Positions 1-64,000 of a stretch of DNA of 64,000 bases are shown in pieces. The DNA comes from Cellulomonas fimi (lineage in GTDB: Bacteria; Actinomycetota; Actinomycetes; Actinomycetales; Cellulomonadaceae). A model generated the notes under the pieces. It had not been told where the DNA came from. It did no database searches and saw only the letters and a list, made by a program, of their open reading frames with translations. The DNA lies in the NCBI RefSeq assembly GCF_012952065.1, contig NZ_JABCJJ010000011.1, positions 1 to 64,000 on the forward strand, written 5' to 3'. Made by a program: the position numbers and the translations under genes. Every line of letters begins with the position of its first letter. Position 1 is the stretch's first letter.

Positions 1-2614
1 CGCCGCCCAGCGCCGCGAGCGCCGTCGGGTCCAGCCCGGCGAGCGCGTCGGGCGGCGGGGGCAGGAGGTCGCGCAGGGCGGCGGGCGCGCCGGGCAGCGC
101 GAACGGCGCGCCGAGCCCCAGGGTCGAGGGCGTCCGGGTCCGCAGCCACCACGCGGCGTACGACGGCGCGGTGCCCGACAACCCCGTACCCGACGACCCC
201 GTGCTCGACGGCGCCACCCGGTGCCGGTGGTCGCCCTCGGCACGCACCGGGTCGAGGAGGGCGCGGCGCAGGTCGTGGTCGGTGGTGACGTGCCGCAGCA
301 CGGCGGGCCAGGCGTCGTCGCGCACGGCGTCGAGGTCCGCGACCGCCGCCAGCTCGCCCACGAGGGCCCCGGCGCCGAGGCGGTCGGCCAGGACGTCGAG
401 GTAGTCGGACCAGCCGTCGAGCGACCGGGTCGCGAGGTCCTCGGCCGTGCCGCCCAGGAGGTCCGCGCCGTCCGGCTCGACGAGCACCTCGGTCAGCCGG
501 ACGAGCGCGAGGTGGTCGCGGACGCCGGCGGCGACCAGCACCTCCCGCCCCCAGCGCTCGACCAGCTCGTCCGCGACCGACGCGAGCACGCGGTCGTCGA
601 GCAGCTCCGCGGCCGGCGACCCGGGCAGGACGAGGCCGCGCGCGGGCGTCGGCTCGTCGTCGGCGTCGTGCAGCGTGAGCTCGCCGAGCCACGCCGTCGC
701 CTCCGTGGGGACCTGACCGTCCGCGACGGCGTCGGCGACGAGCGTGAGGACCGCCGTGGCGACCGCCTCGGCCAGGGCGAGGTCGTCGTCGTCCGCGGCC
801 TCGAGCACGGCCTCGCGCACCGCCGGGACGAGCAGGAGGCCGCCGGCCTCGGGCGCCGTCGCGCCGAGCCGTTCGAGCAGCGGGTGCGCGGCGCCCGGGT
901 GCACGAGCCGTAGCCCCCACCGCCCGAGCACCTCGAGCGCCTCGGCGTCGGCGGGCGCTCCGACCGGTCCCGACGAGGGAAGGTGTGCTCCCGGCAGGAC
1001 GAGTCCGCGCACGCCGCGGACCGTGCGACCGTCCGCGAGCGGGACGGGGATCGCGCCGAGCGCCTCGCGGACGAGCGGGTCGCCGGCCGACGCAGCGAGC
1101 GCCGCGTACAGCTCTCCCCAGCGCTCGGGCTCACCCGCGGCCGGCAGCTCGGCGACGACGTCCGCGAGGTCGCGCACCTCGACGCCCAGCATCCGCGCGG
1201 GGGCCTCCTGGCCCGGCCCGAGCACGACCAGCCCCGCTGCCCACCGCGCGAGCGCGCCGACCGCGTGCCGGTCCCGTCCGACCTCCCCCGTGATCGCCAC
1301 GGCACGTCGCGGCTCGATCAGCCGGGGTCCGCGCGTGGCGGCGCGATCGTCACCGTCACCGTCACCGTCACCATCACCATCACCGGCGGCCTCGGGCGTC
1401 GTCGTCGCGTCGGGGGCTGGGACCGACCGGGCGGGCGTCAGCAGCGGGGTGGCGGCGAGCGTGTCGACGACCCGTTCGCGGAGCGCGGCGTCGAGGCTGC
1501 CCGCAGGCAGGCCGGTCGGGACCAGCGCGAGCGGGTCACGCCCGTCCTGCACGACGGCGCGCGCCAGCTCCGCGTAGACGTCCGCCGCTCGTTCGACCAC
1601 GGCCTGGGTCGACCGCCCGGGGACCACGTGCCGACGCGACGGGTCGAGCGGGAGGCTCGCGACGAGCAGCGCGGGAAGCGTGGTGCGCTCGTCGGTGGGC
1701 GTGGGCGCATGCACGACGCCGCCCCACCGGGTCGCACCGGTCCCCGCGCCGCCGCCCGCCTCACGCGGCAACGCCCACGTGACGCGCCAGTCGCGCGCCG
1801 CCCGCTCCTCGACCGGCCGGTCGGCGACCAGCGCGAGCTCGAGCGTGCCCTCGCCGCGCGCGACCAGCCAACGGGCCGCGACGTCGGCCACCCTCCGCTG
1901 CGAGCTCTCGCCGGGCACGTCGACCTCGACGACGACCTCGGTGAGCGCCGGCAGGGCCAGCAGCAGCGGGTCGCCGACGTCGCCCAGCAGCGCGCGGACC
2001 TCGTCGACCGCCGCCGCGTCTCGCAGCTCGAGCACGACCGCCGTGTCGTAGCCGGACGGCGGGCGGGCGTCGTCGGGCAGCGGCAGGCGCAGCGTCGGGA
2101 GGACGCCGTCGCGGCGTCGGGCCTCGTCGGCGAGCTCGGGATGGTCGACGCCGAGCGCCGCCAGCTGCGCGGTCGCCTCGGCGAGCGAGAACCGGACCGC
2201 CCCGGTCGTGGACGCCACGCGGAGCTCGTCCGCGACCGAGCGCACCGCCGCGAAGCCGACGCCGAAGCGCCCGACGGTCGACGTCGTCGCGCCTGCCCCG
2301 CGCTTGGCCGAGGCGCGCAGCGACGCGAGCGACGCGACGCCGTCGGCGTCGAGCGGGGCCCCGGTGTTGGCGGCGGTCAGGACCGTCGTGCCGTCCTGCT
2401 GGCACAGCCGGAGCAGCAGGTGACCCGGCACGCCTGCCCTGCTCGCGGCGTCGGCGGCGTTCTGGGCGAGCTCGATGACGACCCGGTCGCGGTAGTACCC
2501 GCGCGCGTGGTCCTCCTCGGAGTTGGCGTCCTCGCGGAACCGGGCGGGCGACGCGGCCCACGCCTGCAGGACGGCGGCACGCAGGCCGGCCGTCCCGAAG
2601 GCGTCCCGGTTCAC
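1..2614 (-). CDS. Sacsin-like N-terminal ATPase domain protein (3' end outside window)
   Basis: This minus-strand frame is open from a GTG at 2614 to the window edge, giving 871 residues without a stop; the C-terminus is not visible. Residues 40-125 carry GHKL-type ATP-binding motifs: ELAQNAADAA (48-57, N box), NTGAPLD (83-89) and GRFGVGF (115-121). This is the arrangement of the sacsin N-terminal / Hsp90-like fold, so an ATP-dependent chaperone-like role is inferred. The rest is Ala/Leu/Val-rich and I do not recognise it. A (Gly-Asp)6 linker lies at 1349-1384. The GTG overlaps the TGA of the upstream DUF3027 gene in a GTGA, so the two are probably translationally coupled, as third gene of a cspB-DUF3027 operon. 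The substrate is unknown. Confidence 0.8.
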   Translation of the reverse strand, partial: MNRDAFGTAGLRAAVLQAWAASPARFREDANSEEDHARGYYRDRVVIELAQNAADAASRAGVPGHLLLRLCQQDGTTVLTAANTGAPLDADGVASLASLRASAKRGAGATTSTVGRFGVGFAAVRSVADELRVASTTGAVRFSLAEATAQLAALGVDHPELADEARRRDGVLPTLRLPLPDDARPPSGYDTAVVLELRDAAAVDEVRALLGDVGDPLLLALPALTEVVVEVDVPGESSQRRVADVAARWLVARGEGTLELALVADRPVEERAARDWRVTWALPREAGGGAGTGATRWGGVVHAPTPTDERTTLPALLVASLPLDPSRRHVVPGRSTQAVVERAADVYAELARAVVQDGRDPLALVPTGLPAGSLDAALRERVVDTLAATPLLTPARSVPAPDATTTPEAAGDGDGDGDGDGDDRAATRGPRLIEPRRAVAITGEVGRDRHAVGALARWAAGLVVLGPGQEAPARMLGVEVRDLADVVAELPAAGEPERWGELYAALAASAGDPLVREALGAIPVPLADGRTVRGVRGLVLPGAHLPSSGPVGAPADAEALEVLGRWGLRLVHPGAAHPLLERLGATAPEAGGLLLVPAVREAVLEAADDDDLALAEAVATAVLTLVADAVADGQVPTEATAWLGELTLHDADDEPTPARGLVLPGSPAAELLDDRVLASVADELVERWGREVLVAAGVRDHLALVRLTEVLVEPDGADLLGGTAEDLATRSLDGWSDYLDVLADRLGAGALVGELAAVADLDAVRDDAWPAVLRHVTTDHDLRRALLDPVRAEGDHRHRVAPSSTGSSGTGLSGTAPSYAAWWLRTRTPSTLGLGAPFALPGAPAALRDLLPPPPDALAGLDPTALAALGG
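1349..1384. repeat. Hexanucleotide repeat coding for (Gly-Asp)6
   Basis: Six tandem copies of a GTCACC/ATCACC hexamer lie in frame inside the sacsin-like gene and encode a Gly-Asp linker. Four copies are GTCACC and two are ATCACC. Such a tract can vary in copy number by replication slippage without breaking the frame. Confidence 0.85.
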
Positions 2615-3606
2615 GACTCCTGCGTGTCGGGGGTCTCGGCGTCCGTGCCAGGAGTCTCGGCGTCCGTGCCAGGGGTCTCGGCGTCCGCCTCAGGGTTCCG
2701 GGCGTCGTCCGCGAGCGCCGGGTCCACGTCGGCCAGCTCCGCGGCGATCTCGTCCGCCGGCGCACTCGCGGTCTCGCTCGGGGCGGGCTCGTCGGGGGCC
2801 GCCGGTGCGTCGTCGGCAGCCCGCTCCGGGCCGACGTCGCGCGCCGCCGAGCTCTCGAGCAGCGACACCAGCTCGACGTCGAGCTCGTCGTGCATCGCCG
2901 ACGGCGCGGGCCAGTCGGACGGGTGCGTGTCGAGGTCCGTCTGCGAGTGCGCGCCGCAGCCGTGGTCGAGGCTGACGACCTTGCCGTCGTCGGGCGACCA
3001 CTCGTTGGTGCACACCCCGAACAGCTGCCCGAGCTCGCCGCTCAGGGGAACGAGGAACCCGCACGTCTGGCACGACGCGGCCGCCGCGACCGCACCCGGC
3101 GTCGTCGGCCCGTGGGCCCCGGCGTACCACCGCTCGGCCGCACGCCGGCGCCCCTCGGGGGACAGCACGCGAGCGCGGGCGAGCGCGAGCTCCTCGATCG
3201 CGACGAAGTCCTGCTCCTCGTCGCCCGTGGGCGTGTAGCCGGGCTCGAGCCGCGGGTCGTCGGCACGGAACGGGAGCACGTCACCGGGGCCGATGTCGCC
3301 CGGCCGCAGCCGCTCGGACCACGGCACCCACTCGCGCGCCAGGATGGCGTCCGGCCCCGGCAGCAGCTCGCTCTCGCACACCGTCGCGACGCGGGCACGG
3401 GGCGCGCGGGCGAGGGTGACCGTCCAGTGCCAGCCTCGGTATCCCGGCGCCGTGCACGCGAACCGGTGGGAGACGAGCCGCTCACCCTCGACGACCACAC
3501 CGAGGTGGTCACCGACGTGTGCGGGGTTCTCCGCCGCCTCGAGGGCCGCGTCGCGCGCGAGGTCGAGCGCGGACGTCAGCACGGCGTCCTTCGTCGCGGT
3601 CGCCAT
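2611..3606 (-). CDS. DUF3027 family protein
   Basis: The 331-residue protein matches my memory of the actinobacterial DUF3027 family, whose function is unknown. Residues 179-220 contain CQTC, a later Cys at 199, and a DHGCGAH motif, so a zinc-binding site is plausible. A C-terminal acidic Pro/Thr tail (about 305-331) is built from a repeated T/A-DAETPG unit, visible in the DNA as a tandem repeat at about 2622-2690. The ATG at 3606 lies three bases after the cspB stop, and its TGA overlaps the start of the sacsin-like gene. This tight cspB-DUF3027-ATPase arrangement suggests a shared stress or RNA-related job, but that is inference only. Confidence 0.8.
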   Translation of the reverse strand: MATATKDAVLTSALDLARDAALEAAENPAHVGDHLGVVVEGERLVSHRFACTAPGYRGWHWTVTLARAPRARVATVCESELLPGPDAILAREWVPWSERLRPGDIGPGDVLPFRADDPRLEPGYTPTGDEEQDFVAIEELALARARVLSPEGRRRAAERWYAGAHGPTTPGAVAAAASCQTCGFLVPLSGELGQLFGVCTNEWSPDDGKVVSLDHGCGAHSQTDLDTHPSDWPAPSAMHDELDVELVSLLESSAARDVGPERAADDAPAAPDEPAPSETASAPADEIAAELADVDPALADDARNPEADAETPGTDAETPGTDAETPDTQES

Positions 3607-3609
3607 GGA

Positions 3610-3993
3610 TCAGACCTCGAGGCTGTCGGCGACGGCGCGCAGCAGGGACGCGTACTTCTCGCCCTGGGCCTTGTCGGGGTAGCGGCCGCGGCGCAGGTCG
3701 TTGCCCACGCGGTCGAGCACCTTGATGAGGTCCTCGACGATCACCGCCATGTCCTCGGCCGGCTTGCGCGCCGCCTTCGCGACGGACGGGATGGGATCGA
3801 GGACTTTGACGGACAGCGCCTGCGGGCCGCGCCGCCCGTCAGCCACCCCGAAGTCGACCTTGGTGCCCGGCTTCGGCGCGGTGACGCCGGCGGGCAGCGC
3901 GGAGGCGTGCAGGAACACCTCGTCACCCTCGTCGCTGGCGATGAAGCCGAAGCCACGCTCGGTGTCGAACCACTTGACCTTGCCGGTGGGCAC
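3610..3993 (-). CDS. cspB: Cold-shock domain protein with C-terminal extension
   Basis: The protein has 127 residues. The N-terminal 65 form a cold-shock domain with RNP1 RGFGFI (13-18) and RNP2 VFLHAS (26-31), which bind single-stranded nucleic acid. A helical C-terminal extension of about 60 residues matches the larger actinobacterial CspB type rather than 67-residue CspA. I chose the GTG at 3993 because MPTGKVKWFD is the normal family start and GAGG lies 6 bases upstream; a longer reading from 4125 would add an unrelated 44-residue leader. It is the first gene of an operon with DUF3027 and the sacsin-like gene. Its likely role is RNA chaperone or transcription antiterminator. Confidence 0.9.
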   Translation of the reverse strand: MPTGKVKWFDTERGFGFIASDEGDEVFLHASALPAGVTAPKPGTKVDFGVADGRRGPQALSVKVLDPIPSVAKAARKPAEDMAVIVEDLIKVLDRVGNDLRRGRYPDKAQGEKYASLLRAVADSLEV

Positions 3994-4033
3994 TGGAACC
4001 TCGGAGACGTCGTCGGGACAGGCAGAGGTGGAC

Positions 4034-4039
4034 AGTTTA
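4034..4039 (-). promoter_or_regulatory. -10 box TAAACT for the cspB operon
   Basis: TAAACT fits the actinobacterial TANNNT -10 consensus and lies in a short AT-richer patch about 40 bases before the cspB GTG, leaving room for a leader with a Shine-Dalgarno site. No convincing -35 was seen. Confidence 0.4.
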
Positions 4040-4123
4040 TCGGTCCCGCGGTCGCCCGGGCCCCGCCACGCGTGGACGGGCCGCCGTGGCGTTCGTGTCG
4101 GTGGCTGCGGGCACGATCCCGCC

Positions 4124-5162
4124 ATGCCTCCCGAGCTCCTCGTCCCCGACGACTACCCGCTGCTGCTCGCCGAGCTCAAGGAGGCGGTGCGCACCACGCG
4201 GGCGGTCGCCCGCAGGGCGGTGAACACCGAGCTGCTGGGGCTGTACTGGCGCATCGGTGAGGCCATCCGCACCCGCCAGGACGCCGAGGGGTGGGGTGCC
4301 AAGATCATCGACCGGCTCGCGCTCGACCTCCGCGCGGAGCTCCCTGCGATGACCGGCCTGAGTCGGGCCAACCTCTACCGGATGCGGGCGTTCGCAGGCG
4401 CATGGTCGCTCGCGGAAGCTGTCGCACAGCCTGTGCGACAACTCCCCTGGGGACACGTCGTGACCCTTCTGGAGAAGGTCGACGACCCCGCCGTCCGCGA
4501 CTGGTACGCCGCCGCAGCCGCAGAGTTCGGTTGGTCCCGCAACGTCCTGCTGAACCAGATCATGTCCCGGACCCACTCCCGCGTCGGCACCGCCGCCTCG
4601 AACTTCGGCGACCGGCTTCCCGCGCCGCACTCCGATCTCGCGCAGCAGATCGCCAAGGACCCGTACGTCTTCGACTTCCTGGACCGGCGAGGTCGCCGAA
4701 CGGGACCTCGAGCAGGGACTCATGGACCGCCTCGTCGACACCCTGCGCGAGTTCGGCACCGGGTTCGCTTTCGTCGGCCGCCAGGTGCGCTTCGACGTCG
4801 ACGGCGACGAGTTCTTCGTCGACCTGCTCTTCCACGTCACCCAGCTCCGATACGTCGTCGTGGAGCTCAAGACCGGGCCGTTCAGGCCCGAGCACACCGG
4901 TCAGCTGGGCTTCTACGTCGAGCTCGTCGAGGATCGGCTGCGCCAGCCCGCCCACCAGCCGACCGTCGGGATCCTCCTGTGCACCGGGCACAACGGGACC
5001 ACCGTGCGGTACGCGCTCCGCAGCACTGCCGCGCCGATGGCCGTCGCCACCTTCTCCTACGACGAGCTGCCTGCCGACGAACGCAGCGCTCTGCCGTCCG
5101 AGAAGCTGGTGGTGCACGCACTGACCCGCGCGGTGCGGGCGCCCGAGCGCCCGGAGCGCTAG
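4124..5162 (+). pseudogene. YhcG-type (DUF1016) PDDEXK nuclease gene, frameshifted
   Basis: Two frames together make one YhcG/DUF1016-like protein. The first (from ATG 4124) gives the N-terminal DUF1016 domain, running from LLLAELKEAVRTTRAVARRA through MTGLSRANLYRMRAF to KDPYVFDFL. The second, from about 4688, resumes with TGEVAERDLEQGLMDRLVDT and the PDDEXK nuclease core, including VDGDEFFVDLLFH and VVVELKTG. At the junction the family usually reads DFL-G-L-T-GEV; here CTGGACC replaces what would be CTG-GGN-CTN-ACC, consistent with a deletion of about 5 bases near 4683. The core also lacks one residue where relatives have DLLF(Y/F)H. YhcG proteins are linked to restriction and DNA recombination loci, but none is adjacent. 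It may be a recent pseudogene, or a sequencing error. Confidence 0.8.
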
Positions 5163-5213
5163 ACCCGCCCGACCAGCACCCGGGCGGCACTCCAGCGACG
5201 ACCGCCCGGCGCG

Positions 5214-5219
5214 TACCGT
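5214..5219 (+). promoter_or_regulatory. -10 box TACCGT, leaderless start of the helicase pair
   Basis: TACCGT ends 7 bases before the ATG at 5227 and there is no Shine-Dalgarno sequence, which is the leaderless-promoter layout common in actinobacteria. This favours ATG 5227 over GTG 5221. Confidence 0.55.
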
Positions 5220-5226
5220 TGTGCGG

Positions 5227-7668
5227 ATGGCCACCTTCAGCGAGCACCTGCGCTCGCGCAGCGACGCCGAGCTCGTCGCGCTGCTCGAGCGGCGCCCTGA
5301 CCTGGCCAGTCCCGCCCCGTCGACGCTCATGTCCCTCGCCGCGCGGGCCACGAGCCGGTTCAGCCTCGAGCGCGCGCTCGCCGGCGTCGACGCCTCCGTG
5401 CTGCAGGTCCTCGAGGCGGTCGTCGCGCTCCATGAGGTGCGGCCTGCGGTCACGCCCGACGACGTCGCGTCGGCGGTGGGCGCCCCCGTGCCCGACGCCG
5501 TCGCGCACGCCGAGACCTTCGCCCTGCTCTGGACGGACGCAGGGGCCCTGCACCCCTCGCCCGGCCTGGGTGAGCTGCTGGGGCCCTACCCCGCGGGTCT
5601 CGGCCCCGCGCTCGGCGCCGGCCGACCCGCACCGCCCGACCCGGCGACGCTCCTCGCCGACGCCCCGCCGGGTGCCCGCGAGATCCTCGACGCCCTCACC
5701 TGGGGCCCGCCGGTCGGCCGCCTCCCGGCTCTCACGTCGACCGGCCCGCGCGCCGCGGTCGACTGGCTCGTGGCCCGCGGCCTGCTCGTGCCGACCGACG
5801 CGGCCACCGTGATCCTTCCGCGCGAGATCGCCCTCGCCCTCCGAGGTGGCCGCACGCACCGCGAGCCCGCCGTCGCCGAGCCGCGCCCCACCGGCTCGAC
5901 GCACCCACCGGCTCTCGTCGAGGCCGAGTCCGCCCGTGCGGCGCAGGAGATCGTGCGGCTGGTCGCGGCGCTCGTGCGCGAGTGGGAGCTCGCGCCCGCG
6001 CCGGTCCTCCGCTCGGGCGGGCTCGGCGTGCGGGAGCTGCGCCGGCTGGGCACGCGCCTCGAGGTGGACGATGCCGGCGCCGCCCTGGTCGTCGAGCTCG
6101 CCGGCGCCGCGGGTCTGATCATCGACGACGGCGCGGAGCGTCCGTCCTTCGCCCCGACGCTCGAGGTCGACGACTGGCTCGACGCCGAGCTCCCCGACCG
6201 CTGGGCCACGCTCGCGACGGCATGGCTCACGACCACGCGCGCCCCCTGGCTCGTCGGCAGCCGCGACGACCGCGGGGAGCTGCGCGCGGCGCTCGACCCC
6301 GAGCTGGTCCGCCCGTGGGCGCCGCGCCTGCGCCGCGCGGTGCTCGAGGTGCTCGCGGGCCAGCAACCGGGCACGGCGCTCGACGCCGACGCCGTCACGG
6401 CCGTCCTGCGGTGGCGCACGCCACGGTCCGTCCCCCCGCCGGCGGCCGTCGCCGCGACGCTGCGCGAGGCCGGCGCCCTGGGGCTGCTCGGGGCGGGGGC
6501 GCTGGCCGAGCCGGGGCGCGCGGTCCTCGCGGCGATCGCCGACGACTCCGCCACCACCGGCTCGCCCACCCACCGGTCCCCCGCCGACGCTCTCGTCGCC
6601 ACCCTGCCCGCCCCGGTCGACGAGATGCTCGTCCAGGGGGATCTGACCGGGATCGTGCCCGGCCGCCCGACCCGCCAGCTCGCCGAGCTGATCGAGCGCA
6701 CGGCACGCGTCGAGTCGCGCGGCGCCGCGGTCACGGTCCGGTTCACCGCGGAGTCGGTGCGCGGCGCGCTCGACGCGGGGCACACCGCCGACGACCTGCT
6801 GGCCGCCCTCGCAGCGCATGCGAGGGGCCCGCTCCCCCAGCCGCTCGAGTACCTCGTCCGCGACGCCGCCCGACGCCACGGGCGCCTGCGCGTCGGCGGG
6901 GCGCTGGGCTACGTCCGCTCCGAGGACCCGGCGCTCCTCGCCGGCCTGCTCGAGGACCCCGCCCTCGCCCACCTCGGCCTCACCCGGCTCGCCCCGACGG
7001 TCCTCGCCGCGCAGGGCACGCCGACCGCCCTGCTGAGCGCCCTGCGCGACCGCGGCCTGGCGCCCGCGAGCGAGACGCCCGAAGGGCACGTCGTGCACGC
7101 CGGCCCGACCGTGCGCCGGGTCCGGGCCTCGACCCGCCGACGCCGCGCCGCGGGTGGCGTCGTCATCCCGCCCCACGCCGCGCCGTCGGGCACGCGCGCC
7201 GGCACCGCCGCCGAGACGACCGCGGACCGGCTCGCCGCGCTGGTGCCCGCCATGCGCCGCGCGGAGGAGACGGCTCAGGCCGAGCGCGCGACCCGTGCGC
7301 GCGAGCTGGCAGCCGAGCCGCCACCGTCCGGGCACGCGCGGCGTCGGCCGGGGGCGCCCGGCGGCGACCTGGGAACAGCCGACCCCGTCACCGCGTTGGC
7401 CACCCTGCGGGAGGCGGCCGACGCCGGGCGCGAGGTCTGGCTCGAGATCGTCGGCCCGCAGGGCACACCGCAGGGTCGGCGGGTCCGCCCGGTCCGGGTG
7501 GACGCCGGCCGCGTGCGCGCGATCGACACCGCGCGTGACGCCGAGCTGACCGTCGCCGTGCACCGCATCGCCCGTGTGACCCCGATCGACCCCGCGCCCG
7601 CCCAGCCGGCGGGCACCAGGTCCGACGCGCCCGAAGCCGACGCGCAGAACAGAGAAGGAACCCCATGA
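5227..7668 (+). CDS. Helicase-associated domain protein (XPB partner)
   Basis: This 813-residue protein starts MATFSEHLRSRSDAELVALL and matches the actinobacterial 'helicase-associated domain' proteins encoded just before XPB. It contains no Walker motifs. The centre is helical and Ala/Leu-rich. The C-terminus, from about residue 735 (EVWLEIVGPQGTPQGRRVRP), looks like a WYL-like beta domain that ends with AVHRIARVTPI. The ATG at 5227 is preferred over a GTG six bases earlier because of the -10 box spacing. Its stop overlaps the start of the XPB helicase in an ATGA, so the two products are probably made together and may act together in DNA repair. The role is inferred from context. Confidence 0.8.
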   Translation: MATFSEHLRSRSDAELVALLERRPDLASPAPSTLMSLAARATSRFSLERALAGVDASVLQVLEAVVALHEVRPAVTPDDVASAVGAPVPDAVAHAETFALLWTDAGALHPSPGLGELLGPYPAGLGPALGAGRPAPPDPATLLADAPPGAREILDALTWGPPVGRLPALTSTGPRAAVDWLVARGLLVPTDAATVILPREIALALRGGRTHREPAVAEPRPTGSTHPPALVEAESARAAQEIVRLVAALVREWELAPAPVLRSGGLGVRELRRLGTRLEVDDAGAALVVELAGAAGLIIDDGAERPSFAPTLEVDDWLDAELPDRWATLATAWLTTTRAPWLVGSRDDRGELRAALDPELVRPWAPRLRRAVLEVLAGQQPGTALDADAVTAVLRWRTPRSVPPPAAVAATLREAGALGLLGAGALAEPGRAVLAAIADDSATTGSPTHRSPADALVATLPAPVDEMLVQGDLTGIVPGRPTRQLAELIERTARVESRGAAVTVRFTAESVRGALDAGHTADDLLAALAAHARGPLPQPLEYLVRDAARRHGRLRVGGALGYVRSEDPALLAGLLEDPALAHLGLTRLAPTVLAAQGTPTALLSALRDRGLAPASETPEGHVVHAGPTVRRVRASTRRRRAAGGVVIPPHAAPSGTRAGTAAETTADRLAALVPAMRRAEETAQAERATRARELAAEPPPSGHARRRPGAPGGDLGTADPVTALATLREAADAGREVWLEIVGPQGTPQGRRVRPVRVDAGRVRAIDTARDAELTVAVHRIARVTPIDPAPAQPAGTRSDAPEADAQNREGTP

Positions 7669-9317
7669 CGGATGGCCCGCTGATCGTGCAGAGCGACAAG
7701 ACGCTCCTGCTCGAGGTCGACCACGACCGGGCCGACGCGTGCCGGCGCGAGATCGCTCCCTTCGCGGAGCTCGAGCGCGCGCCCGAGCACGTCCACACCT
7801 ACCGCCTCACGCCGCTCGGCCTGTGGAACGCGCGCGCCGCGGGCCACGACGCCGAGCAGGTCGTCGACGTGCTGCTCGAGTACTCGCGCTACCCGGTGCC
7901 GCACGCGCTGCTGGTCGACGTCGCCGAGACCATGTCCCGGTACGGCCGCCTCCAGCTGGTCAGCCACCCGGTGCACGGGCTCGTGCTGCACGCGCTCGAC
8001 CGCGCCGTGCTCGAGGAGGTGCTGCGCTCCAAGCGCACCGCCGGCCTGGTGGGGCAGCGGCTCGACGGGACGGACGTCGTCGTGCACCCGAGCGAGCGCG
8101 GGCACCTCAAGCAGGTGCTGCTCAAACTCGGCTGGCCCGCCGAGGACCTCGCGGGCTACGTCGACGGCGAGGCGCACGCGATCGACCTCGACACGACCGA
8201 CTGGCACCTGCGGCCGTACCAGGAGCACGCGGTCGAGAGCTTCTTCCACGGCGGCTCGGGCGTCGTCGTGCTGCCGTGCGGGGCGGGCAAGACGCTCGTC
8301 GGCGCGGGTGCGATGGCCCGCGCGCAGACGACCACGCTGATCCTCGTGACGAACACCGTCTCCGCGCGCCAGTGGCGCGACGAGCTGGTGCGGCGCACGA
8401 GCCTCACCGAGGAGGAGATCGGCGAGTACTCGGGCGCGCGCAAGGAGATCCGCCCGGTCACGATCGCGACGTACCAGGTGCTCACGACCAGGCGGAAGGG
8501 CGTCTACACGCACCTCGAGCTGCTCGACGCCCGCGACTGGGGCCTCATCGTGTACGACGAGGTCCACCTGCTGCCCGCGCCGATCTTCCGCATGACGGCC
8601 GACATGCAGGCGCGCCGCCGCCTCGGCCTGACCGCGACGCTCGTGCGCGAGGACGGCCGCGAGGACGAGGTGTTCTCCCTCATCGGGCCCAAGCGGTTCG
8701 ACGCGCCGTGGAAGGACATCGAGGCGCAGGGCTACATCGCGCCGGCCGACTGCGTCGAGGTGCGCCTCACGCTCCCTGACCGCGAGCGCATGCTCTACGC
8801 GACGGCCGAGCCGGAGGACAAGTACCGGCTCGCGGCGTCGGCGTCGGGCAAGAACCGGATCGTCGAGCAGCTCGTCGCGAAGCACGACGGCGAGCCGACG
8901 CTCGTCATCGGCCAGTACCTCGACCAGCTCGAGGAGCTCGGCGAGCACCTGGACGCGCCGGTCCTCACCGGTTCCACGAGCGTCCCGGAGCGCCAGCGGC
9001 TGTACGACGCCTTCCGCAACGGCGAGATCACGAAGCTCGTCGTGAGCAAGGTCGCGAACTTCTCGATCGACCTGCCCGAGGCGTCGGTCGCGATCCAGGT
9101 CTCCGGGTCGTTCGGCTCACGCCAGGAGGAGGCGCAGCGCCTCGGGCGCCTCCTGCGACCCAAGGGCGACGGGCGCACCGCGCACTTCTACACGGTCGTC
9201 GCGCGCGACACCGTCGACCAGGAGTTCGCGGCGCACCGCCAGCGCTTCCTCGCCGAGCAGGGCTACGCGTACACCATCGTCGACGCCGAGGACCTGGTTC
9301 CCGACACGACGGACTGA
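7665..9317 (+). CDS. XPB-type DNA repair helicase
   Basis: This 550-residue SF2 helicase carries Walker A CGAGKT (205-210), DEVH box (298-301), the motif III/RED region GLTATLVREDGRE (321-333) and motif VI QRLGRLLRPK near the C-terminus. The N-terminal 180 residues match the bacterial XPB damage-recognition region. It is a 3'-5' ATP-dependent DNA helicase homologous to the TFIIH/XPB subunit. AAGGAA lies 6 bases before the ATG, and the start overlaps the upstream stop. Its 3' end overlaps the convergent amidotransferase gene by 55 bases. Confidence 0.93.
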   Translation: MTDGPLIVQSDKTLLLEVDHDRADACRREIAPFAELERAPEHVHTYRLTPLGLWNARAAGHDAEQVVDVLLEYSRYPVPHALLVDVAETMSRYGRLQLVSHPVHGLVLHALDRAVLEEVLRSKRTAGLVGQRLDGTDVVVHPSERGHLKQVLLKLGWPAEDLAGYVDGEAHAIDLDTTDWHLRPYQEHAVESFFHGGSGVVVLPCGAGKTLVGAGAMARAQTTTLILVTNTVSARQWRDELVRRTSLTEEEIGEYSGARKEIRPVTIATYQVLTTRRKGVYTHLELLDARDWGLIVYDEVHLLPAPIFRMTADMQARRRLGLTATLVREDGREDEVFSLIGPKRFDAPWKDIEAQGYIAPADCVEVRLTLPDRERMLYATAEPEDKYRLAASASGKNRIVEQLVAKHDGEPTLVIGQYLDQLEELGEHLDAPVLTGSTSVPERQRLYDAFRNGEITKLVVSKVANFSIDLPEASVAIQVSGSFGSRQEEAQRLGRLLRPKGDGRTAHFYTVVARDTVDQEFAAHRQRFLAEQGYAYTIVDAEDLVPDTTD

Positions 9318-10051
9318 CGCGCGGACCGGTGCACGACGGCGGCGAACCCGCTCGCGATCGCGCGTCCGGCCGACCCCAGGTCGTCCGCACGCGCGTCGAA
9401 CGCGTCGAGGACCGCGCCGGTGTCCACGCCGTCGTACTGGTCGGCCCACGCCCGCAGCGTCGCGCGGCCGGCCTCGGGGTGGAACTGCACGCCCCACGCC
9501 GTGCCGACGCGGAACGCCTGGTACGGGTACATCGCGCTCGCGCCGAACCACGCCGCCCCCCGGGGCAGCTCGACGATGGCGTCGGCGTGCATGCTCGGCG
9601 CCGGGGTCGTCCCGGCGGCGGCGCACGCGCCGAGCACCGGGTCCTGGGCCGCGCCCGGCCGCCAGCGCACGTCGACGATCCCCGACTCGCGGCCGGGAGG
9701 GGCCGCGACCTCCACCCGGCCGCCGCACGCCACGGCGAGGAGCTGCGCGCCGAGGCAGATGCCGAGCGTCGGGACGCCCGCCGCGACCGCCGCCGCGAGC
9801 AGCGAGCGGGTCGCGGGGAGCCAGGGCGCGACGTCGTCGGCGTAGGCGTTCGTGTGGCCGCCCAGTACCAGCAGGCCGTCGCCGACCTGGGCCGGGTCGG
9901 TCGGGACCGGCCGGCCCTCCCAGGCGCGCACGGTCCGCAGCTCGACGCCCTCGAGCCAGCCGGCGAAGCGGTCGAGCGGGACGTCCGCGTCGTGCTGGAC
10001 GACCGTGATCACGGGCGTGCGGGTCGGGGCGACGGGTGCCTGCTCGGGCAT
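9263..10051 (-). CDS. Class I glutamine amidotransferase-like protein
   Basis: The 262-residue protein has the class I GATase triad: Cys99 in LGICLGAQLLA, and His191 and Glu193 in GVQFHPEA. It resembles the GMP-synthase-like stand-alone amidotransferases, which often act on gamma-glutamyl or amide bonds; the substrate is unknown. ATG 10051 is chosen because AGGAGAGG lies just upstream and the protein begins with a short variable leader before ITVVQHDADVPLDRF. The last 18 residues are read antisense to the XPB 3' end. Confidence 0.85.
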   Translation of the reverse strand: MPEQAPVAPTRTPVITVVQHDADVPLDRFAGWLEGVELRTVRAWEGRPVPTDPAQVGDGLLVLGGHTNAYADDVAPWLPATRSLLAAAVAAGVPTLGICLGAQLLAVACGGRVEVAAPPGRESGIVDVRWRPGAAQDPVLGACAAAGTTPAPSMHADAIVELPRGAAWFGASAMYPYQAFRVGTAWGVQFHPEAGRATLRAWADQYDGVDTGAVLDAFDARADDLGSAGRAIASGFAAVVHRSARQSVVSGTRSSASTMVYA

Positions 10052-10215
10052 GGCGTCCTCTCCTGGTGGCCGGGGGTACCGGTCAGTACGGGTCAGTCGG
10101 AGAAGGTACCTGGTCCTGCGTCGGGTCCGGATCGCCCGGGAGTGGGTTTTCCCCGGACTTTGCCGCGGCCGCGCGCAGGTTTGCCACGCGACGGAGCGGA
10201 GGAGAGGATCAGCGG

Positions 10216-12324
10216 GTGATTCCCGCCGCGCACGCCCGGTCGACCGCCCTGCCGCGCCGAGGGGTCCGGCTGCGGCCCACGCAGTTCGGCGCGCTGACCA
10301 CCGCGCTGACCACCGCGCTGCTCGCGCTGCTGGTCGCCGTGGGGGGCGCGGCCACGCCCGCCTACGCCGTGCCACCGGCCGACCTGGCCGACGACCTGGT
10401 CGATGACGCCGGCGTCATCGGCGGCGACGCCGGCGACGTGCGCGCGGCGCAGCAGTCGCTGCGGGACGCGACCGGGCTCCAGCTGTTCGCCGTGTTCGTC
10501 GACAGCTTCGACGGGATGGACGGGGCCACCTGGGGGCGCGAGACGGCGAACCTGTCCGGCCTCGGGCAGGAGGACGTCGTGCTCGCCGTCGCGGTCGAGG
10601 ACGGACGGTACGGCCTCGTGCTGTGGGAGCCGGGCCCGATCAGCCCGCAGGACCAGTCGACCATCCGGTCCCGCGTCCTCGAGCCGCGGCTCAGCGCCGG
10701 CGACTGGGCGGGCGCGGTGATCGACACGGCCGGGGCGATCGAGGAGGCCGCGACCGGCGGCGACGTCGGCGGCGGGGGTGGCGGCGGCGGCCAGGGCGGC
10801 GGGGGTGGCTCGGGTAGCGGCGGGTTCCTCACGTGGCTGCTGCTCGGCGCGGTCGCGATCGGCGCCTTCCTGCTGTTCCGCACGTTCCGCAGGCGCGGCA
10901 AGGCCGGCGCCCCCGGCGAGGGCGGGCCCGGCGGCCCGCGCGGCCCCGAGCAGGTCGACACCGCGACGCTCGACCGCCAGGCCAGCACCGCGCTCGTCAC
11001 GCTCGACGACGAGCTCCGGGCCTCGGAGCAGGAGCTGGGCTTCGCGCAGGCGCAGTTCGGGCTCGAGGCCACGCGGCAGTTCGCCGAGGTGCTCGAGGCG
11101 GCCAAGGCGGACTCGCTCACGGCCTTCGGCATCCGGCAGCAGCTCGACGACGCGGAGCCCGAGACGGAGCCGCAGCGCCGGGCGATGCTCGGCCACATCA
11201 TCGAGCTGTGCACGCGCGCCGACGCCGCGCTCGACCGGCAGAAGGAGTCGTTCGACGAGCTCCGCGACCTGCACGCCCGTGCCCCCGAGCTCATCGACGG
11301 CACCGAGCGCCGCGCGACCGAGGTGCAGGCGCGCGTCCCGGCGTCCGAGCAGGCGCTCGCCGAGCTCGCGCAGACCTACCCGCCGACCTCGTTGGCGTCG
11401 GTCCGGGACAACCCCCAGCAGGCCGCCCGCCTGCTGGCCGGCGCGCACGAGGCGGTGGCGCAGGCCCGTCAGCATCTCGCCGCGGACGACCGGGGCGAGG
11501 CCGTCGACGCGGGTCGAACGGCCGAGAACGCCGTCGCGCAGGCCGCCAGCCTCCTCGAGGCGGTCGACCGCGCGGGCGAGGAGCTCGCGACCGCGTCGGC
11601 GACCATCGCGTCGGGTATCGCGTCCCTCGGCTCGGACCTCGACGACGCCGCGCGGCTCGCGCCGGACGACCCCGCGGTCCGCGCGGCCGCGGCCCGTGCG
11701 ACCGAGGTGCGCAACGCCGCGCGTGCTGCGGGCCCGGGCAGCGACCCGCTCCAGATCGTGCGGGACCTGCGCGACGCCGAGGCCGCACTCGACAAGGCGC
11801 TCGAGCCCGCACGGACCCAGGCCGAGCACGCGGAGCGGGCCCGGCGCCAGCTCACCGAGGCGCTCGCCGCCGTCGGCTCACGCGTGCGCGCGGTGGGCGA
11901 CTACATCGAGACCCGGCGGGGCGCCGTCGGGCCCGAGGCACGGACCCGGCTCGCCGAGGCGCAGCGCCTGCTCGACCACGCGCACCGGCTCGTCCGGTCG
12001 GACCCGGTGCAGGGCCTCGAGGCCGTGCGTCGCGCCGAGCAGCTGGCGGCGCAGGCGCAGGGCATCGCGCAGCAGGACGTCGAGGAGTTCGAGCGCAACC
12101 GGTTCGGTGGACCGCACGGCGGCGGCGGGTTCGGCGGCGGGTCCAACGCCGGCAGCCTGATCCTCGGTGGCATCCTCATCGACAGCATCCTGCGCGGTGG
12201 CGGCGGTGGCGGGTTCGGCGGCGGCTGGGGTGGCGGCGGTGGGGGCGGCGGCGGCTTCGGCGGCGGCGGCGGGGGGTTCGGCGGCGGGGGCGGCGGCTTC
12301 GGCGGCGGAGGTGGACGCTTCTAG
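10216..12324 (+). CDS. TPM-domain membrane protein with coiled coil and Gly-rich tail
   Basis: The 702-residue protein has a long signal peptide (to about ATPAYA, residue 51), then a TPM domain (about 55-180), a Gly-rich spacer (183-210), a transmembrane helix (about 212-232, FLTWLLLGAVAIGAFLLF) and a basic stop-transfer segment. The cytoplasmic part (about 250-610) is a long Ala/Glu/Arg-rich helical region, probably coiled coil, and the last 60 residues are almost pure Gly/Phe repeats. GTG 10216 follows GGAGGAGAGG. PspA is encoded 103 bases downstream, so a joint envelope-stress function is likely. TPM domains are linked to membrane-protein turnover and phosphatase activity in other lineages; the activity here is not shown. 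Confidence 0.82.
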   Translation: MIPAAHARSTALPRRGVRLRPTQFGALTTALTTALLALLVAVGGAATPAYAVPPADLADDLVDDAGVIGGDAGDVRAAQQSLRDATGLQLFAVFVDSFDGMDGATWGRETANLSGLGQEDVVLAVAVEDGRYGLVLWEPGPISPQDQSTIRSRVLEPRLSAGDWAGAVIDTAGAIEEAATGGDVGGGGGGGGQGGGGGSGSGGFLTWLLLGAVAIGAFLLFRTFRRRGKAGAPGEGGPGGPRGPEQVDTATLDRQASTALVTLDDELRASEQELGFAQAQFGLEATRQFAEVLEAAKADSLTAFGIRQQLDDAEPETEPQRRAMLGHIIELCTRADAALDRQKESFDELRDLHARAPELIDGTERRATEVQARVPASEQALAELAQTYPPTSLASVRDNPQQAARLLAGAHEAVAQARQHLAADDRGEAVDAGRTAENAVAQAASLLEAVDRAGEELATASATIASGIASLGSDLDDAARLAPDDPAVRAAAARATEVRNAARAAGPGSDPLQIVRDLRDAEAALDKALEPARTQAEHAERARRQLTEALAAVGSRVRAVGDYIETRRGAVGPEARTRLAEAQRLLDHAHRLVRSDPVQGLEAVRRAEQLAAQAQGIAQQDVEEFERNRFGGPHGGGGFGGGSNAGSLILGGILIDSILRGGGGGGFGGGWGGGGGGGGGFGGGGGGFGGGGGGFGGGGGRF

Positions 12325-12427
12325 ACCGACACCAGGGGCTCGACCACACCCAGCGCGACGCGAGGCTGCGGCTCGACGCAGACTCTGCACAAGGCCCGGC
12401 ACGACGACGGAAGGTTCAGGTACCACC

Positions 12428-13147
12428 ATGACCGAGAAGCAGACGATCCTGGGACGCATCAGCCAGCTCACCCGCGCCAACATCAACGCGATGCTGGACC
12501 GCGCCGAGGACCCGCAGAAGATGCTCGACCAGCTCATCCGCGACTACACGAACAGCATCGTCGAGGCCGAGAGCGCCATCGCCCAGACGATCGGGAACGT
12601 GCGGCTCGCCGAGCAGGACCACGCCGCCGACGTGGCCGCGGCCCAGGACTGGGCGAACAAGGCGGTCGCGGCCTCGCGCCGGGCCGACGCGCTGCGCGCC
12701 GAGGGCAACACCGCCGACGCCGACAAGTTCGACAATCTGGCGAAGGTCGCGCTCTCCAAGCAGATCGGCTTCGAGCAGGAGGCCAAGGACGCCGAGCCGA
12801 TCATCGCCTCGCAGAACGAGACGGTCGAGAAGCTCAAGTCCGGGCTCGCGAACATGAAGGACAAGCTCCAGGACCTCAAGCGCCGCCGCGACACGCTCGT
12901 CGCGCGCGCCAAGAGCGCCGAGGCGCAGTCGAAGGTCCAGGACGCCGTCGGGTCGATCAACGTGCTCGACCCGACGAGCGAGGTCGCCCGCTTCGAGGAG
13001 AAGGTGCGCCGCGAGGAGGCCCGCGTCGCGGGCCAGGCCGAGCTCGCGGCGTCGACCCTCGACGCGCAGTTCGAGGAGCTCGAGGACCACTCGGTCGACG
13101 TCGAGGTCGAGGCGCGGCTCGCCGCCCTGAAGAGCGGCAACGCCTGA
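12428..13147 (+). CDS. pspA: PspA/IM30 family protein
   Basis: The 239-residue protein is helical almost throughout, starting MTEKQTILGRISQLTRANIN, with the PspA hallmark EDPQKMLDQLIRDYTNSI. PspA/IM30 proteins polymerise on the inner membrane surface and protect it under stress. ATG 12428 follows GGAAGG at 12410. It probably shares an operon with the TPM-domain gene. A 26-bp perfect palindrome after the stop is a likely terminator. Confidence 0.92.
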   Translation: MTEKQTILGRISQLTRANINAMLDRAEDPQKMLDQLIRDYTNSIVEAESAIAQTIGNVRLAEQDHAADVAAAQDWANKAVAASRRADALRAEGNTADADKFDNLAKVALSKQIGFEQEAKDAEPIIASQNETVEKLKSGLANMKDKLQDLKRRRDTLVARAKSAEAQSKVQDAVGSINVLDPTSEVARFEEKVRREEARVAGQAELAASTLDAQFEELEDHSVDVEVEARLAALKSGNA

Positions 13148-13164
13148 CCCTCACCACAGCACCA

Positions 13165-13218
13165 CCGCAACGTCCGCACTCCGTGGGGCCAGGGCCCCAC
13201 GGAGTGCGGACGTTGCGG
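13165..13218. terminator. 26-bp perfect palindrome after pspA
   Basis: Arms at 13165-13190 and 13193-13218 are perfect inverted repeats with a 2-base loop (AG). The core CGTCCGCACTCCGTGGGGCC recurs almost unchanged at 36385-36426. There is no T-tract, so this is a terminator-like hairpin rather than a textbook one. Confidence 0.75.
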
Positions 13219-13277
13219 GTGGTTGTGGGCGCCGCGGGTCTGCAGGCGGCTCCCAGCGAAGTCTCAGCCTTCGTGCT

Positions 13278-13283
13278 CACACT
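13278..13283 (+). promoter_or_regulatory. Possible -10 box CACACT before the response regulator
   Basis: CACACT ends 6 bases before ATG 13290. The match to TANNNT is weak, but the spacing agrees with other leaderless genes here and no Shine-Dalgarno sequence precedes the gene. Confidence 0.3.
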
Positions 13284-13289
13284 GTGCTC

Positions 13290-14039
13290 ATGAGGAGCGC
13301 GACCACCCGGCCCGAGGCGCGGCTCGTCGTCGTCGACGACGAGCCCAACATCCGCGAGCTGCTCGCGACGTCGCTGCGGTTCGCGGGCTTCGAGGTGCAC
13401 GCGGCGGGGGACGGCACGAGCGCCATCAAGCTCGTGCGCGACCTCGACCCGGACCTCGTCGTGCTCGACGTCATGCTGCCGGACATGGACGGCTTCACCC
13501 TGACGCGCCGACTGCGGGAGAAGGGCCAGCACGTGCCGGTCGTCTTCCTCACGGCGCGCGACGACACGTCCGACAAGGTCACCGGCCTCACGGTCGGCGG
13601 TGACGACTACGTCACGAAGCCGTTCAGCCTCGAGGAGGTGGTCGCCCGGATCCGCGCGGTGCTCCGCCGCACCGGCGCATCGCCGGACGACGCCGACGAC
13701 GCGACCCTGCGCTACGCCGACCTCGAGCTCGACGACGACAGCCACGAGGTCCGCCGCGCCGGTCGGACGATCGAGCTCTCCCCCACCGAGTTCAAGCTGC
13801 TGCGCTACCTCATGCTCAACGCCGGCCGCGTGCTGTCGAAGACGCAGATCCTCGACCACGTCTGGCAGTACGACTGGGGCGGCGACGCGAACATCGTCGA
13901 GTCCTACATCTCGTACCTGCGGCGCAAGATCGACACCAGGTCCGCCGACGCCGACCCCGACGACGCACCGCCGGCCCCTCTCATCCACACGAAGCGAGGG
14001 GTCGGGTACGTGCTGCGGCTGCCCCCGGGGTCCGCGTGA
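13290..14039 (+). CDS. OmpR/PhoB-family response regulator
   Basis: The 249-residue protein has a receiver domain (about 9-122) with the acidic pair in VVVDDEP, phospho-acceptor Asp in VVLDVMLPDMDG and Lys in GDDYVTKPFSLEEV. A winged-helix DNA-binding domain follows, with ELSPTEFKLLRYLMLNAGRV and KRGVGYVLRL at the end. ATG 13290 is preferred; GTG 13284, two codons earlier, is possible. Its stop overlaps the GTG of the partner kinase (GTGA). The signal is unknown. Confidence 0.92.
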   Translation: MRSATTRPEARLVVVDDEPNIRELLATSLRFAGFEVHAAGDGTSAIKLVRDLDPDLVVLDVMLPDMDGFTLTRRLREKGQHVPVVFLTARDDTSDKVTGLTVGGDDYVTKPFSLEEVVARIRAVLRRTGASPDDADDATLRYADLELDDDSHEVRRAGRTIELSPTEFKLLRYLMLNAGRVLSKTQILDHVWQYDWGGDANIVESYISYLRRKIDTRSADADPDDAPPAPLIHTKRGVGYVLRLPPGSA

Positions 14040-15721
14040 GCGTGTCCGAGCGCGTCGGCGGCCTGCCGCTGCGCGCCCGCATGGTCGCGATCATCACGGC
14101 ACTGCTCGTGCTCGGCCTCGGGCTCGCCGGCGTCACCACGCTGACCCTGCTCGGGCGGTCCCTGGTCGACCAGATCGACGCCCAGCTGGGTGCCTCCGCA
14201 GCCCAGGCGGCCCAGCAGGCGTGGGACGGCTCGGAGCGGCTGCTGCGTGGCGACCGTCGCCCGAGCGACTACTACATCCAGGTCGCGACGGCCGACGGGA
14301 GCGTCGTCCAGGTGTTCCACACGGTCGCCTCCGTGCAGGCCGGGGCCGCCCCGGACCTCCCCACGCTCACCACCCGCGAGGTCTCCGCGCTGCGCGGCGA
14401 GCCGTTCACCGTCCGCAGCGCCGACGGGCGCACGCGGTGGCGCGTCGTCGAGCTCGGGCTCGTCAACGCGCAGTCGCTGCTCGGGTCGGTGGCCGTCGCC
14501 CTCCCGCTCACGGCCGCCGACGCCACCATGGCGCAGATGCGCTGGGCGCTGCTCGGGATCGGGATCGCGGTCGTGGCGCTCGGCGCCGTGGCCGGGCACC
14601 TCGCGGTCCGGCGGTCCCTGCGACCCCTCCGCGAGATCGAGGAGACCGCCGCGACGATCGCCGCCGGCGACCTGTCCCGGCGGGTGCCGACCGCGCCCGG
14701 GACCACGGAGGTCGGCCGGCTCGGGGCCGCGCTCAACTCGATGCTCGCCCAGATCGAGCAGGCGTTCGCCGCGCGGGCCGCGTCCGAGGAGCGCATGCGG
14801 CAGTTCGTCGCCGACGCCTCGCACGAGCTCCGGACGCCGCTCGCGACCATCCGTGGCTACGGCGAGCTCTACCGGATGGGTGCCGTGACCACGAAGCCCG
14901 AGGTCGACGACACCCTGCGCCGGATCGAGGACTCCGCGCACCGGATGGGCCGCCTGGTCGAGGACCTCCTGCACCTCGCCCGTCTCGACGACGGCCGCCC
15001 GCTGCGCTCCGAGCCGGTCGACCTGACGGTGCTCGCCGCCGACGCCGTGAGCGACCTCCACGCGCTCGACGCCGGCCGCCCGATCCGGCTCGAGTCACTG
15101 GTCGCGGGAAGGCCGGTGACGCCCGTCGTCGTGCTCGGCGACGAGGACAGGCTCCGGCAGGTGCTCGCGAACCTGACGGGCAACGTCGCCCAGCACACGC
15201 CGTCGGGCACGGCCGTCGAGGTGGCCGTGGGCGTGGCGGACGCAACGGGGGCGGGCGACGGCGCGGACGCGGGTGGAGTCAGCAGCGTGGCGGTGCTGGA
15301 GGTCCGCGACCACGGACCCGGGATCAGCCCCGAGCACGCCGCTCGCGTGTTCGAGCGGTTCTACCGCGTGGACCACTCGCGCACACGGGAGACAGGCGGC
15401 GGCGCGGGCCTGGGGATGGCGATCGTCGCGGCGATCGTGGGCGCCCACCGGGGGACCGTCGAGGTCGCGCCGACCCCGGGCGGCGGCACGACCGTGCGGG
15501 TGAGCCTGCCGCTCGCGACCCCGGTCGGCCCGTCACCCGACACCGGCCCGGACCGCAGCGGCGCCGCGACGACCCCACCTGCTGCCCCGCCCGCCGCCCC
15601 ACCTGCTGCTCCACCTGCTGCTCCACCTGGTGCCCCACCCGCTGCTCCAACGACCCGACCGGCCGACGGCGTCGCGCAACCACCACCCCCGCACCGTCCA
15701 GCCGGCTCCAGGCTAGGATGA
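14036..15721 (+). CDS. Sensor histidine kinase with HAMP domain and Pro/Ala tail
   Basis: The 561-residue kinase has TM1 (about 15-40), an extracytoplasmic sensor region, TM2 (about 168-190), HAMP (192-245), HisKA with phospho-acceptor His263 in DASHELRTPLATIRGYGEL, and an HATPase domain ending VFERFYRVDHSRTRETGG and GLGMAIVAAI. After the catalytic domain a 60-residue tail is dominated by PPAAPP repeats encoded by near-identical GCTCCACCTGCT units (about 15583-15650). It is the cognate kinase of the overlapping response regulator. The pair resembles MprAB/TrcRS-type systems, but the signal cannot be told from sequence. Confidence 0.92.
   Translation: MSVSERVGGLPLRARMVAIITALLVLGLGLAGVTTLTLLGRSLVDQIDAQLGASAAQAAQQAWDGSERLLRGDRRPSDYYIQVATADGSVVQVFHTVASVQAGAAPDLPTLTTREVSALRGEPFTVRSADGRTRWRVVELGLVNAQSLLGSVAVALPLTAADATMAQMRWALLGIGIAVVALGAVAGHLAVRRSLRPLREIEETAATIAAGDLSRRVPTAPGTTEVGRLGAALNSMLAQIEQAFAARAASEERMRQFVADASHELRTPLATIRGYGELYRMGAVTTKPEVDDTLRRIEDSAHRMGRLVEDLLHLARLDDGRPLRSEPVDLTVLAADAVSDLHALDAGRPIRLESLVAGRPVTPVVVLGDEDRLRQVLANLTGNVAQHTPSGTAVEVAVGVADATGAGDGADAGGVSSVAVLEVRDHGPGISPEHAARVFERFYRVDHSRTRETGGGAGLGMAIVAAIVGAHRGTVEVAPTPGGGTTVRVSLPLATPVGPSPDTGPDRSGAATTPPAAPPAAPPAAPPAAPPGAPPAAPTTRPADGVAQPPPPHRPAGSRLG
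15714..15719 (+). promoter_or_regulatory. -10 box TAGGAT for the HD-domain gene
   Basis: TAGGAT lies at the very 3' end of the kinase gene, 44 bases before ATG 15764, leaving a short leader with GGGAAGG as ribosome binding site. Confidence 0.45.
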
Positions 15722-15763
15722 CGGTCTTTGCCCGCCTGTTCGGAGATCTGGTGAGGGAAGGCC

Positions 15764-16588
15764 ATGGGCGTCATCGACGCGCCGCAGTGGTTGGTGTCCG
15801 CGTGGGTACGCACCTGCGTCGGCGCGGGGGCGACCGCGTCGCCCGACGAGATCCGCGGAGTCGGTGAGCGGCTGATCGAGCGGTGGTCCGGGCCCGGTCG
15901 GCACTTCCACGACCTGAAGCACCTCGCGGACGTGCTCGCGCGGGTCGACGAGCTGGCCGAGGAGACCCACCAGCCCGAGGTCGTCCGACTGGCCGCGTGG
16001 TACCACGGCGCGATCTTCGACGCGGCCGACACTGCGGCGTACGCCAACCGCGGTGGGGAGGACGAGGTCGCGAGCGCCGAGCTCGCACGGGCCGAGCTGG
16101 TCGGGCTCGGCGTGCCCGAGGACCGGGCCCAGCGGGTGCACGACCTCGTGATCGCGCTGCGTCGGCACGCGTCCGACCCGAGCGACTTCGACTGCGCGGT
16201 GCTCTGCGACGCCGATCTGGGCGTGCTGGCGAGCGAGCCCCAGCGCTACAAGGCGTACCTGCGCGACGTCCGCGCGGAGTACTCGCACCTGCCCCTCGAG
16301 CACTACGTGCGCGCGCGGATCCGGATCCTCACCAAGCTGCTCGGGCGCTCGGCGCTCTTCCTGAGCCCCCTCGGTGCCGCGTGGGAGGAGCCCGCACGGC
16401 AGAACGTCTCCGCCGAGCTCCAGCGACTGCAGAAGGAGCTCCTCGCCATCGAGCAGTCGGGCGAGACCTCGCCCGAGCCGCTCCCGGGCGACGGGGCGGC
16501 GCCCGAGCCGCCCCCGGGCGACGGGGCCGCGCACGACGGTGACGGAGCGTCGGATCGCCGGGACCACCAGGGCGCGCCGTCCGCCTGA
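15764..16588 (+). CDS. HD-superfamily predicted metal-dependent phosphohydrolase
   Basis: The 274-residue protein matches the predicted metal-dependent HD superfamily. Visible motifs are RHFHDLKHLADVL (about 46-58), AAWYHGAIFD (about 77-86) and CDADLGVL later. The usual His-Asp dyad is His-Gly here, so metal binding may rely on other residues. The C-terminal 40 residues carry a duplicated PEP(L/P)PGDGAA unit encoded by two near-identical 30-base repeats. RBS GGGAAGG precedes ATG 15764. Substrate unknown. Confidence 0.78.
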   Translation: MGVIDAPQWLVSAWVRTCVGAGATASPDEIRGVGERLIERWSGPGRHFHDLKHLADVLARVDELAEETHQPEVVRLAAWYHGAIFDAADTAAYANRGGEDEVASAELARAELVGLGVPEDRAQRVHDLVIALRRHASDPSDFDCAVLCDADLGVLASEPQRYKAYLRDVRAEYSHLPLEHYVRARIRILTKLLGRSALFLSPLGAAWEEPARQNVSAELQRLQKELLAIEQSGETSPEPLPGDGAAPEPPPGDGAAHDGDGASDRRDHQGAPSA

Positions 16589-16728
16589 TCGGGTCGACCG
16601 CAAGCCCGCGCGAGGTCCTGCGGCCTCACGCTGCGGGGCGGCGTCGAGCACCCGCCCCCAGGCCGCCGTCGGTCGCGCCCCCTCCCCAGCGCCACAGTGC
16701 CCGACGTCGCGCGGCCGGGTCGGACACC

Positions 16729-16734
16729 TAGCGT
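16729..16734 (+). promoter_or_regulatory. -10 box TAGCGT for the WXG100 gene
   Basis: TAGCGT lies 28 bases before ATG 16763; a GGAGG ribosome binding site falls between them. Confidence 0.45.
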
Positions 16735-16762
16735 CGCCTTCCTCGACGACGACGGAGGAACG

Positions 16763-17053
16763 ATGAGCAGGTACGAGGTCGACAGCACCCAGGTCGCGAA
16801 CGCGGCAGCCGCGGTCCGGGGATCGACAGCGGCCATCCGCAGCGAGGTCGCGGCGATGATGCGGCACCTCAACGAGCTCCAGGACAGCTGGCGCGGCGGT
16901 GCGGCGACGGCGTTCGGGTCCGTGATCGCCGACTGGGCCGCGACCCAGACACGGGTCGAGCAGTCGCTGGACCAGATCACGGCAGCCCTCGGCGCCGCCG
17001 CGTCGACCTACGCGGACGCCGAGGCGCAGGCGGCGCGACTCTTCGGCCGCTGA
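16763..17053 (+). CDS. WXG100-family protein
   Basis: The 96-residue helical protein has the WXG motif in LQDSWRGGAATAF in the turn between two helices, the hallmark of EsxA/EsxB-like type VII secretion substrates. GGAGG precedes ATG 16763; the reading from 16697 adds an unlikely leader. No EccC, other WXG100 gene or type VII component is adjacent, so this is an orphan gene. It may pair with a partner elsewhere or form a homodimer. Confidence 0.88.
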   Translation: MSRYEVDSTQVANAAAAVRGSTAAIRSEVAAMMRHLNELQDSWRGGAATAFGSVIADWAATQTRVEQSLDQITAALGAAASTYADAEAQAARLFGR

Positions 17054-17154
17054 GCGCCGGCTCCCGATGCGGCGGTGGCGGTCGTGGGCCCCTCGAGGCC
17101 GCGTCCGGTCCGGTGCCCGGGCTCGGTGGCAGCGACGTCGAGAAGGCCTGTGGC

Positions 17155-17160
17155 TAGCCT
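17155..17160 (+). promoter_or_regulatory. -10 box TAGCCT, leaderless start of the DUF4031 gene
   Basis: TAGCCT is followed by 6 bases and then ATG 17167. Confidence 0.55.
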
Positions 17161-17166
17161 CGGGGG

Positions 17167-17430
17167 ATGGCTGTTCTGGTCGACCCTCCGCTGTGGCCCC
17201 GGCACGGGCGGCTGTGGAGCCACCTCGTGAGCGACACGTCGCTCGAGGAGCTGCACGCGTTCGCCGCGGCGGCGGGGATCCCTGCCCGAGGGTTCGACCG
17301 CGACCACTACGACGTCCCTGACGAGCAGCACGACCGCCTCGTCGAGCTCGGCGCCGTGCCTGTCGACACCCGCGAGCTCGTGCGCCGGCTGCGCGCCTCG
17401 GGCCTCCGCGTCCTCGCCCGCGACCGCTGA
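17167..17430 (+). CDS. DUF4031 family protein
   Basis: The 87-residue protein starts MAVLVDPPLWPRHGRLWSHL and matches the small DUF4031 family, whose function is unknown. Conserved-looking features are the WSHLVSD segment and the FDRDHYDVP motif. It starts without a leader and is followed by a convergent terminator shared with groEL. Confidence 0.85.
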   Translation: MAVLVDPPLWPRHGRLWSHLVSDTSLEELHAFAAAAGIPARGFDRDHYDVPDEQHDRLVELGAVPVDTRELVRRLRASGLRVLARDR

Positions 17431-17511
17431 CGCAGGCTCGTGCGGCAAGCCGTCAGCGGGGACCATCGTCGCTGGTCGAGGACCGTCGTCACGCCAGCAA
17501 CCACCCACGCA

Positions 17512-17557
17512 GCACGGCGGGCCGGCCACCCGAGAGGTGACCGGCCCGCCGTCGTGC
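17512..17557. terminator. Hairpin between DUF4031 and groEL
   Basis: GGCGGGCCGG-rich and CCGGCCCGCC-rich arms flank an inner CCACC/GGTG stem in the gap between two convergent genes. It probably ends transcription in both directions. Confidence 0.65.
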
Positions 17558-17592
17558 GTCGTCGTGCTGGGGGCGAACCCCTGATCAGTCGA

Positions 17593-19366
<1,774 letters not shown>

Positions 19367-19374
19367 CCCCATGG

Positions 19375-19401
19375 TTAGCACTCTGGGGTGGCGAGTGCAA
19401 G
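19375..19401 (-). promoter_or_regulatory. CIRCE operator, copy 2 (HrcA site)
   Basis: The element reads TTAGCACTC-N9-GAGTGCAAG: a perfect left arm and a right arm with two mismatches. It is 8 bases from copy 1, and the two perfect arms also make a palindrome across the gap. Confidence 0.75.
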
Positions 19402-19473
19402 CGTCGGCCGGCCCGCGCACCCCCTCCACGCGCGGGCGTCCGTCGCGTTTCGCTGCGGGTGGAACGCGCCGCA

Positions 19474-19479
19474 TACCCT
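19474..19479 (+). promoter_or_regulatory. -10 box TACCCT, leaderless start of the GH15 gene
   Basis: TACCCT is followed by 6 bases and then ATG 19486, with no Shine-Dalgarno sequence. Confidence 0.5.
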
Positions 19480-19485
19480 GTCGCG

Positions 19486-21000
19486 ATGAACGTCCCGACC
19501 CGCGAGGTCGACACGGGGTCCGAGCCCGGCCCGGCCCCCGCTCCCGGCTCCCCCGACGAGCCGCACCCGGCTGCGCCCGACGACGCGGCCGGCCCGGCGT
19601 CGTCGGGCACCGGACGGCTCCCGCGTCGGCCGCGCCGCGGTCGCTGGGGCCGCCGAGCGGTGACCGCAGCGGTCACGCTCACGATGATGGCGTACCCCTT
19701 CCTCCTGACCGACCCGCGCTCGCCGCTGGCGAACGCCGGCGAGCCCGCCTACATCCGCCTGTACTCCAACGGGATCGGCCTGGGTCCCGACGGCGCCCCC
19801 GAACTCGTCGCGACCGGATCGACCCCGCCCTACCTCGCGGGCAGCCGGGTCCTGGATCCCGGTCCCGACGACCCCGCCGCACAGGCGGAGGCGCGCGCCC
19901 TCGCGGCCGAGACGCAGGCCTGGCTCGACGCCGGCACGATCCCCGGGGAGGGTGGCCCCTACGGCGACATGGTGCGCGACGCGCTGCTCGACATCCGTGC
20001 CCTCCTGCTCGACGACGGCGCCTCGGTGGCCGGCTGGTCCGCACGCTGGCGGTACGTCTGGCCGCGCGATGCCGCGTTCGTCGCCGCGGCGCTCGCCACC
20101 ACGGGGCACACGGAGGAGGCGCTCGACGTCCTCGGCTTCCTGCGGCGCGTCCAGCACCGAGACGGCTCGTTCGAGGCGCGCTACCTGCCCGACGGCTCGG
20201 GCCCGCCGGACGACCGCGGCATCCAGACCGACGGGACCGGATGGGTGCTGTGGGCGACGGACAACGTGGTGCGTCAGCTCGACCCGGGTGACCAGGCCGA
20301 CGCCGTGCGGCGCCTGCGCCCCCTCGTCGACCGCTCGACCGCCCGCGCGCTCGAGCTCACGGACCGGCGCGGGACCTTGCCGCCGCCGTCGAGCGACTAC
20401 TGGGAGGTGGGCGAGTCCCGCGTGACGCTCGGCACCGCGGCGCCCCTGCTGAGCGGGCTCGAGGCGGCGGGCAGGCTGTACGGCGTCCTCGCGGCGGGCG
20501 GCACCCCGACCGCCGCCGCCGACGCGGCCCGGGCCGCCGAGGCCACCGCCGAGCGCGCCGCGCAGCTCCGCGCCGCGATCGAGCGCGAGTTCGCGCCACG
20601 CTTCGCGCGGTACACCGACGGCCGCGAGCGCGACGCCGCGAGCGCGTTCCTCCTGCCCCCCTTCCAACCGACACCGCTCACGGGCGCCCTCGACGCCTGG
20701 CGCGCGTCCGCGGCCGAGATGGCGCGGCCGGCGGGCGGTCTCGCCCCTGGCGCGGGGTGGAAGGACGACGGCATCTCGTGGACCCCCCAGACGTCGCTCT
20801 ACGCGCTCACGGCCGCCACGGTCGGGGACACGGACGCGGCGCGCGGGTGGCTGACGTGGATCGACTCGCACCGGACGCCGTCGGGCGCGATCCCGGAGAA
20901 GGTGCTGGCGGACGGCTCACCCGCGGCCGTCGCGCCCCTGTCGTGGAGCGCCGCGAGCGTCGTGCTCGCGGTGGCCGAGCTCGAGCGTCACGGCGTGTAG
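19486..21000 (+). CDS. Membrane-anchored glycoside hydrolase family 15-like protein
   Basis: The 504-residue protein has a Pro/Ala-rich cytoplasmic leader (1-50), a basic stretch and a membrane anchor (about 57-74), then an (alpha/alpha) barrel of the GH15 type. Motifs are RYVWPRDAAFVAAAL (about 189-203), a candidate acid residue in DYWEVGE (Glu307), and SGAIPEKVLADG near residue 475 with the candidate base. GH15 enzymes are glucoamylases, glucodextranases or trehalases, so hydrolysis of an alpha-glucoside outside the membrane is likely; substrate not determined. Its 3' end overlaps the convergent LytR-C gene by 13 bases. Confidence 0.82.
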   Translation: MNVPTREVDTGSEPGPAPAPGSPDEPHPAAPDDAAGPASSGTGRLPRRPRRGRWGRRAVTAAVTLTMMAYPFLLTDPRSPLANAGEPAYIRLYSNGIGLGPDGAPELVATGSTPPYLAGSRVLDPGPDDPAAQAEARALAAETQAWLDAGTIPGEGGPYGDMVRDALLDIRALLLDDGASVAGWSARWRYVWPRDAAFVAAALATTGHTEEALDVLGFLRRVQHRDGSFEARYLPDGSGPPDDRGIQTDGTGWVLWATDNVVRQLDPGDQADAVRRLRPLVDRSTARALELTDRRGTLPPPSSDYWEVGESRVTLGTAAPLLSGLEAAGRLYGVLAAGGTPTAAADAARAAEATAERAAQLRAAIEREFAPRFARYTDGRERDAASAFLLPPFQPTPLTGALDAWRASAAEMARPAGGLAPGAGWKDDGISWTPQTSLYALTAATVGDTDAARGWLTWIDSHRTPSGAIPEKVLADGSPAAVAPLSWSAASVVLAVAELERHGV

Positions 21001-21596
21001 TCGTTCTCGAGCACGACCTCGATGCCGTCGACGTCGCCGTCGAGCTCGACCGTGTCGATCCCGAGCTCCGCGGCCGCGGCGCGCGCGGTGACCTCGAGCT
21101 CGGACGACCCGTACCGGACGGTCGACGAGGGTAGTGTCCCGCCCGTGTAGTTGGCCGCGCTCACGGCCTCCCACCCGGCGTCCTCGAGGACCCCGGCCGC
21201 CGAGGCGGCCAGACCGGAGCGCGACGTGGAGTTGTAGACGACGACGGCGGTGCCGAGGTCGGGCTCGGGCTCAGGCTCCGGCGTCTCGACAGGCGGCGGA
21301 GGGGGCGGCGGTGCCGTGGTCTCCTCCGGGGCGGCGCTCTCGGCCGGAGTCTCCGCAGGCGTCTGCGCGGGTGCGCTGCTCTCGGTCGACGCCGTCGCTG
21401 GCGGGTCCGCGGCGCGAAGCTCGAGCCAGGACGAGACCGCGCCGTACGCGAGCACCGGCACGACCACCAGCACGAGCAGGAACGGCCACGCCTTGCTCCA
21501 CCCGGAGCGCGGCGCGCGGTGCACCCCCCGGGGTCCGGAACCGGGCTCGACGAGGTCGAACTCGTCGGGCGCGTACGGGTAGGGGGCCTTGCTCAC
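20988..21596 (-). CDS. LytR C-terminal domain membrane protein
   Basis: The 202-residue protein has a short cytoplasmic N-terminus, one transmembrane helix (about 36-57, AWPFLLVLVVVPVLAYGAVS), a Pro/Glu/Ala-rich linker (about 65-117) and a LytR C-terminal domain (about 120-200) beginning GTAVVVYNSTSRSGLA. Proteins of this type lack the LCP catalytic domain and are thought to act at the cell wall. GTG 21596 is chosen over a longer reading because MSKAPYPYAPDEFDL looks like the natural start and a -10 box sits 7 bases upstream. Confidence 0.83.
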   Translation of the reverse strand: MSKAPYPYAPDEFDLVEPGSGPRGVHRAPRSGWSKAWPFLLVLVVVPVLAYGAVSSWLELRAADPPATASTESSAPAQTPAETPAESAAPEETTAPPPPPPPVETPEPEPEPDLGTAVVVYNSTSRSGLAASAAGVLEDAGWEAVSAANYTGGTLPSSTVRYGSSELEVTARAAAAELGIDTVELDGDVDGIEVVLENDYTP

Positions 21597-21603
21597 GGCG
21601 GAC

Positions 21604-21609
21604 AGGCTA
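21604..21609 (-). promoter_or_regulatory. -10 box TAGCCT, leaderless start of the LytR-C gene
   Basis: TAGCCT is followed by 7 bases and then the GTG at 21596 on the minus strand. It lies just inside the 3' flank of the DUF3263 gene. Confidence 0.55.
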
Positions 21610-21627
21610 GCCCGTCCGGAACGGGTC

Positions 21628-21942
21628 TCAGGCGTCGACACCCAGGCGCCGGGCGCTGCGCGCACGCTGCCGCGACGCGCGCATGCGGCGCAGCCGCTTC
21701 ACCAGCATCGGGTCGTGCGCGAGAGCGGCCGGGGAGTCGATGAGGGCGTTGAGGACCTGGTAGTACCGGGTGGCCGACATGTCGAAGAGCTCGCGCACCG
21801 CCTGCTCCTTGGCGCCCGCGTACTTCCACCACTGACGCTCGAAGGCGAGCACCTGCTGGTCGCGCTCGGAGAGCTGCTGCCCGATCGTCGCGCCCTGCTG
21901 CTCACGTGGCTGCTCACGTGCCCTCGTCGCCGTGGCTTCCAT
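21628..21942 (-). CDS. DUF3263 family protein
   Basis: The 104-residue basic helical protein includes [20 protein letters not shown] and [19 protein letters not shown], the DUF3263 core. It looks like a small helix-turn-helix-type DNA-binding protein; function is not established. GAGGAGG lies 7 bases before ATG 21942. The DUF3263 / LytR-C order is common in actinobacteria. Confidence 0.88.
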
Positions 21943-22057
21943 GCGTCCTCCTCGCTCACCGGACCCGTCGGGCCTCGTCGCCGTTTGCGGGCTCCGGCCA
22001 TCGTACGGACGAACAACACCGGTGTCATTCCCCCGCGGCGGGCCGGGCCCCTGCCGG

Positions 22058-22063
22058 TACTGT
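22058..22063 (+). promoter_or_regulatory. -10 box TACTGT, leaderless start of ung
   Basis: TACTGT is followed by 7 bases and then GTG 22071. Confidence 0.55.
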
Positions 22064-22070
22064 CCCGGGC

Positions 22071-22748
22071 GTGGACCGCGCACCCCTCGCCGATCTCGTG
22101 GCACCCGACTGGGCCGCTGCGCTCGCACCCGTCGAGCCGCAGCTCCGCGCCCTCGGCGACTTCCTGCGCGCCGAGGTCGCGGCCGGTCAGGGCTACCTGC
22201 CGGCCGGCGACGCCGTGCTCCGGGTGTTCGCCCGACCGCTCGCGGACGTCCGCGTGCTCGTCGTCGGGCAGGACCCCTACCCGACGCCAGGTCATCCGAT
22301 GGGCCTGTCCTTCTCGGTCCAGCCGGACGTCCGGCCCGTGCCGCGCTCGCTGGCGAACATCTTCACCGAGCTGAGCGCCGACGTCGGCCTCCCCACCCCG
22401 TCGAGCGGCGACCTGTCACCCTGGGCCGACCGCGGCGTGATGCTGCTCAACCGCGTCCTCACCGTGCGGCCGGGCGCCAGCGGCTCGCACCGCGGCCGGG
22501 GGTGGGAGGCCGTGACGGACCGCGCGATCGCCGCGCTCGTGGATCGCGGCGGCCCGCTCGTCGCGGTGCTGTGGGGGCGTGACGCGCAGGCGCTCGCCCC
22601 GGCGCTGAGGTCGACGCCGATCGTCGCGAGCGTGCACCCGAGCCCGCTGTCCGCGCACCGCGGGTTCTTCGGCTCGCGACCGTTCTCGCGCGTCGACGCG
22701 CACCTGGCCGCCCAGGGCGCCGCCTCGATCGACTGGACCCTGCCCTGA
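22071..22748 (+). CDS. ung: Uracil-DNA glycosylase (family 1)
   Basis: The 225-residue enzyme has the family-1 catalytic motif [20 protein letters not shown] (Asp68) and the distal [18 protein letters not shown] loop that inserts into the DNA minor groove. It removes uracil from DNA as the first step of base-excision repair. The usual GQDPYH is GQDPYP here, a variant I recall from other actinobacteria. GTG 22071 gives the normal length and fits the -10 box. Confidence 0.93.
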
Positions 22749-22836
22749 CCTCGTGCCCGTCGCCGATCTCCTGAGCGCGGCCCACCTGTCAGGACCACGT
22801 GACGCCCCCGACTCACGCGACGTGCGACAACTCGCG

Positions 22837-22842
22837 CAGAAT
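22837..22842 (+). promoter_or_regulatory. Possible -10 box CAGAAT before the SGNH hydrolase
   Basis: CAGAAT is followed by 6 bases and then GTG 22849. It deviates from TANNNT only at the first base. Confidence 0.4.
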
Positions 22843-22848
22843 GGGGCC

Positions 22849-23670
22849 GTGACCGCGACGCAACCTGCCGGTGAGACCGCCGATCCCCCCCGCTGGACCC
22901 GCTACATCGCCCTGGGCGACTCGTTCACCGAGGGCCTGTGGGACCCCGACCCCGAGGACGCCACCCGGTGCCGCGGCTGGGCGGACATCCTCGCCGCGCG
23001 CCTCTCGCTCCGACGCACGACGGCGGGGCTGCCGCCGCTCGAGTACGCGAACCTCGCGATCCGTGGTCGGCTGCTGCGGCCGATCCTCGCGGACCAGGTG
23101 CCCGCGGCCCTCGAGCTGCGTCCCGACCTGGTCTCGCTGATCGGTGGCGGCAACGACATCCTGCGCCCCGCCGTCGACCTCGACGCGATGGCCGGGTCGC
23201 TCGAGACCGCGGTGGAGCGGCTGCGCGGAGCCGGCGTCGACGTGCTGCTCGGCACGGGGGTCGACACGCGCGACAGCCCGATCGTCCGCCGCACGCGCGG
23301 CCGCGTCGGCGTCTACAACGCGCACCTCTGGTCGATCGCCCGTCGGCACGGCGCGCACGTCCTCGACCTGTGGGGCATGCGCTCGCTGCGTGACTGGCGC
23401 ATGTGGGCGGACGACCGGATCCACCTGACGACCGACGGCCACGACCGCGTCGCCCAGGCGGCGCTCGTCGCGCTGGGCCTGGTGCCCGACGACGTCGCGT
23501 GGGACGACCCGCTGACCCCCCTGCCGCGCGTCCCCCGGCTCCAGCAGGCCCAGAAGGACGCCGAGTGGTTGCGCACGCACGTGTACCCGTGGGCGACGCG
23601 GCGACTCCAGGGCCGCTCGTCGGGCGACCTGCGCGTGCCCAAGCGGCCCGAGCCACGCCCCGTCGACTGA
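22849..23670 (+). CDS. SGNH/GDSL hydrolase
   Basis: The 273-residue protein has the GDSL block ALGDSFTEGL (nucleophile Ser25), the Gly of block II, IGGGNDILRP (block III Asn) and the DRIHLTTDGH motif with the catalytic Asp and His. No signal peptide is visible, so it is probably a cytoplasmic esterase or lipase-like enzyme. A C-terminal basic tail of about 50 residues follows the catalytic core. Substrate unknown. Confidence 0.88.
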   Translation: MTATQPAGETADPPRWTRYIALGDSFTEGLWDPDPEDATRCRGWADILAARLSLRRTTAGLPPLEYANLAIRGRLLRPILADQVPAALELRPDLVSLIGGGNDILRPAVDLDAMAGSLETAVERLRGAGVDVLLGTGVDTRDSPIVRRTRGRVGVYNAHLWSIARRHGAHVLDLWGMRSLRDWRMWADDRIHLTTDGHDRVAQAALVALGLVPDDVAWDDPLTPLPRVPRLQQAQKDAEWLRTHVYPWATRRLQGRSSGDLRVPKRPEPRPVD

Positions 23671-23674
23671 GCCG

Positions 23675-24082
23675 TCAGCCCAGCAGGACCACCGCGAGCC
23701 CCTCGATGTCCGCAGCGGGCACCTGACCGCCGTCGTGCAGGTGCAGCACGGTCGGCGCCTCGCGCACGACCCCCGTCGCGCGGCCCAGCGCCCGACCCTC
23801 GGCGCCGGTGAAGGTGACGCTCACGGTCGCGCCCCGGCAGTCCTCGGGGGCGGAGACGCGCGCGGCGCTGACGCCGTAGCCGCCGAGCTCGGCCACGTAG
23901 TCGACGGAGTACTCGACGGAGAGGTCGTCGACCGTGCAGTCGACGCGGTCGAGCGCAGCCGCACCGGCGAGCAGGTCGACCTCGTCGCCTGTCACGGCAT
24001 ACCGGAACCCGAGCGCGGCCAGCGCGACGAACGCGCCGGACAGCAGACGCCGGCCCCAGACATGTGTGCGATCCATCGCCAC
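23675..24082 (-). CDS. Small exported or membrane protein of the SipW locus, probable paralogue of its substrates
   Basis: The 135-residue protein has an N-terminal hydrophobic segment (about 13-30) and a beta-rich domain with Cys49 and Cys82 (33 residues apart). From Cys49 onward its pattern aligns by eye with the 149-residue exported protein at 25670-26119: C...VSA....DCRGATVSV...G, then a closing VVLL strand. GTG 24082 is preceded by GAGGAG at 6-base spacing, with ATG two codons later as an alternative. It is probably the last gene of the cluster, after a 132-base gap. Unlike the other two it lacks an obvious Ala-Ala cleavage site. Confidence 0.6.
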   Translation of the reverse strand: MAMDRTHVWGRRLLSGAFVALAALGFRYAVTGDEVDLLAGAAALDRVDCTVDDLSVEYSVDYVAELGGYGVSAARVSAPEDCRGATVSVTFTGAEGRALGRATGVVREAPTVLHLHDGGQVPAADIEGLAVVLLG

Positions 24083-24214
24083 GGTGATCTCCTCATCCCC
24101 GCCACGGGATCGATCCCGCCGCGGAGCACCTGACGTCCAGATCGGCGGCGGTCAGGGGCGTGTGAGGAGTGGGGTCGCCGAGGCGAGCCGGTCACCCGAA
24201 CGCCAGGGCGCCGC

Positions 24215-25063
24215 TCAGCCGCACCGCTGGGAGTCGATGGTCGAGCCGCCCGACGACTGCGCCTGGATCCCCAGCGACGAGACCGGCGCCGACGCGGACA
24301 CCGTCCGGCTCCAGGTGCGCTCGCCCCGGAACCGCAGGACGGGCAGCTCCGTCCCCGTCGAGACGAAGCACAGGTTCTCGCTGGTGAACCGCGACGGGTA
24401 CCAGGGTGCCTGCCAGACTGTCCCGGGCACCGGCCAGCCGGGGAAGGCCTCCTGCCCCGCCGGCGTGGGGATGCCGGTCGCGGACAGGTCGATCGTGGCC
24501 TCCCACACGAACGGCGTCGGGGAGCTGGTCCGCACCACGAGCCTGACCCGGTACCCGCTGCCCCAGTAGAGGTACCCCGCCCACCCGTCGAGGACGACCT
24601 CGCACGTCGCGGTCACGGCGGGGTCGACCGGCCGGCACGTGCCGAGGGGCGGCGGACCGTAGGTCCACGTCGCGGGGACGGGCCACGCACCGAGCACCAC
24701 GTTCGCGCGCAGGTCCGCCTCCGGCCGGAAGCCCGGGGACCCGGTCAGCGTGACGGACCCGCCCGCCGCAGGGACCGTGCCCTGCGCGGTCAGTCGCGCG
24801 GGGCTCGTGGCAGCCGCGGCCGGGTCCCACACGCGCACGACGACGGGACGTCCCGCGCAGGCCGCGTCGATGCCGCTCAGCACGACCGACGTCGTCGTGC
24901 CCGAGGTCGTGGGCGTCGTGGCGGCCACCGCGTCGTCGCAGCGCGTGACCGTCGAGGCGCTGAACGACGGGCGCCCCGCGAGGGTGAGCTGGGCCGCGCT
25001 CGCGCCGCTCGGCAGGAGGAGCGCGGCGACCAGCAGCACGACGGCGACCGCCACGCTCCTCAC
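24215..25063 (-). CDS. Exported two-domain protein of the SipW locus
   Basis: The 282-residue protein has a signal peptide (1-24, ending PSGASA-AQLTL). Residues 24-130 resemble the 149-residue protein encoded at 25670-26119: both mature parts begin AQL-L-G, carry a Cys pair (42 and 69 here), and share the segment LSGI-AAC-G. A second region (about 135-282) is rich in Trp, Tyr and Pro and includes GYLYWGSGYRVRLVV and GTVWQAPWYPSRF; it could be a carbohydrate-binding beta-sandwich, but this is a guess. Its GTG overlaps the signal peptidase stop (GTGA), so the two are coupled. Confidence 0.7.
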   Translation of the reverse strand: MRSVAVAVVLLVAALLLPSGASAAQLTLAGRPSFSASTVTRCDDAVAATTPTTSGTTTSVVLSGIDAACAGRPVVVRVWDPAAAATSPARLTAQGTVPAAGGSVTLTGSPGFRPEADLRANVVLGAWPVPATWTYGPPPLGTCRPVDPAVTATCEVVLDGWAGYLYWGSGYRVRLVVRTSSPTPFVWEATIDLSATGIPTPAGQEAFPGWPVPGTVWQAPWYPSRFTSENLCFVSTGTELPVLRFRGERTWSRTVSASAPVSSLGIQAQSSGGSTIDSQRCG

Positions 25064-25617
25064 GGCTCCTCCGCTCGGGTGGTGGTCGGGCCGTCGTCCG
25101 CGGCTGTGACGTCGGGAGCATCGTCGTCGGCCTCGTCACGGCGCGGCCAGACCAGGAGCGCGACCGCGAGCGCGATGACCGAGAGCCAGACGACCGGGCT
25201 CGTGAGCGCCGCCGCGGCGATCCCCACCCGGGGCAGGTGCAGGCGTGCGGTGCCGAGCACCTCCTCGCCGCGCGGCGTGAACGGGTCCACGAAGTCGTTG
25301 TTGTCGCCCTGGAGCTCCCAGCCGGACGCCTCGTCGCCTCCGATCACGCGGTGGATGATGCGCGCGCCACCCGTCGACCCCGGCTGGTAGACCATGACGT
25401 CGCCCACCCGGGGCTCGCCGCACCGCGACACGACGAGGTCGCCCGTCGAGTACGTCGGCTCCATCGACTGCCCCGACACGATCGTCAGGGTGGTGCAGCC
25501 CCCGAGGCTCGACGGCCAGAGCAGCCACCCGGCGACCAGCGCCGCGACCACGAGGACCGCGTTCCCGAGCACGCCACGGAGCCGGCGCGGGAGTCCCGCG
25601 CCGGCGTCCGGCCGCAC
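25060..25617 (-). CDS. sipW: SipW-type signal peptidase I
   Basis: The 185-residue peptidase has TM1 (about 17-35), the catalytic Ser51 in VSGQSMEPTYSTGDLVV, and RIIHRV with His89 where ordinary bacterial enzymes have Lys. This Ser-His type is the ER/archaeal/SipW class. GDNNDFVDPF carries the downstream acidic residues. TM2 lies at about 130-150, followed by a charged tail. It likely cleaves the neighbouring exported proteins. GTG 25617 is the only usable start in the upstream frame, and no strong ribosome binding site is seen. Confidence 0.85.
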   Translation of the reverse strand: MRPDAGAGLPRRLRGVLGNAVLVVAALVAGWLLWPSSLGGCTTLTIVSGQSMEPTYSTGDLVVSRCGEPRVGDVMVYQPGSTGGARIIHRVIGGDEASGWELQGDNNDFVDPFTPRGEEVLGTARLHLPRVGIAAAALTSPVVWLSVIALAVALLVWPRRDEADDDAPDVTAADDGPTTTRAEEP

Positions 25618-25669
25618 CCGGTGAGGTGCGTGGTCGATCGTGATGGCGTGCTCGAGCGGACGCGTCGCG

Positions 25670-26119
25670 TCAGCTGTAGATGGTGAGCGAGACCTGCTTG
25701 ATGCTGTCGACCTGGGCCGTGTCGAGGCCCGAGATGTCGACGAAGAGCGACGAGGTCGTCGCCGGCGCCACCACGGCGGCGACCGTGCCCGCCTTCTCCG
25801 GGACGACGGGCTGGTTGGCCGCGGTCAGTACCGAGACCTTGTAGCTCTTGCCCGAGCAGGCTGCCTGGATTCCCGAGAGGTCGATCTGCGCCGACTTGTA
25901 GGCCGCGCCGACCCGCACGGGCGCCGCGAACGTCACGGGGATCGCAGTCGTCTGGCAGTCACCGTTGACGACGGCGGTCGAGCCGGCCTGCAGCGTGCCG
26001 GCGGTCGGGCCGGTGAGGTTGAGCTGCGCAGCGGACGCCAGCGACAGCCCCGCGATGCCGACGAACGCGAGGCCGAAGGCCAGGCCCTTGCGAGTGGTGG
26101 AGGACTTCTTCGTTGCCAT
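25670..26119 (-). CDS. Exported protein with SipW-dependent-type signal peptide
   Basis: The 149-residue protein starts MATKKSSTTRKGLAFGLAFV, with a signal of the SipW-dependent type ending GLSLASA-AQLNLTG. The mature part is a beta-rich domain with Cys55 and Cys88 and the segment IDLSGIQAACSGKSYKV. It is likely secreted or assembled at the surface; TasA and camelysin are the known substrates of SipW in Bacillus, but I see no direct similarity beyond the signal type. GGGAGAAGAGAG precedes ATG 26119. It is the first gene of the cluster and may be the main product. Confidence 0.75.
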   Translation of the reverse strand: MATKKSSTTRKGLAFGLAFVGIAGLSLASAAQLNLTGPTAGTLQAGSTAVVNGDCQTTAIPVTFAAPVRVGAAYKSAQIDLSGIQAACSGKSYKVSVLTAANQPVVPEKAGTVAAVVAPATTSSLFVDISGLDTAQVDSIKQVSLTIYS

Positions 26120-26370
26120 GCTCTCTTCTCCCGAGGTACGCGCCCGAGCGGGCGGCGGGGCGCGCACCCTCGTGCGAACCCTGAGCAGCCCGAGGTGTCG
26201 AGCCGTCGCGCAACGTACGGGGGACGGGTGTCGTGACGCCGGCGTGACTTGGGTGTCAGCACCCTCTCGGCCGCGAGTGCCCGGTTTGCCCGGCCCGCGA
26301 ACCTGCCCAGAAGGGACGAAACCTGAGGGGCGGAGGTCCACGTCACACACACCGCAGTCACCCGCCCGGG

Positions 26371-27546
26371 CTAACGTCCCGCGGCCGTGACACCCGCTGT
26401 GACGCCGTCCTCGGCGTCCGCCGTGACGGGGAGCCACGCGGTGAGCACCGCTCCGCCCGGCGATCCTGGCCGCAGCTCGAGGGACCCGCCGACGAGCTCG
26501 AGCCGGTCCCCGAGCCGCGCGGTCCCGGACGGCTCGGCGGCGCGCTCGGGGTCGAGCCCCACGCCGTCGTCGCGGACGGTGAGGCGAAGACCCCCCCGCT
26601 CGAGCCCGAGCGTCACCTCGAGGCTGCCGGCGCCGCCGTGGCGCAGGGCGTTCGTGACGCCCTCCTCGACGATCCGCACGGCCAGGAGCCGCTCGGACCT
26701 CGACAGCGCCGGCGACGCCGGGTCGTCGAGCCGGCGGACCGGGTCGGCGACCACGAGGCGGGTCGCGATCGACGCGGGCAGCCGCCCGAGCAGGCTGCGT
26801 ACCGCCGGGACCATCCCGACCTCGAGCCCCTCCGGGTACAGCATCCGGCTCATCTCGCGCACGTCGCCCTCGCGCGCCTGCTCGAGCGTCCGGGCGACCG
26901 CGCGGAGCTCGGCGACGTCCGCGGGTGTCGCGGGCCCGTCGCTCAGGCGGTCGGCGAGCGCCTGGACGCGCGCGGTCACGATCACGAGGCGCTGCTGCAG
27001 GCTGCCGTGCAGGCCCTCAGCGACCTCACGGCGAACCCGCACCTCCTCGTGCTGGAGGGCGTCGAGGGCGAGCCGGATCTGCGTCCTGCTGGCAGCCGTC
27101 GCCAGCACCTGGCGGCGGAGGCGCTGCCTGGACGTGAGGAGCGCGAGCCCGAGCACGTTGGCGGCGCCGGCGGCGAGGAGGCCGCTCACCAGTTCCACGA
27201 GGACCTCGCGGGTCGCGGCCGGCTCGTGGACGCCGACCGCGAGCTGCACCGCGACGCGCGCCCCTGCGGCCACGACGGCCGCCACCAGGAGTGCGCTGCC
27301 GCGCTCCCATGCCCGGCGTCGCACCTCCGTACGGAGCGCCACGAGCACCACGAGGTCGACGACGACGGCCACGGCGTTCGCGAGGAGCCGGTCGAGGAAC
27401 GGGGCACCTGGGCCGTCCGGGAGCACCTGCCCGTACACCCACGCCGTCTGCGCGGCGGCCCCGACGGCGAACAGCGCGCAGACGACGCCCGCGCCGAGGA
27501 GCAGGGCGCGACGGTCACCCACGACGTCGTGCCGGGTGTCGCGCAT
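26371..27546 (-). CDS. NarL-type sensor histidine kinase
   Basis: The 391-residue membrane kinase has about four to five transmembrane helices in residues 12-155, then a coiled segment and a HisKA_3-like phospho-acceptor in REVAEGLHGSLQQRLVIV. The HATPase domain shows EGVTNALRHGGAG and VRDDGVGLDPE. ATG 27546 is chosen because GGGAGGGG lies 5 bases upstream; a longer reading from 27906 is not supported. It is divergent from a LuxR-type regulator and lies upstream of the SipW locus on the same strand, which suggests but does not prove control of that locus. Confidence 0.82.
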   Translation of the reverse strand: MRDTRHDVVGDRRALLLGAGVVCALFAVGAAAQTAWVYGQVLPDGPGAPFLDRLLANAVAVVVDLVVLVALRTEVRRRAWERGSALLVAAVVAAGARVAVQLAVGVHEPAATREVLVELVSGLLAAGAANVLGLALLTSRQRLRRQVLATAASRTQIRLALDALQHEEVRVRREVAEGLHGSLQQRLVIVTARVQALADRLSDGPATPADVAELRAVARTLEQAREGDVREMSRMLYPEGLEVGMVPAVRSLLGRLPASIATRLVVADPVRRLDDPASPALSRSERLLAVRIVEEGVTNALRHGGAGSLEVTLGLERGGLRLTVRDDGVGLDPERAAEPSGTARLGDRLELVGGSLELRPGSPGGAVLTAWLPVTADAEDGVTAGVTAAGR

Positions 27547-27624
27547 CGCCCCTCCCAGGTGCATGGCCCCCCGGGGGCAGAACACGCCCCGGCCGGGCCA
27601 GTGTGACAGGCACCCGGGGGCAGT

Positions 27625-27630
27625 CATACT
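27625..27630 (+). promoter_or_regulatory. Possible -10 box CATACT before the LuxR-type regulator
   Basis: CATACT is followed by 7 bases (GCGAGGG) and then ATG 27638. The 91-base gap to the divergent kinase must hold both promoters. Confidence 0.4.
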
Positions 27631-27637
27631 GCGAGGG

Positions 27638-28351
27638 ATGCCGAACCAGAGCCCCGTCCGTCCCACGCCGACCGCGCCCGCCGATCCTCGCGCGGACGCC
27701 TCACCCGTCCGCCTCGGGATCGTCGAGGACCAGCCCCTGTTCCGGACCATGCTCGAGCTGACCCTCGGGTCCGAGCCCGGCCTCGACGTGGTGGCCGCGG
27801 TCGGGACCGTCGCCGAGGCGACGCGCGCGCTGCGACCGGGGGCGGTCGACGTCGTCGTGCTCGACATCGACCTCCCCGACGGGAACGGGATCGCGCTCGG
27901 CGTCACGCTGCGCCGGGCCCGGCCCCGCCTGGGGATCCTGCTGCTCTCGGCGCACGATGCGATGGACCTGCTGCTCGACCTGCCGAGCGACGTCGCGTCC
28001 GGGTGGAGCTACCTCTCGAAGACGTCGTCGACCAGCTCGGGCGCGCTCGTGACGGCCGTCCGCGCGGCCGCGCGCGGCGAGACCACGCTGGATCCCGCTC
28101 TGGTCGACCGCATGACGCCGCGGGCCGGCTCCGCGGTGGCGCGGCTCACCGACCGCCAGTACGCCGTGCTCCGGCTGCTGGCCCAGGGGCTCTCGAACGC
28201 CGGGATCGGTGAGCGGCTCGCCATCACCGAGAAGTCCGTGCAGAACCACATCAACGCGATCTACGCGACCCTCGCGATCGACGCGGACCCGGCCCGCAAC
28301 CCGCGGGTGAGCGCGGCGCTCCGTCTCATCGAGGAGACCGGACGGGTCTGA
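27638..28351 (+). CDS. NarL/LuxR-family response regulator
   Basis: The 237-residue protein has a receiver domain (about 24-140) with GIVEDQPLF, VVLDIDLPDGNG (phospho-acceptor Asp) and a SYLSKTSS Lys. A LuxR-type helix-turn-helix follows: LTDRQYAVLRLLAQGLSNAG and ITEKSVQNHINAIYATL. It is the likely partner of the divergent histidine kinase. Confidence 0.88.
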   Translation: MPNQSPVRPTPTAPADPRADASPVRLGIVEDQPLFRTMLELTLGSEPGLDVVAAVGTVAEATRALRPGAVDVVVLDIDLPDGNGIALGVTLRRARPRLGILLLSAHDAMDLLLDLPSDVASGWSYLSKTSSTSSGALVTAVRAAARGETTLDPALVDRMTPRAGSAVARLTDRQYAVLRLLAQGLSNAGIGERLAITEKSVQNHINAIYATLAIDADPARNPRVSAALRLIEETGRV

Positions 28352-28376
28352 GCCGCTCGCCGCTCCGAGGCTGCAG

Positions 28377-28661
28377 TCAGGGGTCCAACCGCTCATGCGC
28401 ACGTGCGCCAGCCTCAGTCGGGAGATCGTCAGCCGGGGCGCTGTCAGACCTCCCAGGAAGCGGCTCCTCCTCCCCGGCGGAGGCGGGCGTCCCTGACGCC
28501 GCCACGCTGTCGATGATCCACTGGCGAGCCCGGTCAGCATCACGACGGGACCCCTCGAGGGAACCAACGATGTCCGGGTCGGCCCACTGGGCCAGGAACG
28601 CGACACCGGCGTCACGCGCGGCTCGCTCCGCGCTCACTGCGGGAGCCTGGTGCCTCGCCAT
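28377..28661 (-). CDS. Hypothetical protein, 94 residues
   Basis: I do not recognise this protein. It is soluble and helical in the first 55 residues (AARDAGVAFLAQWADPDIVG), then Ser/Pro/Glu-rich. A GGGAGG ribosome binding site lies 9 bases before ATG 28661, and the gene starts 3 bases after the stop of the upstream membrane protein, so the two form an operon. The codon use of this pair is less GC-extreme than its neighbours. Confidence 0.55.
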   Translation of the reverse strand: MARHQAPAVSAERAARDAGVAFLAQWADPDIVGSLEGSRRDADRARQWIIDSVAASGTPASAGEEEPLPGRSDSAPADDLPTEAGARAHERLDP

Positions 28662-28664
28662 GGT

Positions 28665-29180
28665 TCATCGCCTCCCAGCCGTGACCGACGCCGACGGCGT
28701 GGGTTCCGGCTCGCTGGTCGAGACCTCTACCGTAACGCTGACGAGCAGAACCACCAGTCCCACGATCAGGGCCCATGCTGCGGCGATGAACCAGCGCCGC
28801 TTGTTCCGAAGCCGGCGCTCCCGCTCGCCGTGGAGCCTGACATTCGTCGCCAGCAGCGCTTGGGCCACGTCGCTCGGACGGCGTGCGATGTACTTCTGCG
28901 TGGCGTCCACCGGGTCGACCGTCGTGCTCGTCGCTCGCATCAGGACGACGCGCACGCCTAGCACGGCGCTGATCGACGTCGCGGTGGCCGCGAGTACGGA
29001 CGTGCGATCGCCCCGCGCCAGGAGGATCGCGGTGATGACCCCGGCGAACCCCACGAGGACCCCGCCGAGCTGGTCGATCGCCGCTTCGATCCTCTCCTGA
29101 GCGGCTCCCGCTCGGGTGACTTCCACCTCGATCAGCTCGAGCGTGCGCCGATCCGGTTCCCCGCCCGGCGTGGTGGTCAT
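28665..29180 (-). CDS. Hypothetical membrane protein, 171 residues
   Basis: I do not recognise a family. The layout is an N-terminal amphipathic helix (TLELIEVEVTRAGAAQERIE), two transmembrane helices (about 34-54 and 60-80), a basic cytoplasmic helical stretch, then a third transmembrane helix (about 135-157) and a Pro/Ser-rich tail. This recalls small two-to-three-TM stress or defence membrane proteins, but no catalytic motif is visible. ATG 29180 is chosen over 29282 because a -10-like CACAAT lies 7 bases upstream. It forms an operon with the 94-residue gene next to tRNA-Thr. Confidence 0.6.
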   Translation of the reverse strand: MTTTPGGEPDRRTLELIEVEVTRAGAAQERIEAAIDQLGGVLVGFAGVITAILLARGDRTSVLAATATSISAVLGVRVVLMRATSTTVDPVDATQKYIARRPSDVAQALLATNVRLHGERERRLRNKRRWFIAAAWALIVGLVVLLVSVTVEVSTSEPEPTPSASVTAGRR

Positions 29181-29187
29181 GCCCGGG

Positions 29188-29193
29188 ATTGTG
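29188..29193 (-). promoter_or_regulatory. Possible -10 box CACAAT, leaderless start of the membrane protein gene
   Basis: CACAAT is followed by 7 bases and ATG 29180 on the minus strand. The first base deviates from the consensus. Confidence 0.35.
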
Positions 29194-29426
29194 CCGGGTG
29201 CGGGCAGGCTCGGCACCCGGCACGCCGGCCCCACCAGCGAGAGGCAGAACTCGCGACCACGCGACCGACCGGGACGCGACAAGGGCTTCGCGTTACCCGT
29301 GCGCGGGTTCGGACGTCACGGGTCCCCGCGGCCCGTCGAGAGTCAGCCACGTCGAGCACTGCTCGGCTCTCCGGCGAGGTGACCGCCGCCCCCGCGAACG
29401 GATCAGCCAGCGAGTCCTTCGACCGG

Positions 29427-29500
29427 AGCCTCCTGTCGGATTCGAACCGACGACCCCCTGTTTACAAGACAGGTGCTCTGGCCAGCTGAGCTAAGGAGGC
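29427..29500 (-). tRNA. tRNA-Thr (anticodon TGT)
   Basis: The minus strand folds into a full cloverleaf: acceptor GCCTCCT/AGGAGGC with discriminator T, D-arm GCTC/GAGC, anticodon stem CCTGT/ACAGG with loop CTTGTAA (anticodon TGT), variable loop, and T-arm GTCGG-TTCGAAT-CCGAC. CCA is not encoded in the gene. Confidence 0.95.
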
Positions 29501-29661
29501 GAGCCGCGGACGGCGAGCCGCCCGCGGTGCGGCGCCCAGCCTACCGATCGGGGGCGGCGGGGATCGCCTCGCGGTCGAGGCCGGGGCACGGCGGTGGATC
29601 GAGCGCCTGCCGGGACCCGCCCAGGACCTGCGTCCGCGCCCGGCCCTGGGTCCAGGACCGC

Positions 29662-31335
<1,674 letters not shown>

Positions 31336-31341
31336 GAGGGC

Positions 31342-31347
31342 ACGCTA
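31342..31347 (-). promoter_or_regulatory. -10 box TAGCGT, leaderless start of the kinase
   Basis: TAGCGT is followed by 6 bases and ATG 31335 on the minus strand. Confidence 0.55.
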
Positions 31348-31440
31348 GCCCGGCCGCGCCCGGCGAGCCGTCGGCGGCGCGGGCGGAATCCGTGCCGGGA
31401 AACCCCCCGGCCCACCCTGCGAACCCGCGGCGAGTGACGA

Positions 31441-31446
31441 TAGCCT
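31441..31446 (+). promoter_or_regulatory. -10 box TAGCCT for otsA-otsB
   Basis: TAGCCT lies 24 bases before GTG 31471, leaving a short leader that carries AAGGGGAG as ribosome binding site. Confidence 0.5.
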
Positions 31447-31470
31447 CAAGAAAACGTCAAGGGGAGATGT

Positions 31471-32949
31471 GTGAGCAGCGACGGGTACGACCTGATGATG
31501 GTGGCCAACCGGCTCCCGGTGGACGTCACGATCGGGACGGACGGGAGCACGACCTGGACCCGCTCGCCCGGTGGCCTCGTCACCGCGCTCGAGCCGGTCA
31601 TGCAGCGGGCGCAGGGTGCCTGGGTCGGCTGGTCGGGCTCGCCGGACGTCGAGCACGAGCCGTTCGACAACGACGGCGTCCGGCTCGTGCCGGTCACCCT
31701 GAGCGAGTCCGAGATCGCGCTGTACTACGAGGGCTTCTCGAACGACACCCTGTGGCCGCTGTACCACGACGTCATCGCGCCCCCCACGTACCACCGCCAG
31801 TGGTGGGACGCGTACCGCAAGGTCAACCGGAGGTTCGCCGAGAAGGCGGCCGAGCACGCCGCGCGCGGCGCCACCGTCTGGGTGCACGACTACCAGCTGC
31901 AGCTGGTCCCCGCGCTGCTGCGCGAGCTGCGCCCGGACCTGCGCATCGGGTACTTCCACCACATCCCGTTCCCGCCGCTCGAGATCTTCGCGCAGCTGCC
32001 GTGGCGCGCGCAGGTGGTCCACGGCCTGCTCGGCGCCGACCTCCTCGGCTTCCAGCGCGTGAGCGACGCCGCCAACTTCGTCCGCTCGGTCCGCCGGTTC
32101 ACCGACCTCACGACCCGCGGGGACGTCATCACGGTCACGGACGACGACCAGGAGCCGCGCCAGGCCCGCGCGGCGTCGTTCCCCATCTCGATCGACTCGC
32201 GGCAGGTCGACGCCACCGCGCGCACGCCGGAGGTCGTCGCCCGCGCCCGCGAGATCCGCGCGGAGCTCGGCGACCCGAAGGTCGTGCTCCTCGGCGTCGA
32301 CCGGCTCGACTACACCAAGGGCATCCGGCACCGCATCAAGGCCTTCGGCGAGCTCCTCCAGGACGGCCGGCTCGAGGTCCCGGACGTCACGCTCATCCAG
32401 GTCGCGAGCCCGAGCCGGGAGAACGTGGGCGCCTACCAGCAGCTGCGCGAGGACGTCGAGCTGCTCGTCGGGCGGATCAACGGCGAGTACTCGCACCTCG
32501 GCAAGGCGGCGATCCAGTACCTGCACCACTCGTACGGGCCCGAGGAGATGGCCGCGCTCTACCTCGCGGCCGACGTCATGCTCGTCACCGCCCTCCGCGA
32601 CGGCATGAACCTCGTGGCCAAGGAGTACGTGGCGGCGCGCACCGACGAGCGCGGCGTCCTCGTGCTCTCGGAGTTCACGGGAGCCGCCGACGAGCTCCTC
32701 GGTGCGGTGCTGGTCAACCCGCACGACATCGACGGGATGAAGGACCGGATCGTGTCGGCGGTCGAGATGGACCCGCGCGAGCAGCGCAAGAGGATGCGCC
32801 GGCTGCGCCGCCGCGTGCTCGAGGACGACGTCGCGACCTGGTCCCGCTCGTTCCTCGAGGTTCTCGCGTCGGTGCCGTCGCACGCGGGCGCCCCACCGTC
32901 GGCGGCGAGCCGGCCGTCCGGGACCGCGGGCCCGGGGAGCGCCACGTGA
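31471..32949 (+). CDS. otsA: Trehalose-6-phosphate synthase
   Basis: The 492-residue GT20 enzyme makes trehalose 6-phosphate from UDP- or GDP-glucose and glucose 6-phosphate. Visible motifs are ANRLPVDV at the N-terminus, HDYQLQLVP (about 129-137), IGYFHHIPFP, LGVDRLDYTKGI and LRDGMNLVAKEYVA. GTG 31471 follows AAGGGGAG. The stop overlaps the GTG of otsB, so both enzymes of the OtsAB pathway are coupled. Trehalose protects against osmotic and drying stress and feeds actinobacterial glycolipids. Confidence 0.95.
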   Translation: MSSDGYDLMMVANRLPVDVTIGTDGSTTWTRSPGGLVTALEPVMQRAQGAWVGWSGSPDVEHEPFDNDGVRLVPVTLSESEIALYYEGFSNDTLWPLYHDVIAPPTYHRQWWDAYRKVNRRFAEKAAEHAARGATVWVHDYQLQLVPALLRELRPDLRIGYFHHIPFPPLEIFAQLPWRAQVVHGLLGADLLGFQRVSDAANFVRSVRRFTDLTTRGDVITVTDDDQEPRQARAASFPISIDSRQVDATARTPEVVARAREIRAELGDPKVVLLGVDRLDYTKGIRHRIKAFGELLQDGRLEVPDVTLIQVASPSRENVGAYQQLREDVELLVGRINGEYSHLGKAAIQYLHHSYGPEEMAALYLAADVMLVTALRDGMNLVAKEYVAARTDERGVLVLSEFTGAADELLGAVLVNPHDIDGMKDRIVSAVEMDPREQRKRMRRLRRRVLEDDVATWSRSFLEVLASVPSHAGAPPSAASRPSGTAGPGSAT

Positions 32950-33752
32950 GCACGCCCGACGCCGTCGCCCCGGCCCGTGACGAGCTCGAGGCGGCGCTCA
33001 CCGACCTGGCGCGCGACCGCGGGCGCCGGCCGCTCCTCGTCGGGCTCGACTTCGACGGGGTGCTCGCGCCGCTGGTCGACGACCCCGACCAGTCGCGCCC
33101 GCTGCCGGCCGGCGCCGCGGCCATGGTCCGGCTCAGCACGACGCCCGACGTGCGGCTCGCCCTCGTGTCCGGGCGGTCGATCGTCGACCTGCACCGCCGC
33201 GCCGACCCGCCGGTCGGCACCGTTCTCGTCGGCAGCCACGGCGGGGAGCGCGGCACCGTCGGCCCGCACGGGCTCGAGCGTGACCCCGTCCAGCTGTCCC
33301 CCGAGCAGTCGGACCTGCTCACGCAGGTCGGGGCGGGCCTGGCCGCCGCAGCCCGCGGGCGCGAGGGCGTCTGGGTCCAGCACAAGCCGGCCGCCGCCGT
33401 GCTGCACACCCGCATGGCCGGCGCCGACGACGCCGAGACCGCCACCGCGCAGGCCCTCGCCCTCGCGGCCGAGCTCGACGTGCACGCCCTGCACGGCAAG
33501 GACGTCGTCGAGATCTCGGTGCTCCCGGTGACCAAGGGCGACGCCCTGGTGCGGCTGCGCGACGAGGTGGGCCCCGCCGTCGTGCTCTACGCCGGCGACG
33601 ACGTCACGGACGAGCACGCGTTCGCGCGGCTCGGCCCCGAGGACCTCACGATCAAGGTCGGCGAGGGCGAAACGGCGGCCCGGCTCCGGGCGGCCGACCC
33701 CGCCGAGCTCTGCGACCTGCTCGCATCCTTCGCCGACGCGCTCGCCGTGTGA
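32946..33752 (+). CDS. otsB: Trehalose-6-phosphate phosphatase
   Basis: The 268-residue HAD-family phosphatase has the nucleophile motif LDFDGVLAP (two Asp), SGRSIVDL, the VGSHGGERG cap region and YAGDDVTDEHAF near the C-terminus. It converts trehalose 6-phosphate to trehalose. GTG 32946 overlaps the otsA stop in a GTGA. Confidence 0.93.
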   Translation: MSTPDAVAPARDELEAALTDLARDRGRRPLLVGLDFDGVLAPLVDDPDQSRPLPAGAAAMVRLSTTPDVRLALVSGRSIVDLHRRADPPVGTVLVGSHGGERGTVGPHGLERDPVQLSPEQSDLLTQVGAGLAAAARGREGVWVQHKPAAAVLHTRMAGADDAETATAQALALAAELDVHALHGKDVVEISVLPVTKGDALVRLRDEVGPAVVLYAGDDVTDEHAFARLGPEDLTIKVGEGETAARLRAADPAELCDLLASFADALAV

Positions 33753-33771
33753 CACGATGAGCGCGGATCGC

Positions 33772-33799
33772 CCGGCGCCCACGCGGACGTGGACGCCGG
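33772..33799. terminator. Hairpin after otsB
   Basis: CCGGCG-C-CCACG pairs with CGTGG-A-CGCCGG around a CGGA loop. It lies 20 bases after the otsB stop. Confidence 0.5.
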
Positions 33800-33882
33800 C
33801 GGACCGTGTCAGCGAAGACACTCTGGCACCGCTCACGACGGATCGTCCGGCACGTACCTGCCGGTGAGGGGATGTATCAATC

Positions 33883-35013
33883 ATGGCTACGGTCACGTTC
33901 GACAAGGCCACCCGGGTCTACCCGGGGACCGAGCGACCTGCGGTCGACGCGCTCGACCTCCACGTCGGTGACGGCGAGTTCCTCGTGCTCGTCGGGCCCT
34001 CGGGCTGCGGCAAGTCCACCTCGCTCCGCATGCTCGCGGGGCTCGAGGACGTCAACTCCGGGCGCATCCTGATCGGTGACCGTGACGTCACCGACGTGCA
34101 GCCCAAGGACCGCGACATCGCGATGGTGTTCCAGAACTACGCGCTCTACCCGCACATGACGGTCGCCGACAACATGGGCTTCGCGCTCAAGATCGCCGGC
34201 AAGCCCAAGGCGGAGATCCGGCAGCGCGTCGAGGAGGCCGCCAAGATCCTCGACCTCAGCGAGTACCTCGACCGCAAGCCGAAGGCGCTCTCGGGCGGTC
34301 AGCGCCAGCGCGTCGCGATGGGCCGCGCCATCGTGCGACAGCCCCAGGTGTTCCTCATGGACGAGCCCCTGTCGAACCTCGACGCCAAGCTGCGGGTCCA
34401 GACCCGCACCCAGATCGCGTCGCTCCAGCGTCGCCTGGGCGTCACCACGGTCTACGTGACGCACGACCAGACCGAGGCGCTGACGATGGGCGACCGGATC
34501 GCGGTCCTCAAGGACGGCCTGCTGCAGCAGGTCGGCACGCCGCGGGACATGTACGACACCCCCGCGAACGTGTTCGTGGCCGGCTTCATCGGCTCGCCCG
34601 CGATGAACCTCGGGACGTTCCACGTCAAGGACGGCAACGCGTCGCTCGGCGGCACCAACATCGCGATCCCGCGCGCCGCGGTGGACTCGCTCGCCGCCGA
34701 CGACAACAAGTCGATCGTGGTCGGCTTCCGCCCCGAGTCGCTCGACGTCGTGCCCCAGGGCACGCCCGACGCGATCCCGGTCGAGGTCAACATCGTCGAG
34801 GAGCTCGGCTCGGACGCCTTCGTGTACGGGTCGCTCAGCCGGGCCCTGGGGGCGGAGGCGGAGCAGATCCACTCCGGAGCCGGTGACGCGCAGGTCATCG
34901 TGCGCGTCGACCCGCGTCAGGTCCCCCTGAAGGGTGACACGATCTGGGTCCGGATCCGCCCGGGCGAGCAGCACCTGTTCCACGCCGGCTCGGGCGAGCG
35001 CATCACCGTCTGA
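33883..35013 (+). CDS. msiK: Sugar ABC transporter ATPase (MsiK/UgpC type)
   Basis: The 376-residue ATPase has Walker [10 protein letters not shown] (39-47), Q-loop [10 protein letters not shown], signature [14 protein letters not shown] (about 137-150), Walker [13 protein letters not shown] and H-loop VTHDQTEAL. The C-terminal 140 residues are the TOBE/OB-fold regulatory region of the MalK/UgpC class. No permease or binding protein is nearby, so it is probably the shared MsiK-type ATPase that energises several sugar importers. Confidence 0.88.
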
Positions 35014-35070
35014 CGACGACGCGCGAGGGGCGGCCCGGCGAGCAACCGTCGGGCCGCCCCTCGCGTCGTC
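35014..35070. terminator. Strong hairpin after the sugar ABC ATPase gene
   Basis: CGAGGGGCGGCCCG (35024-35037) pairs perfectly with CGGGCCGCCCCTCG (35050-35063), with extra GACG/CGTC pairs outside. It starts at the stop codon and ends 20 bases before the next gene, so DUF4032 is probably transcribed separately or by read-through only. Confidence 0.75.
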
Positions 35071-35089
35071 CACGAAGGAGCACCCGCCC

Positions 35090-36328
35090 ATGGCGCACAA
35101 CCTCCAGATCACCGCGGCGTCCCCGGACCCGGCGCTGCTGGACCTCCCGTGGCACGTCCCGCTCGAGGACTGGCCCACCGACGTCCTCGCCGCGCTCCCC
35201 CGAGGCATCTCGCGCCACGTCGTGCGGTTCGTCAAGCTGTCCGGGCGGGTCATCGCGGTCAAGGAGATCGGGGAGAGCGTCGCCTACCGCGAGTACGACC
35301 TGCTCCGACAGCTCGGCCGCATCGACGTCCCGAGCGTCGAGCCGGTCGGGGTGATCACCGGTCGGCGCTCACCCGAGGGCGAGCCGCTTGAGGCCGTGCT
35401 CATCACCAAGCACCTGCAGTTCTCCCTGCCGTACCGCGCGGTGTTCAGCCAGGTCCTCCAGCCGGACACCGCGACCCGGCTCATCGACGCGCTCGCCGTG
35501 CTGCTCGTCCGCCTCCACCTCGTCGGGTTCTACTGGGGCGACGTCTCGCTGTCCAACACGCTGTTCCGGCGGGATGCGGGGGCGTTCGCGGCGTACCTGG
35601 TCGACGCCGAGACGGGGGACCTGCATCAGGCGCTCAGCGACGGCCAGCGCGCGTACGACCTCGAGGTCGCGCGCGTCAACATCATCGGTGAGCTGATGGA
35701 CCTCGTCGCGGGCGAGCTCCTCGAGGAGGACACCGACACCGTCGCGATCGGGACGATGCTCGTCGAGCGCTACGAGGACCTGTGGACGGCGCTCACCGAC
35801 GAGGAGTCGTTCACGGCCACCGAGCGCTGGCGCGTCGCGGCGCGCATCGACCGGCTCAACGACCTCGGGTTCGACGTCGGCGAGCTCGACATCACGACCG
35901 ACATCGACGGCACCACGGTGCGTATCCAGCCCAAGGTGGTCGACGCGGGGCACCACTCGCGTCGTCTCATGCGCCTGACCGGCCTCGACGTCGAGGAGAA
36001 CCAGGCGCGCCGGATGCTCAACGACCTCGACGCCTACGCGGCCGCGACGGACCGCCAGAACGAGGACGAGTCGTTCGTCGCGCACGACTGGCTCACGCAG
36101 GTGTTCGAGCCGGCCGTCCGTGCGGTGCCCCGCGAGCTGCGCGGCAAGCTCGAGCCCGCGCAGATCTTCCACGAGCTGCTCGACCACCGCTACTTCATCT
36201 CCGAGGAGCACCAGCGGGATGTCCCGCTGCCCGAGGCGGTCCAGAGCTACGTCCAGGAGGTGCTGCGGCACCGCCCCGACGAGCTGGCCGTGCTCGGCGC
36301 GAGCGGCCTGCCCGACGACGAGGCCTGA
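35090..36328 (+). CDS. DUF4032 protein with kinase-like N-terminal region
   Basis: The 412-residue protein matches DUF4032. Its first half has a degenerate kinase fold: RVIAVKEIGESVAYREYDLL (candidate Lys/Glu), then LHLVGFYWGDVSLSNTLFRR and YLVDAETGD, which mirror the catalytic-loop and metal-binding motifs of the LPS-kinase (WaaP/Kdo) group. The second half (about 220-412) is the DUF4032-specific region. The substrate is unknown. GAAGGAG precedes ATG 35090. It lies behind the strong terminator. Confidence 0.82.
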   Translation: MAHNLQITAASPDPALLDLPWHVPLEDWPTDVLAALPRGISRHVVRFVKLSGRVIAVKEIGESVAYREYDLLRQLGRIDVPSVEPVGVITGRRSPEGEPLEAVLITKHLQFSLPYRAVFSQVLQPDTATRLIDALAVLLVRLHLVGFYWGDVSLSNTLFRRDAGAFAAYLVDAETGDLHQALSDGQRAYDLEVARVNIIGELMDLVAGELLEEDTDTVAIGTMLVERYEDLWTALTDEESFTATERWRVAARIDRLNDLGFDVGELDITTDIDGTTVRIQPKVVDAGHHSRRLMRLTGLDVEENQARRMLNDLDAYAAATDRQNEDESFVAHDWLTQVFEPAVRAVPRELRGKLEPAQIFHELLDHRYFISEEHQRDVPLPEAVQSYVQEVLRHRPDELAVLGASGLPDDEA

Positions 36329-36830
36329 CCGGCCCGGTCCCCCTACCTCGCGGACGTCCGCACTCGCTGCGCTCTCCTTGCGGACGTCCGCACTCCGTGG
36401 GGCCATGGCCCCACGGAGTGCGGACGCAACGAGCTCAGCTGCGGTTCGGGAGACGGCGCCTGCGGCTCGACCGTCCGGGCCGGACGGTGAGGGAGGAGCC
36501 GCAGGTGAGCCGGGGAGCCGGCCGCGTGTGAGCCGGAGCCCCGGTGCCGGCCGCCCGACCGGGTGGTCAGCGGGTGGTCAGCGATGGCGACGCGGGGTCA
36601 GCGACAACACCGGCGCGCGGCAGACGCAGCCGCACGGAAGGCGACTGGTTGCGTGGCGGCGGGTTGCGTGGCGGCGTGCTGCGGGTGGGCGACTCGGCGC
36701 GCTCGGTGCGGGCTCACGGGACGTGACCGTAGGCGCGGGTGCCCGCGACCGTCAACGGCGCCACGCCCAGGCTCTCGCGTGCTGAGACGTGGATCGCCGA
36801 ACCGTGAGACGCCGTGCTATACCTGTCGGC
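36329..36830. other. Gene-poor stretch with palindrome and short direct repeats
   Basis: No credible coding region is seen in this 500-base gap. It holds the palindrome at 36385-36426, a second copy of GCGGACGTCCGCACTC just before it (36354-36369), and a patch of short direct repeats at about 36560-36690 such as GGTGGTCAGC and GCGTGGCGGC. The end leads into the riboswitch. Confidence 0.6.
36385..36426. terminator. 20-bp perfect palindrome, second copy of the pspA-type hairpin
   Basis: Arms 36385-36404 and 36407-36426 are perfect inverted repeats around AT. Over the shared 42 bases it differs from 13171-13212 only in the loop, which is AT here and AG there. It lies 56 bases after the DUF4032 stop. 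Confidence 0.75.
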
Positions 36831-36911
36831 AGGTCACGAGTACCAGCGCCAAGCCCCGGCTCGCTGGTCAGCAACCCCCACGTCACGGCGGGGTGCTCCG
36901 GGAGATGACCT
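36831..36911 (+). promoter_or_regulatory. SAM-IV-like riboswitch
   Basis: AGGTCA (36831-36836) and TGACCT (36906-36911) close the P1 stem. Between them are the typical SAM-I/IV core features: GAGTACCAGCG-CAAGCCCCGGC, GCTGGTCAGCAACCCC and GGCGGGGTGCTCCGGG. This layout matches the actinobacterial SAM-IV class that binds S-adenosylmethionine. It lies 140 bases before the FMN reductase gene. A small hairpin (CCGCGT/ACGCGG, 36914-36931) follows P1 and could be part of the expression platform. High SAM would be expected to switch the flavin reductase genes off. Confidence 0.8.
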
Positions 36912-37050
36912 GGCCGCGTTGAGGGACGCGGCAAGCGTGATGTACCCATCAGGTGTGCCGTCCGGCGAACCTCGACGGGGCCGAGTCGCCCGACAGGTCG
37001 ACCGTCCCGGTCCTGGTCGCACCGTCGCACCTCGACCGTAAGGACCGAGC

Positions 37051-37641
37051 ATGTCGACCCTCACCCCCGCCACCGGCGTCGTCGCCGTCGTCGGCAACCC
37101 GCGACCGGCGTCGCGCACGCGGACGGCCGCGGAGGCCGTCGCCCGGCGCGTCGCGGAGATCACCGGCCAGCCGCTGCTGAGCACGATCGACCTCGCCGAT
37201 CTCGCCGGCGAGCTCCTGGCCCCGGCCCACCCCGCCGCCGACGCCGCGCGTGACCGCGTGGCGCGTGCCGCCGTCGTCGTGGTCGCGACGCCCGTCTACA
37301 AGGCGAGCTACACCGGTCTCCTCAAGGCCTTCCTGGACCTGTACGGACCGGACGGTCTGCGCGGCACCGTCGCGGTGCCGCTCGTCGTGTCGGGCAACCC
37401 GGCGCACTCGCTCGCTGGCGAGGTGCATCTGCGGCCCGTGCTGGTCGAGCTCGGCGCCTGGGTCCCGACGCGGGCACTCGCGCTGGCGGAAGCACAGCTC
37501 GGCTCGCTCGACGACGCCGTCACCGCGTGGTCCGACGCGGCCGCACCCGTGCTCCGCTCGCTCGCCGCGGCCGCGAGGGGCACCCTGGCGACGGACGACC
37601 TCACGTCGTCCGGCGCCGCGCTCGAGGCGGCACGCTCATGA
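37051..37641 (+). CDS. NADPH-dependent FMN reductase (SsuE/MsuE-like)
   Basis: The 196-residue flavodoxin-fold protein starts VVAVVGNPRPASRTRTAAEA and has VVVATPVYKASYTGLLKAFL, the flavin-binding signature of the SsuE/MsuE group. It should reduce FMN with NAD(P)H for a flavin-dependent monooxygenase, such as one that releases sulfite from sulfonates. AAGGA precedes ATG 37051. It is behind a SAM-IV-like riboswitch, which supports a role in sulfur supply, and its stop overlaps the next gene (ATGA). No monooxygenase gene is adjacent. Confidence 0.85.
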   Translation: MSTLTPATGVVAVVGNPRPASRTRTAAEAVARRVAEITGQPLLSTIDLADLAGELLAPAHPAADAARDRVARAAVVVVATPVYKASYTGLLKAFLDLYGPDGLRGTVAVPLVVSGNPAHSLAGEVHLRPVLVELGAWVPTRALALAEAQLGSLDDAVTAWSDAAAPVLRSLAAAARGTLATDDLTSSGAALEAARS

Positions 37642-38186
37642 GCGCCGACGCGCTCCACGCGGTGGAAGGGCTGCTGGCCGTGGACGACGAACCCCAGCTG
37701 TCGGGCGACGAGTTCAAGCAGGTGTTCCGTCGCCACCCCGCGGGCGTCGCGGTCGTCACGCTCGTCGAGCCCGGTACGGCTCGGCCGGTCGGCTTCACCG
37801 CGACCTCGGTCATCTCGGTCTCGGCGCAGCCACCGATCCTCGCCTTCTCGATCGCGTCGACGTCGTCGTCGTGGCCCGCGCTCCGGGAGTCCTCGACCGT
37901 CGTCGTGAACTTCCTCGGCTCGTCCCAGGCGGAGCTGTCGGGACGGTTCGCGACGCACGGCATCGACCGGTTCGACGGGACGCCGTGGGCGCACCTGGCC
38001 ACGGGCGAACCCGTGCTGCACGGCTCCCTGACGTGGGTCCGGGGTCGCGTTCTCCAGCGGATCCCGGTCGGCGACAGCTACCTGGTCACCGTGCGCGCCC
38101 TGTCGTCCGACGTGAGCGCGGCCGGGTCACCCCTGATCTACCACGACCGCGCCTACCGCCGCCTCGGCGACCACTACGAGATCTGA
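37638..38186 (+). CDS. Flavin reductase-like domain protein
   Basis: The 182-residue protein has the split-barrel flavin reductase domain: FRRHPAGVAVVTLVEPG, GFTATSVISVSAQPPILAF and VVNFLGSSQAELSGRFA. Members supply reduced flavin to two-component monooxygenases. It overlaps the FMN reductase by 4 bases and must share its riboswitch. Having two flavin reductases of different folds in one operon is unusual. Confidence 0.87.
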   Translation: MSADALHAVEGLLAVDDEPQLSGDEFKQVFRRHPAGVAVVTLVEPGTARPVGFTATSVISVSAQPPILAFSIASTSSSWPALRESSTVVVNFLGSSQAELSGRFATHGIDRFDGTPWAHLATGEPVLHGSLTWVRGRVLQRIPVGDSYLVTVRALSSDVSAAGSPLIYHDRAYRRLGDHYEI

Positions 38187-38228
38187 GCGACGGCGAGGTC
38201 CGCCGCGCGCTGTCCCACCATCCCGCTC

Positions 38229-39248
38229 CTAGCCCTCCTGGGCGGACCGCGACCGCGCGACCTCGTACAGCGCGATCCCGGCCGCGACGCCCGCGTTGAG
38301 CGACTCGACCGCCGAGGCGATCGGGATCGACGCGATCGCGTCGCACGTGTCCCGGACCAGACGCGAGAGCCCCTTGCCCTCCGACCCGACCACGAGCACC
38401 AGCCCGTCCGTCGCGAAGGGCAGCGCGGCGATGTCCACGTCCCCGCCGCCGTCGAGCCCGACGACGAAGCAGCCGGCCTGCCGGTACGCCTGCAGCGCAC
38501 GGACCAGGTTCGTCGCGCGCGCGACGGGCACCCGGGCCGCGGCCCCGGCCGAGACCTTCCACGCCGACGCCGTCACGCCCGCCGAGCGCCGCTCGGGGAC
38601 GAGCACGCCGTGCGCACCGAAGGCACCGGCCGAGCGCAGGACGGCGCCGAGGTTGCGCGGGTCGGTGACGCCGTCGAGCGCCACGACGAGCGGCGCCGCG
38701 CCCGCGTCCGCCGCGAGGTCGAGCAGGTCGTCGGGCTCGGCGTACTCGTACGGCGGCACCTGGATCGCGACGCCCTGGTGCACCGAGCCGTCGGTGAGCC
38801 GGTCGAGCTCGGCCTTCGAGACCTCGAGGAGCGGGTAGCCGCGGCCCGTCACGACGGCGAGGATCTCGCGCGTGCGGTCGTCGGCCTCGATCCGCGTGCC
38901 GTAGTAGACCGTGCTCACGGGGATGCCCGCGCGCAGCGCCTCGACGACCGAGTTGCGCCCGGAGACGATCTCGTGGGTCGCGCTGACCCCCTTGCCGCCC
39001 TTCGAGCCGCCGGCCGACCGCGACGTCCGCGCGCCCGCGACACCGCTCGGGCGCGAGGTCCCCGTCGCGGCCCGGCGCTCGACCGCGACCTTCTTCTTCG
39101 CCGCCGGGTGGTACGGGCGCTCGGTCGCCTTGGGCGTGGGCCCCCGGCCCTCGAGCGCCTGGCGCCCCTGGCCGCCCGAGCCGACCCGGGCGCCCTTCTT
39201 GGAGCCGGCCTTGCGCGTCGCGCCGCGACGCGAGGAGTTCCCTGCCAT
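38229..39248 (-). CDS. rlmB: 23S rRNA (guanosine-2'-O)-methyltransferase RlmB
   Basis: The 339-residue SpoU/TrmH enzyme has a basic, Gly/Ser/Lys-rich N-terminal extension (1-88), the substrate-binding domain (ATHEIVSGRNSVVEALRAGI) and the SPOUT knot with DGVTDPRNLGAVLRSAGAFG, VVGSEGKGLSRLVRD and IPIASAVESLNAGVAAGIAL. It methylates a guanosine in 23S rRNA using SAM. Its ATG overlaps the cysS stop (TGATG), an arrangement common in actinobacteria. Confidence 0.92.
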   Translation of the reverse strand: MAGNSSRRGATRKAGSKKGARVGSGGQGRQALEGRGPTPKATERPYHPAAKKKVAVERRAATGTSRPSGVAGARTSRSAGGSKGGKGVSATHEIVSGRNSVVEALRAGIPVSTVYYGTRIEADDRTREILAVVTGRGYPLLEVSKAELDRLTDGSVHQGVAIQVPPYEYAEPDDLLDLAADAGAAPLVVALDGVTDPRNLGAVLRSAGAFGAHGVLVPERRSAGVTASAWKVSAGAAARVPVARATNLVRALQAYRQAGCFVVGLDGGGDVDIAALPFATDGLVLVVGSEGKGLSRLVRDTCDAIASIPIASAVESLNAGVAAGIALYEVARSRSAQEG

Positions 39249-40693
39249 CAGTCCTGGTCCCTCGCTGTCGTGGCGAGCGACCATCGCGCTCCGTCCGGTG
39301 AGTCCTCGACCAGGATCCCGGCCGCCGCGAGGCGGTCCCGGATCGCGTCGGAGGTGGCGAAGTCCCGCGCCGCGCGGGCCTGTGCGCGGGCCGTGAGCTC
39401 GGCGGTGACGAGCGTGTCGAGCGCGTCCGCGTACCGCGTCCTTCCCCCGCGGGCGACCCACTGCGGGCTCCCGGGGTCGAGCCCCAGCACGTCGAGCATG
39501 GCCCGCAGCTGCACGACGACGTCCCGCACCTCGGGCAGGTCCCGCTCCGCGAGCGCGGTGTTGCCCGCGCGGAGGCGCTCGTGCACGACCGCGAGGGCCG
39601 CGGGCACGTTGAGGTCGTCGTCCATGGCGGCCGTGAACTCCGCCGGCAGCGCGACCTTCCCCACCTCGTCGTCGTCCACCGCGCCCACGGCCTCGACCGC
39701 ACGCTCGACGAAGCCCGCGAGGCGGTCCCACGTCGCCTCCGCCTCGCGCAGCGTGTCGTCCGTCCACTCGAGCATCGAGCTGTACTGCACGGCCGTGAGG
39801 GCGTACCGGAGGACCGCACCGCGGGTGTGCCTCAGCACCTCGGTCACGAGCAGCCCGTTGCCGAGCGACTTGCTCATCTTGGCGCCGGCCTGCGTGACCC
39901 AGCCGTTGTAGAGCCAGAGCTGCGCGAAGTCGTAGCCCGCGGCGCGCGACTGGGCCTGCTCGTTCTCGTGGTGCGGGAACCGCAGGTCCAGGCCGCCGCC
40001 GTGGATGTCGAACGCCTCGCCGAGGTAGCGCTGCGCCATCGCGGAGCACTCGAGGTGCCACCCGGGGCGGCCCCGGCCGAACGGCGTCGACCACGAGGCC
40101 GTCGCAGGCTCCCCCGCCTTGGGCGCCTTCCAGAGCGCGAAGTCGCGCGGGTCACGCTTGTGCGCGTCGAGCTCGTCGGACCCCGTGTCGCGCGCGGGCA
40201 CCATGTCCTCGAGCCGCTGGTTCGTGAGCGACCCGTACGCGGGGTACGAGCGGACGTCGAAGTAGACGTCGCCGTCGCCCGCGACGTAGGCGTGGCCGCG
40301 CTCGACGAGCCGCTGCATCATCGCGACCATCTCGGGGACGTGGCCCGTGGCCCGCGGCTCGTAGCTCGGGGGAAGCACACCCACGGCGTCGTACGCGAAG
40401 GTGAAGGCGCGCTCGTTCTGCATCGCCCACGCCCACCACGGCTGCCCGGCGTCGGCCGACTTCGCGAGGATCTTGTCGTCGATGTCCGTGACGTTGCGGA
40501 TCATCGTGACCCGGTAGCCCGAGCGCACGAGCCAGCGCTGGAGCACGTCGAACGCGACGGCCGAGCGCAGGTGGCCCACGTGCGGGGGCGACTGGACGGT
40601 CGCGCCGCACAGGTAGATGCCGACCTCGCCCGGGACCAGGGGGACGAGGTCGCGCACCTGGCGCGTCGCGGAGTCGAACAGTCGGAGGCTCAC
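39248..40693 (-). CDS. cysS: Cysteinyl-tRNA synthetase
   Basis: The 481-residue class I synthetase has [13 protein letters not shown] (zinc Cys29 and HIGH-type motif 38-41), WHLECSAM and HHENEQAQS of the zinc site, and KMSKSLGN near residue 272. It charges tRNA-Cys. The product is not MshC, since it begins with the standard [19 protein letters not shown] 40693 is leaderless with a good -10 box. Confidence 0.96.
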
Positions 40694-40699
40694 CGGCCC

Positions 40700-40705
40700 A
40701 GGCTA
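40700..40705 (-). promoter_or_regulatory. -10 box TAGCCT, leaderless start of cysS-rlmB
   Basis: TAGCCT is followed by 6 bases and GTG 40693 on the minus strand. Confidence 0.6.
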
Positions 40706-40746
40706 CCGGGGCGCGCGCTGCGTTCACCGCCCGGGGCGGGCGGCCG

Positions 40747-41352
40747 CTACGCGGTCTGCACCCCGGGCCGGGCGAGCTGCGCCAGGTGGTCGGCGAACTG
40801 CGCGAGGTCGGCGCGAGCAGCCCGGTCGTCGCCGTCGACGAGCCACGCCAGCGCGACGCCGTCGAGGACGGCCACGCACGTGCGCGCGAGGTGGCGCGGT
40901 GGCACGCCCCAGTCCGTCCCCGCAGCCGCGGCCGCCTCGACGAGAAGGTCCTCCGCGAGCCGGCGCTCGTGCTCGAGCTGTGCGGTCGCCACCGGCGCGA
41001 GCTCGGGGTTGCGCAGGGCCGACAGCGTCATCTCGAAGGCCAGCAGCTGGTCGCCGCGCCGCGCCGACATCGAGTCCCAGATCGCCGTGACCGCGTTTCC
41101 GACCGCGGCGCGCGCGTCGAGCGGCGGGGAGCCGAACTCCACGCGCTCGACGTTCCGCGCCGTGATCGCCTCGCCCATCGCGCGGAGCAGCTCGTTCTTG
41201 TCCTGGAAGCAGTAGTGCACGACGCCGAGGGACACGCCCGCCTCCGCCGCGACCGCGCGGACGGTGGCCGCCTCGACCCCGTCCCGACTGGCCACGGCCA
41301 GCGCGGCGTTGACCAGCTGTTCCCGACGCTTCGCCATCGGCAGACGCGACAT
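40747..41352 (-). CDS. TetR-family regulator
   Basis: The 201-residue protein has an N-terminal helix-turn-helix: REQLVNAALAVASRDGVEAA, VRAVAAEAGVSLGVVHYCFQ and DKNELLRAMG. The C-terminal ligand domain resembles BetI-type TetR proteins. GAGGAGG lies 6 bases before ATG 41352. It is divergent from an oxidoreductase gene, a usual arrangement for a local repressor. Confidence 0.9.
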   Translation of the reverse strand: MSRLPMAKRREQLVNAALAVASRDGVEAATVRAVAAEAGVSLGVVHYCFQDKNELLRAMGEAITARNVERVEFGSPPLDARAAVGNAVTAIWDSMSARRGDQLLAFEMTLSALRNPELAPVATAQLEHERRLAEDLLVEAAAAAGTDWGVPPRHLARTCVAVLDGVALAWLVDGDDRAARADLAQFADHLAQLARPGVQTA

Positions 41353-41479
41353 CGCGACCTCCTCGCCCCCTCCGCGCGCTGGTCGAGACCACGGCGGAGC
41401 TCCATCGTCGCACCACCCGAACCTGCGAGCCACCGCCTGCGCGTACGTCCCTGCCCTGGTCAGGTGCGTGCGGAACGGC

Positions 41480-41485
41480 CATGAT
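41480..41485 (+). promoter_or_regulatory. Possible -10 box CATGAT before the oxidoreductase
   Basis: CATGAT is followed by 7 bases and ATG 41493. It supports this start over the ATG at 41481, which falls inside the box. Confidence 0.35.
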
Positions 41486-41492
41486 CGATAGC

Positions 41493-42425
41493 ATGTCGCG
41501 CGCAGTGGTGGCGACCGCCTACGGCGGGCCGGACGTCCTGAGGATCGTCGACGTCGACCCGGGTGAGCCCGGGCCCGAGCAGGTGCTCGTCGAGGTGCGC
41601 GCCGCGGGGATCAACCCCGCCGACTGGAAGGCGTACAGCGGCGCGAGCGGCACGGACGCGTCGCGGCTGCCGATGCGGCTCGGCTACGAGGCCGCGGGCA
41701 CGGTGCTCACGGCCGGTCCCGGCGTCGACGGCGTCGCGCCCGGTGACGACGTCCTGTTCCAGCGCTCGGGGGCATACGCCGAGCGCCTCGTGGTCAAGGC
41801 CGAGAACGTCGTCAGGAAGCCGGCCGCACTGAGCTGGGCCAGGGCGGGGGGCCTGCTCGTCGTCGGGTCGACCGCGATGCACACGGTCGTCGCGACGCGC
41901 GTGGGCAGCGGCGACACCGTCCTGGTGCACGGCGCCGCGGGCGGCGTGGGGTCGATGGCCGTGCAGCTCGCCCGCGTGCGGGGCGCCCGCGTCATCGGCA
42001 CCGCCAGCGTGGCGAACCACGAGTACCTGCTGGACATCGGTGCGACGCCGGTCGCCTACGGTCCGGGCCTGGCCGACCGCGTGCGCGCGCTCGCTCCGCG
42101 GGGGGTCGACGCAGCGATCGACACGGTCGGCACGAACGAGGCCCTCGACGTGTCGATCGCGCTGGTGAAGGACCGGCACCGCATCGCGACCGTCGCCGCG
42201 TTCGGGCGCGCGCCCGCCCTGCGCATCCAGCTGCTGGGCCACGGGCCGCATGCCGACCCGGGCGACGACATCCGGGCCGCGGCCCGGCCCACGCTGGTCG
42301 ACCTCGTCGCGACCGGGAGGATCGACGTGCGGATCGCGGGGACGTACCCGCTCGAGCAGGTCGCCAGGGCGCACCGCGTCGGGCTCGCCGGCCACGTGCA
42401 CGGGAAGCTCGTGCTCGTCCGCTGA
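41493..42425 (+). CDS. NADPH:quinone oxidoreductase-like MDR protein
   Basis: The 310-residue zinc-independent medium-chain dehydrogenase/reductase has the GroES-like domain (VEVRAAGINPADWKAYSG, GYEAAGTVLTAGPGVDG) and a Rossmann nucleotide site in VLVHGAAGGVGSMAVQLAR. Structural-zinc Cys residues are absent. It probably reduces a quinone or enone with NADPH. ATG 41493 is used; ATG 41481 would add four residues. The divergent TetR regulator is a likely controller. Confidence 0.87.
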   Translation: MSRAVVATAYGGPDVLRIVDVDPGEPGPEQVLVEVRAAGINPADWKAYSGASGTDASRLPMRLGYEAAGTVLTAGPGVDGVAPGDDVLFQRSGAYAERLVVKAENVVRKPAALSWARAGGLLVVGSTAMHTVVATRVGSGDTVLVHGAAGGVGSMAVQLARVRGARVIGTASVANHEYLLDIGATPVAYGPGLADRVRALAPRGVDAAIDTVGTNEALDVSIALVKDRHRIATVAAFGRAPALRIQLLGHGPHADPGDDIRAAARPTLVDLVATGRIDVRIAGTYPLEQVARAHRVGLAGHVHGKLVLVR

Positions 42426-42441
42426 CGTCCGACCCGGCCGC

Positions 42442-42939
42442 TCAGGGACCGACGACGAGGGCCGTCGCGATCGCGGCCACGCCTTCCCCGCGCCCGGTGA
42501 GCCCGAGCCCGTCGGTCGTCGTCGCGCTCACGGTGACGGGCGCGCCGGCCGCCGCCGACAGCGCCGCTTCTGCCTCGGCCCGACGCGGGCCGAGGCGCGG
42601 GCGGTTGCCGATCACCTGGACGGCGACGTTGCCGATCGTGAAGCCCGCCGCCCGGACGCGCCGAGCCGTCTCGGCGAGCAGCGCGGTCCCGGGGGCACCC
42701 GCCCACTGGGGCGCGGAGGTGCCGAAGTTCGAGCCGAGGTCGCCGAGCCCCGCGGCGGAGAGCAGCGCGTCCGCCGCGGCGTGCGCGGCGACGTCCGCGT
42801 CGGAGTGCCCCGCGAGCCTGGGCTCCCCCGGCCACGTCAGCCCGGCGAGCGCCAGGTCGCGGCCGTCCGCGGCGTCCGTGTCGGCGTCGGCGTAGGCGTG
42901 GACGTCGATCCCGATGCCCGTCCGGGGCAGCGCGCTCAC
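42442..42939 (-). CDS. ispF: 2-C-methyl-D-erythritol 2,4-cyclodiphosphate synthase
   Basis: The 165-residue enzyme has GIDVHAY (metal Asp12 and His14), [24 protein letters not shown] and [18 protein letters not shown]. It forms MEcPP in the MEP isoprenoid pathway. GTG 42939 overlaps the ispD stop, so the two steps are coupled. Confidence 0.95.
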
Positions 42940-43697
42940 CCGTGCTCCTCGAGCAGCAGCCGCGCCAGCGCGAGGTCGCGCGGGGTGGTGATCTTGACGG
43001 CGGCCGCGTCGCCGGGCACGACGTGCACGGGTTCGCCGAGGGCCGCGACGAGCGAGGCGTCGTCGGTCGCGGCGAGGGACTCGTCGCCCGCGCGGTGGGC
43101 GCCGGCCGCGTGCGCCCGGTCGAGCAGCGCGCGGTCGAAGCCCTGCGGCGTCTGGACGCTGCGCAGCACGCTGCGGTCGGGGTTGCCCGTGACGAGCTCG
43201 GCGGTCGCGCCGGCGGTCGCCACCGTGCCCGGCACGCGGTCCTCGACCGCGGTGGGGCCCTCGGGACCGACCTCGACCACGGTGTCCGGCACGGGGACGC
43301 CGGGCACCACGGCACGCCGTCCGGCCCGGACCGCCTGCACCACCCGCTCGGCGAGCGACGACGGCGCGAGCGAGCGCGCGGCGTCGTGCACGAGGACGAC
43401 GTCGACGTCGGGGGGCACCGTCGCGAGCGCCGCCGCGACCGACGCCTGCCGGCTCATCCCCCCGGTCACGACGGTGACCGGGACGCCGAGGTCGGCGGCG
43501 GAGAGCACGGACTCGAACGCCGCGAGGTGGTCGCCGGGCGCCGGCACCACGACCAGGTCGACCACGCCGCAGGACGCGAGGCGCCGGGCGGCGTGAACCA
43601 CGAGCGGCTCGCCGGCGAGCGGGACGAGGGCCTTGGGCAGCACGTGACCGAGGCGGGTGCCGCTGCCCGCCGCAGTGAGGATCGCGGCGGTCGTCAC
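42936..43697 (-). CDS. ispD: 2-C-methyl-D-erythritol 4-phosphate cytidylyltransferase
   Basis: The 253-residue enzyme has the nucleotide-binding [11 protein letters not shown], then [27 protein letters not shown] and [14 protein letters not shown]. It joins CTP to MEP in the non-mevalonate pathway. GTG 43697 gives [11 protein letters not shown], the normal start. A strong hairpin separates it from carD. Confidence 0.94.
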
Positions 43698-43740
43698 CGC
43701 GCGACGCTCGTCGGCGCCGGCCGCACCTGACGGCAGATAC

Positions 43741-43781
43741 CGCTCGGGCGCCGTCCCCCCGGAGGGAACGGCGCCCGAGCG
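43741..43781. terminator. Hairpin between carD and ispD
   Basis: CGCTCGGGCGCCGT (43741-43754) pairs perfectly with ACGGCGCCCGAGCG (43768-43781). It lies 17 bases after the carD stop, so it probably ends the carD transcript, with ispD read from its own promoter or by read-through. Confidence 0.75.
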
Positions 43782-43797
43782 CTGGTGCGGGTGGTGC

Positions 43798-44280
43798 TCA
43801 AGAAGCGAGGACCTCGTCGAGGATGGCCTCGGCCTTCTCCTCCTCGGTGTGCTCCGCGAGCGCGAGCTCCGAGACGAGGATCTGCCGGGCCTTCGCCAGC
43901 ATGCGCTTCTCGCCGGCCGAGAGGCCGCGGTCCGCGTCGCGGCGGGAGAGGTCGCGGACGACCTCGGCGACCTTGATGACGTCGCCCGACGCGAGCTTCT
44001 CGAGGTTCGCCTTGTAGCGGCGCGACCAGTTGGTCGGCTCCTCGGTGTACGGGGCGCGGAGGACGTCGAAGACCTTCTCCAGTCCCTCCTGGCCGACGAC
44101 GTCGCGGACACCGACGAGGTCGACGTTCTCCGCGGGGACCTCGATGGTGAGGTCACCCTGAGCGACCTTGAGCTTGAGGTAGATCTTGTCCTCGCCGCGG
44201 ATCGTCCGGGTCTTGATCTCCTCGATCAGCGCGGCGCCGTGGTGCGGGTAGACGACCGTCTCCCCAACAGTGAAAGTCAT
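43798..44280 (-). CDS. carD: CarD-family transcription regulator
   Basis: The 160-residue protein starts [20 protein letters not shown], the RNAP-interacting Tudor-like domain, with [14 protein letters not shown], followed by the helical DNA-binding domain [20 protein letters not shown]. CarD/CdnL stabilises the RNA polymerase open complex, notably at rRNA promoters, and is essential in mycobacteria. AAGGGGA precedes ATG 44280. Confidence 0.95.
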
Positions 44281-44308
44281 CTGGTGATGTCCCCTTTCGC
44301 GGGAGACC

Positions 44309-44314
44309 ATCCTA
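44309..44314 (-). promoter_or_regulatory. -10 box TAGGAT for carD
   Basis: TAGGAT lies 28 bases before ATG 44280. Just upstream, 10-bp arms CCTGACCTGC (44332-44341) and GCAGGTCAGG (44369-44378) form an inverted repeat. Confidence 0.5.
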
Positions 44315-44508
44315 CCACGGCGTGTCGCGGCCCTGACCTGCCAGATTGTCCCGTGAGGACGCGTCGTCGCAGGTCAGGACCACGGCGGGCGGACGGTGCC
44401 CCCGGGCGGGCGACCCACTAGGCTGACCGCAGCAGCCCGAGCGGCGCGCGCGTCGCTCCGGCCGCACGTCGATCGCAGCGACCCGCCCCACCGTCTCGAG
44501 GAGTCCAT

Positions 44509-45012
44509 GTGGCCAGCGCTCGTCCGTCCCGCCGTCTGCGACCGTCGTCCCGGTGGGCCGGTCTGCCGGTCGTCGTGCTCGCGGGCACGGCCCTGGCCGG
44601 GTGCTCGGCCGTCAACCCGATGACGTCGATGGAGCCCTACAACGCGTCGGACGGCGTGCGCGTCGAGGTGAGCTCGACCGTGAGCGTCGAGAACCTGCTG
44701 GTCCTGACCGCGGCGGAGGGCGCGCCGGGCACGCTGGTCGGCGGGGTCGCGAACCGCGGTGACGAGGACGTCCGGGTCACGCTCTCGGCCGACGGCGCCG
44801 ACGACCTCACCGTGTCCGTCCCCGCGGGCCAGACGGTGGTGCTCGGCGGTGCGGGCGAGGACCCCGCCGAGCTCGACACCGTGAACGCCGCGCCCGGCGC
44901 GCTGCTCAGGGTCACGGTCTCGGCGCCCCAGGCGGGCAGCCAGGAGGTCCAGGTTCCCGTTCTCGACGACACCCTGTCGGAGTACGAGGACCTCGTCCCC
45001 GCAGCGAGCTGA
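44509..45012 (+). CDS. Lipoprotein, function unknown
   Basis: The 167-residue protein has a basic N-terminus, a hydrophobic segment and lipobox ALAGC (Cys32), so it is a secreted lipoprotein. The mature part is a beta-rich domain with VRVEVSSTVSVENLLVLTAA and VTLSADGADDLTVSVPAGQ; it recalls a small copper-chaperone or DUF461-like fold, but I am not sure. GTG 44509 follows GAGGAG. It is divergent from carD. Confidence 0.75.
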   Translation: MASARPSRRLRPSSRWAGLPVVVLAGTALAGCSAVNPMTSMEPYNASDGVRVEVSSTVSVENLLVLTAAEGAPGTLVGGVANRGDEDVRVTLSADGADDLTVSVPAGQTVVLGGAGEDPAELDTVNAAPGALLRVTVSAPQAGSQEVQVPVLDDTLSEYEDLVPAAS

Positions 45013-45077
45013 CCCCTCGCGCCCTCGACGTCGTCCGCACGCTGCCGGGCTGTGCCCCGGCGGCCTCGGGCGTTCGG

Positions 45078-45857
45078 TCAGCCGAAGCGGCCCGAGATGT
45101 AGTCCTCGGTGGACTTCTCGCGCGGGGTCGAGAACATCGTGGCCGTCGAGTCCACCTCGATGAGGCGACCGGGCATCCCGGTGCCCGCGATGTTGAAGAA
45201 CGCCGTGCGGTCCGAGACGCGCGCCGCCTGCTGCATGTTGTGGGTCACGATCACGATCGTGTAGTCGGCCTTGAGCTCCGAGATCAGGTCCTCGATCGCG
45301 AGCGTCGAGATCGGGTCGAGCGCCGAGCAGGGCTCGTCCATGAGGAGCACCTGCGGCTTCACGGCGATCGCGCGCGCGATGCACAGCCGCTGCTGCTGGC
45401 CGCCCGAGAGGGACGAGCCGGGCCGGTCGAGCCGGTCCTTGACCTCGTTCCAGAGGTTCGCCCCCCGGAGCGAGCGCTCGAGGACGTCCTGCGCGTCGCC
45501 CTTCGAGATGCGCCGGTTGTTGAGCCGGATCCCGGCGAGCACGTTCTCGGCGATCGACATCGTCGGAAAGGGGTTGGGTCGCTGGAACACCATGCCGACG
45601 GAGCGGCGTACCGCGACCGGGTCGACGCCCTCGCCGTAGAGGTCGACGCCGTCCATCGCGACGGTGCCGTCCACGCGGGCGCCGGGGACGACCTCGTGCA
45701 TGCGGTTGAGCGTCCGCAGGAAGGTCGACTTCCCGCATCCCGACGGGCCGATGAAGGCCGTCACGGAGCTCGGCTCGATGTCGACGGAGACGTCGGCGAC
45801 CGCGAGGAAGTCGCCGTAGTAGATGTTGAGGTCCTTCACGTCGATGCGCTTGGCCAC
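45078..45857 (-). CDS. pstB: Phosphate ABC transporter ATPase PstB
   Basis: The 259-residue ATPase has Walker [10 protein letters not shown] (37-45), Q-loop [25 protein letters not shown], Walker [13 protein letters not shown] and [13 protein letters not shown]. It energises the Pst importer. AAAGGA precedes GTG 45857. Last gene of pstSCAB; the 71-base gap to pstA is the largest within pstC-pstA-pstB. Confidence 0.97.
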
Positions 45858-45928
45858 GAGGTGTCCTTTGTCTGTCGGCGGAGCGTGTCGCCGCCGGCGG
45901 GCGGCCGGGGGTGAGCCGGTCGCCGGCG

Positions 45929-46921
45929 TCAGCGGGTCTTGGGGGCGAAGAAGCGGGTCAGGAGGCGGCCGGCGAGGTTGAGCAGCATCACGAGCGCGAT
46001 CAGCACGAGCGCCGCCGCCCAGGCCCGGTCGTAGTTGATCGTCGCGATGCAGTCGACGGCGTCCGGTGCGCAGGGGACGAGCCCCTGGCTGTACTGCCGG
46101 TACACGTAGACCGGGAGGGTCATCATGCGGCCCTCGAACACGTTGAAGTTGATCGAGTCGAGCACGCCGACGGTGATCAGCAGCGGCGCGGTCTCGCCGA
46201 TCACACGAGCGATCGCCAGCATGATGCCGGTCCCGAGCCCCGCGACGGACGTGCGCAGCACGACCTTGACGATCGTGAGCCACTTGGGCACACCGAGCGC
46301 GTACGAGGCCTCGCGCAGCTCGTTCGGCACGAGCCGCAGCATCTCCTCGCACGACCGGACGACGACCGGGATCATCAGCACCGAGAGCGCCACCGCGCCC
46401 ACCGCGCCGAACCGCACGCCCGGCCCGAAGATCAGCGCGAACAGCGCGTACGCGAAGAGCCCGGCGACGATCGACGGGATGCCGGTCATGACGTCGACGA
46501 AGAAGGTCACCGACCGTGCGAGCGCGCCGCGCCCGTACTCGACCAGGTAGATCGCCGTGAAGAGGCCGACCGGCACGGAGATGAGCGTCGCCAGCCCCGT
46601 GATCAGCAGCGTGCCGATGATGGCGTGGTAGATGCCGCCCGCGTCCATCCCGCCGAAGACACCGCGCATCGAGACCGTGAGGAAGTACGGCGAGAGCCGC
46701 TCGATCCCGTTCACGACCACGGTCCACGTCAGCGACACCAGCGGCACGAGCGCCACGAGGAAGGACGCCACGATCAGCCCGGTCATGACGCGGTCGGTCC
46801 GCCGGCGGCTCTTGTCCGTGCCCGCGAGCATCGCGCGGGTGTCGGCGTGCGGGTCGAGCGTGGGTGGCGGCGTCGGGCCGCTGCCGGGGGCGCCGGCCGC
46901 GCCGGGCGTGAGAGTCGTCAT
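45929..46921 (-). CDS. pstA: Phosphate ABC transporter permease PstA
   Basis: The 330-residue permease has a soluble Pro-rich N-terminus, then about six transmembrane helices. The loop [17 protein letters not shown] with [20 protein letters not shown] is the ATPase-binding EAA region. It starts just before the pstC stop, so translation is coupled. Confidence 0.95.
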
Positions 46922-46922
46922 G

Positions 46923-47936
46923 TCAGTTGGCCCCCGAGAAGTCCTTGCGGCGCGCCACGATCGCGCGGGCGGCCATGTTCACCACGAGGGTGATGACGAA
47001 GAGCGCGAGGCCGGTCGCGATGAGGACGCTCACGCCCTCGGTGTTGGCCTCGGGGAACTGCAGCGCGATGTTCGCCGCGATCGTCTGGTGCTTGCCCGCG
47101 AGCAGCAGGGCGAACGAGTAGGTGGCGCCCGGCGACAGGATCATCAGCACGGCCATCGTCTCGCCGAGGGCGCGGCCGAGTCCGAGCATCGCGGCCGAGA
47201 TGATCCCCGGCCGGCCGAAGGGCAGGACGGCGAGCCGCACCATCTCCCAGCGCGTCGCACCCATCGCGAGGGCCGCCTCCTCATGGAGCCGCGGCGCCTG
47301 CAGGAAGACCTCGCGGCAGACGGCGGTGATGATCGGGAGGATCATCACCGCGAGCACGATCGCGACGGTGAGGATGACGCGCGGGGGGTCGGACGCGGGC
47401 CCCGCGAAGAGCGGGATGAACCCGAGCGTGTCGCTCAGCCACCGCCACACGGGGAAGAGCAGCGGCACGAGCCACAGGGCGCCCCAGAGGCCGTAGACGA
47501 CGCTCGGGATCGCGGCGAGCAGGTCGATGAGGTAACCGAGCCCGTTCGCCAGCCGGCGCGGCGCGTAGTGCGAGATGAACAGCGCGATCCCGACCGACAG
47601 CGGCACGGCGATCACGAGCGCGAGGGCCGCGGCCAGCAGCGTGCCGAAGACGAGCGGTCCGACGAACTCCAGCAGGTTCTCGCCGTCGGGCAGCCAGCTG
47701 ACGGCCTCGGAGAGCTCCTGCGCGTTCGCCGTCAGCGCGGGCCAGGCCCGCAGCACGAGGAAGAGGGCGACCGCGGCGAGCACCAGCAGGATCAGGACCC
47801 CCGCGGAGGTCGCCGTCCACGCGAAGGCGCTGTTCGCCAGGTCGCCCGTGTGGCGGGAGGTCCGGCGCGGCGTCGCGGGAGACGTCGGGGGCGGTGACGT
47901 CTCCGGCGCCGACGTGCGGCTCGTGCTGCTCGTCAC
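46923..47936 (-). CDS. pstC: Phosphate ABC transporter permease PstC
   Basis: The 337-residue permease has a Thr/Pro-rich cytoplasmic leader and about six transmembrane helices, with EEAALAMGATRWEMVRLAVL and GLGRALGETMAVLMI as the ATPase-interacting loop. GTG 47936. It follows pstS after a hairpin, so expression may be attenuated relative to pstS. Confidence 0.95.
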   Translation of the reverse strand: MTSSTSRTSAPETSPPPTSPATPRRTSRHTGDLANSAFAWTATSAGVLILLVLAAVALFLVLRAWPALTANAQELSEAVSWLPDGENLLEFVGPLVFGTLLAAALALVIAVPLSVGIALFISHYAPRRLANGLGYLIDLLAAIPSVVYGLWGALWLVPLLFPVWRWLSDTLGFIPLFAGPASDPPRVILTVAIVLAVMILPIITAVCREVFLQAPRLHEEAALAMGATRWEMVRLAVLPFGRPGIISAAMLGLGRALGETMAVLMILSPGATYSFALLLAGKHQTIAANIALQFPEANTEGVSVLIATGLALFVITLVVNMAARAIVARRKDFSGAN

Positions 47937-48033
47937 AGGTGCTCCGGGGGAAGTGTGGTGGGGCAGGGCCTGCGGGCCACGCGCTCCGAGGCTACGGCCC
48001 TGAGGGGTCGGACGGCGAGACGCCGACGCGCCG

Positions 48034-48069
48034 CGGTGGCCGGCTCTCCGTCAGGGGAGCCGGCCACCG
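48034..48069. terminator. Hairpin between pstS and pstC
   Basis: CGGTGGCCGGCTC (48034-48046) pairs perfectly with GAGCCGGCCACCG (48057-48069). It lies 15 bases after the pstS stop and may let pstS be expressed more than the downstream pst genes. Confidence 0.7.
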
Positions 48070-48083
48070 GGGGTTGCGAGAGC

Positions 48084-49205
48084 TCAGGCGCCCGCGGTGA
48101 TCGACTCGAGAGCCGCCTCGACGTCGGCGCGCAGCTCGTCGGAGATCGGCGCGGAGCCGGCCGCGGTGGCCGCGGCCTCCTGGCCCTCCTCGCTCGCGAC
48201 GTAGCCGAGGAACGCCTTGACGAGCTCGGCGTCGGCCTCGTCCTCGTACGACGTGCAGGCGAGCGAGTACGAGATCAGCACGAGCGGGTAGGCGCCCGCG
48301 GCGGTCGTCGTGCGGTCGAGCTCCACGACGATGTCGTGCTCGTAGCGGCCCTCGACGCGCGGCGAGGCGTCGACGACGGCGGCCGCAGCCTCGGGCGAGT
48401 ACCCGACCCACTGGTCGCCGACCTTGATCTTCGCGGTGCCCAGCGAGCCGGCCTTCGACGCGTCGGCGTAGCCGATCGTGCCGTTGCCGCCCTGGATCGT
48501 CTGGACGACGCCCGAGGTGCCCTGGGCGGACTGGCCACCCGAGACCGGCCAGTCACCGCTCGCCTCGTACGGCCAGGCGGGCCCGGCCGTCGCCGCGAGG
48601 TACTCGGTGAAGTTCTCCGTGGTGCCCGACTCGTCCGAGCGGTTGACCGGCGTGATCGGCAGGTCGGGCAGGCTCACGCCCGGGTTGTCCGCGGCGATCT
48701 CCGGGGCGCTCCAGGTCGTGATCTTCCGGTCGAAGATGCCTGCCATGACCGACGGGGACAGGTTGAGCTCGTCGACGCCCTCGAGGTTGTAGACGACCGC
48801 GATCGGGCTGATGTAGAGGGGCAGGTCGATGGCCTGGCCGCCGACGCAGCGCTCCTCGGACTGCGCGAGCTCGTCGTCCTTGAGCGCCGCGTCCGAACCG
48901 GCGAACTGCACGCCACCCTCGAGGAACTGGGTGCGCCCACCGCCCGAGCCGACCGGGTCGTAGTTGATGTTCACGCCCTGGTTGGCGGACTGGAACCCGG
49001 CGCGCCAGGCCTCCATGGCGGACTCCTGCGAGCTCGCGCCGGCGCCGTCGAGAGCGCCACTGAGCTCCGAACCCGCGGTGTCGTCCCCGCCTGCTGTCGG
49101 GTCGGCAGCACCCGTGGGGTTGTCCGAACCGCACGCCGCGAGCGAGATGGCGAGAGCGCCCGTCAGGGCGATCGCCCCGACGCGGCGGTGGAGGGAGAGC
49201 TTCAC
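48084..49205 (-). CDS. pstS: Phosphate-binding lipoprotein PstS
   Basis: The 373-residue lipoprotein has a lipobox SLAAC (Cys25) and the phosphate-binding segments GAGASSQESAMEAW, NYDPVGSGGGRTQF, FAGSDAALKDDE and RSDESGTTENFTEYL. It binds inorganic phosphate outside the membrane for PstCAB. GTG 49205 follows GGACGGAAC. A PHO-box-like repeat lies 90 bases upstream, so PhoP/RegX3-type induction under phosphate limitation is expected. Confidence 0.96.
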   Translation of the reverse strand: MKLSLHRRVGAIALTGALAISLAACGSDNPTGAADPTAGGDDTAGSELSGALDGAGASSQESAMEAWRAGFQSANQGVNINYDPVGSGGGRTQFLEGGVQFAGSDAALKDDELAQSEERCVGGQAIDLPLYISPIAVVYNLEGVDELNLSPSVMAGIFDRKITTWSAPEIAADNPGVSLPDLPITPVNRSDESGTTENFTEYLAATAGPAWPYEASGDWPVSGGQSAQGTSGVVQTIQGGNGTIGYADASKAGSLGTAKIKVGDQWVGYSPEAAAAVVDASPRVEGRYEHDIVVELDRTTTAAGAYPLVLISYSLACTSYEDEADAELVKAFLGYVASEEGQEAAATAAGSAPISDELRADVEAALESITAGA

Positions 49206-49294
49206 AGTGTTCCGTCCTGTCGTTCGTGGCGCCGCGCACGGGTCGTCCGCGGCCGGGTCCGAGGGTAGGGAGCCGAGGTGACGCGCCGCCCGGA

Positions 49295-49316
49295 CGAAGG
49301 TGAACTCCGGATGAAC
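49295..49316 (-). promoter_or_regulatory. PHO-box-like direct repeat upstream of pstS
   Basis: On the minus strand two 11-base units, GTTCATCCGGA and GTTCACCTTCG, stand head to tail. This matches the actinobacterial PHO box built of GTTCAYY-type direct repeats. It is 90 bases before the pstS start. Confidence 0.75.
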
Positions 49317-49387
49317 GCCGGCAGACGACTTCCGTCGGCGAGTGCGACGCAGGTCACGCCCGGTCCGGACTCGTGACCGTGCCCGGA

Positions 49388-50089
49388 TCAGGGGCTCACG
49401 TCGTCGGCGAGCTTGTAGCCGAGACCGCGCACCGTGAGCAGCAGCCGCGGGCTGCCGGGGTCGATCTCGATCTTGGACCGGAGCCGCTTGACGTGCACGT
49501 CGAGGGTCTTCGTGTCGCCGACGTAGTCCGACCCCCAGACGCGGTCGATGAGCTGGCTGCGCGTCAGCACCCGCCCGGGGTTCCGGAGCAGCATCTCGAG
49601 CAGCTCGAACTCCTTGAGCGGGAGCGCGATCGGCTCGCCGTCGACCTCGACCGTGTGCCGGTCGACGTCCATCCGCACGCGGCCGAGCCCGAGCGCGCCG
49701 TCGTCGGGCTCGACGTCGTCGTCCGCGCTGCGGCCCCGCCGGAGCACCGCCCGGACCCGGGCGAGCAGCTCGCGGTACGAGTACGGCTTGGTCACGTAGT
49801 CGTCGGCGCCGAGCTCCAGGCCGACGACCTTGTCGATCTCGCTGTCCTTCGCGGTCAGCATGATGACCGGGACGTCGCCGCGGGCGCGCAGCTGGCGGCA
49901 GACCTCCGTCCCGGACATCCCGGGCAGCATGAGGTCGAGCAGCACGAGGTCCGCCCCACCCTGGTCGAACTCTGCCAGCCCGTCGGGCCCGGTGGCCGCG
50001 GTCGCCACCTCGAAGCCGTCCTTGGTCAGCTGGTAGGACAACGGGTCGCGGTAGGACTCCTCGTCCTCCACGAGCAGGATGCGCGTCAC
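49388..50089 (-). CDS. regX3: Response regulator of the phosphate system (RegX3/PhoP type)
   Basis: The 233-residue OmpR-family regulator has VEDEESYRDPLSYQLTKDGF, phospho-acceptor Asp in LVLLDLMLPGMSG and GADDYVTKPYSYREL. The winged helix ends KRLRSKIEIDPGSPRLL and VRGLGYKL. Its GTG overlaps the kinase stop. The position between senX3 and pstS and the PHO-box repeats support control of phosphate uptake. Confidence 0.93.
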   Translation of the reverse strand: MTRILLVEDEESYRDPLSYQLTKDGFEVATAATGPDGLAEFDQGGADLVLLDLMLPGMSGTEVCRQLRARGDVPVIMLTAKDSEIDKVVGLELGADDYVTKPYSYRELLARVRAVLRRGRSADDDVEPDDGALGLGRVRMDVDRHTVEVDGEPIALPLKEFELLEMLLRNPGRVLTRSQLIDRVWGSDYVGDTKTLDVHVKRLRSKIEIDPGSPRLLLTVRGLGYKLADDVSP

Positions 50090-51249
50090 GCACCCACCTC
50101 CTGGGTCGTCGGTGCGGGGGACCCGGGCGGGAGGTCCGCGGCCGGGATTCGAAGCGTGAAGGTCGAGCCGCGCCCGGGCTGCGACCAGATGACGACGTCG
50201 CCGCCGTGGTCGGCCGCGACGTGCTTGACGATGCTCAGCCCGAGGCCGGTGCCGCCCGTGTCGCGCGAGCGCGCGGGGTCGACCCGGTAGAAGCGCTCGA
50301 ACACGCGCTGCTGCTCGTCGGGCGCGATGCCGATCCCCTGGTCGACGACGGCGATCTCGACCATGTCGTCCCGCCGCCGCACGCCCACGCCGACGTGCGT
50401 GCCGCGACCCGAGTACGACACCGCGTTGTCGAGCAGGTTGCGGACGGCCGTGACGAGCAGCGCGTGGTCGCCGTAGACGGTCGTGCCGGTCTCGCCACCG
50501 GCGTCGATGGTGATCTGCTTGGCCGCCGCGGTCGTGCGCGCCCGGTCCACCGACTCGGCCAGGACCCGGTCGATGTCGACCGGCGCCAGGGCGCTCAGCG
50601 CACCGGCGACCTGGAGCCGCGAGAGCTCGATGATCTCGTGGACGAGCGCGGACAGGCGCGCGGACTCCCGCTGCATGCGACCGGCGAAGCGGCGCACCGC
50701 CTCCGGGTCGTCCGCCGCCGCCTCGACGGTCTCGGCGAGCAGCGACAGCGCACCCACGGGCGTCTTGAGCTCGTGCGACACGTTGACGACGAAATCCCGC
50801 CGGATCGCCTCGAGCCGCCGCGCCTCGGTCCGGTCCTCCGCGAGCACCAGCAGGCGGTGCGGTCCGACGTGCGCGATGCGCACCTGGATCAGGATCGTCG
50901 CCGCTCCCGCCGGCCCGCGCGGCAGCTCGAGCTCCTCGTCACGGATCTCGCCGGTGCGGCGGACCTCGGCGATGAGGTCGCGGATGGCGGGCGGGACGAT
51001 GCGCCCCTCCCGCACGACGCCGAAGACGTACGCGGGCGGGCTCGCGCGCAGCACGTGGTCCTCGTCGTCGAGCACGACCGCGGCCTGCCGGAGGACGGCG
51101 AGCACGCGCACGAGCCCCTCGTCGAGCAGCGGCTCGGGCTGCGGCGGGAGGCGGTGCTGGACCCGCTCGCTGTAGCGGAAGGCGAGCCCGGCGGCGAGCC
51201 CGACGAGCAGGCCGAGCAGCCCCGCGACCACGATCTCCACGCCGTTCAC
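50086..51249 (-). CDS. senX3: Sensor kinase of the phosphate system (SenX3 type)
   Basis: The 387-residue kinase has one N-terminal transmembrane helix (VEIVVAGLLGLLVGLAAGLA), a PAS-like region (about 50-150), HisKA with VNVSHELKTPVGALSLLAE and HATPase with VFERFYRVDPARSRDTGG. This matches SenX3, which lacks a large external sensor and works with PhoU and PstSCAB. GTG 51249 is leaderless. Confidence 0.92.
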   Translation of the reverse strand: MNGVEIVVAGLLGLLVGLAAGLAFRYSERVQHRLPPQPEPLLDEGLVRVLAVLRQAAVVLDDEDHVLRASPPAYVFGVVREGRIVPPAIRDLIAEVRRTGEIRDEELELPRGPAGAATILIQVRIAHVGPHRLLVLAEDRTEARRLEAIRRDFVVNVSHELKTPVGALSLLAETVEAAADDPEAVRRFAGRMQRESARLSALVHEIIELSRLQVAGALSALAPVDIDRVLAESVDRARTTAAAKQITIDAGGETGTTVYGDHALLVTAVRNLLDNAVSYSGRGTHVGVGVRRRDDMVEIAVVDQGIGIAPDEQQRVFERFYRVDPARSRDTGGTGLGLSIVKHVAADHGGDVVIWSQPGRGSTFTLRIPAADLPPGSPAPTTQEVGA

Positions 51250-51255
51250 CTGGCC

Positions 51256-51261
51256 AGACTA
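51256..51261 (-). promoter_or_regulatory. -10 box TAGTCT, leaderless start of senX3-regX3
   Basis: TAGTCT is followed by 6 bases and GTG 51249 on the minus strand. Confidence 0.55.
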
Positions 51262-51321
51262 CGGTTGACCCGAGACCGCTCGACGACGAGACGGACCCGT
51301 GAGGCGGGCACGGCACCCGAT

Positions 51322-51354
51322 GTTCACCTGCGGTCGGTCCGACGTTCATCGCCG
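51322..51354 (+). promoter_or_regulatory. PHO-box-like direct repeat upstream of phoU
   Basis: GTTCACCTGCG (51322-51332) and GTTCATCGCCG (51344-51354) are 11-base units separated by exactly 11 bases of weaker similarity, so three PHO-box half-sites may be present in phase. It lies 38 bases before the phoU start and within the gap shared with senX3. Confidence 0.65.
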
Positions 51355-51392
51355 CCTGTGAGGGTGGGCCGCCACACCGGGAAGAGGGAGAC

Positions 51393-52055
51393 ATGCGGGA
51401 GATCTTCGAAGCCGAGCTGCACCAGCTCGGCACGGACCTGACCACGATGAGCCAGCAGGTCGAGGTGGCCATCCGCGACGCCGGCAGAGCGCTGCAGACG
51501 GCCGACCTCCAGCTCGCGGAGTCGGTCATCGTCGCGGACGAGGCGATCGACGCGCTCGAGCGCGAGCTCGACACGCGGTGCGTGCACCTGCTCGCGCAGC
51601 AGGCGCCGGTCGCGGGCGACCTGCGGGTCGTCGTCACGTCGCTGCGCATGAGCGCGACCCTCGAGCGGATGGGCGATCTCGCGCGACACATCGCGCAGGT
51701 GTCCCGCCGGGGCTACCCGCGCGTCGCGATCCCGCAGGCCGTCTCGGGCACCTTCGCGGAGATGAACGACGCGGCCGTGCGGGTCGCGGAGCGCACCACG
51801 CAGCTGCTCCGGACGCGCGACCTCGACCTCGCGACCAGCATCGAGCACGACGACGAGATCATCGACCGGCTCCACGAGGAGACGTTCACGGCGATCCTCG
51901 GCGGCAACTGGAACGGCACGCCGCAGGAGACCGTCGACACCACGCTGCTGAGCCGGTACTACGAGCGGTTCGGCGACCACGGCGTCTCGATCGCGCGCCG
52001 CATGGTGTTCCTGGTCACCGGCGGGCACATCGCCGGCGCCCACACCACGGCCTGA
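51393..52055 (+). CDS. phoU: Phosphate signalling complex protein PhoU
   Basis: The 220-residue protein is two PhoU helical repeats: MREIFEAELHQLGTDLTTMS and SLRMSATLERMGDLARHIAQ in the first, ERFGDHGVSIARRMVFLVTG at the end. PhoU links Pst transport to the sensor kinase and represses the regulon when phosphate is plentiful. AAGAGGGAG precedes ATG 51393. Confidence 0.95.
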   Translation: MREIFEAELHQLGTDLTTMSQQVEVAIRDAGRALQTADLQLAESVIVADEAIDALERELDTRCVHLLAQQAPVAGDLRVVVTSLRMSATLERMGDLARHIAQVSRRGYPRVAIPQAVSGTFAEMNDAAVRVAERTTQLLRTRDLDLATSIEHDDEIIDRLHEETFTAILGGNWNGTPQETVDTTLLSRYYERFGDHGVSIARRMVFLVTGGHIAGAHTTA

Positions 52056-52062
52056 CCGGCGT

Positions 52063-52118
52063 CGAGTGCGACGTTCCCGCGCCCCATCGCTGCCATGACC
52101 GGGGCAACGTCGCACTCG
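52063..52118. terminator. Long-loop palindrome after phoU
   Basis: CGAGTGCGACGTT (52063-52075) and AACGTCGCACTCG (52106-52118) are perfect inverted arms 8 bases after the phoU stop, with a smaller inner stem. The arms share the GCAACGT-CGCACTC wording with the palindromes at 13165 and 36385. Confidence 0.55.
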
Positions 52119-52153
52119 GGGTCCGGTGGGTGTCGCCGCCGAGAGGGCACCGG

Positions 52154-52194
52154 CGACGACGGCGCGCCCCCGGTGAGGAGGCGCGCCGTCGTCG
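52154..52194. terminator. Hairpin between phoU and gpmA
   Basis: CGACGACGGCGCGCC (52154-52168) pairs perfectly with GGCGCGCCGTCGTCG (52180-52194). It ends transcription of the convergent genes phoU and gpmA. Confidence 0.75.
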
Positions 52195-52213
52195 GTGGTG
52201 CGGTTCGTCCGCG

Positions 52214-52951
52214 TCAGCGGCCCTGGTTGGCGACGGCCGCGATCGCGGCGGCCGCGGCGTCGGCGTCGAGGTACTTCCCCCCGGGGACGGTCGGCCTCAG
52301 GTCCTCGCCGAGCTCGTAGACGAGCGGGATGCCGGTCGGCACGTTGAGGCCCGCGATCGTGTCGTCGTCGATCCCGTCGAGGTGCTTGATGATCGCGCGC
52401 AGGGAGTTCCCGTGCGCGGCGACCAGGACCGTCTTGCCGGCCCGCAGGTCCGGGACCACCTCGGCGTCCCAGTACGGCAGCGCGCGCTCGAGGACGTCCT
52501 TGAGGCACTCGGTGCGGGGGATCGGCTCGCCGGTGTAGCGCGGGTCGGCGTCCTGCGAGAACTCCGAGCCGAGCTCGATCTCGGGCGGCGGCGTGTCGTA
52601 CGAGCGGCGCCAGAGCATGAACTGCTCCTCGCCGAACTCGTCGCGGATCTGCTTCTTGTCCTTGCCCTGGAGCGCGCCGTAGTGCCGCTCGTTGAGCCGC
52701 CAGTGCCGCTTGACGGGGATCCAGTGCCGGTCGGCCGCGTCGAGCGCGAGGTTCGCCGTCGTGATGGCGCGGCGCAGGAGCGAGGTGTGCACGACGTCGG
52801 GCAGGAGCCCCGCGTCGGTCAGCAGCGTGCCGCCGCGGACGGCCTCCGCGGTGCCCTTCTCGGACAGCGGGACGTCGACCCAGCCGGTGAACAGGTTCTT
52901 GGCGTTCCACGTGCTCTCGCCGTGGCGGAGCAGGATCAGGGTGTAGGTCAT
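52214..52951 (-). CDS. gpmA: 2,3-bisphosphoglycerate-dependent phosphoglycerate mutase
   Basis: The 245-residue enzyme has [20 protein letters not shown] (catalytic His), [11 protein letters not shown], the YGALQGKDK region and [20 protein letters not shown]. It converts 3- to 2-phosphoglycerate in glycolysis. ATG 52951 is preferred over an ATG three codons earlier since AGGA lies 8-9 bases upstream. Confidence 0.95.
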
Positions 52952-52990
52952 GGCGTTCATCCTGCCGCACGACGCCCGGTACGGTGCGGT

Positions 52991-54256
52991 TCAGCCGTGG
53001 CGGCGCTGACCCGCGAGCGCGTAGGCCTTGAGCACCTGCTCGGCGGCCGGGCCCCATCCGAGCCGCGTCCCCGCGCGCCGGGCGCCGCCAGCCAGACCCG
53101 CGCGCGCGACGTCGTCCCCGAGGAGGTCCGCGAGCGCGTCCGCCCAGTGCGCCGGGTCGTGCGACGGGACGAGGCGGCCGGTCACGCCGTCCTGCACGAC
53201 CGTGCGCAGGCCGCCGACGGCGGCTGCCAGGACGGGCGTCCCGCTCGCCTGCGCCTCGGCCGCAACGAGCCCGAACGACTCGGTGCGCGACGGCATCGCG
53301 ACGACGTCGACCGCGCGGTACCAGTCCGCGAGCTCGCTGCGCGGCAGGGGCGGTCGAAGCACCACGTGCTCCCCCACGCCGCTCGAGGCGGCGAGCGCCT
53401 CGAGCTCGCGCACCGCGGTCGGGCGCCCGCTCGGCCCGCCGAGGACGACGAGCAGCGGTACCGGGCGGCCGGTGGCCGCGAGGACCCCGAGCGCCCGCAC
53501 GAGGACGTCGGGCGCCTTGAGCGCCTGCACGCGGCCGGCGAACAGCACGACGGGGCGGTCCGCGGGGAGGCCGAGCCGGGACCGCACCACGGCGCGCGCC
53601 CCCGGAACGGCCGGCAACGGGCGGAAGAGGTCGAGGTCCACCCCCGGCGCGACGACGTGCACGGCCGCCGGATCGGCGTCGTACAGGCCGACCAGGTCCG
53701 CCGCCTCCTGCGCGGTGCTCGCGACGAGGGCGTCCGCGGCCGCCACGACCTGCTCCTCGCCGATGACGCGCCCGAACGGCTCGGGGGTGTCACCCGGCGC
53801 GAGCGAGGCGTTCTTGACCTTGGCGAGCGTGTGCATGGTGTGGACGAGCGGGACGTCCCAGCGGTCGGCCGCGAGCCACCCGACCTGGCCGGAGAGCCAG
53901 TAGTGCGAGTGCACGACGTCGTACCAGCCCTCCGAGCGGCCGGCCTCGGTGCGCAGCACACCCGCAGCGAACGCACAGAGCTGGCCGGGCAGGTCGTTCT
54001 TGTCGAGGCCCTCGAACGGCCCCGCCGGGACGTGCCGCACGAGCACGCGCGGGTCGCCCTCGTCGAGCTCGACGACGTCGGCCTGGCGCGACGACGTGGC
54101 TCGCGTGAAGATCTCGACGCGCGCCCCGCGGCGGGCGAGCGCGCGCGAGAGGTCGGTGACGTACACGTTCATGCCGCCCGCGTCACCGACGCCCGGCTGG
54201 TCGAGGGGCGACGTGTGCACGGAGAGCATGGCCACGCGGGGCTGCTCGATGCTCAC
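52991..54256 (-). CDS. mshA: D-inositol-3-phosphate glycosyltransferase (mycothiol synthesis)
   Basis: The 421-residue GT4 enzyme has [20 protein letters not shown] and [18 protein letters not shown], the donor-binding [20 protein letters not shown] and [20 protein letters not shown]. MshA joins GlcNAc to inositol 3-phosphate, the first step of mycothiol synthesis, and marks the organism as an actinobacterium. GTG 54256. It lies immediately upstream of gpmA on the same strand. Confidence 0.94.
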
Positions 54257-54355
54257 GGTGCTCCAGGCGAGGACGGGCGCTCGCGGCTGCGGCGCGGGAG
54301 GACGGGTCTGGTCCTAGTGTCGGTCACCGGCCGGGCGGGTCGCACATCGAGGCGC

Positions 54356-54391
54356 GACGTCGGAACGATCCACGACGTCGGAACGATCCAC
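54356..54391. repeat. Exact 18-bp tandem repeat upstream of mshA
   Basis: GACGTCGGAACGATCCAC occurs twice, back to back (54356-54373 and 54374-54391), about 100-135 bases before the mshA start. It could be a double operator or a neutral duplication. Confidence 0.8.
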
Positions 54392-54506
54392 CAGGCGCGT
54401 CGCACGCTCGCGCCTCGTGCGCATGCATTGACGCCCTCGTTCACCTGCGGGGCGTGTCCGTGAACCCGTCGTCCGTGGGGACGAGAGGACACCCCCTCGA
54501 CGGCGG

Positions 54507-54544
54507 AGCGCCCGCATTCCGAGTTCCCCCGGAATGCGGGCGCT
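54507..54544. terminator. 15-bp hairpin after lsr2
   Basis: AGCGCCCGCATTCCG (54507-54521) and CGGAATGCGGGCGCT (54530-54544) are perfect inverted arms with an 8-base loop. It lies 58 bases after the lsr2 stop. Confidence 0.7.
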
Positions 54545-54601
54545 TCGTGAGCGGGCGCCGCGAGCCTCGCACGGGCTGCGCCGCCCGGCGCTCGCCGAAT
54601 C

Positions 54602-54946
54602 TCAGTGCGCGGCCTCGTAGGCGGCCTTGACGTCGGCCGAGATGCGACCCCGCTCGGAGACATTGTGGCCGTTCGCGCGGGCCCACTCACGGATCGCCGT
54701 CGCATCGCTCGAGCCGCTCGACCGGCGCGCGCTGCCACCGGAGCCGCGTGCCTGCCGCGCACCGGAACGGCCGCTCACCTTGCGGGCGTGGCCGACCCAC
54801 CTGCCGAACGAGTCGCGAAGCTCCGAGGCGTGCGCCGCGGTGAGGTCGATCTCGTAGGAGACGCCGTCGAGAGAAAAGGTGACGGTCTCGTCGGCTGCGA
54901 CGCCATCGATATCGTCGACCAGAAGAACCTGGACCTTCTGAGCCAT
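54602..54946 (-). CDS. lsr2: Nucleoid-associated protein Lsr2
   Basis: The 114-residue protein has the N-terminal dimerisation domain (MAQKVQVLLVDDIDGVAADE) and a C-terminal DNA-binding domain with the AT-hook-like RGRI within NVSERGRISADVKAAYEAAH. Lsr2 binds AT-rich DNA and silences foreign genes, like H-NS. A Gly/Ser/Arg linker joins the domains. Confidence 0.96.
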   Translation of the reverse strand: MAQKVQVLLVDDIDGVAADETVTFSLDGVSYEIDLTAAHASELRDSFGRWVGHARKVSGRSGARQARGSGGSARRSSGSSDATAIREWARANGHNVSERGRISADVKAAYEAAH

Positions 54947-55125
54947 GGGATTGCCTCGGATTCAGCGTGGGAGGAGATCGGGTGCTGAAATCATGGCACC
55001 AGATGAATCATGCGTCAAAGGCTGGCCCGCCACCGCTGCGAGTCGCGCGAAGATATGACTCGACGGGTGACGGGTGTTACTGGCTCGGCATTCCGCGCAC
55101 ACCACCCAGCGGTTGCCGGACGGCT

Positions 55126-55293
55126 TTACTGGTGCGACGATTCCGCCGCGTCGCGCTCCTGGGCGTCGAGACGCGCGAGGGCCGCCCGCTCGTTGCGGTC
55201 GGCATTCACGACCGCGCGCATCGCGAGATAGAAGAGGAACCCGACCCCGGCCGAGGGGACCAGGGCGGCGATGCCGGCGAGCACGGGATTCAC
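55126..55293 (-). CDS. Small membrane protein, 55 residues
   Basis: The protein has one transmembrane helix (about 3-25, VLAGIAALVPSAGVGFLFYL) and a charged cytoplasmic helix NADRNERAALARLDAQERDA. I do not recognise a family name. GTG 55293 is chosen because a TACAGT -10 box lies 6 bases upstream; a longer frame to 55611 runs into lysS. It lies between lysS and lsr2. Confidence 0.65.
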   Translation of the reverse strand: MNPVLAGIAALVPSAGVGFLFYLAMRAVVNADRNERAALARLDAQERDAAESSHQ

Positions 55294-55299
55294 ACGCCT

Positions 55300-55305
55300 A
55301 CTGTA
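55300..55305 (-). promoter_or_regulatory. -10 box TACAGT, leaderless start of the 55-residue protein
   Basis: TACAGT is followed by 6 bases and GTG 55293 on the minus strand. Confidence 0.55.
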
Positions 55306-55334
55306 CGTCGGCGCTCGGGCCGGTGGCGGCCGAA

Positions 55335-56939
55335 TCAGGCGAGGGGCTTGACCAGGGGAAAGAGGATCGTCTCGCGCACGCCGAGCCCGGTGAGGGCCAT
55401 GAGCAGGCGGTCGATGCCCATCCCCATGCCACCTGCGGGCGGCATGGCGTACTCCATCGCGGTGAGGAAGTCCTCGTCCAGGGCCATGGCCTCGTCGTCC
55501 CCGGCCGCGGCGAGCAGGGCCTGCGCCTCGAACCGCTGCCGCTGGATCACGGGGTCGACGAGCTCGGAGTACGCCGTCGCGAGCTCGAACCCGCGCACGT
55601 ACAGGTCCCACTTCTCGACCTGACCGGGCTCGGTGCGGTGGTCCCGCGTGAGGGGCGACGTCTCGACCGGGTAGTTGCGCACGAACGTCGGCGCGTACAG
55701 GTGGTCACCGACGAGGTGCTCCCAGACCTCCTCGACCAGCTTGCCGTGGTTGACCTTCGCGGGGTCGACGGCGATGCCGAGCCGGTCGGCGTGCGCGCTG
55801 AGCTCCGCCACCGACGTCGAGGCGGTGATCTCCTCGCCGAGCGCGTCCGAGAGGGAGTCGTACAGGCGCAGGGTCGTCCACTCGCCGCCCAGCTCGTACG
55901 GCTCACCGTTCGGGAGGGTCACGCTCGTCGTGCCCAGCACGTCGAGCGCCGCGCGCTGCACCAGGTCCTGGGTGAGGGTCGCCATCGTGTCGTAGTCGCC
56001 GTACGCCTCGTACGCCTCGAGCGAGGCGAACTCGGGCGAGTGCGTCGAGTCGACGCCCTCGTTCCGGAAGTTGCGGTTGATCTCGTAGACCCGCTCGACC
56101 CCGCCGACCACCGCGCGCTTGAGGAACAGCTCGGGCGCGATGCGCAGGTAGAGCTCGAGGTCGAACGCGTTCATGTGGGTCGTGAACGGGCGGGCCGACG
56201 CCCCGCCGTGGATCGTCTGGAGCATCGGCGTCTCGACCTCGAGGTAGTCGCGTCGGTGCAGGTTCTCGCGGATCGAGCGCACGACGCCGGCCCGCAGCCG
56301 GACCATGTCGCGGGCCGCCGGGCGGGCGATGAGGTCGACGTACCGCTGCCGGACGCGCGCCTCCTCCGACAGGTCCTTGTGCAGCACCGGCAGGGGGCGC
56401 AGGGCCTTCGCCGCGAGCTGCCAGTCGTCGGCCATCACGGAGAGCTCACCGCGCCGCGAGCTGATGACGCGGCCGTGCGCGTAGAGGTGGTCGCCGAGGT
56501 CGACGTCGGCCTTGAACCGTGCGAGCGACTCCTCGCCCACCGCCGCCTGGCTCAGCATGACCTGGAGCCGGGACCCCTCGCCCTCCTGCAGGGTGACGAA
56601 GCAGAGCTTGCCGGTGTTGCGCAGGAACACGACGCGGCCGGCGACGCCGACGACGTCGTCGGTCTCCTGACCCGCCTCGAGCTCGGGGTGCGCCGCGCGG
56701 ACCTCGGCGATGCCGTGCGTGCGCGGGACCGAGACGGGGTACGCCTCGCCGCCCGCGGCCAGGATCCGCTCGCGCTTCTCCCGGCGGACCCGCATCTGCT
56801 CGGGCAGGTCGTCGGCGGCCGGGGCCGCCCCGGCCGGCCCCGTGGGAGCGGCGACGGCCGACCGGTCACCGCCCGAGGCAGCGGTGGTTGCGGCGTCGGC
56901 GGTGGGGACGGTGGGGACGGTGGGGTCGGACGAGGTCAC
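55335..56939 (-). CDS. lysS: Lysyl-tRNA synthetase (class II)
   Basis: The 534-residue class II enzyme has a Thr/Pro/Ala-rich N-terminal extension (1-45), the OB-fold anticodon domain, motif 2 ([20 protein letters not shown]) and motif 3 ([20 protein letters not shown]). It charges tRNA-Lys. A GTCCCCACC unit is repeated near the start (56907-56933) and encodes the TVPTVPT stretch. GTG 56939 is leaderless. Confidence 0.96.
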
Positions 56940-56945
56940 CGCGTG

Positions 56946-56951
56946 ATCCTA
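56946..56951 (-). promoter_or_regulatory. -10 box TAGGAT, leaderless start of lysS
   Basis: TAGGAT is followed by 6 bases and GTG 56939 on the minus strand. Confidence 0.6.
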
Positions 56952-56987
56952 CCGACCGGCTCGCGCCCGTCCCTGGCGCCGCCGACG

Positions 56988-57911
56988 TCACGACCGCGCG
57001 ACGAGGTCCAGCGCGAGGTCGAGGATCGGCGAGGAGTGCGTGAGCCCGCCGACCGACAGGTAGTCCACCCCCGTGGCCGCGACCTGCGCGGCGCGGTCGA
57101 GCGTGAGGTTGCCGGTCGCCTCGAGCTCGACCGGGCCGGTCTCGGCCTCCCGCGCCCGCACCGCCGCGACCACCTCGCGCAGCACGGGCACGGGCATGTT
57201 GTCGAGCAGCAGGAACCGCGCCCCGGCGTCGAGCGCCTCGAGCGCCTGCTCGCGGGTGTCGGCCTCGACCTGCACGACGACGTCCGGGAAGCGGGTGCGC
57301 ACCGCCGTCACCGCGGCGCTCACCGAGCCGGCGGCGACGACGTGGTTGTCCTTGACCATCGCGACGTCGTAGAGCCCCATGCGCTTGTTGGTGCCGCCGC
57401 CGCAGCGCACGGCGTACTTCTCGAGCGCGCGCAGGCCCGGGGTCGTCTTGCGCGTGTCGAGCACCTTCGCGCCGGAGCCGGCGAGCGCCTCGGCCCAGCG
57501 GCGCGTGTGCGTCGCGACCCCGGACGCCCGGCTCGCGAGGTTGAGGACCGTGCGCTCGGCCACGAGCAGCACCTGGACCCGGCCACGGACGACGGCGAGG
57601 ACGTCGCCGCGAGCCACGGCTGCGCCGTCGGGCACGTGGAGGTCGACCTCCGCCCGGGGCAGGCCGAGCCGGTCCGCGACCTGGTCGAGCACCTCGGCGA
57701 CCGCGACGAGGCCCGCGACCACGCCCGCCTGCCGCGCGACGAGGTGCGCCGCGCCGGTCTCGTCGGGCGAGACCGTGGCCTGCGTCGTGACGTCGCGCCC
57801 GGGCGCCGGCCCGAGGTCCTCGTCGAGGGCGCGGGCCACGACACCGGCGAGCCAGCCGTGGTCGAGCGGCTCGAGGGCGGGCGCGGGACGGGCGGCGGGG
57901 CGGACTGTCAC
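56988..57911 (-). CDS. nadC: Nicotinate-nucleotide pyrophosphorylase (carboxylating)
   Basis: The 307-residue enzyme has ALDEDLGPAPGRDVTTQATV, LNLASRASGVATHTRRWAEA, LDTRKTTPGLRALEKYAVRC, GGGTNKRMGLYDVAMVKDNH and VDYLSVGGLTHS. It makes nicotinate mononucleotide from quinolinate and PRPP in de novo NAD synthesis. GTG 57911 is leaderless with its own -10 box, fitting its separation from nadB by 3.9 kb. Confidence 0.95.
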   Translation of the reverse strand: MTVRPAARPAPALEPLDHGWLAGVVARALDEDLGPAPGRDVTTQATVSPDETGAAHLVARQAGVVAGLVAVAEVLDQVADRLGLPRAEVDLHVPDGAAVARGDVLAVVRGRVQVLLVAERTVLNLASRASGVATHTRRWAEALAGSGAKVLDTRKTTPGLRALEKYAVRCGGGTNKRMGLYDVAMVKDNHVVAAGSVSAAVTAVRTRFPDVVVQVEADTREQALEALDAGARFLLLDNMPVPVLREVVAAVRAREAETGPVELEATGNLTLDRAAQVAATGVDYLSVGGLTHSSPILDLALDLVARS

Positions 57912-57917
57912 GCGGTC

Positions 57918-57923
57918 ACGGTA
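57918..57923 (-). promoter_or_regulatory. -10 box TACCGT, leaderless start of nadC
   Basis: TACCGT is followed by 6 bases and GTG 57911 on the minus strand. Confidence 0.6.
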
Positions 57924-58020
57924 GCGGCGGGCAGGAGCACGCCTGACCTGCCGATGTCGAGCGCGTTGGTCACGAGCACCTCCCCTTCCCGCGCGCCTGC
58001 TCCGGCTGCCACCCTCGAGC

Positions 58021-59460
58021 ATGGTTCCCGACGACGCCCCGCCCGCACCGGCAGCGCCCCGTCCGCGTGGCGGGCCGCTCGACACCGACGCACTCCTGCG
58101 CGAGGCGGCGGACGCCGCGCTCGCGTACGCGGCCTCGGTCGACGGCCGGCGCGTCGCTCCGGACGCCGACGCGGTCGCCGCGCTCACGGCGTTCGACGCG
58201 CCCCTCTCCGACGCGGGTACCGACGCGGCGGACACGCTGCGGCTGCTGCGCGACGTCGGCGGCCCCGCGACGGTCGCGAGCACCGGGCCGCGGTACTTCG
58301 GCTTCGTCACGGGCGGAACCCAGCCGGCCGCCCTCGGAGCCGCCTGGCTCGCGGCGGCCTGGGACCAGAACGCCGCGCTCCCCGTCATGTCTCCCGTGGC
58401 GGCACGTCTGCACGACGTCGTGCGTGGGTGGCTCGTCGACCTGCTGGGGATGCCGGACGGCACCGCCGTCGCGTTCGTCACCGGCGCCACCGTCGCCAAC
58501 GCGACCGGGCTGGCCGCCGCGCGCGACGCGCTGCTCGCCCGGGCGGGGTGGGACGCCCAGGCGGACGGGCTCTTCGGCGCGCCCGCGATCGACGTCGTCG
58601 TCGGGGAGCGTGCGCACTCGACGCTGTCGAAGTCGCTCGGCCTCGTGGGGCTCGGCCGCTCGCGCGTGACTGTCGTCCCCGCGGACGACCAGGGTCGGAT
58701 GCGCGCGGAGCTGCTGCCCGAGCTGCTCCCCGAGCGGGCCGGGCCCGGGCCGGTGCTGGTCTGCGCGCAGGCCGGCGAGGTCAACACGGGCGCCTTCGAC
58801 CCGTTCGACCGGCTCGCGGACTGGGTCGCCGCGCGCGGCGGCTGGCTCCACGTCGACGGCGCCTTCGGGCTCTGGGCGATGGCCGACCCGACCCGACGGG
58901 ACCTGGTGCGCGGCCTCGAGCGCGCCGACTCGTGGGCGACCGACGCGCACAAGTGGCTCAACGTGACCTACGACAGCGGGATCGCGTTCGTCCGCGAGCC
59001 GGCCGACCTGCGCCGCACGTTCGCCGCCGTGGCCGGCTACCTGCCGTCCGACGTCGGCTTCGAGGCCATGCACCACACGCCGCAGTCGTCGCAGCGGGCA
59101 CGCCAGGTCGAGGTGTGGTCGGTGCTGCGGACGCTCGGCCGGCGCGGGATCGCGGACCTGGTCCAGCGCGCGTGCGACGCAGCGGTGCTGATCGCCGACC
59201 GGCTGCGGGCGGGGGGCCTCGAGGTCCTCAACGACGTGGTGCTCAACCAGGTCCTCGTGCGGTGCGACGACGGCCCGACGACGCAGGCGCTCGTCGCCGC
59301 GGTCCAGGCGGACGGCCGGATCTGGGTCGGCCCGACGTCGTGGGACGGCGCGGCGGCCATGCGCATCAGCGTCTCGTCGTGGAAGACCGACCTCGACGAC
59401 GCCGCGTTCGCCGCCGAGGTGATCCTCGGCTGCGCGAACCGGGTCCGCGCGACGAGGTGA
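58021..59460 (+). CDS. PLP-dependent group II decarboxylase-like protein
   Basis: The 479-residue protein matches the PLP-dependent group II (aromatic amino acid / glutamate-type) decarboxylases. Visible motifs are TGPRYFGFVTGGTQPAALGA, FVTGATVANATGLAAARDAL, WLHVDGAFGLWA and the Schiff-base Lys in ATDAHKWLNVTYDSG. It probably decarboxylates an L-amino acid; the substrate cannot be read from sequence. It is divergent from nadC and the first gene of the plus-strand block between nadC and nadB. No strong ribosome binding site precedes ATG 58021. Confidence 0.85.
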   Translation: MVPDDAPPAPAAPRPRGGPLDTDALLREAADAALAYAASVDGRRVAPDADAVAALTAFDAPLSDAGTDAADTLRLLRDVGGPATVASTGPRYFGFVTGGTQPAALGAAWLAAAWDQNAALPVMSPVAARLHDVVRGWLVDLLGMPDGTAVAFVTGATVANATGLAAARDALLARAGWDAQADGLFGAPAIDVVVGERAHSTLSKSLGLVGLGRSRVTVVPADDQGRMRAELLPELLPERAGPGPVLVCAQAGEVNTGAFDPFDRLADWVAARGGWLHVDGAFGLWAMADPTRRDLVRGLERADSWATDAHKWLNVTYDSGIAFVREPADLRRTFAAVAGYLPSDVGFEAMHHTPQSSQRARQVEVWSVLRTLGRRGIADLVQRACDAAVLIADRLRAGGLEVLNDVVLNQVLVRCDDGPTTQALVAAVQADGRIWVGPTSWDGAAAMRISVSSWKTDLDDAAFAAEVILGCANRVRATR

Positions 59461-59477
59461 ACCCTGCGACACACTGG

Positions 59478-59528
59478 CCGCAGTGACGGACCGGCCGCAG
59501 TGACGGACCGGCCGCGGTGACGGACCGG
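59478..59528. repeat. 17-bp tandem repeat, three copies
   Basis: CCGCAGTGACGGACCGG occurs three times in a row (59478-59494, 59495-59511, 59512-59528); the third copy has one change. It lies between the decarboxylase and the MFS gene. Confidence 0.85.
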
Positions 59529-59644
59529 CGGCGAAGGCGAGACCGGTGTCCCGCAGCCTGGGTCGCCGCCGTCGTGCTCCGATGCCACAGTGGTCGGGAA
59601 GCTCTGCCGATGATCGCGGACGGTGGGTACCGGAGGGCAGCATC

Positions 59645-60988
59645 ATGGACCGCGCCGGGCATGCGCGGGCCGACGACGACGCGGGGGCGGTCGACCCGAC
59701 GACGCCCGGCTCCGAGCACCTCCCCGAGGCCCGCGACCGCGAGGAGGCGCCGCGTGCCCGGCCCTGGCGCGGCCGGATCCTCTTCTTCGTCGGACTCATG
59801 CTGCTGGCGCTGTCCCTCCGTCACGCCGTCACGGGAGTCGCGCCCCTGCTGACCCGCATCGAGCAGGAGATCGGTCTCGACACGTTCGGCGCCACGATCC
59901 TGGGGATGCTGCCGACGATCGCGTTCGGTCTGGCGGGGTTCGTCGCGCCGGGGTTCGTCCGTCGCTACGGTCCTACGCGGGTCGCCGTCGTCGCGATGCT
60001 CGTGGGTGCCGCCGGCACCGTGGTGCGTGTGCTGGGGAACTCCGACCTGGCGTTCCTGGCCTTCGGGTTCGTCGCGCTCTTCGCGATGGGTGTGGGCAAC
60101 GTCGTGGGCCCACCGCTGGTCAAGCAGTGGTTCGGTGACCGGCAGGCCACGGCGATGTCCGTGCTGACGCTGCTCACCCAGGCAGGGGCGACCATCCCTG
60201 CACTGCTCGCGGTCCCCGTCGCGAACAGCCTGGGGTGGCGCTTCTCGGTCGGTTCCTGGGGCGGGCTCATGGTGCTCGCCGCGCTGCCCTGGATCGCCGC
60301 TGCGGTGCAGGAGCGCAACCGCGCCGCCGACCCCGCTGCCGCCGCGACACAGGAGTCGCCGAAGGTCGGCATACGGACGCTGCTGACCAATCCGACGTCC
60401 CTCGGCGGGGCGATCTTCTACAGCATGGCCGCGCTCAACACGTACGCGATGCTCGCCTGGATGCCCGTGATGTTCCAGGACCTCGGCGCCACCGAGGCGC
60501 AGGCCGCGGGCACGTACTCGATCTTCACGTTCCTGACCCTGCCCATGGCACTGGTCACCCCGATCATCACGTCCCGGCTGCGCAGGCCGTTCGTGATCGG
60601 CCTGCTGTTCCCTGTCGTCCTGGCCGTCGGGTACCTGGGGATCATCGCCGCGCCTTCGGCGGGGGTCCTGTGGGCGTTCGTCCTGGGCGTCTCGGGCGGC
60701 GCGTTCCCGTTCGCCATGGTCATGTTCAACCTCCGCACCCGGACGCCGGAGGGCTCCGCGGTCGTCACCGGCTTCAGCCTCGGCGTCGGTTACGCCGTCG
60801 GAACCGTCGGCCCGTTCCTCGGTGGGCTGCTCTCGAGCGCCACCGGCGGATGGACCGTCCCCCTCCTCGTCTTCGTCGCCTCCGCGGCCGTCATGGTCGT
60901 GGGCGCGTGGCTGCTCACCCGCGACCGCCTCTTCGAGGACGGCGCGACCTTGCCCAACGACCGGACCACCGAAGGAGAAGCATCGTGA
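59645..60988 (+). CDS. Major facilitator superfamily transporter
   Basis: The 447-residue protein has a charged N-terminal leader (1-40) and twelve predicted transmembrane helices starting LFFVGLMLLALSLRHAVTG. GFVRRYGPTRVAVVAMLVGA is the loop 2-3 region. It resembles the CynX/NimT-type MFS group (small anion or nitroimidazole-type exporters). GGAGGG precedes ATG 59645; the reading from 59546 adds a poor leader. Its stop overlaps the SDR gene. Confidence 0.87.
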   Translation: MDRAGHARADDDAGAVDPTTPGSEHLPEARDREEAPRARPWRGRILFFVGLMLLALSLRHAVTGVAPLLTRIEQEIGLDTFGATILGMLPTIAFGLAGFVAPGFVRRYGPTRVAVVAMLVGAAGTVVRVLGNSDLAFLAFGFVALFAMGVGNVVGPPLVKQWFGDRQATAMSVLTLLTQAGATIPALLAVPVANSLGWRFSVGSWGGLMVLAALPWIAAAVQERNRAADPAAAATQESPKVGIRTLLTNPTSLGGAIFYSMAALNTYAMLAWMPVMFQDLGATEAQAAGTYSIFTFLTLPMALVTPIITSRLRRPFVIGLLFPVVLAVGYLGIIAAPSAGVLWAFVLGVSGGAFPFAMVMFNLRTRTPEGSAVVTGFSLGVGYAVGTVGPFLGGLLSSATGGWTVPLLVFVASAAVMVVGAWLLTRDRLFEDGATLPNDRTTEGEAS

Positions 60989-61746
60989 CCCAGCATGTCC
61001 TGATCACAGCCGGTGCAGGCGGCATCGGCCGCGCCATCGCCCAGGCCTTCGTGGCCGACGGCGCCCGCGTGCACGTCGCGGACATCGCCGACGACGCCGT
61101 CGCGGAGGTGGTCGCGAGCTCCGACTCCGTCACCGGGTCCGTGACGGACGTGAGTGACGAGGGCGCCGTCGACCGCCTCTTCGAGGACGTCCGCCGCGAC
61201 CTCGGCGGGCTCGACGTGCTCGTCAACAACGCCGGGATCGGAGGGCCGACCACGCCCGCTCATGAGCTTCCCTTCGAGGACTGGCGCGCCGTCGTCGACG
61301 TCAACCTGCACGGCACCTTCCTCGTCACCCAGCGCGCCATCCCGCTGCTCAAGGAGTCCGACGCCGGCTCGATCATCACCATGTCGTCCCTCGCGGGCCG
61401 GTTCGGGTACCCGAACCGCATCGCGTACGCGGCGACCAAGTGGGCCCTGGTCGGCTTCGCCAAGACCCTCGCGATGGAGCTGGGCGAGTTCGGCATCACG
61501 TCGAACACGATCCACCCCGGCGCGGTGGCCGGGGACCGCATCGACCGCGTCCTCGCCGGCCGCGCCGAGGCGACCGGGCGGCCGCTCGACGACGTCAGGA
61601 CCGAAGCCCTCGGGAACCAGTCGATCAAGCAGTTCATCGACGCCGCGGACATCGCCGCCCTGGTGCTGTTCCTCACCGGCCCCCACGGCCGGACCATCAG
61701 CGGCCAGATGCTCCCCATGGACGGCGACTCCAAGTCCACGCAGTAG
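60985..61746 (+). CDS. Short-chain dehydrogenase/reductase
   Basis: The 253-residue SDR has the nucleotide motif LITAGAGGIGRAIAQAF, NNAGIGG, catalytic Ser in TMSSLAGRFG, and YAATK (Tyr and Lys). It closes with ISGQMLPMDGDSKSTQ. The substrate is unknown; it is coupled to the MFS gene through GTGA, so the pair may import and oxidise or reduce one compound. Confidence 0.9.
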   Translation: MTQHVLITAGAGGIGRAIAQAFVADGARVHVADIADDAVAEVVASSDSVTGSVTDVSDEGAVDRLFEDVRRDLGGLDVLVNNAGIGGPTTPAHELPFEDWRAVVDVNLHGTFLVTQRAIPLLKESDAGSIITMSSLAGRFGYPNRIAYAATKWALVGFAKTLAMELGEFGITSNTIHPGAVAGDRIDRVLAGRAEATGRPLDDVRTEALGNQSIKQFIDAADIAALVLFLTGPHGRTISGQMLPMDGDSKSTQ

Positions 61747-61805
61747 CCGTCCGGCAGCTGGTCGTCCCCGATCCGACCCCGGCGGGGGACGAGGCGCTCG
61801 ACAGG

Positions 61806-63491
61806 TCAGCCGAGCGGCGCGCGCTCCGTCCTGAGCCCGCCGTCCGCCGTGAGGGACGACTCGAGCCGCACCCGCCACGCCTCGTCGGGCACCGGGAAGT
61901 CCGCCCGGAAGTGCCCGCCGCGGCTCTCGGTCCGGAGCAGGGCGGTCGCCGTGAGCACGGTCGCGGCCTGGTGGAGGTTCGTCGTCTCCCACTCCGCGGA
62001 CTGCGGCGCGGCGACCACGCCGGCCGCCCGGTGCGCGTCCGTCCGCACCGCGGCGAGCTCGACCTGTGCGGTGGCCAGTCCCTCCGCGGTCCGCACGACG
62101 CCCGGCCCCGACGACGCCGCCCGCTGGATCCGTGAGCGTGCGGCCGCCGCGACGAGCGCATCACCGCCGGGCCGCTCGACCGGGTCGCGGTGCGGCAGCT
62201 CGCCTGTGGCGACGCGCGACGCGATGTCGCGCGCCGCGCGCTGCGCGAACACGAGGCCCTCGACGAGCGAGTTCGACGCCAGCCGGTTGGCGCCGTGCAC
62301 CCCCGTGCACGCCACCTCGCCCGCTGCGTACAGCCCGCTCAGCGTCGAGCGACCGGACAGGTCCGTCACGACGCCGCCCGAGTGGTAGTGCTGCGCCGGC
62401 GCCACGGGCACGACGTCGGTCGTGAGGTCGATGCCGTGCTCGAGGAGCCGGTCGTGGATCGTGGGGAACCGCGCCCGCAGGAAGTCGGCACCGAGGTGGC
62501 GGGCGTCGAGGAGCACGTGGTCGGCCCCTGTCTGCGCCATCCGCCCGACGATCGCGTGCGCCACCACGTCGCGCGGCGCGAGCTCCGCCATCGGGTGCAC
62601 CCCCGGCATGAACCGCACGCCGTCGGTGTCGAGCAGGTACGCGCCCTCGCCCCGCACCGCCTCGGAGACGAGCGTGAGCTGGCCCAGCACGCCCGACCCG
62701 AGCCACAGCACCGTGGGGTGGAACTGGACGAACTCGACGTCCCCCACGCGGGCCCCGGCGCGCAGCGCGGCCGCGATCCCGTCGGCCGTGGCCTGGACCG
62801 GGTTGGTCGACGACCGGAACACCTGCCCGATGCCGCCCGTGGCCAGCACGACCGCGCGCCCCAGCGCCGCGCCGACCCCGTCGCGCGACCCCTCGCCGAT
62901 CACGTGGAGCGTCACCCCGCACGCCGCACCCGGACGCCCGTCGGGACCCGGGGCGCTCGTGAGGACGTCGAGCACCAGCGCGTGCTCGATGACCTCGATG
63001 CCCGGGTCGGTGCGCACGGCCTCGAGCTGCGCGACGAGGGCGCGCGAGATCTCGGCGCCCGTCGCGTCGCCACCCGCGTGCACGATGCGGTCGGCGTGGT
63101 GCCCGCCCTCGCGGGTCAGCGCGAGGTCGCCCGCGGCGTCGAGATCGAAGACGGCGCCCCGGGTGACCAGCTCCCGCACGCGCGCCGGACCCTCGGTGAC
63201 CAGCACCTCGACCGCCCGCGGGTCGCACAGCCCGGCACCCGCGACGAGCGTGTCCGCCAGGTGCGCGGCCGGCGAGTCCTCGGGGTGGAGCGCGGCCGCG
63301 ACGCCGCCCTGCGCCCACACGGTCGAGCCGGACGCGAGCGCGCCCTTGGTCACGAGCAGCACGCGCGGGACGCGGTTCCGCAGCTCGAGCGCCGCGCTGA
63401 GCCCCGCGATCCCCGAGCCGACGACGACGACGTCGGCCTCGGTCGTCCACCCCGGCGCCGGGGCCGCGAGCCGTCGTGCGAGGCGGGTCAC
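61806..63491 (-). CDS. nadB: L-aspartate oxidase
   Basis: The 561-residue FAD enzyme has the dinucleotide motif [34 protein letters not shown], and [20 protein letters not shown]. It oxidises L-aspartate to iminoaspartate for quinolinate synthesis. GTG 63491 overlaps the panD stop. It is third in a panC-panD-nadB run; its partner nadC lies 3.9 kb away and nadA is not in the window. Confidence 0.95.
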
Positions 63492-63940
63492 CGCCGGGAC
63501 CCGTGGAGGGGCAGCCCGCTCGGGCGCAGGCCGCCGTGCAGGTCCGCGGCGGCGTCGGGCACCTGACCGGGATCGTCCGAGAGCTCGACGACCCGGTTCT
63601 GCTCGTCGACGAACACCACGCTCGGCGCGTAGGTGCGGGCCTCGGCGTCGTCCATCGACCCGTAGGCGATGAGGATGACGACGTCGCCGGGGTGCACGAG
63701 GTGCGCGGCCGCGCCGTTGATGCAGATCTGGCCGGAGCCGGGCTCGCCCGCGATCACGTAGGTCGTGAGCCGGGCGCCGTTCGTCACGTCGACGACGTCG
63801 ACCTGCTCGCCCGGGAGCAGGTCCGCGGCGGCGAGCAGCGTGGAGTCGACGGTCACCGAGCCGACGTAGTGCAGGTCGGCCTGCGTCACGGTCGCCCGGT
63901 GGATCTTCGACGTCATCATGGTGCGACGTCGCGAGGTCAT
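63488..63940 (-). CDS. panD: Aspartate 1-decarboxylase
   Basis: The 150-residue proenzyme has the self-cleavage site Gly27-Ser28 in [15 protein letters not shown], which yields the pyruvoyl cofactor, and [20 protein letters not shown] with [20 protein letters not shown]. It makes beta-alanine for pantothenate. ATG 63940 overlaps the panC stop; a second ATG pair seven codons on ([13 protein letters not shown]) is an alternative start. Confidence 0.95.
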
Positions 63941-64000
63941 CGGGTCGCCTCCCCGCCGAGGGTGAGCGGCACGTTGTCGATGAGGCGGGTGGCGCCGACC
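63937..64000 (-). CDS. panC: Pantothenate synthetase, C-terminal end only
   Basis: Only the last 21 codons are in the window. They read [20 protein letters not shown]-stop, the typical PanC C-terminus, and the stop overlaps panD in an ATGA. The start lies outside. Confidence 0.75.

Follow-up and report, generated by a model that had tools for sequence, protein, structure and literature searches.

A gene block of mixed origin at an apparently reused nadB-nadC junction in Cellulomonas fimi

Why the genes of one pathway gather, separate and rejoin is an old question. A deletion step in operon formation reportedly features in work by Lawrence and Roth from 1996. The accessible part of PMC7760734 states that, to its authors' knowledge, there was no prior evidence for operons forming by progressive deletion, and offers one possible haloarchaeal example. 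Leaderless genes, according to the accessible text of PMC3160421, carry TANNNT about 12 bp upstream of the start codon. At the locus described here, a single junction in a NAD gene string is found open, filled, half-emptied and closed among related genomes, and it holds a measurable candidate internal promoter, so that it becomes directly testable in which order the promoter was gained, DNA was inserted and the junction closed. Literature searches returned no paper linking nadB, nadC and Cellulomonas, none combining three of CoA-disulfide reductase, CsoR, rhodanese and nadC, and nothing related to a leaderless or internal operon promoter of nadC in actinobacteria; among the matches listed for hotspots, gene insertion or operons in Cellulomonadaceae, none was on the nadB|nadC junction by title.

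Layout of the locus and identity of its genes

The window, the whole 64,000-nucleotide stretch analysed, had been described in a sequence-only reading as holding three plus-strand genes between minus-strand nadB and nadC. Open reading frames and profile searches confirmed this order: nadC, genes for a PLP-dependent decarboxylase, an MFS transporter and an SDR dehydrogenase on the opposite strand, then nadB and panD. The slot is anchored downstream by lysS (lysine-tRNA ligase, 55335-56939, minus strand; NF001756, 624 bits, cut-off 468), followed by nadC (nicotinate-nucleotide diphosphorylase (carboxylating), 56997-57911, minus strand; TIGR00078, 286 bits, cut-off 198), the sole QRPTase_C match in the genome at E≤0.001. 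Its upstream anchor is nadB (L-aspartate oxidase, 61806-63491, minus strand; NF005867, 771 bits, cut-off 639), which overlaps panD (aspartate 1-decarboxylase, 63488-63940, minus strand; TIGR00223, 166 bits, cut-off 106) by 4 bp. The claimed overlap of panC with panD was also borne out: the window contains just the last 20 codons of panC, which share 4 bp with panD and match the panC end of a genome of the same genus (G004).

The decarboxylase gene (58021-59460, plus strand, 479 aa) scored 138 bits against PF00282 (cut-off 27) and has HVDG at residue 277 and HKW at residue 310, which places its product among the group II PLP-dependent decarboxylases; HKW is presumably the motif with the PLP lysine. 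It scored below the equivalog cut-offs for PanP and diaminobutyrate decarboxylase (109 against 606 bits and 110 against 900 bits, in the order given). A spacing of 184 bp separates it from the MFS gene (59645-60988, plus strand; PF07690, 89 bits), which has an ATG start with GGAGG upstream; a repeat scan located in this gap a 17-bp tandem repeat of 3.2 copies (59476-59529, plus strand), whose core has three exact copies in the window, all at that place. The MFS and SDR genes (the latter at 60985-61746, plus strand) overlap by 4 bp (GTGA) and, from their arrangement, look coupled.

The transporter was closest to the CynX/NimT type, with 200 bits over nearly the full TIGR00896 model and below the subfamily cut-off of 406. 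The SDR scored 180 bits against PF00106 (cut-off 26.6), with NNAG at 81 and YAATK at 148, as in classical SDRs; the Asp of VADI at 31 we take to suggest NAD. It passed the FabG-like PRK12826 subfamily model (NF009466, 282 over 222 bits), a broad label that is no proof of substrate, and stayed below the cut-off for 3-hydroxybutyrate dehydrogenase (TIGR01963, 189 against 307 bits). PDB sequence searches returned general classes for the SDR and the decarboxylase and no match for the MFS protein. Relatives of the SDR gene have neighbours of hydroxy-acid or acetoacetate type. Most likely the pair imports, and oxidises with NAD+, a substrate that we infer to be a small hydroxy acid. A complete acetoacetate route was rejected, as no acetoacetyl-CoA synthetase in the genome scored over the cut-off; control genomes fell below it too.

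Scans of 56900-62000 for sigma-70 promoters and intrinsic terminators found no site on either strand. A GC-rich hairpin between the convergent ends of the SDR gene and nadB (61762-61792) was rejected as a terminator, since it is no stronger than shuffled sequences (z -0.9), of which 38 out of 200 gave folds as good or better.

Relatives and origin of the block genes

When the 12 best candidates were scored in each of 221 genomes of the family, the SDR was present (E≤1e-60) in one, the window genome itself. For the MFS gene, the best family match other than itself, among the matches listed, reached 42%. Both genes resemble an adjacent same-strand pair in Georgenia at 69-74% identity; in gene trees, MFS clusters with two Georgenia genes (100) and SDR with two Georgenia genes and a Micrococcus MAG (93). 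Where SDR identity reaches 52% or more (27 loci), an MFS relative adjoins the SDR in 12. The decarboxylase has relatives at 67-78% in three other genomes of the 221 searched (G067, G029 and G005), located outside the slot. By these relationships the block is a set of genes of mixed origin, the decarboxylase having its closest relatives in the same family and the MFS-SDR pair in Georgenia; the coupled pair would probably have come from a foreign source, with Georgenia the nearest found.

None of 47 loci with the SDR had a decarboxylase relative above 100 bits. Conversely, 34 decarboxylase loci, drawn from 29 genomes and mostly limited to ~1.5 kb of flank, contained neither an SDR nor an MFS relative. 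The search for the three genes together elsewhere, proposed in the sequence-only reading, thus did not show the decarboxylase beside the pair in any searched locus, and the suggestion that the three form one pathway was not upheld.

Several possible signs of arrival were considered. The three block genes include no mobility gene (integrase or transposase), no tRNA gene was found near the block, and the only trace of an arrival route was a single 10-bp inverted match at the block edges, rejected as an insertion scar. A plasmid origin of the pair was also rejected: the SDR has two plasmid matches at E≤1e-60, both below 60%, and none of the plasmid records reached 80% coverage of the block. Odd composition likewise failed as a sign of recent arrival, as the MFS and SDR genes have 71% G+C against 74% for the window, inside the range of its other genes.

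The nadB|nadC junction in related genomes

The window genome, G001 and G004 form one clade (100 in two analyses); the G001 assembly is interrupted between nadB and nadC. Comparison of the interval in relatives, as proposed earlier, showed that the arrangement is not family-wide. Because G004, in the same clade, is compact (its nadB and nadC are 140 bp apart) and the SDR was found in one family genome, the block is, on this comparative evidence, derived in the window lineage. Over the related genomes, nadB and nadC lie more than 1 kb apart in 44 of 125 same-contig pairs, and at least ten unrelated kinds of content occupy the junction. As far as these genomes indicate, it is a reused slot, repeatedly opened, filled, emptied and closed in related bacteria.

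The claim that nadC has its own leaderless promoter held at the sequence level, as a putative one: TACCGT (57918-57923, minus strand), 6 nt upstream of the GTG start, fits a -10 element of the TANNNT type expected ~12 bp before the start codon. The further claim that the block forced nadC to gain this promoter is contradicted by a TANNNT-type -10, mostly 6-7 nt ahead of the start codon, before nadC in 29 of 48 compact genomes, G004 included. The motif was found in 26 of 37 compact genomes of the window's family (f1) versus 3 of 11 of other families (p 0.016). That value leaves out seven genomes scanned later, whose gaps are ≤375 bp and of which four have the motif. With several start codons permitted per gene, it was seen at 65 of 72 distinct nadC loci, whereas shuffles averaged 0.55 and never exceeded 2; by class of nadB-nadC gap the counts were 7/14, 10/18, 12/16, 2/2 and 44/48. 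It was missing in 19 of 48 compact and 4 of 48 long-gap genomes, and is thus neither universal nor strictly required. Four g21 genomes have nadC inverted relative to nadB, which also suggests that nadC is transcribed by itself. Ahead of other genes, the motif occurred at nadB in 11 of 55 cases, at lysS in 23 of 70 and at panD in 0 of 8. Often as lysS carries it, that gene stays mostly closed to nadC.

We consider it likely that the block was patched together from accessory genes and occupies a permissive slot, tolerated since nadC commonly has its own leaderless promoter. This reading builds on gene content, the absence of pair orthologs from the family search, gene-tree placement, the conserved motif and the junction statistics; its conditional steps are promoter activity, tolerance as the cause and the direction in which genes were transferred. 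If such promoters are active and common in the family, nadC-lysS would be separable from panC-panD-nadB without silencing nadC, and the junction would tolerate DNA whichever way it is oriented, whereas panD|nadB stays closed and nadC|lysS does so with few exceptions. The window slot would then have been filled by a decarboxylase gene and a coupled MFS-SDR pair. Reuse of the slot probably follows from nadC often having its own promoter.

The strongest alternative begins with an older block. Opposite-strand genes for CsoR, CoA-disulfide reductase (CoADR) and rhodanese split nadB from nadC in part of the window's family and in another family (f9), so that the operon was perhaps not intact before the window block. 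Hence the earlier view of an insertion into an ancestral pan-nad operon stands as regards the derived block and is doubtful as regards prior intactness. Our own first reading, a compact operon ancestral in the family with all blocks later, is weakened by this second family and by partial forms. There is about an even chance that the forebear of f1 and f9 already had the CsoR/CoADR block, which would have given nadC its promoter; compact f1 operons would have re-closed, and the window block would have taken the place of earlier content or reoccupied a slot that had closed. The older block recurs with the same gene set, position and orientation in three f9 genomes, g22 and nine g8 genomes, and the CoADR tree separates f9 from f1; within g8, genomes with part of the block nest among those with all of it; G159, whose relatives retain rhodanese only, has a gap of just 17 bp and lacks the motif; and the motif excess in compact f1 genomes points the same way. 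However, three independent gains also need few steps, f9 has compact members too, the three block-bearing f9 genomes are without the motif, rhodanese-only g16 genomes fall in a clade without full blocks, and no relic of the CoADR block was found in the window clade. The nested partial states and the closure in G159 suggest, from the genomes compared, rejoining by stepwise deletion. The odds seem balanced that the junction is a natural record of an operon closing in this way, from full CsoR-CoADR-rhodanese through CsoR plus rhodanese and one gene to 17 bp with the internal promoter lost, with refilling elsewhere, as by the window block.

A plain drift of gene order, in which nadB|nadC would be a junction like any other, seems doubtful. 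Haloarchaeal gene strings do open, widen and gain internal promoters, according to the accessible part of PMC7760734, but the neighbouring junctions are closed: ≤300 bp separate panD and nadB in 71 of 71 cases and nadC and lysS in 82 of 87 (~0.9 kb in G178 and G181), versus 68 of 125 for nadB|nadC in a set not chosen for gap and 46 of 111 in one partly chosen for long gaps, all counts coming from related genomes and so not independent. Very improbable, finally, is one selected pathway of uptake, oxidation and decarboxylation inserted as a unit, with the nadC promoter as a rescue: the three genes share a strand in the window, but the decarboxylase and the pair stood apart in the loci searched, the repeat-bearing gap divides them here, their nearest relatives differ, and compact G004 already has the motif.

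Comparison with known systems

The patchwork reading can be set against four described systems. Like the SDR-MFS pairs of Georgenia, Arthrobacter and Corynebacterium, the window pair is adjacent on one strand; unlike them, it places MFS ahead of SDR, and the genes seen near relatives, for a regulator, an acetoacetyl-CoA synthetase or a carnitine-dehydrogenase-like protein, do not stand beside it. With integration hotspots, the topic of PMC3556495 among others, the slot shares a single place, varied accessory content and core-gene flanks, but its contents are mostly metabolic genes, and the window block differs in mobility genes, nearby tRNA genes and edge repeats as described above. The nadC signal resembles that of leaderless Actinobacteria genes, as given in the accessible text of PMC3160421, but is a putative one, internal to a gene string and placed where the string breaks. 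With operon life-cycle models the locus has in common foreign genes inside a gene string, an internal promoter and closure through deletion; it differs in that a single junction presents the unrelated contents together with partial states.

The nadB–nadC junction in relatives of the window genome

At the end of the window, lysS and nadC on the minus strand are followed by three plus-strand genes, encoding a PLP decarboxylase, an MFS transporter and an SDR, and then by nadB, panD and the last panC codons, again on the minus strand; gene calls and profile matches confirmed the names given by the sequence-only reading. The MFS and SDR genes overlap by 4 bp, and 184 bp containing a 17-bp tandem repeat (3.2 copies, positions 59476-59529) separate them from the PLP gene. 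nadA is found on a different contig from the window's.

The interval comparison suggested by that reading was run on the 132 genomes with both genes among the matches listed. In the 125 carrying both on one contig, nadB and nadC were close (≤300 bp) in 68, 300-1000 bp apart in 12, 1-3 kb in 9, 3-8 kb in 21 and 8-20 kb in 14, with one case of opposite orientation. Neighbouring junctions were counted as a control in fetched genomes of the window's family (f1), a set partly picked for long nadB–nadC gaps, for which the 125-genome count is the unselected figure. Here panD|nadB was ≤300 bp in 71/71 genomes and nadC|lysS in 82/87 (exceptions: two at ~0.9 kb, three with inverted nadC); nadB|nadC was so in 46/111, with 14 at 301-1000 bp, 47 above 1 kb and four inverted. 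The two ~0.9-kb gaps belong to genus g25 (G178 and G181; L249, L250), and four genomes of genus g21 (L179, L183, L216, L217) have nadC pointing the opposite way from nadB. In an order-wide sample of 149 genomes the threshold was passed by nadC in 44 and by nadB in 42. Outside the family, 27 of the 31 genomes with both genes on one contig had them at ≤330 bp; the remaining four, 2.5-7.0 kb apart, all came from one genus of family f9. Another family, f12, was placed inside f1 in both trees, which were built by quick methods from nadB, nadC and lysS themselves.

The window's own genus was sampled by five genomes, the window's included. In G004 nadB and nadC are 140 bp apart. In G001 nadC is preceded by the gene of an HTH_20 regulator and by an MFS gene other than the window's, and nadB lies on a different contig, so that the slot (the nadB|nadC junction) is partly covered; on its downstream side the nadB contig breaks off after a few hundred bases, past short tandem repeats (L121:1-378). 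No nadC match was found in G002 and G003, whose nadB-like matches reached only 41-42%; both assemblies are rated 100% complete, and a loss of de novo NAD synthesis is possible. The window genome, G001 and G004 form a clade (support 100 in both trees), whose next neighbour is the compact G016 in one tree (91) and is left unresolved by the other.

Contents of the slot

Slot genes were called by a simple codon-score script and clustered, with Pfam scans mostly on one representative per cluster. Several unrelated kinds of content came out. One to three GH10 proteins in a row, with carbohydrate-binding domains, fill the slot in 23 genomes of genus g20 (5/39 slot proteins of this cluster were scanned, all GH10), accompanied by a two-component pair in G111 and by GH64 in G081. 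These giant genes (L144-L166) share the strand of nadB and nadC, and several also have a polysaccharide deacetylase domain. Genera g8 and g22 carry, on the opposite strand, CsoR, CoA-disulfide reductase (CoADR) with rhodanese, methyltransferase and rhodanese. LamB/YcsF, carboxyltransferase and biotin carboxylase subunits, an Nramp-like carrier and a GntR regulator are found in g6, and part of this set in G030; G006 and G017 have a fused hydantoinase/oxoprolinase. These last two types, one PxpABC-like (L167-L171, L174) and one of hydantoinase/oxoprolinase type (L172, L173), which from their family names we take to be unrelated candidate 5-oxoproline-splitting systems, occupy the same slot in related genera, and both are present within genus g3. 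Other contents are a VanY peptidase (G215, G028), NMT1/ABC/luciferase-like genes (G290, family f9), an ABC-2 exporter with DUF4097 adjoining an inverted nadC (G182), DUF5701 (G011), a protein without Pfam match (G063, G066), HTH_20 with MFS (G001) and, in the window genome, the PLP–MFS–SDR block. Accessory genes at an operon junction, as in this last case, are in kind an ordinary occurrence; it is the junction that is unusually informative.

The three window genes were sought in 221 searchable family genomes, scoring the best first-look candidates of each (12 for SDR, 7 for MFS and PLP). SDR was found at E≤1e-60 in 1/221. MFS matches occurred in 72/221, and apart from the gene itself none among those listed exceeded 42% identity. 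PLP matches occurred in 51/221, the only close ones being in G067 (78%), G029 (70%) and G005 (67%); the last two lie on contigs other than nadC's, and that of G067 ~2.9 Mb from nadC on a 4.5-Mb contig. The SDR carries the motifs of the classical type, and the Asp of its VADI presumably indicates NAD. An MFS relative adjoins the SDR in 12 of 27 loci with SDR identity of at least 52%. Acetoacetyl-CoA synthetase recurs beside SDR relatives (8 loci), as do an aromatic-acid-type symporter (just under cut-off), IclR or MarR regulators and an amidohydrolase, with a carnitine-dehydrogenase-like enzyme (below cut-off) in four loci, both Georgenia included; one representative of each neighbour was scanned. 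These neighbours suggest that the MFS–SDR pair takes up a small hydroxy acid and oxidises it, although any substrate named is conjecture. The PLP enzyme belongs to the group II decarboxylases and reaches no NCBIfam cut-off, and its proposed link to the pair in a single uptake-and-modification pathway was unsupported.

An older CsoR–CoADR block

The opposite-strand CsoR–CoADR block likewise occupies the nadB|nadC junction of three f9 genomes. It may go back to the common ancestor of f1 and f9. In the CoADR tree f9 is separate from f1, and CoADR identity across this split (61-67%) is near that of nadB-nadC-lysS (67 and 69% in the two pairs compared). Three separate gains, however, also need few steps; the three f9 genomes carry the block without the nadC motif described below, and the window genome's clade has no relic of it.

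Partial forms keep the place and orientation of the full form, with open frames in those checked: CsoR and rhodanese (G074), rhodanese alone (G060 and five of six examined g16 genomes, of seven in total), rhodanese with DUF5701 (G011) and CsoR alone (G068). Such a series may reflect a stepwise closing of the slot. Those of g8 branch within groups of full forms (G074 with G069, 100; G068 with G035, 93; G060 beside G069/G074, 99), and here loss would be a simpler account than single end-genes gained several times over. G159, whose gap is 17 bp and which lacks the motif, is nested within the g16 genomes that have rhodanese alone (91). The full block was not found in g16, and the direction of change there is therefore less sure.

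A candidate leaderless promoter of nadC

The scan for TANNNT 5-8 nt before an in-frame open ATG/GTG covered a stretch that began 130-140 bp ahead of the expected start and reached 75 bp past it. This putative -10 motif was present before nadC at 65/72 distinct loci, 63 of them with 6-7 nt spacing; block-shuffled sequences averaged 0.55, with a maximum of 2. The identical scan yielded 11/55 for nadB, 23/70 for lysS and 0/8 for panD. By nadB–nadC gap, counted after fetching more compact genomes and with other families of the order included, the motif was found in 7/14 (<50 bp), 10/18 (50-99), 12/16 (100-375), 2/2 (376-1000) and 44/48 (>1 kb). Among seven further genomes with gaps ≤375 bp, G068, G200, G202 and G230 had it and G159, G199 and G227 did not.

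The motif is thus commonest in open slots and present in many closed ones too; because of the latter, the proposal that the window block forced nadC to gain a promoter was not borne out. We infer that the motif, as a putative promoter, may be a cause of slot tolerance, yet lysS starts with it in a third of loci and stays near nadC. No -35 consensus was visible across 85 aligned sites. TA-like signals of leaderless genes are described in PMC3160421, and the position of the nadC motif agrees with them.
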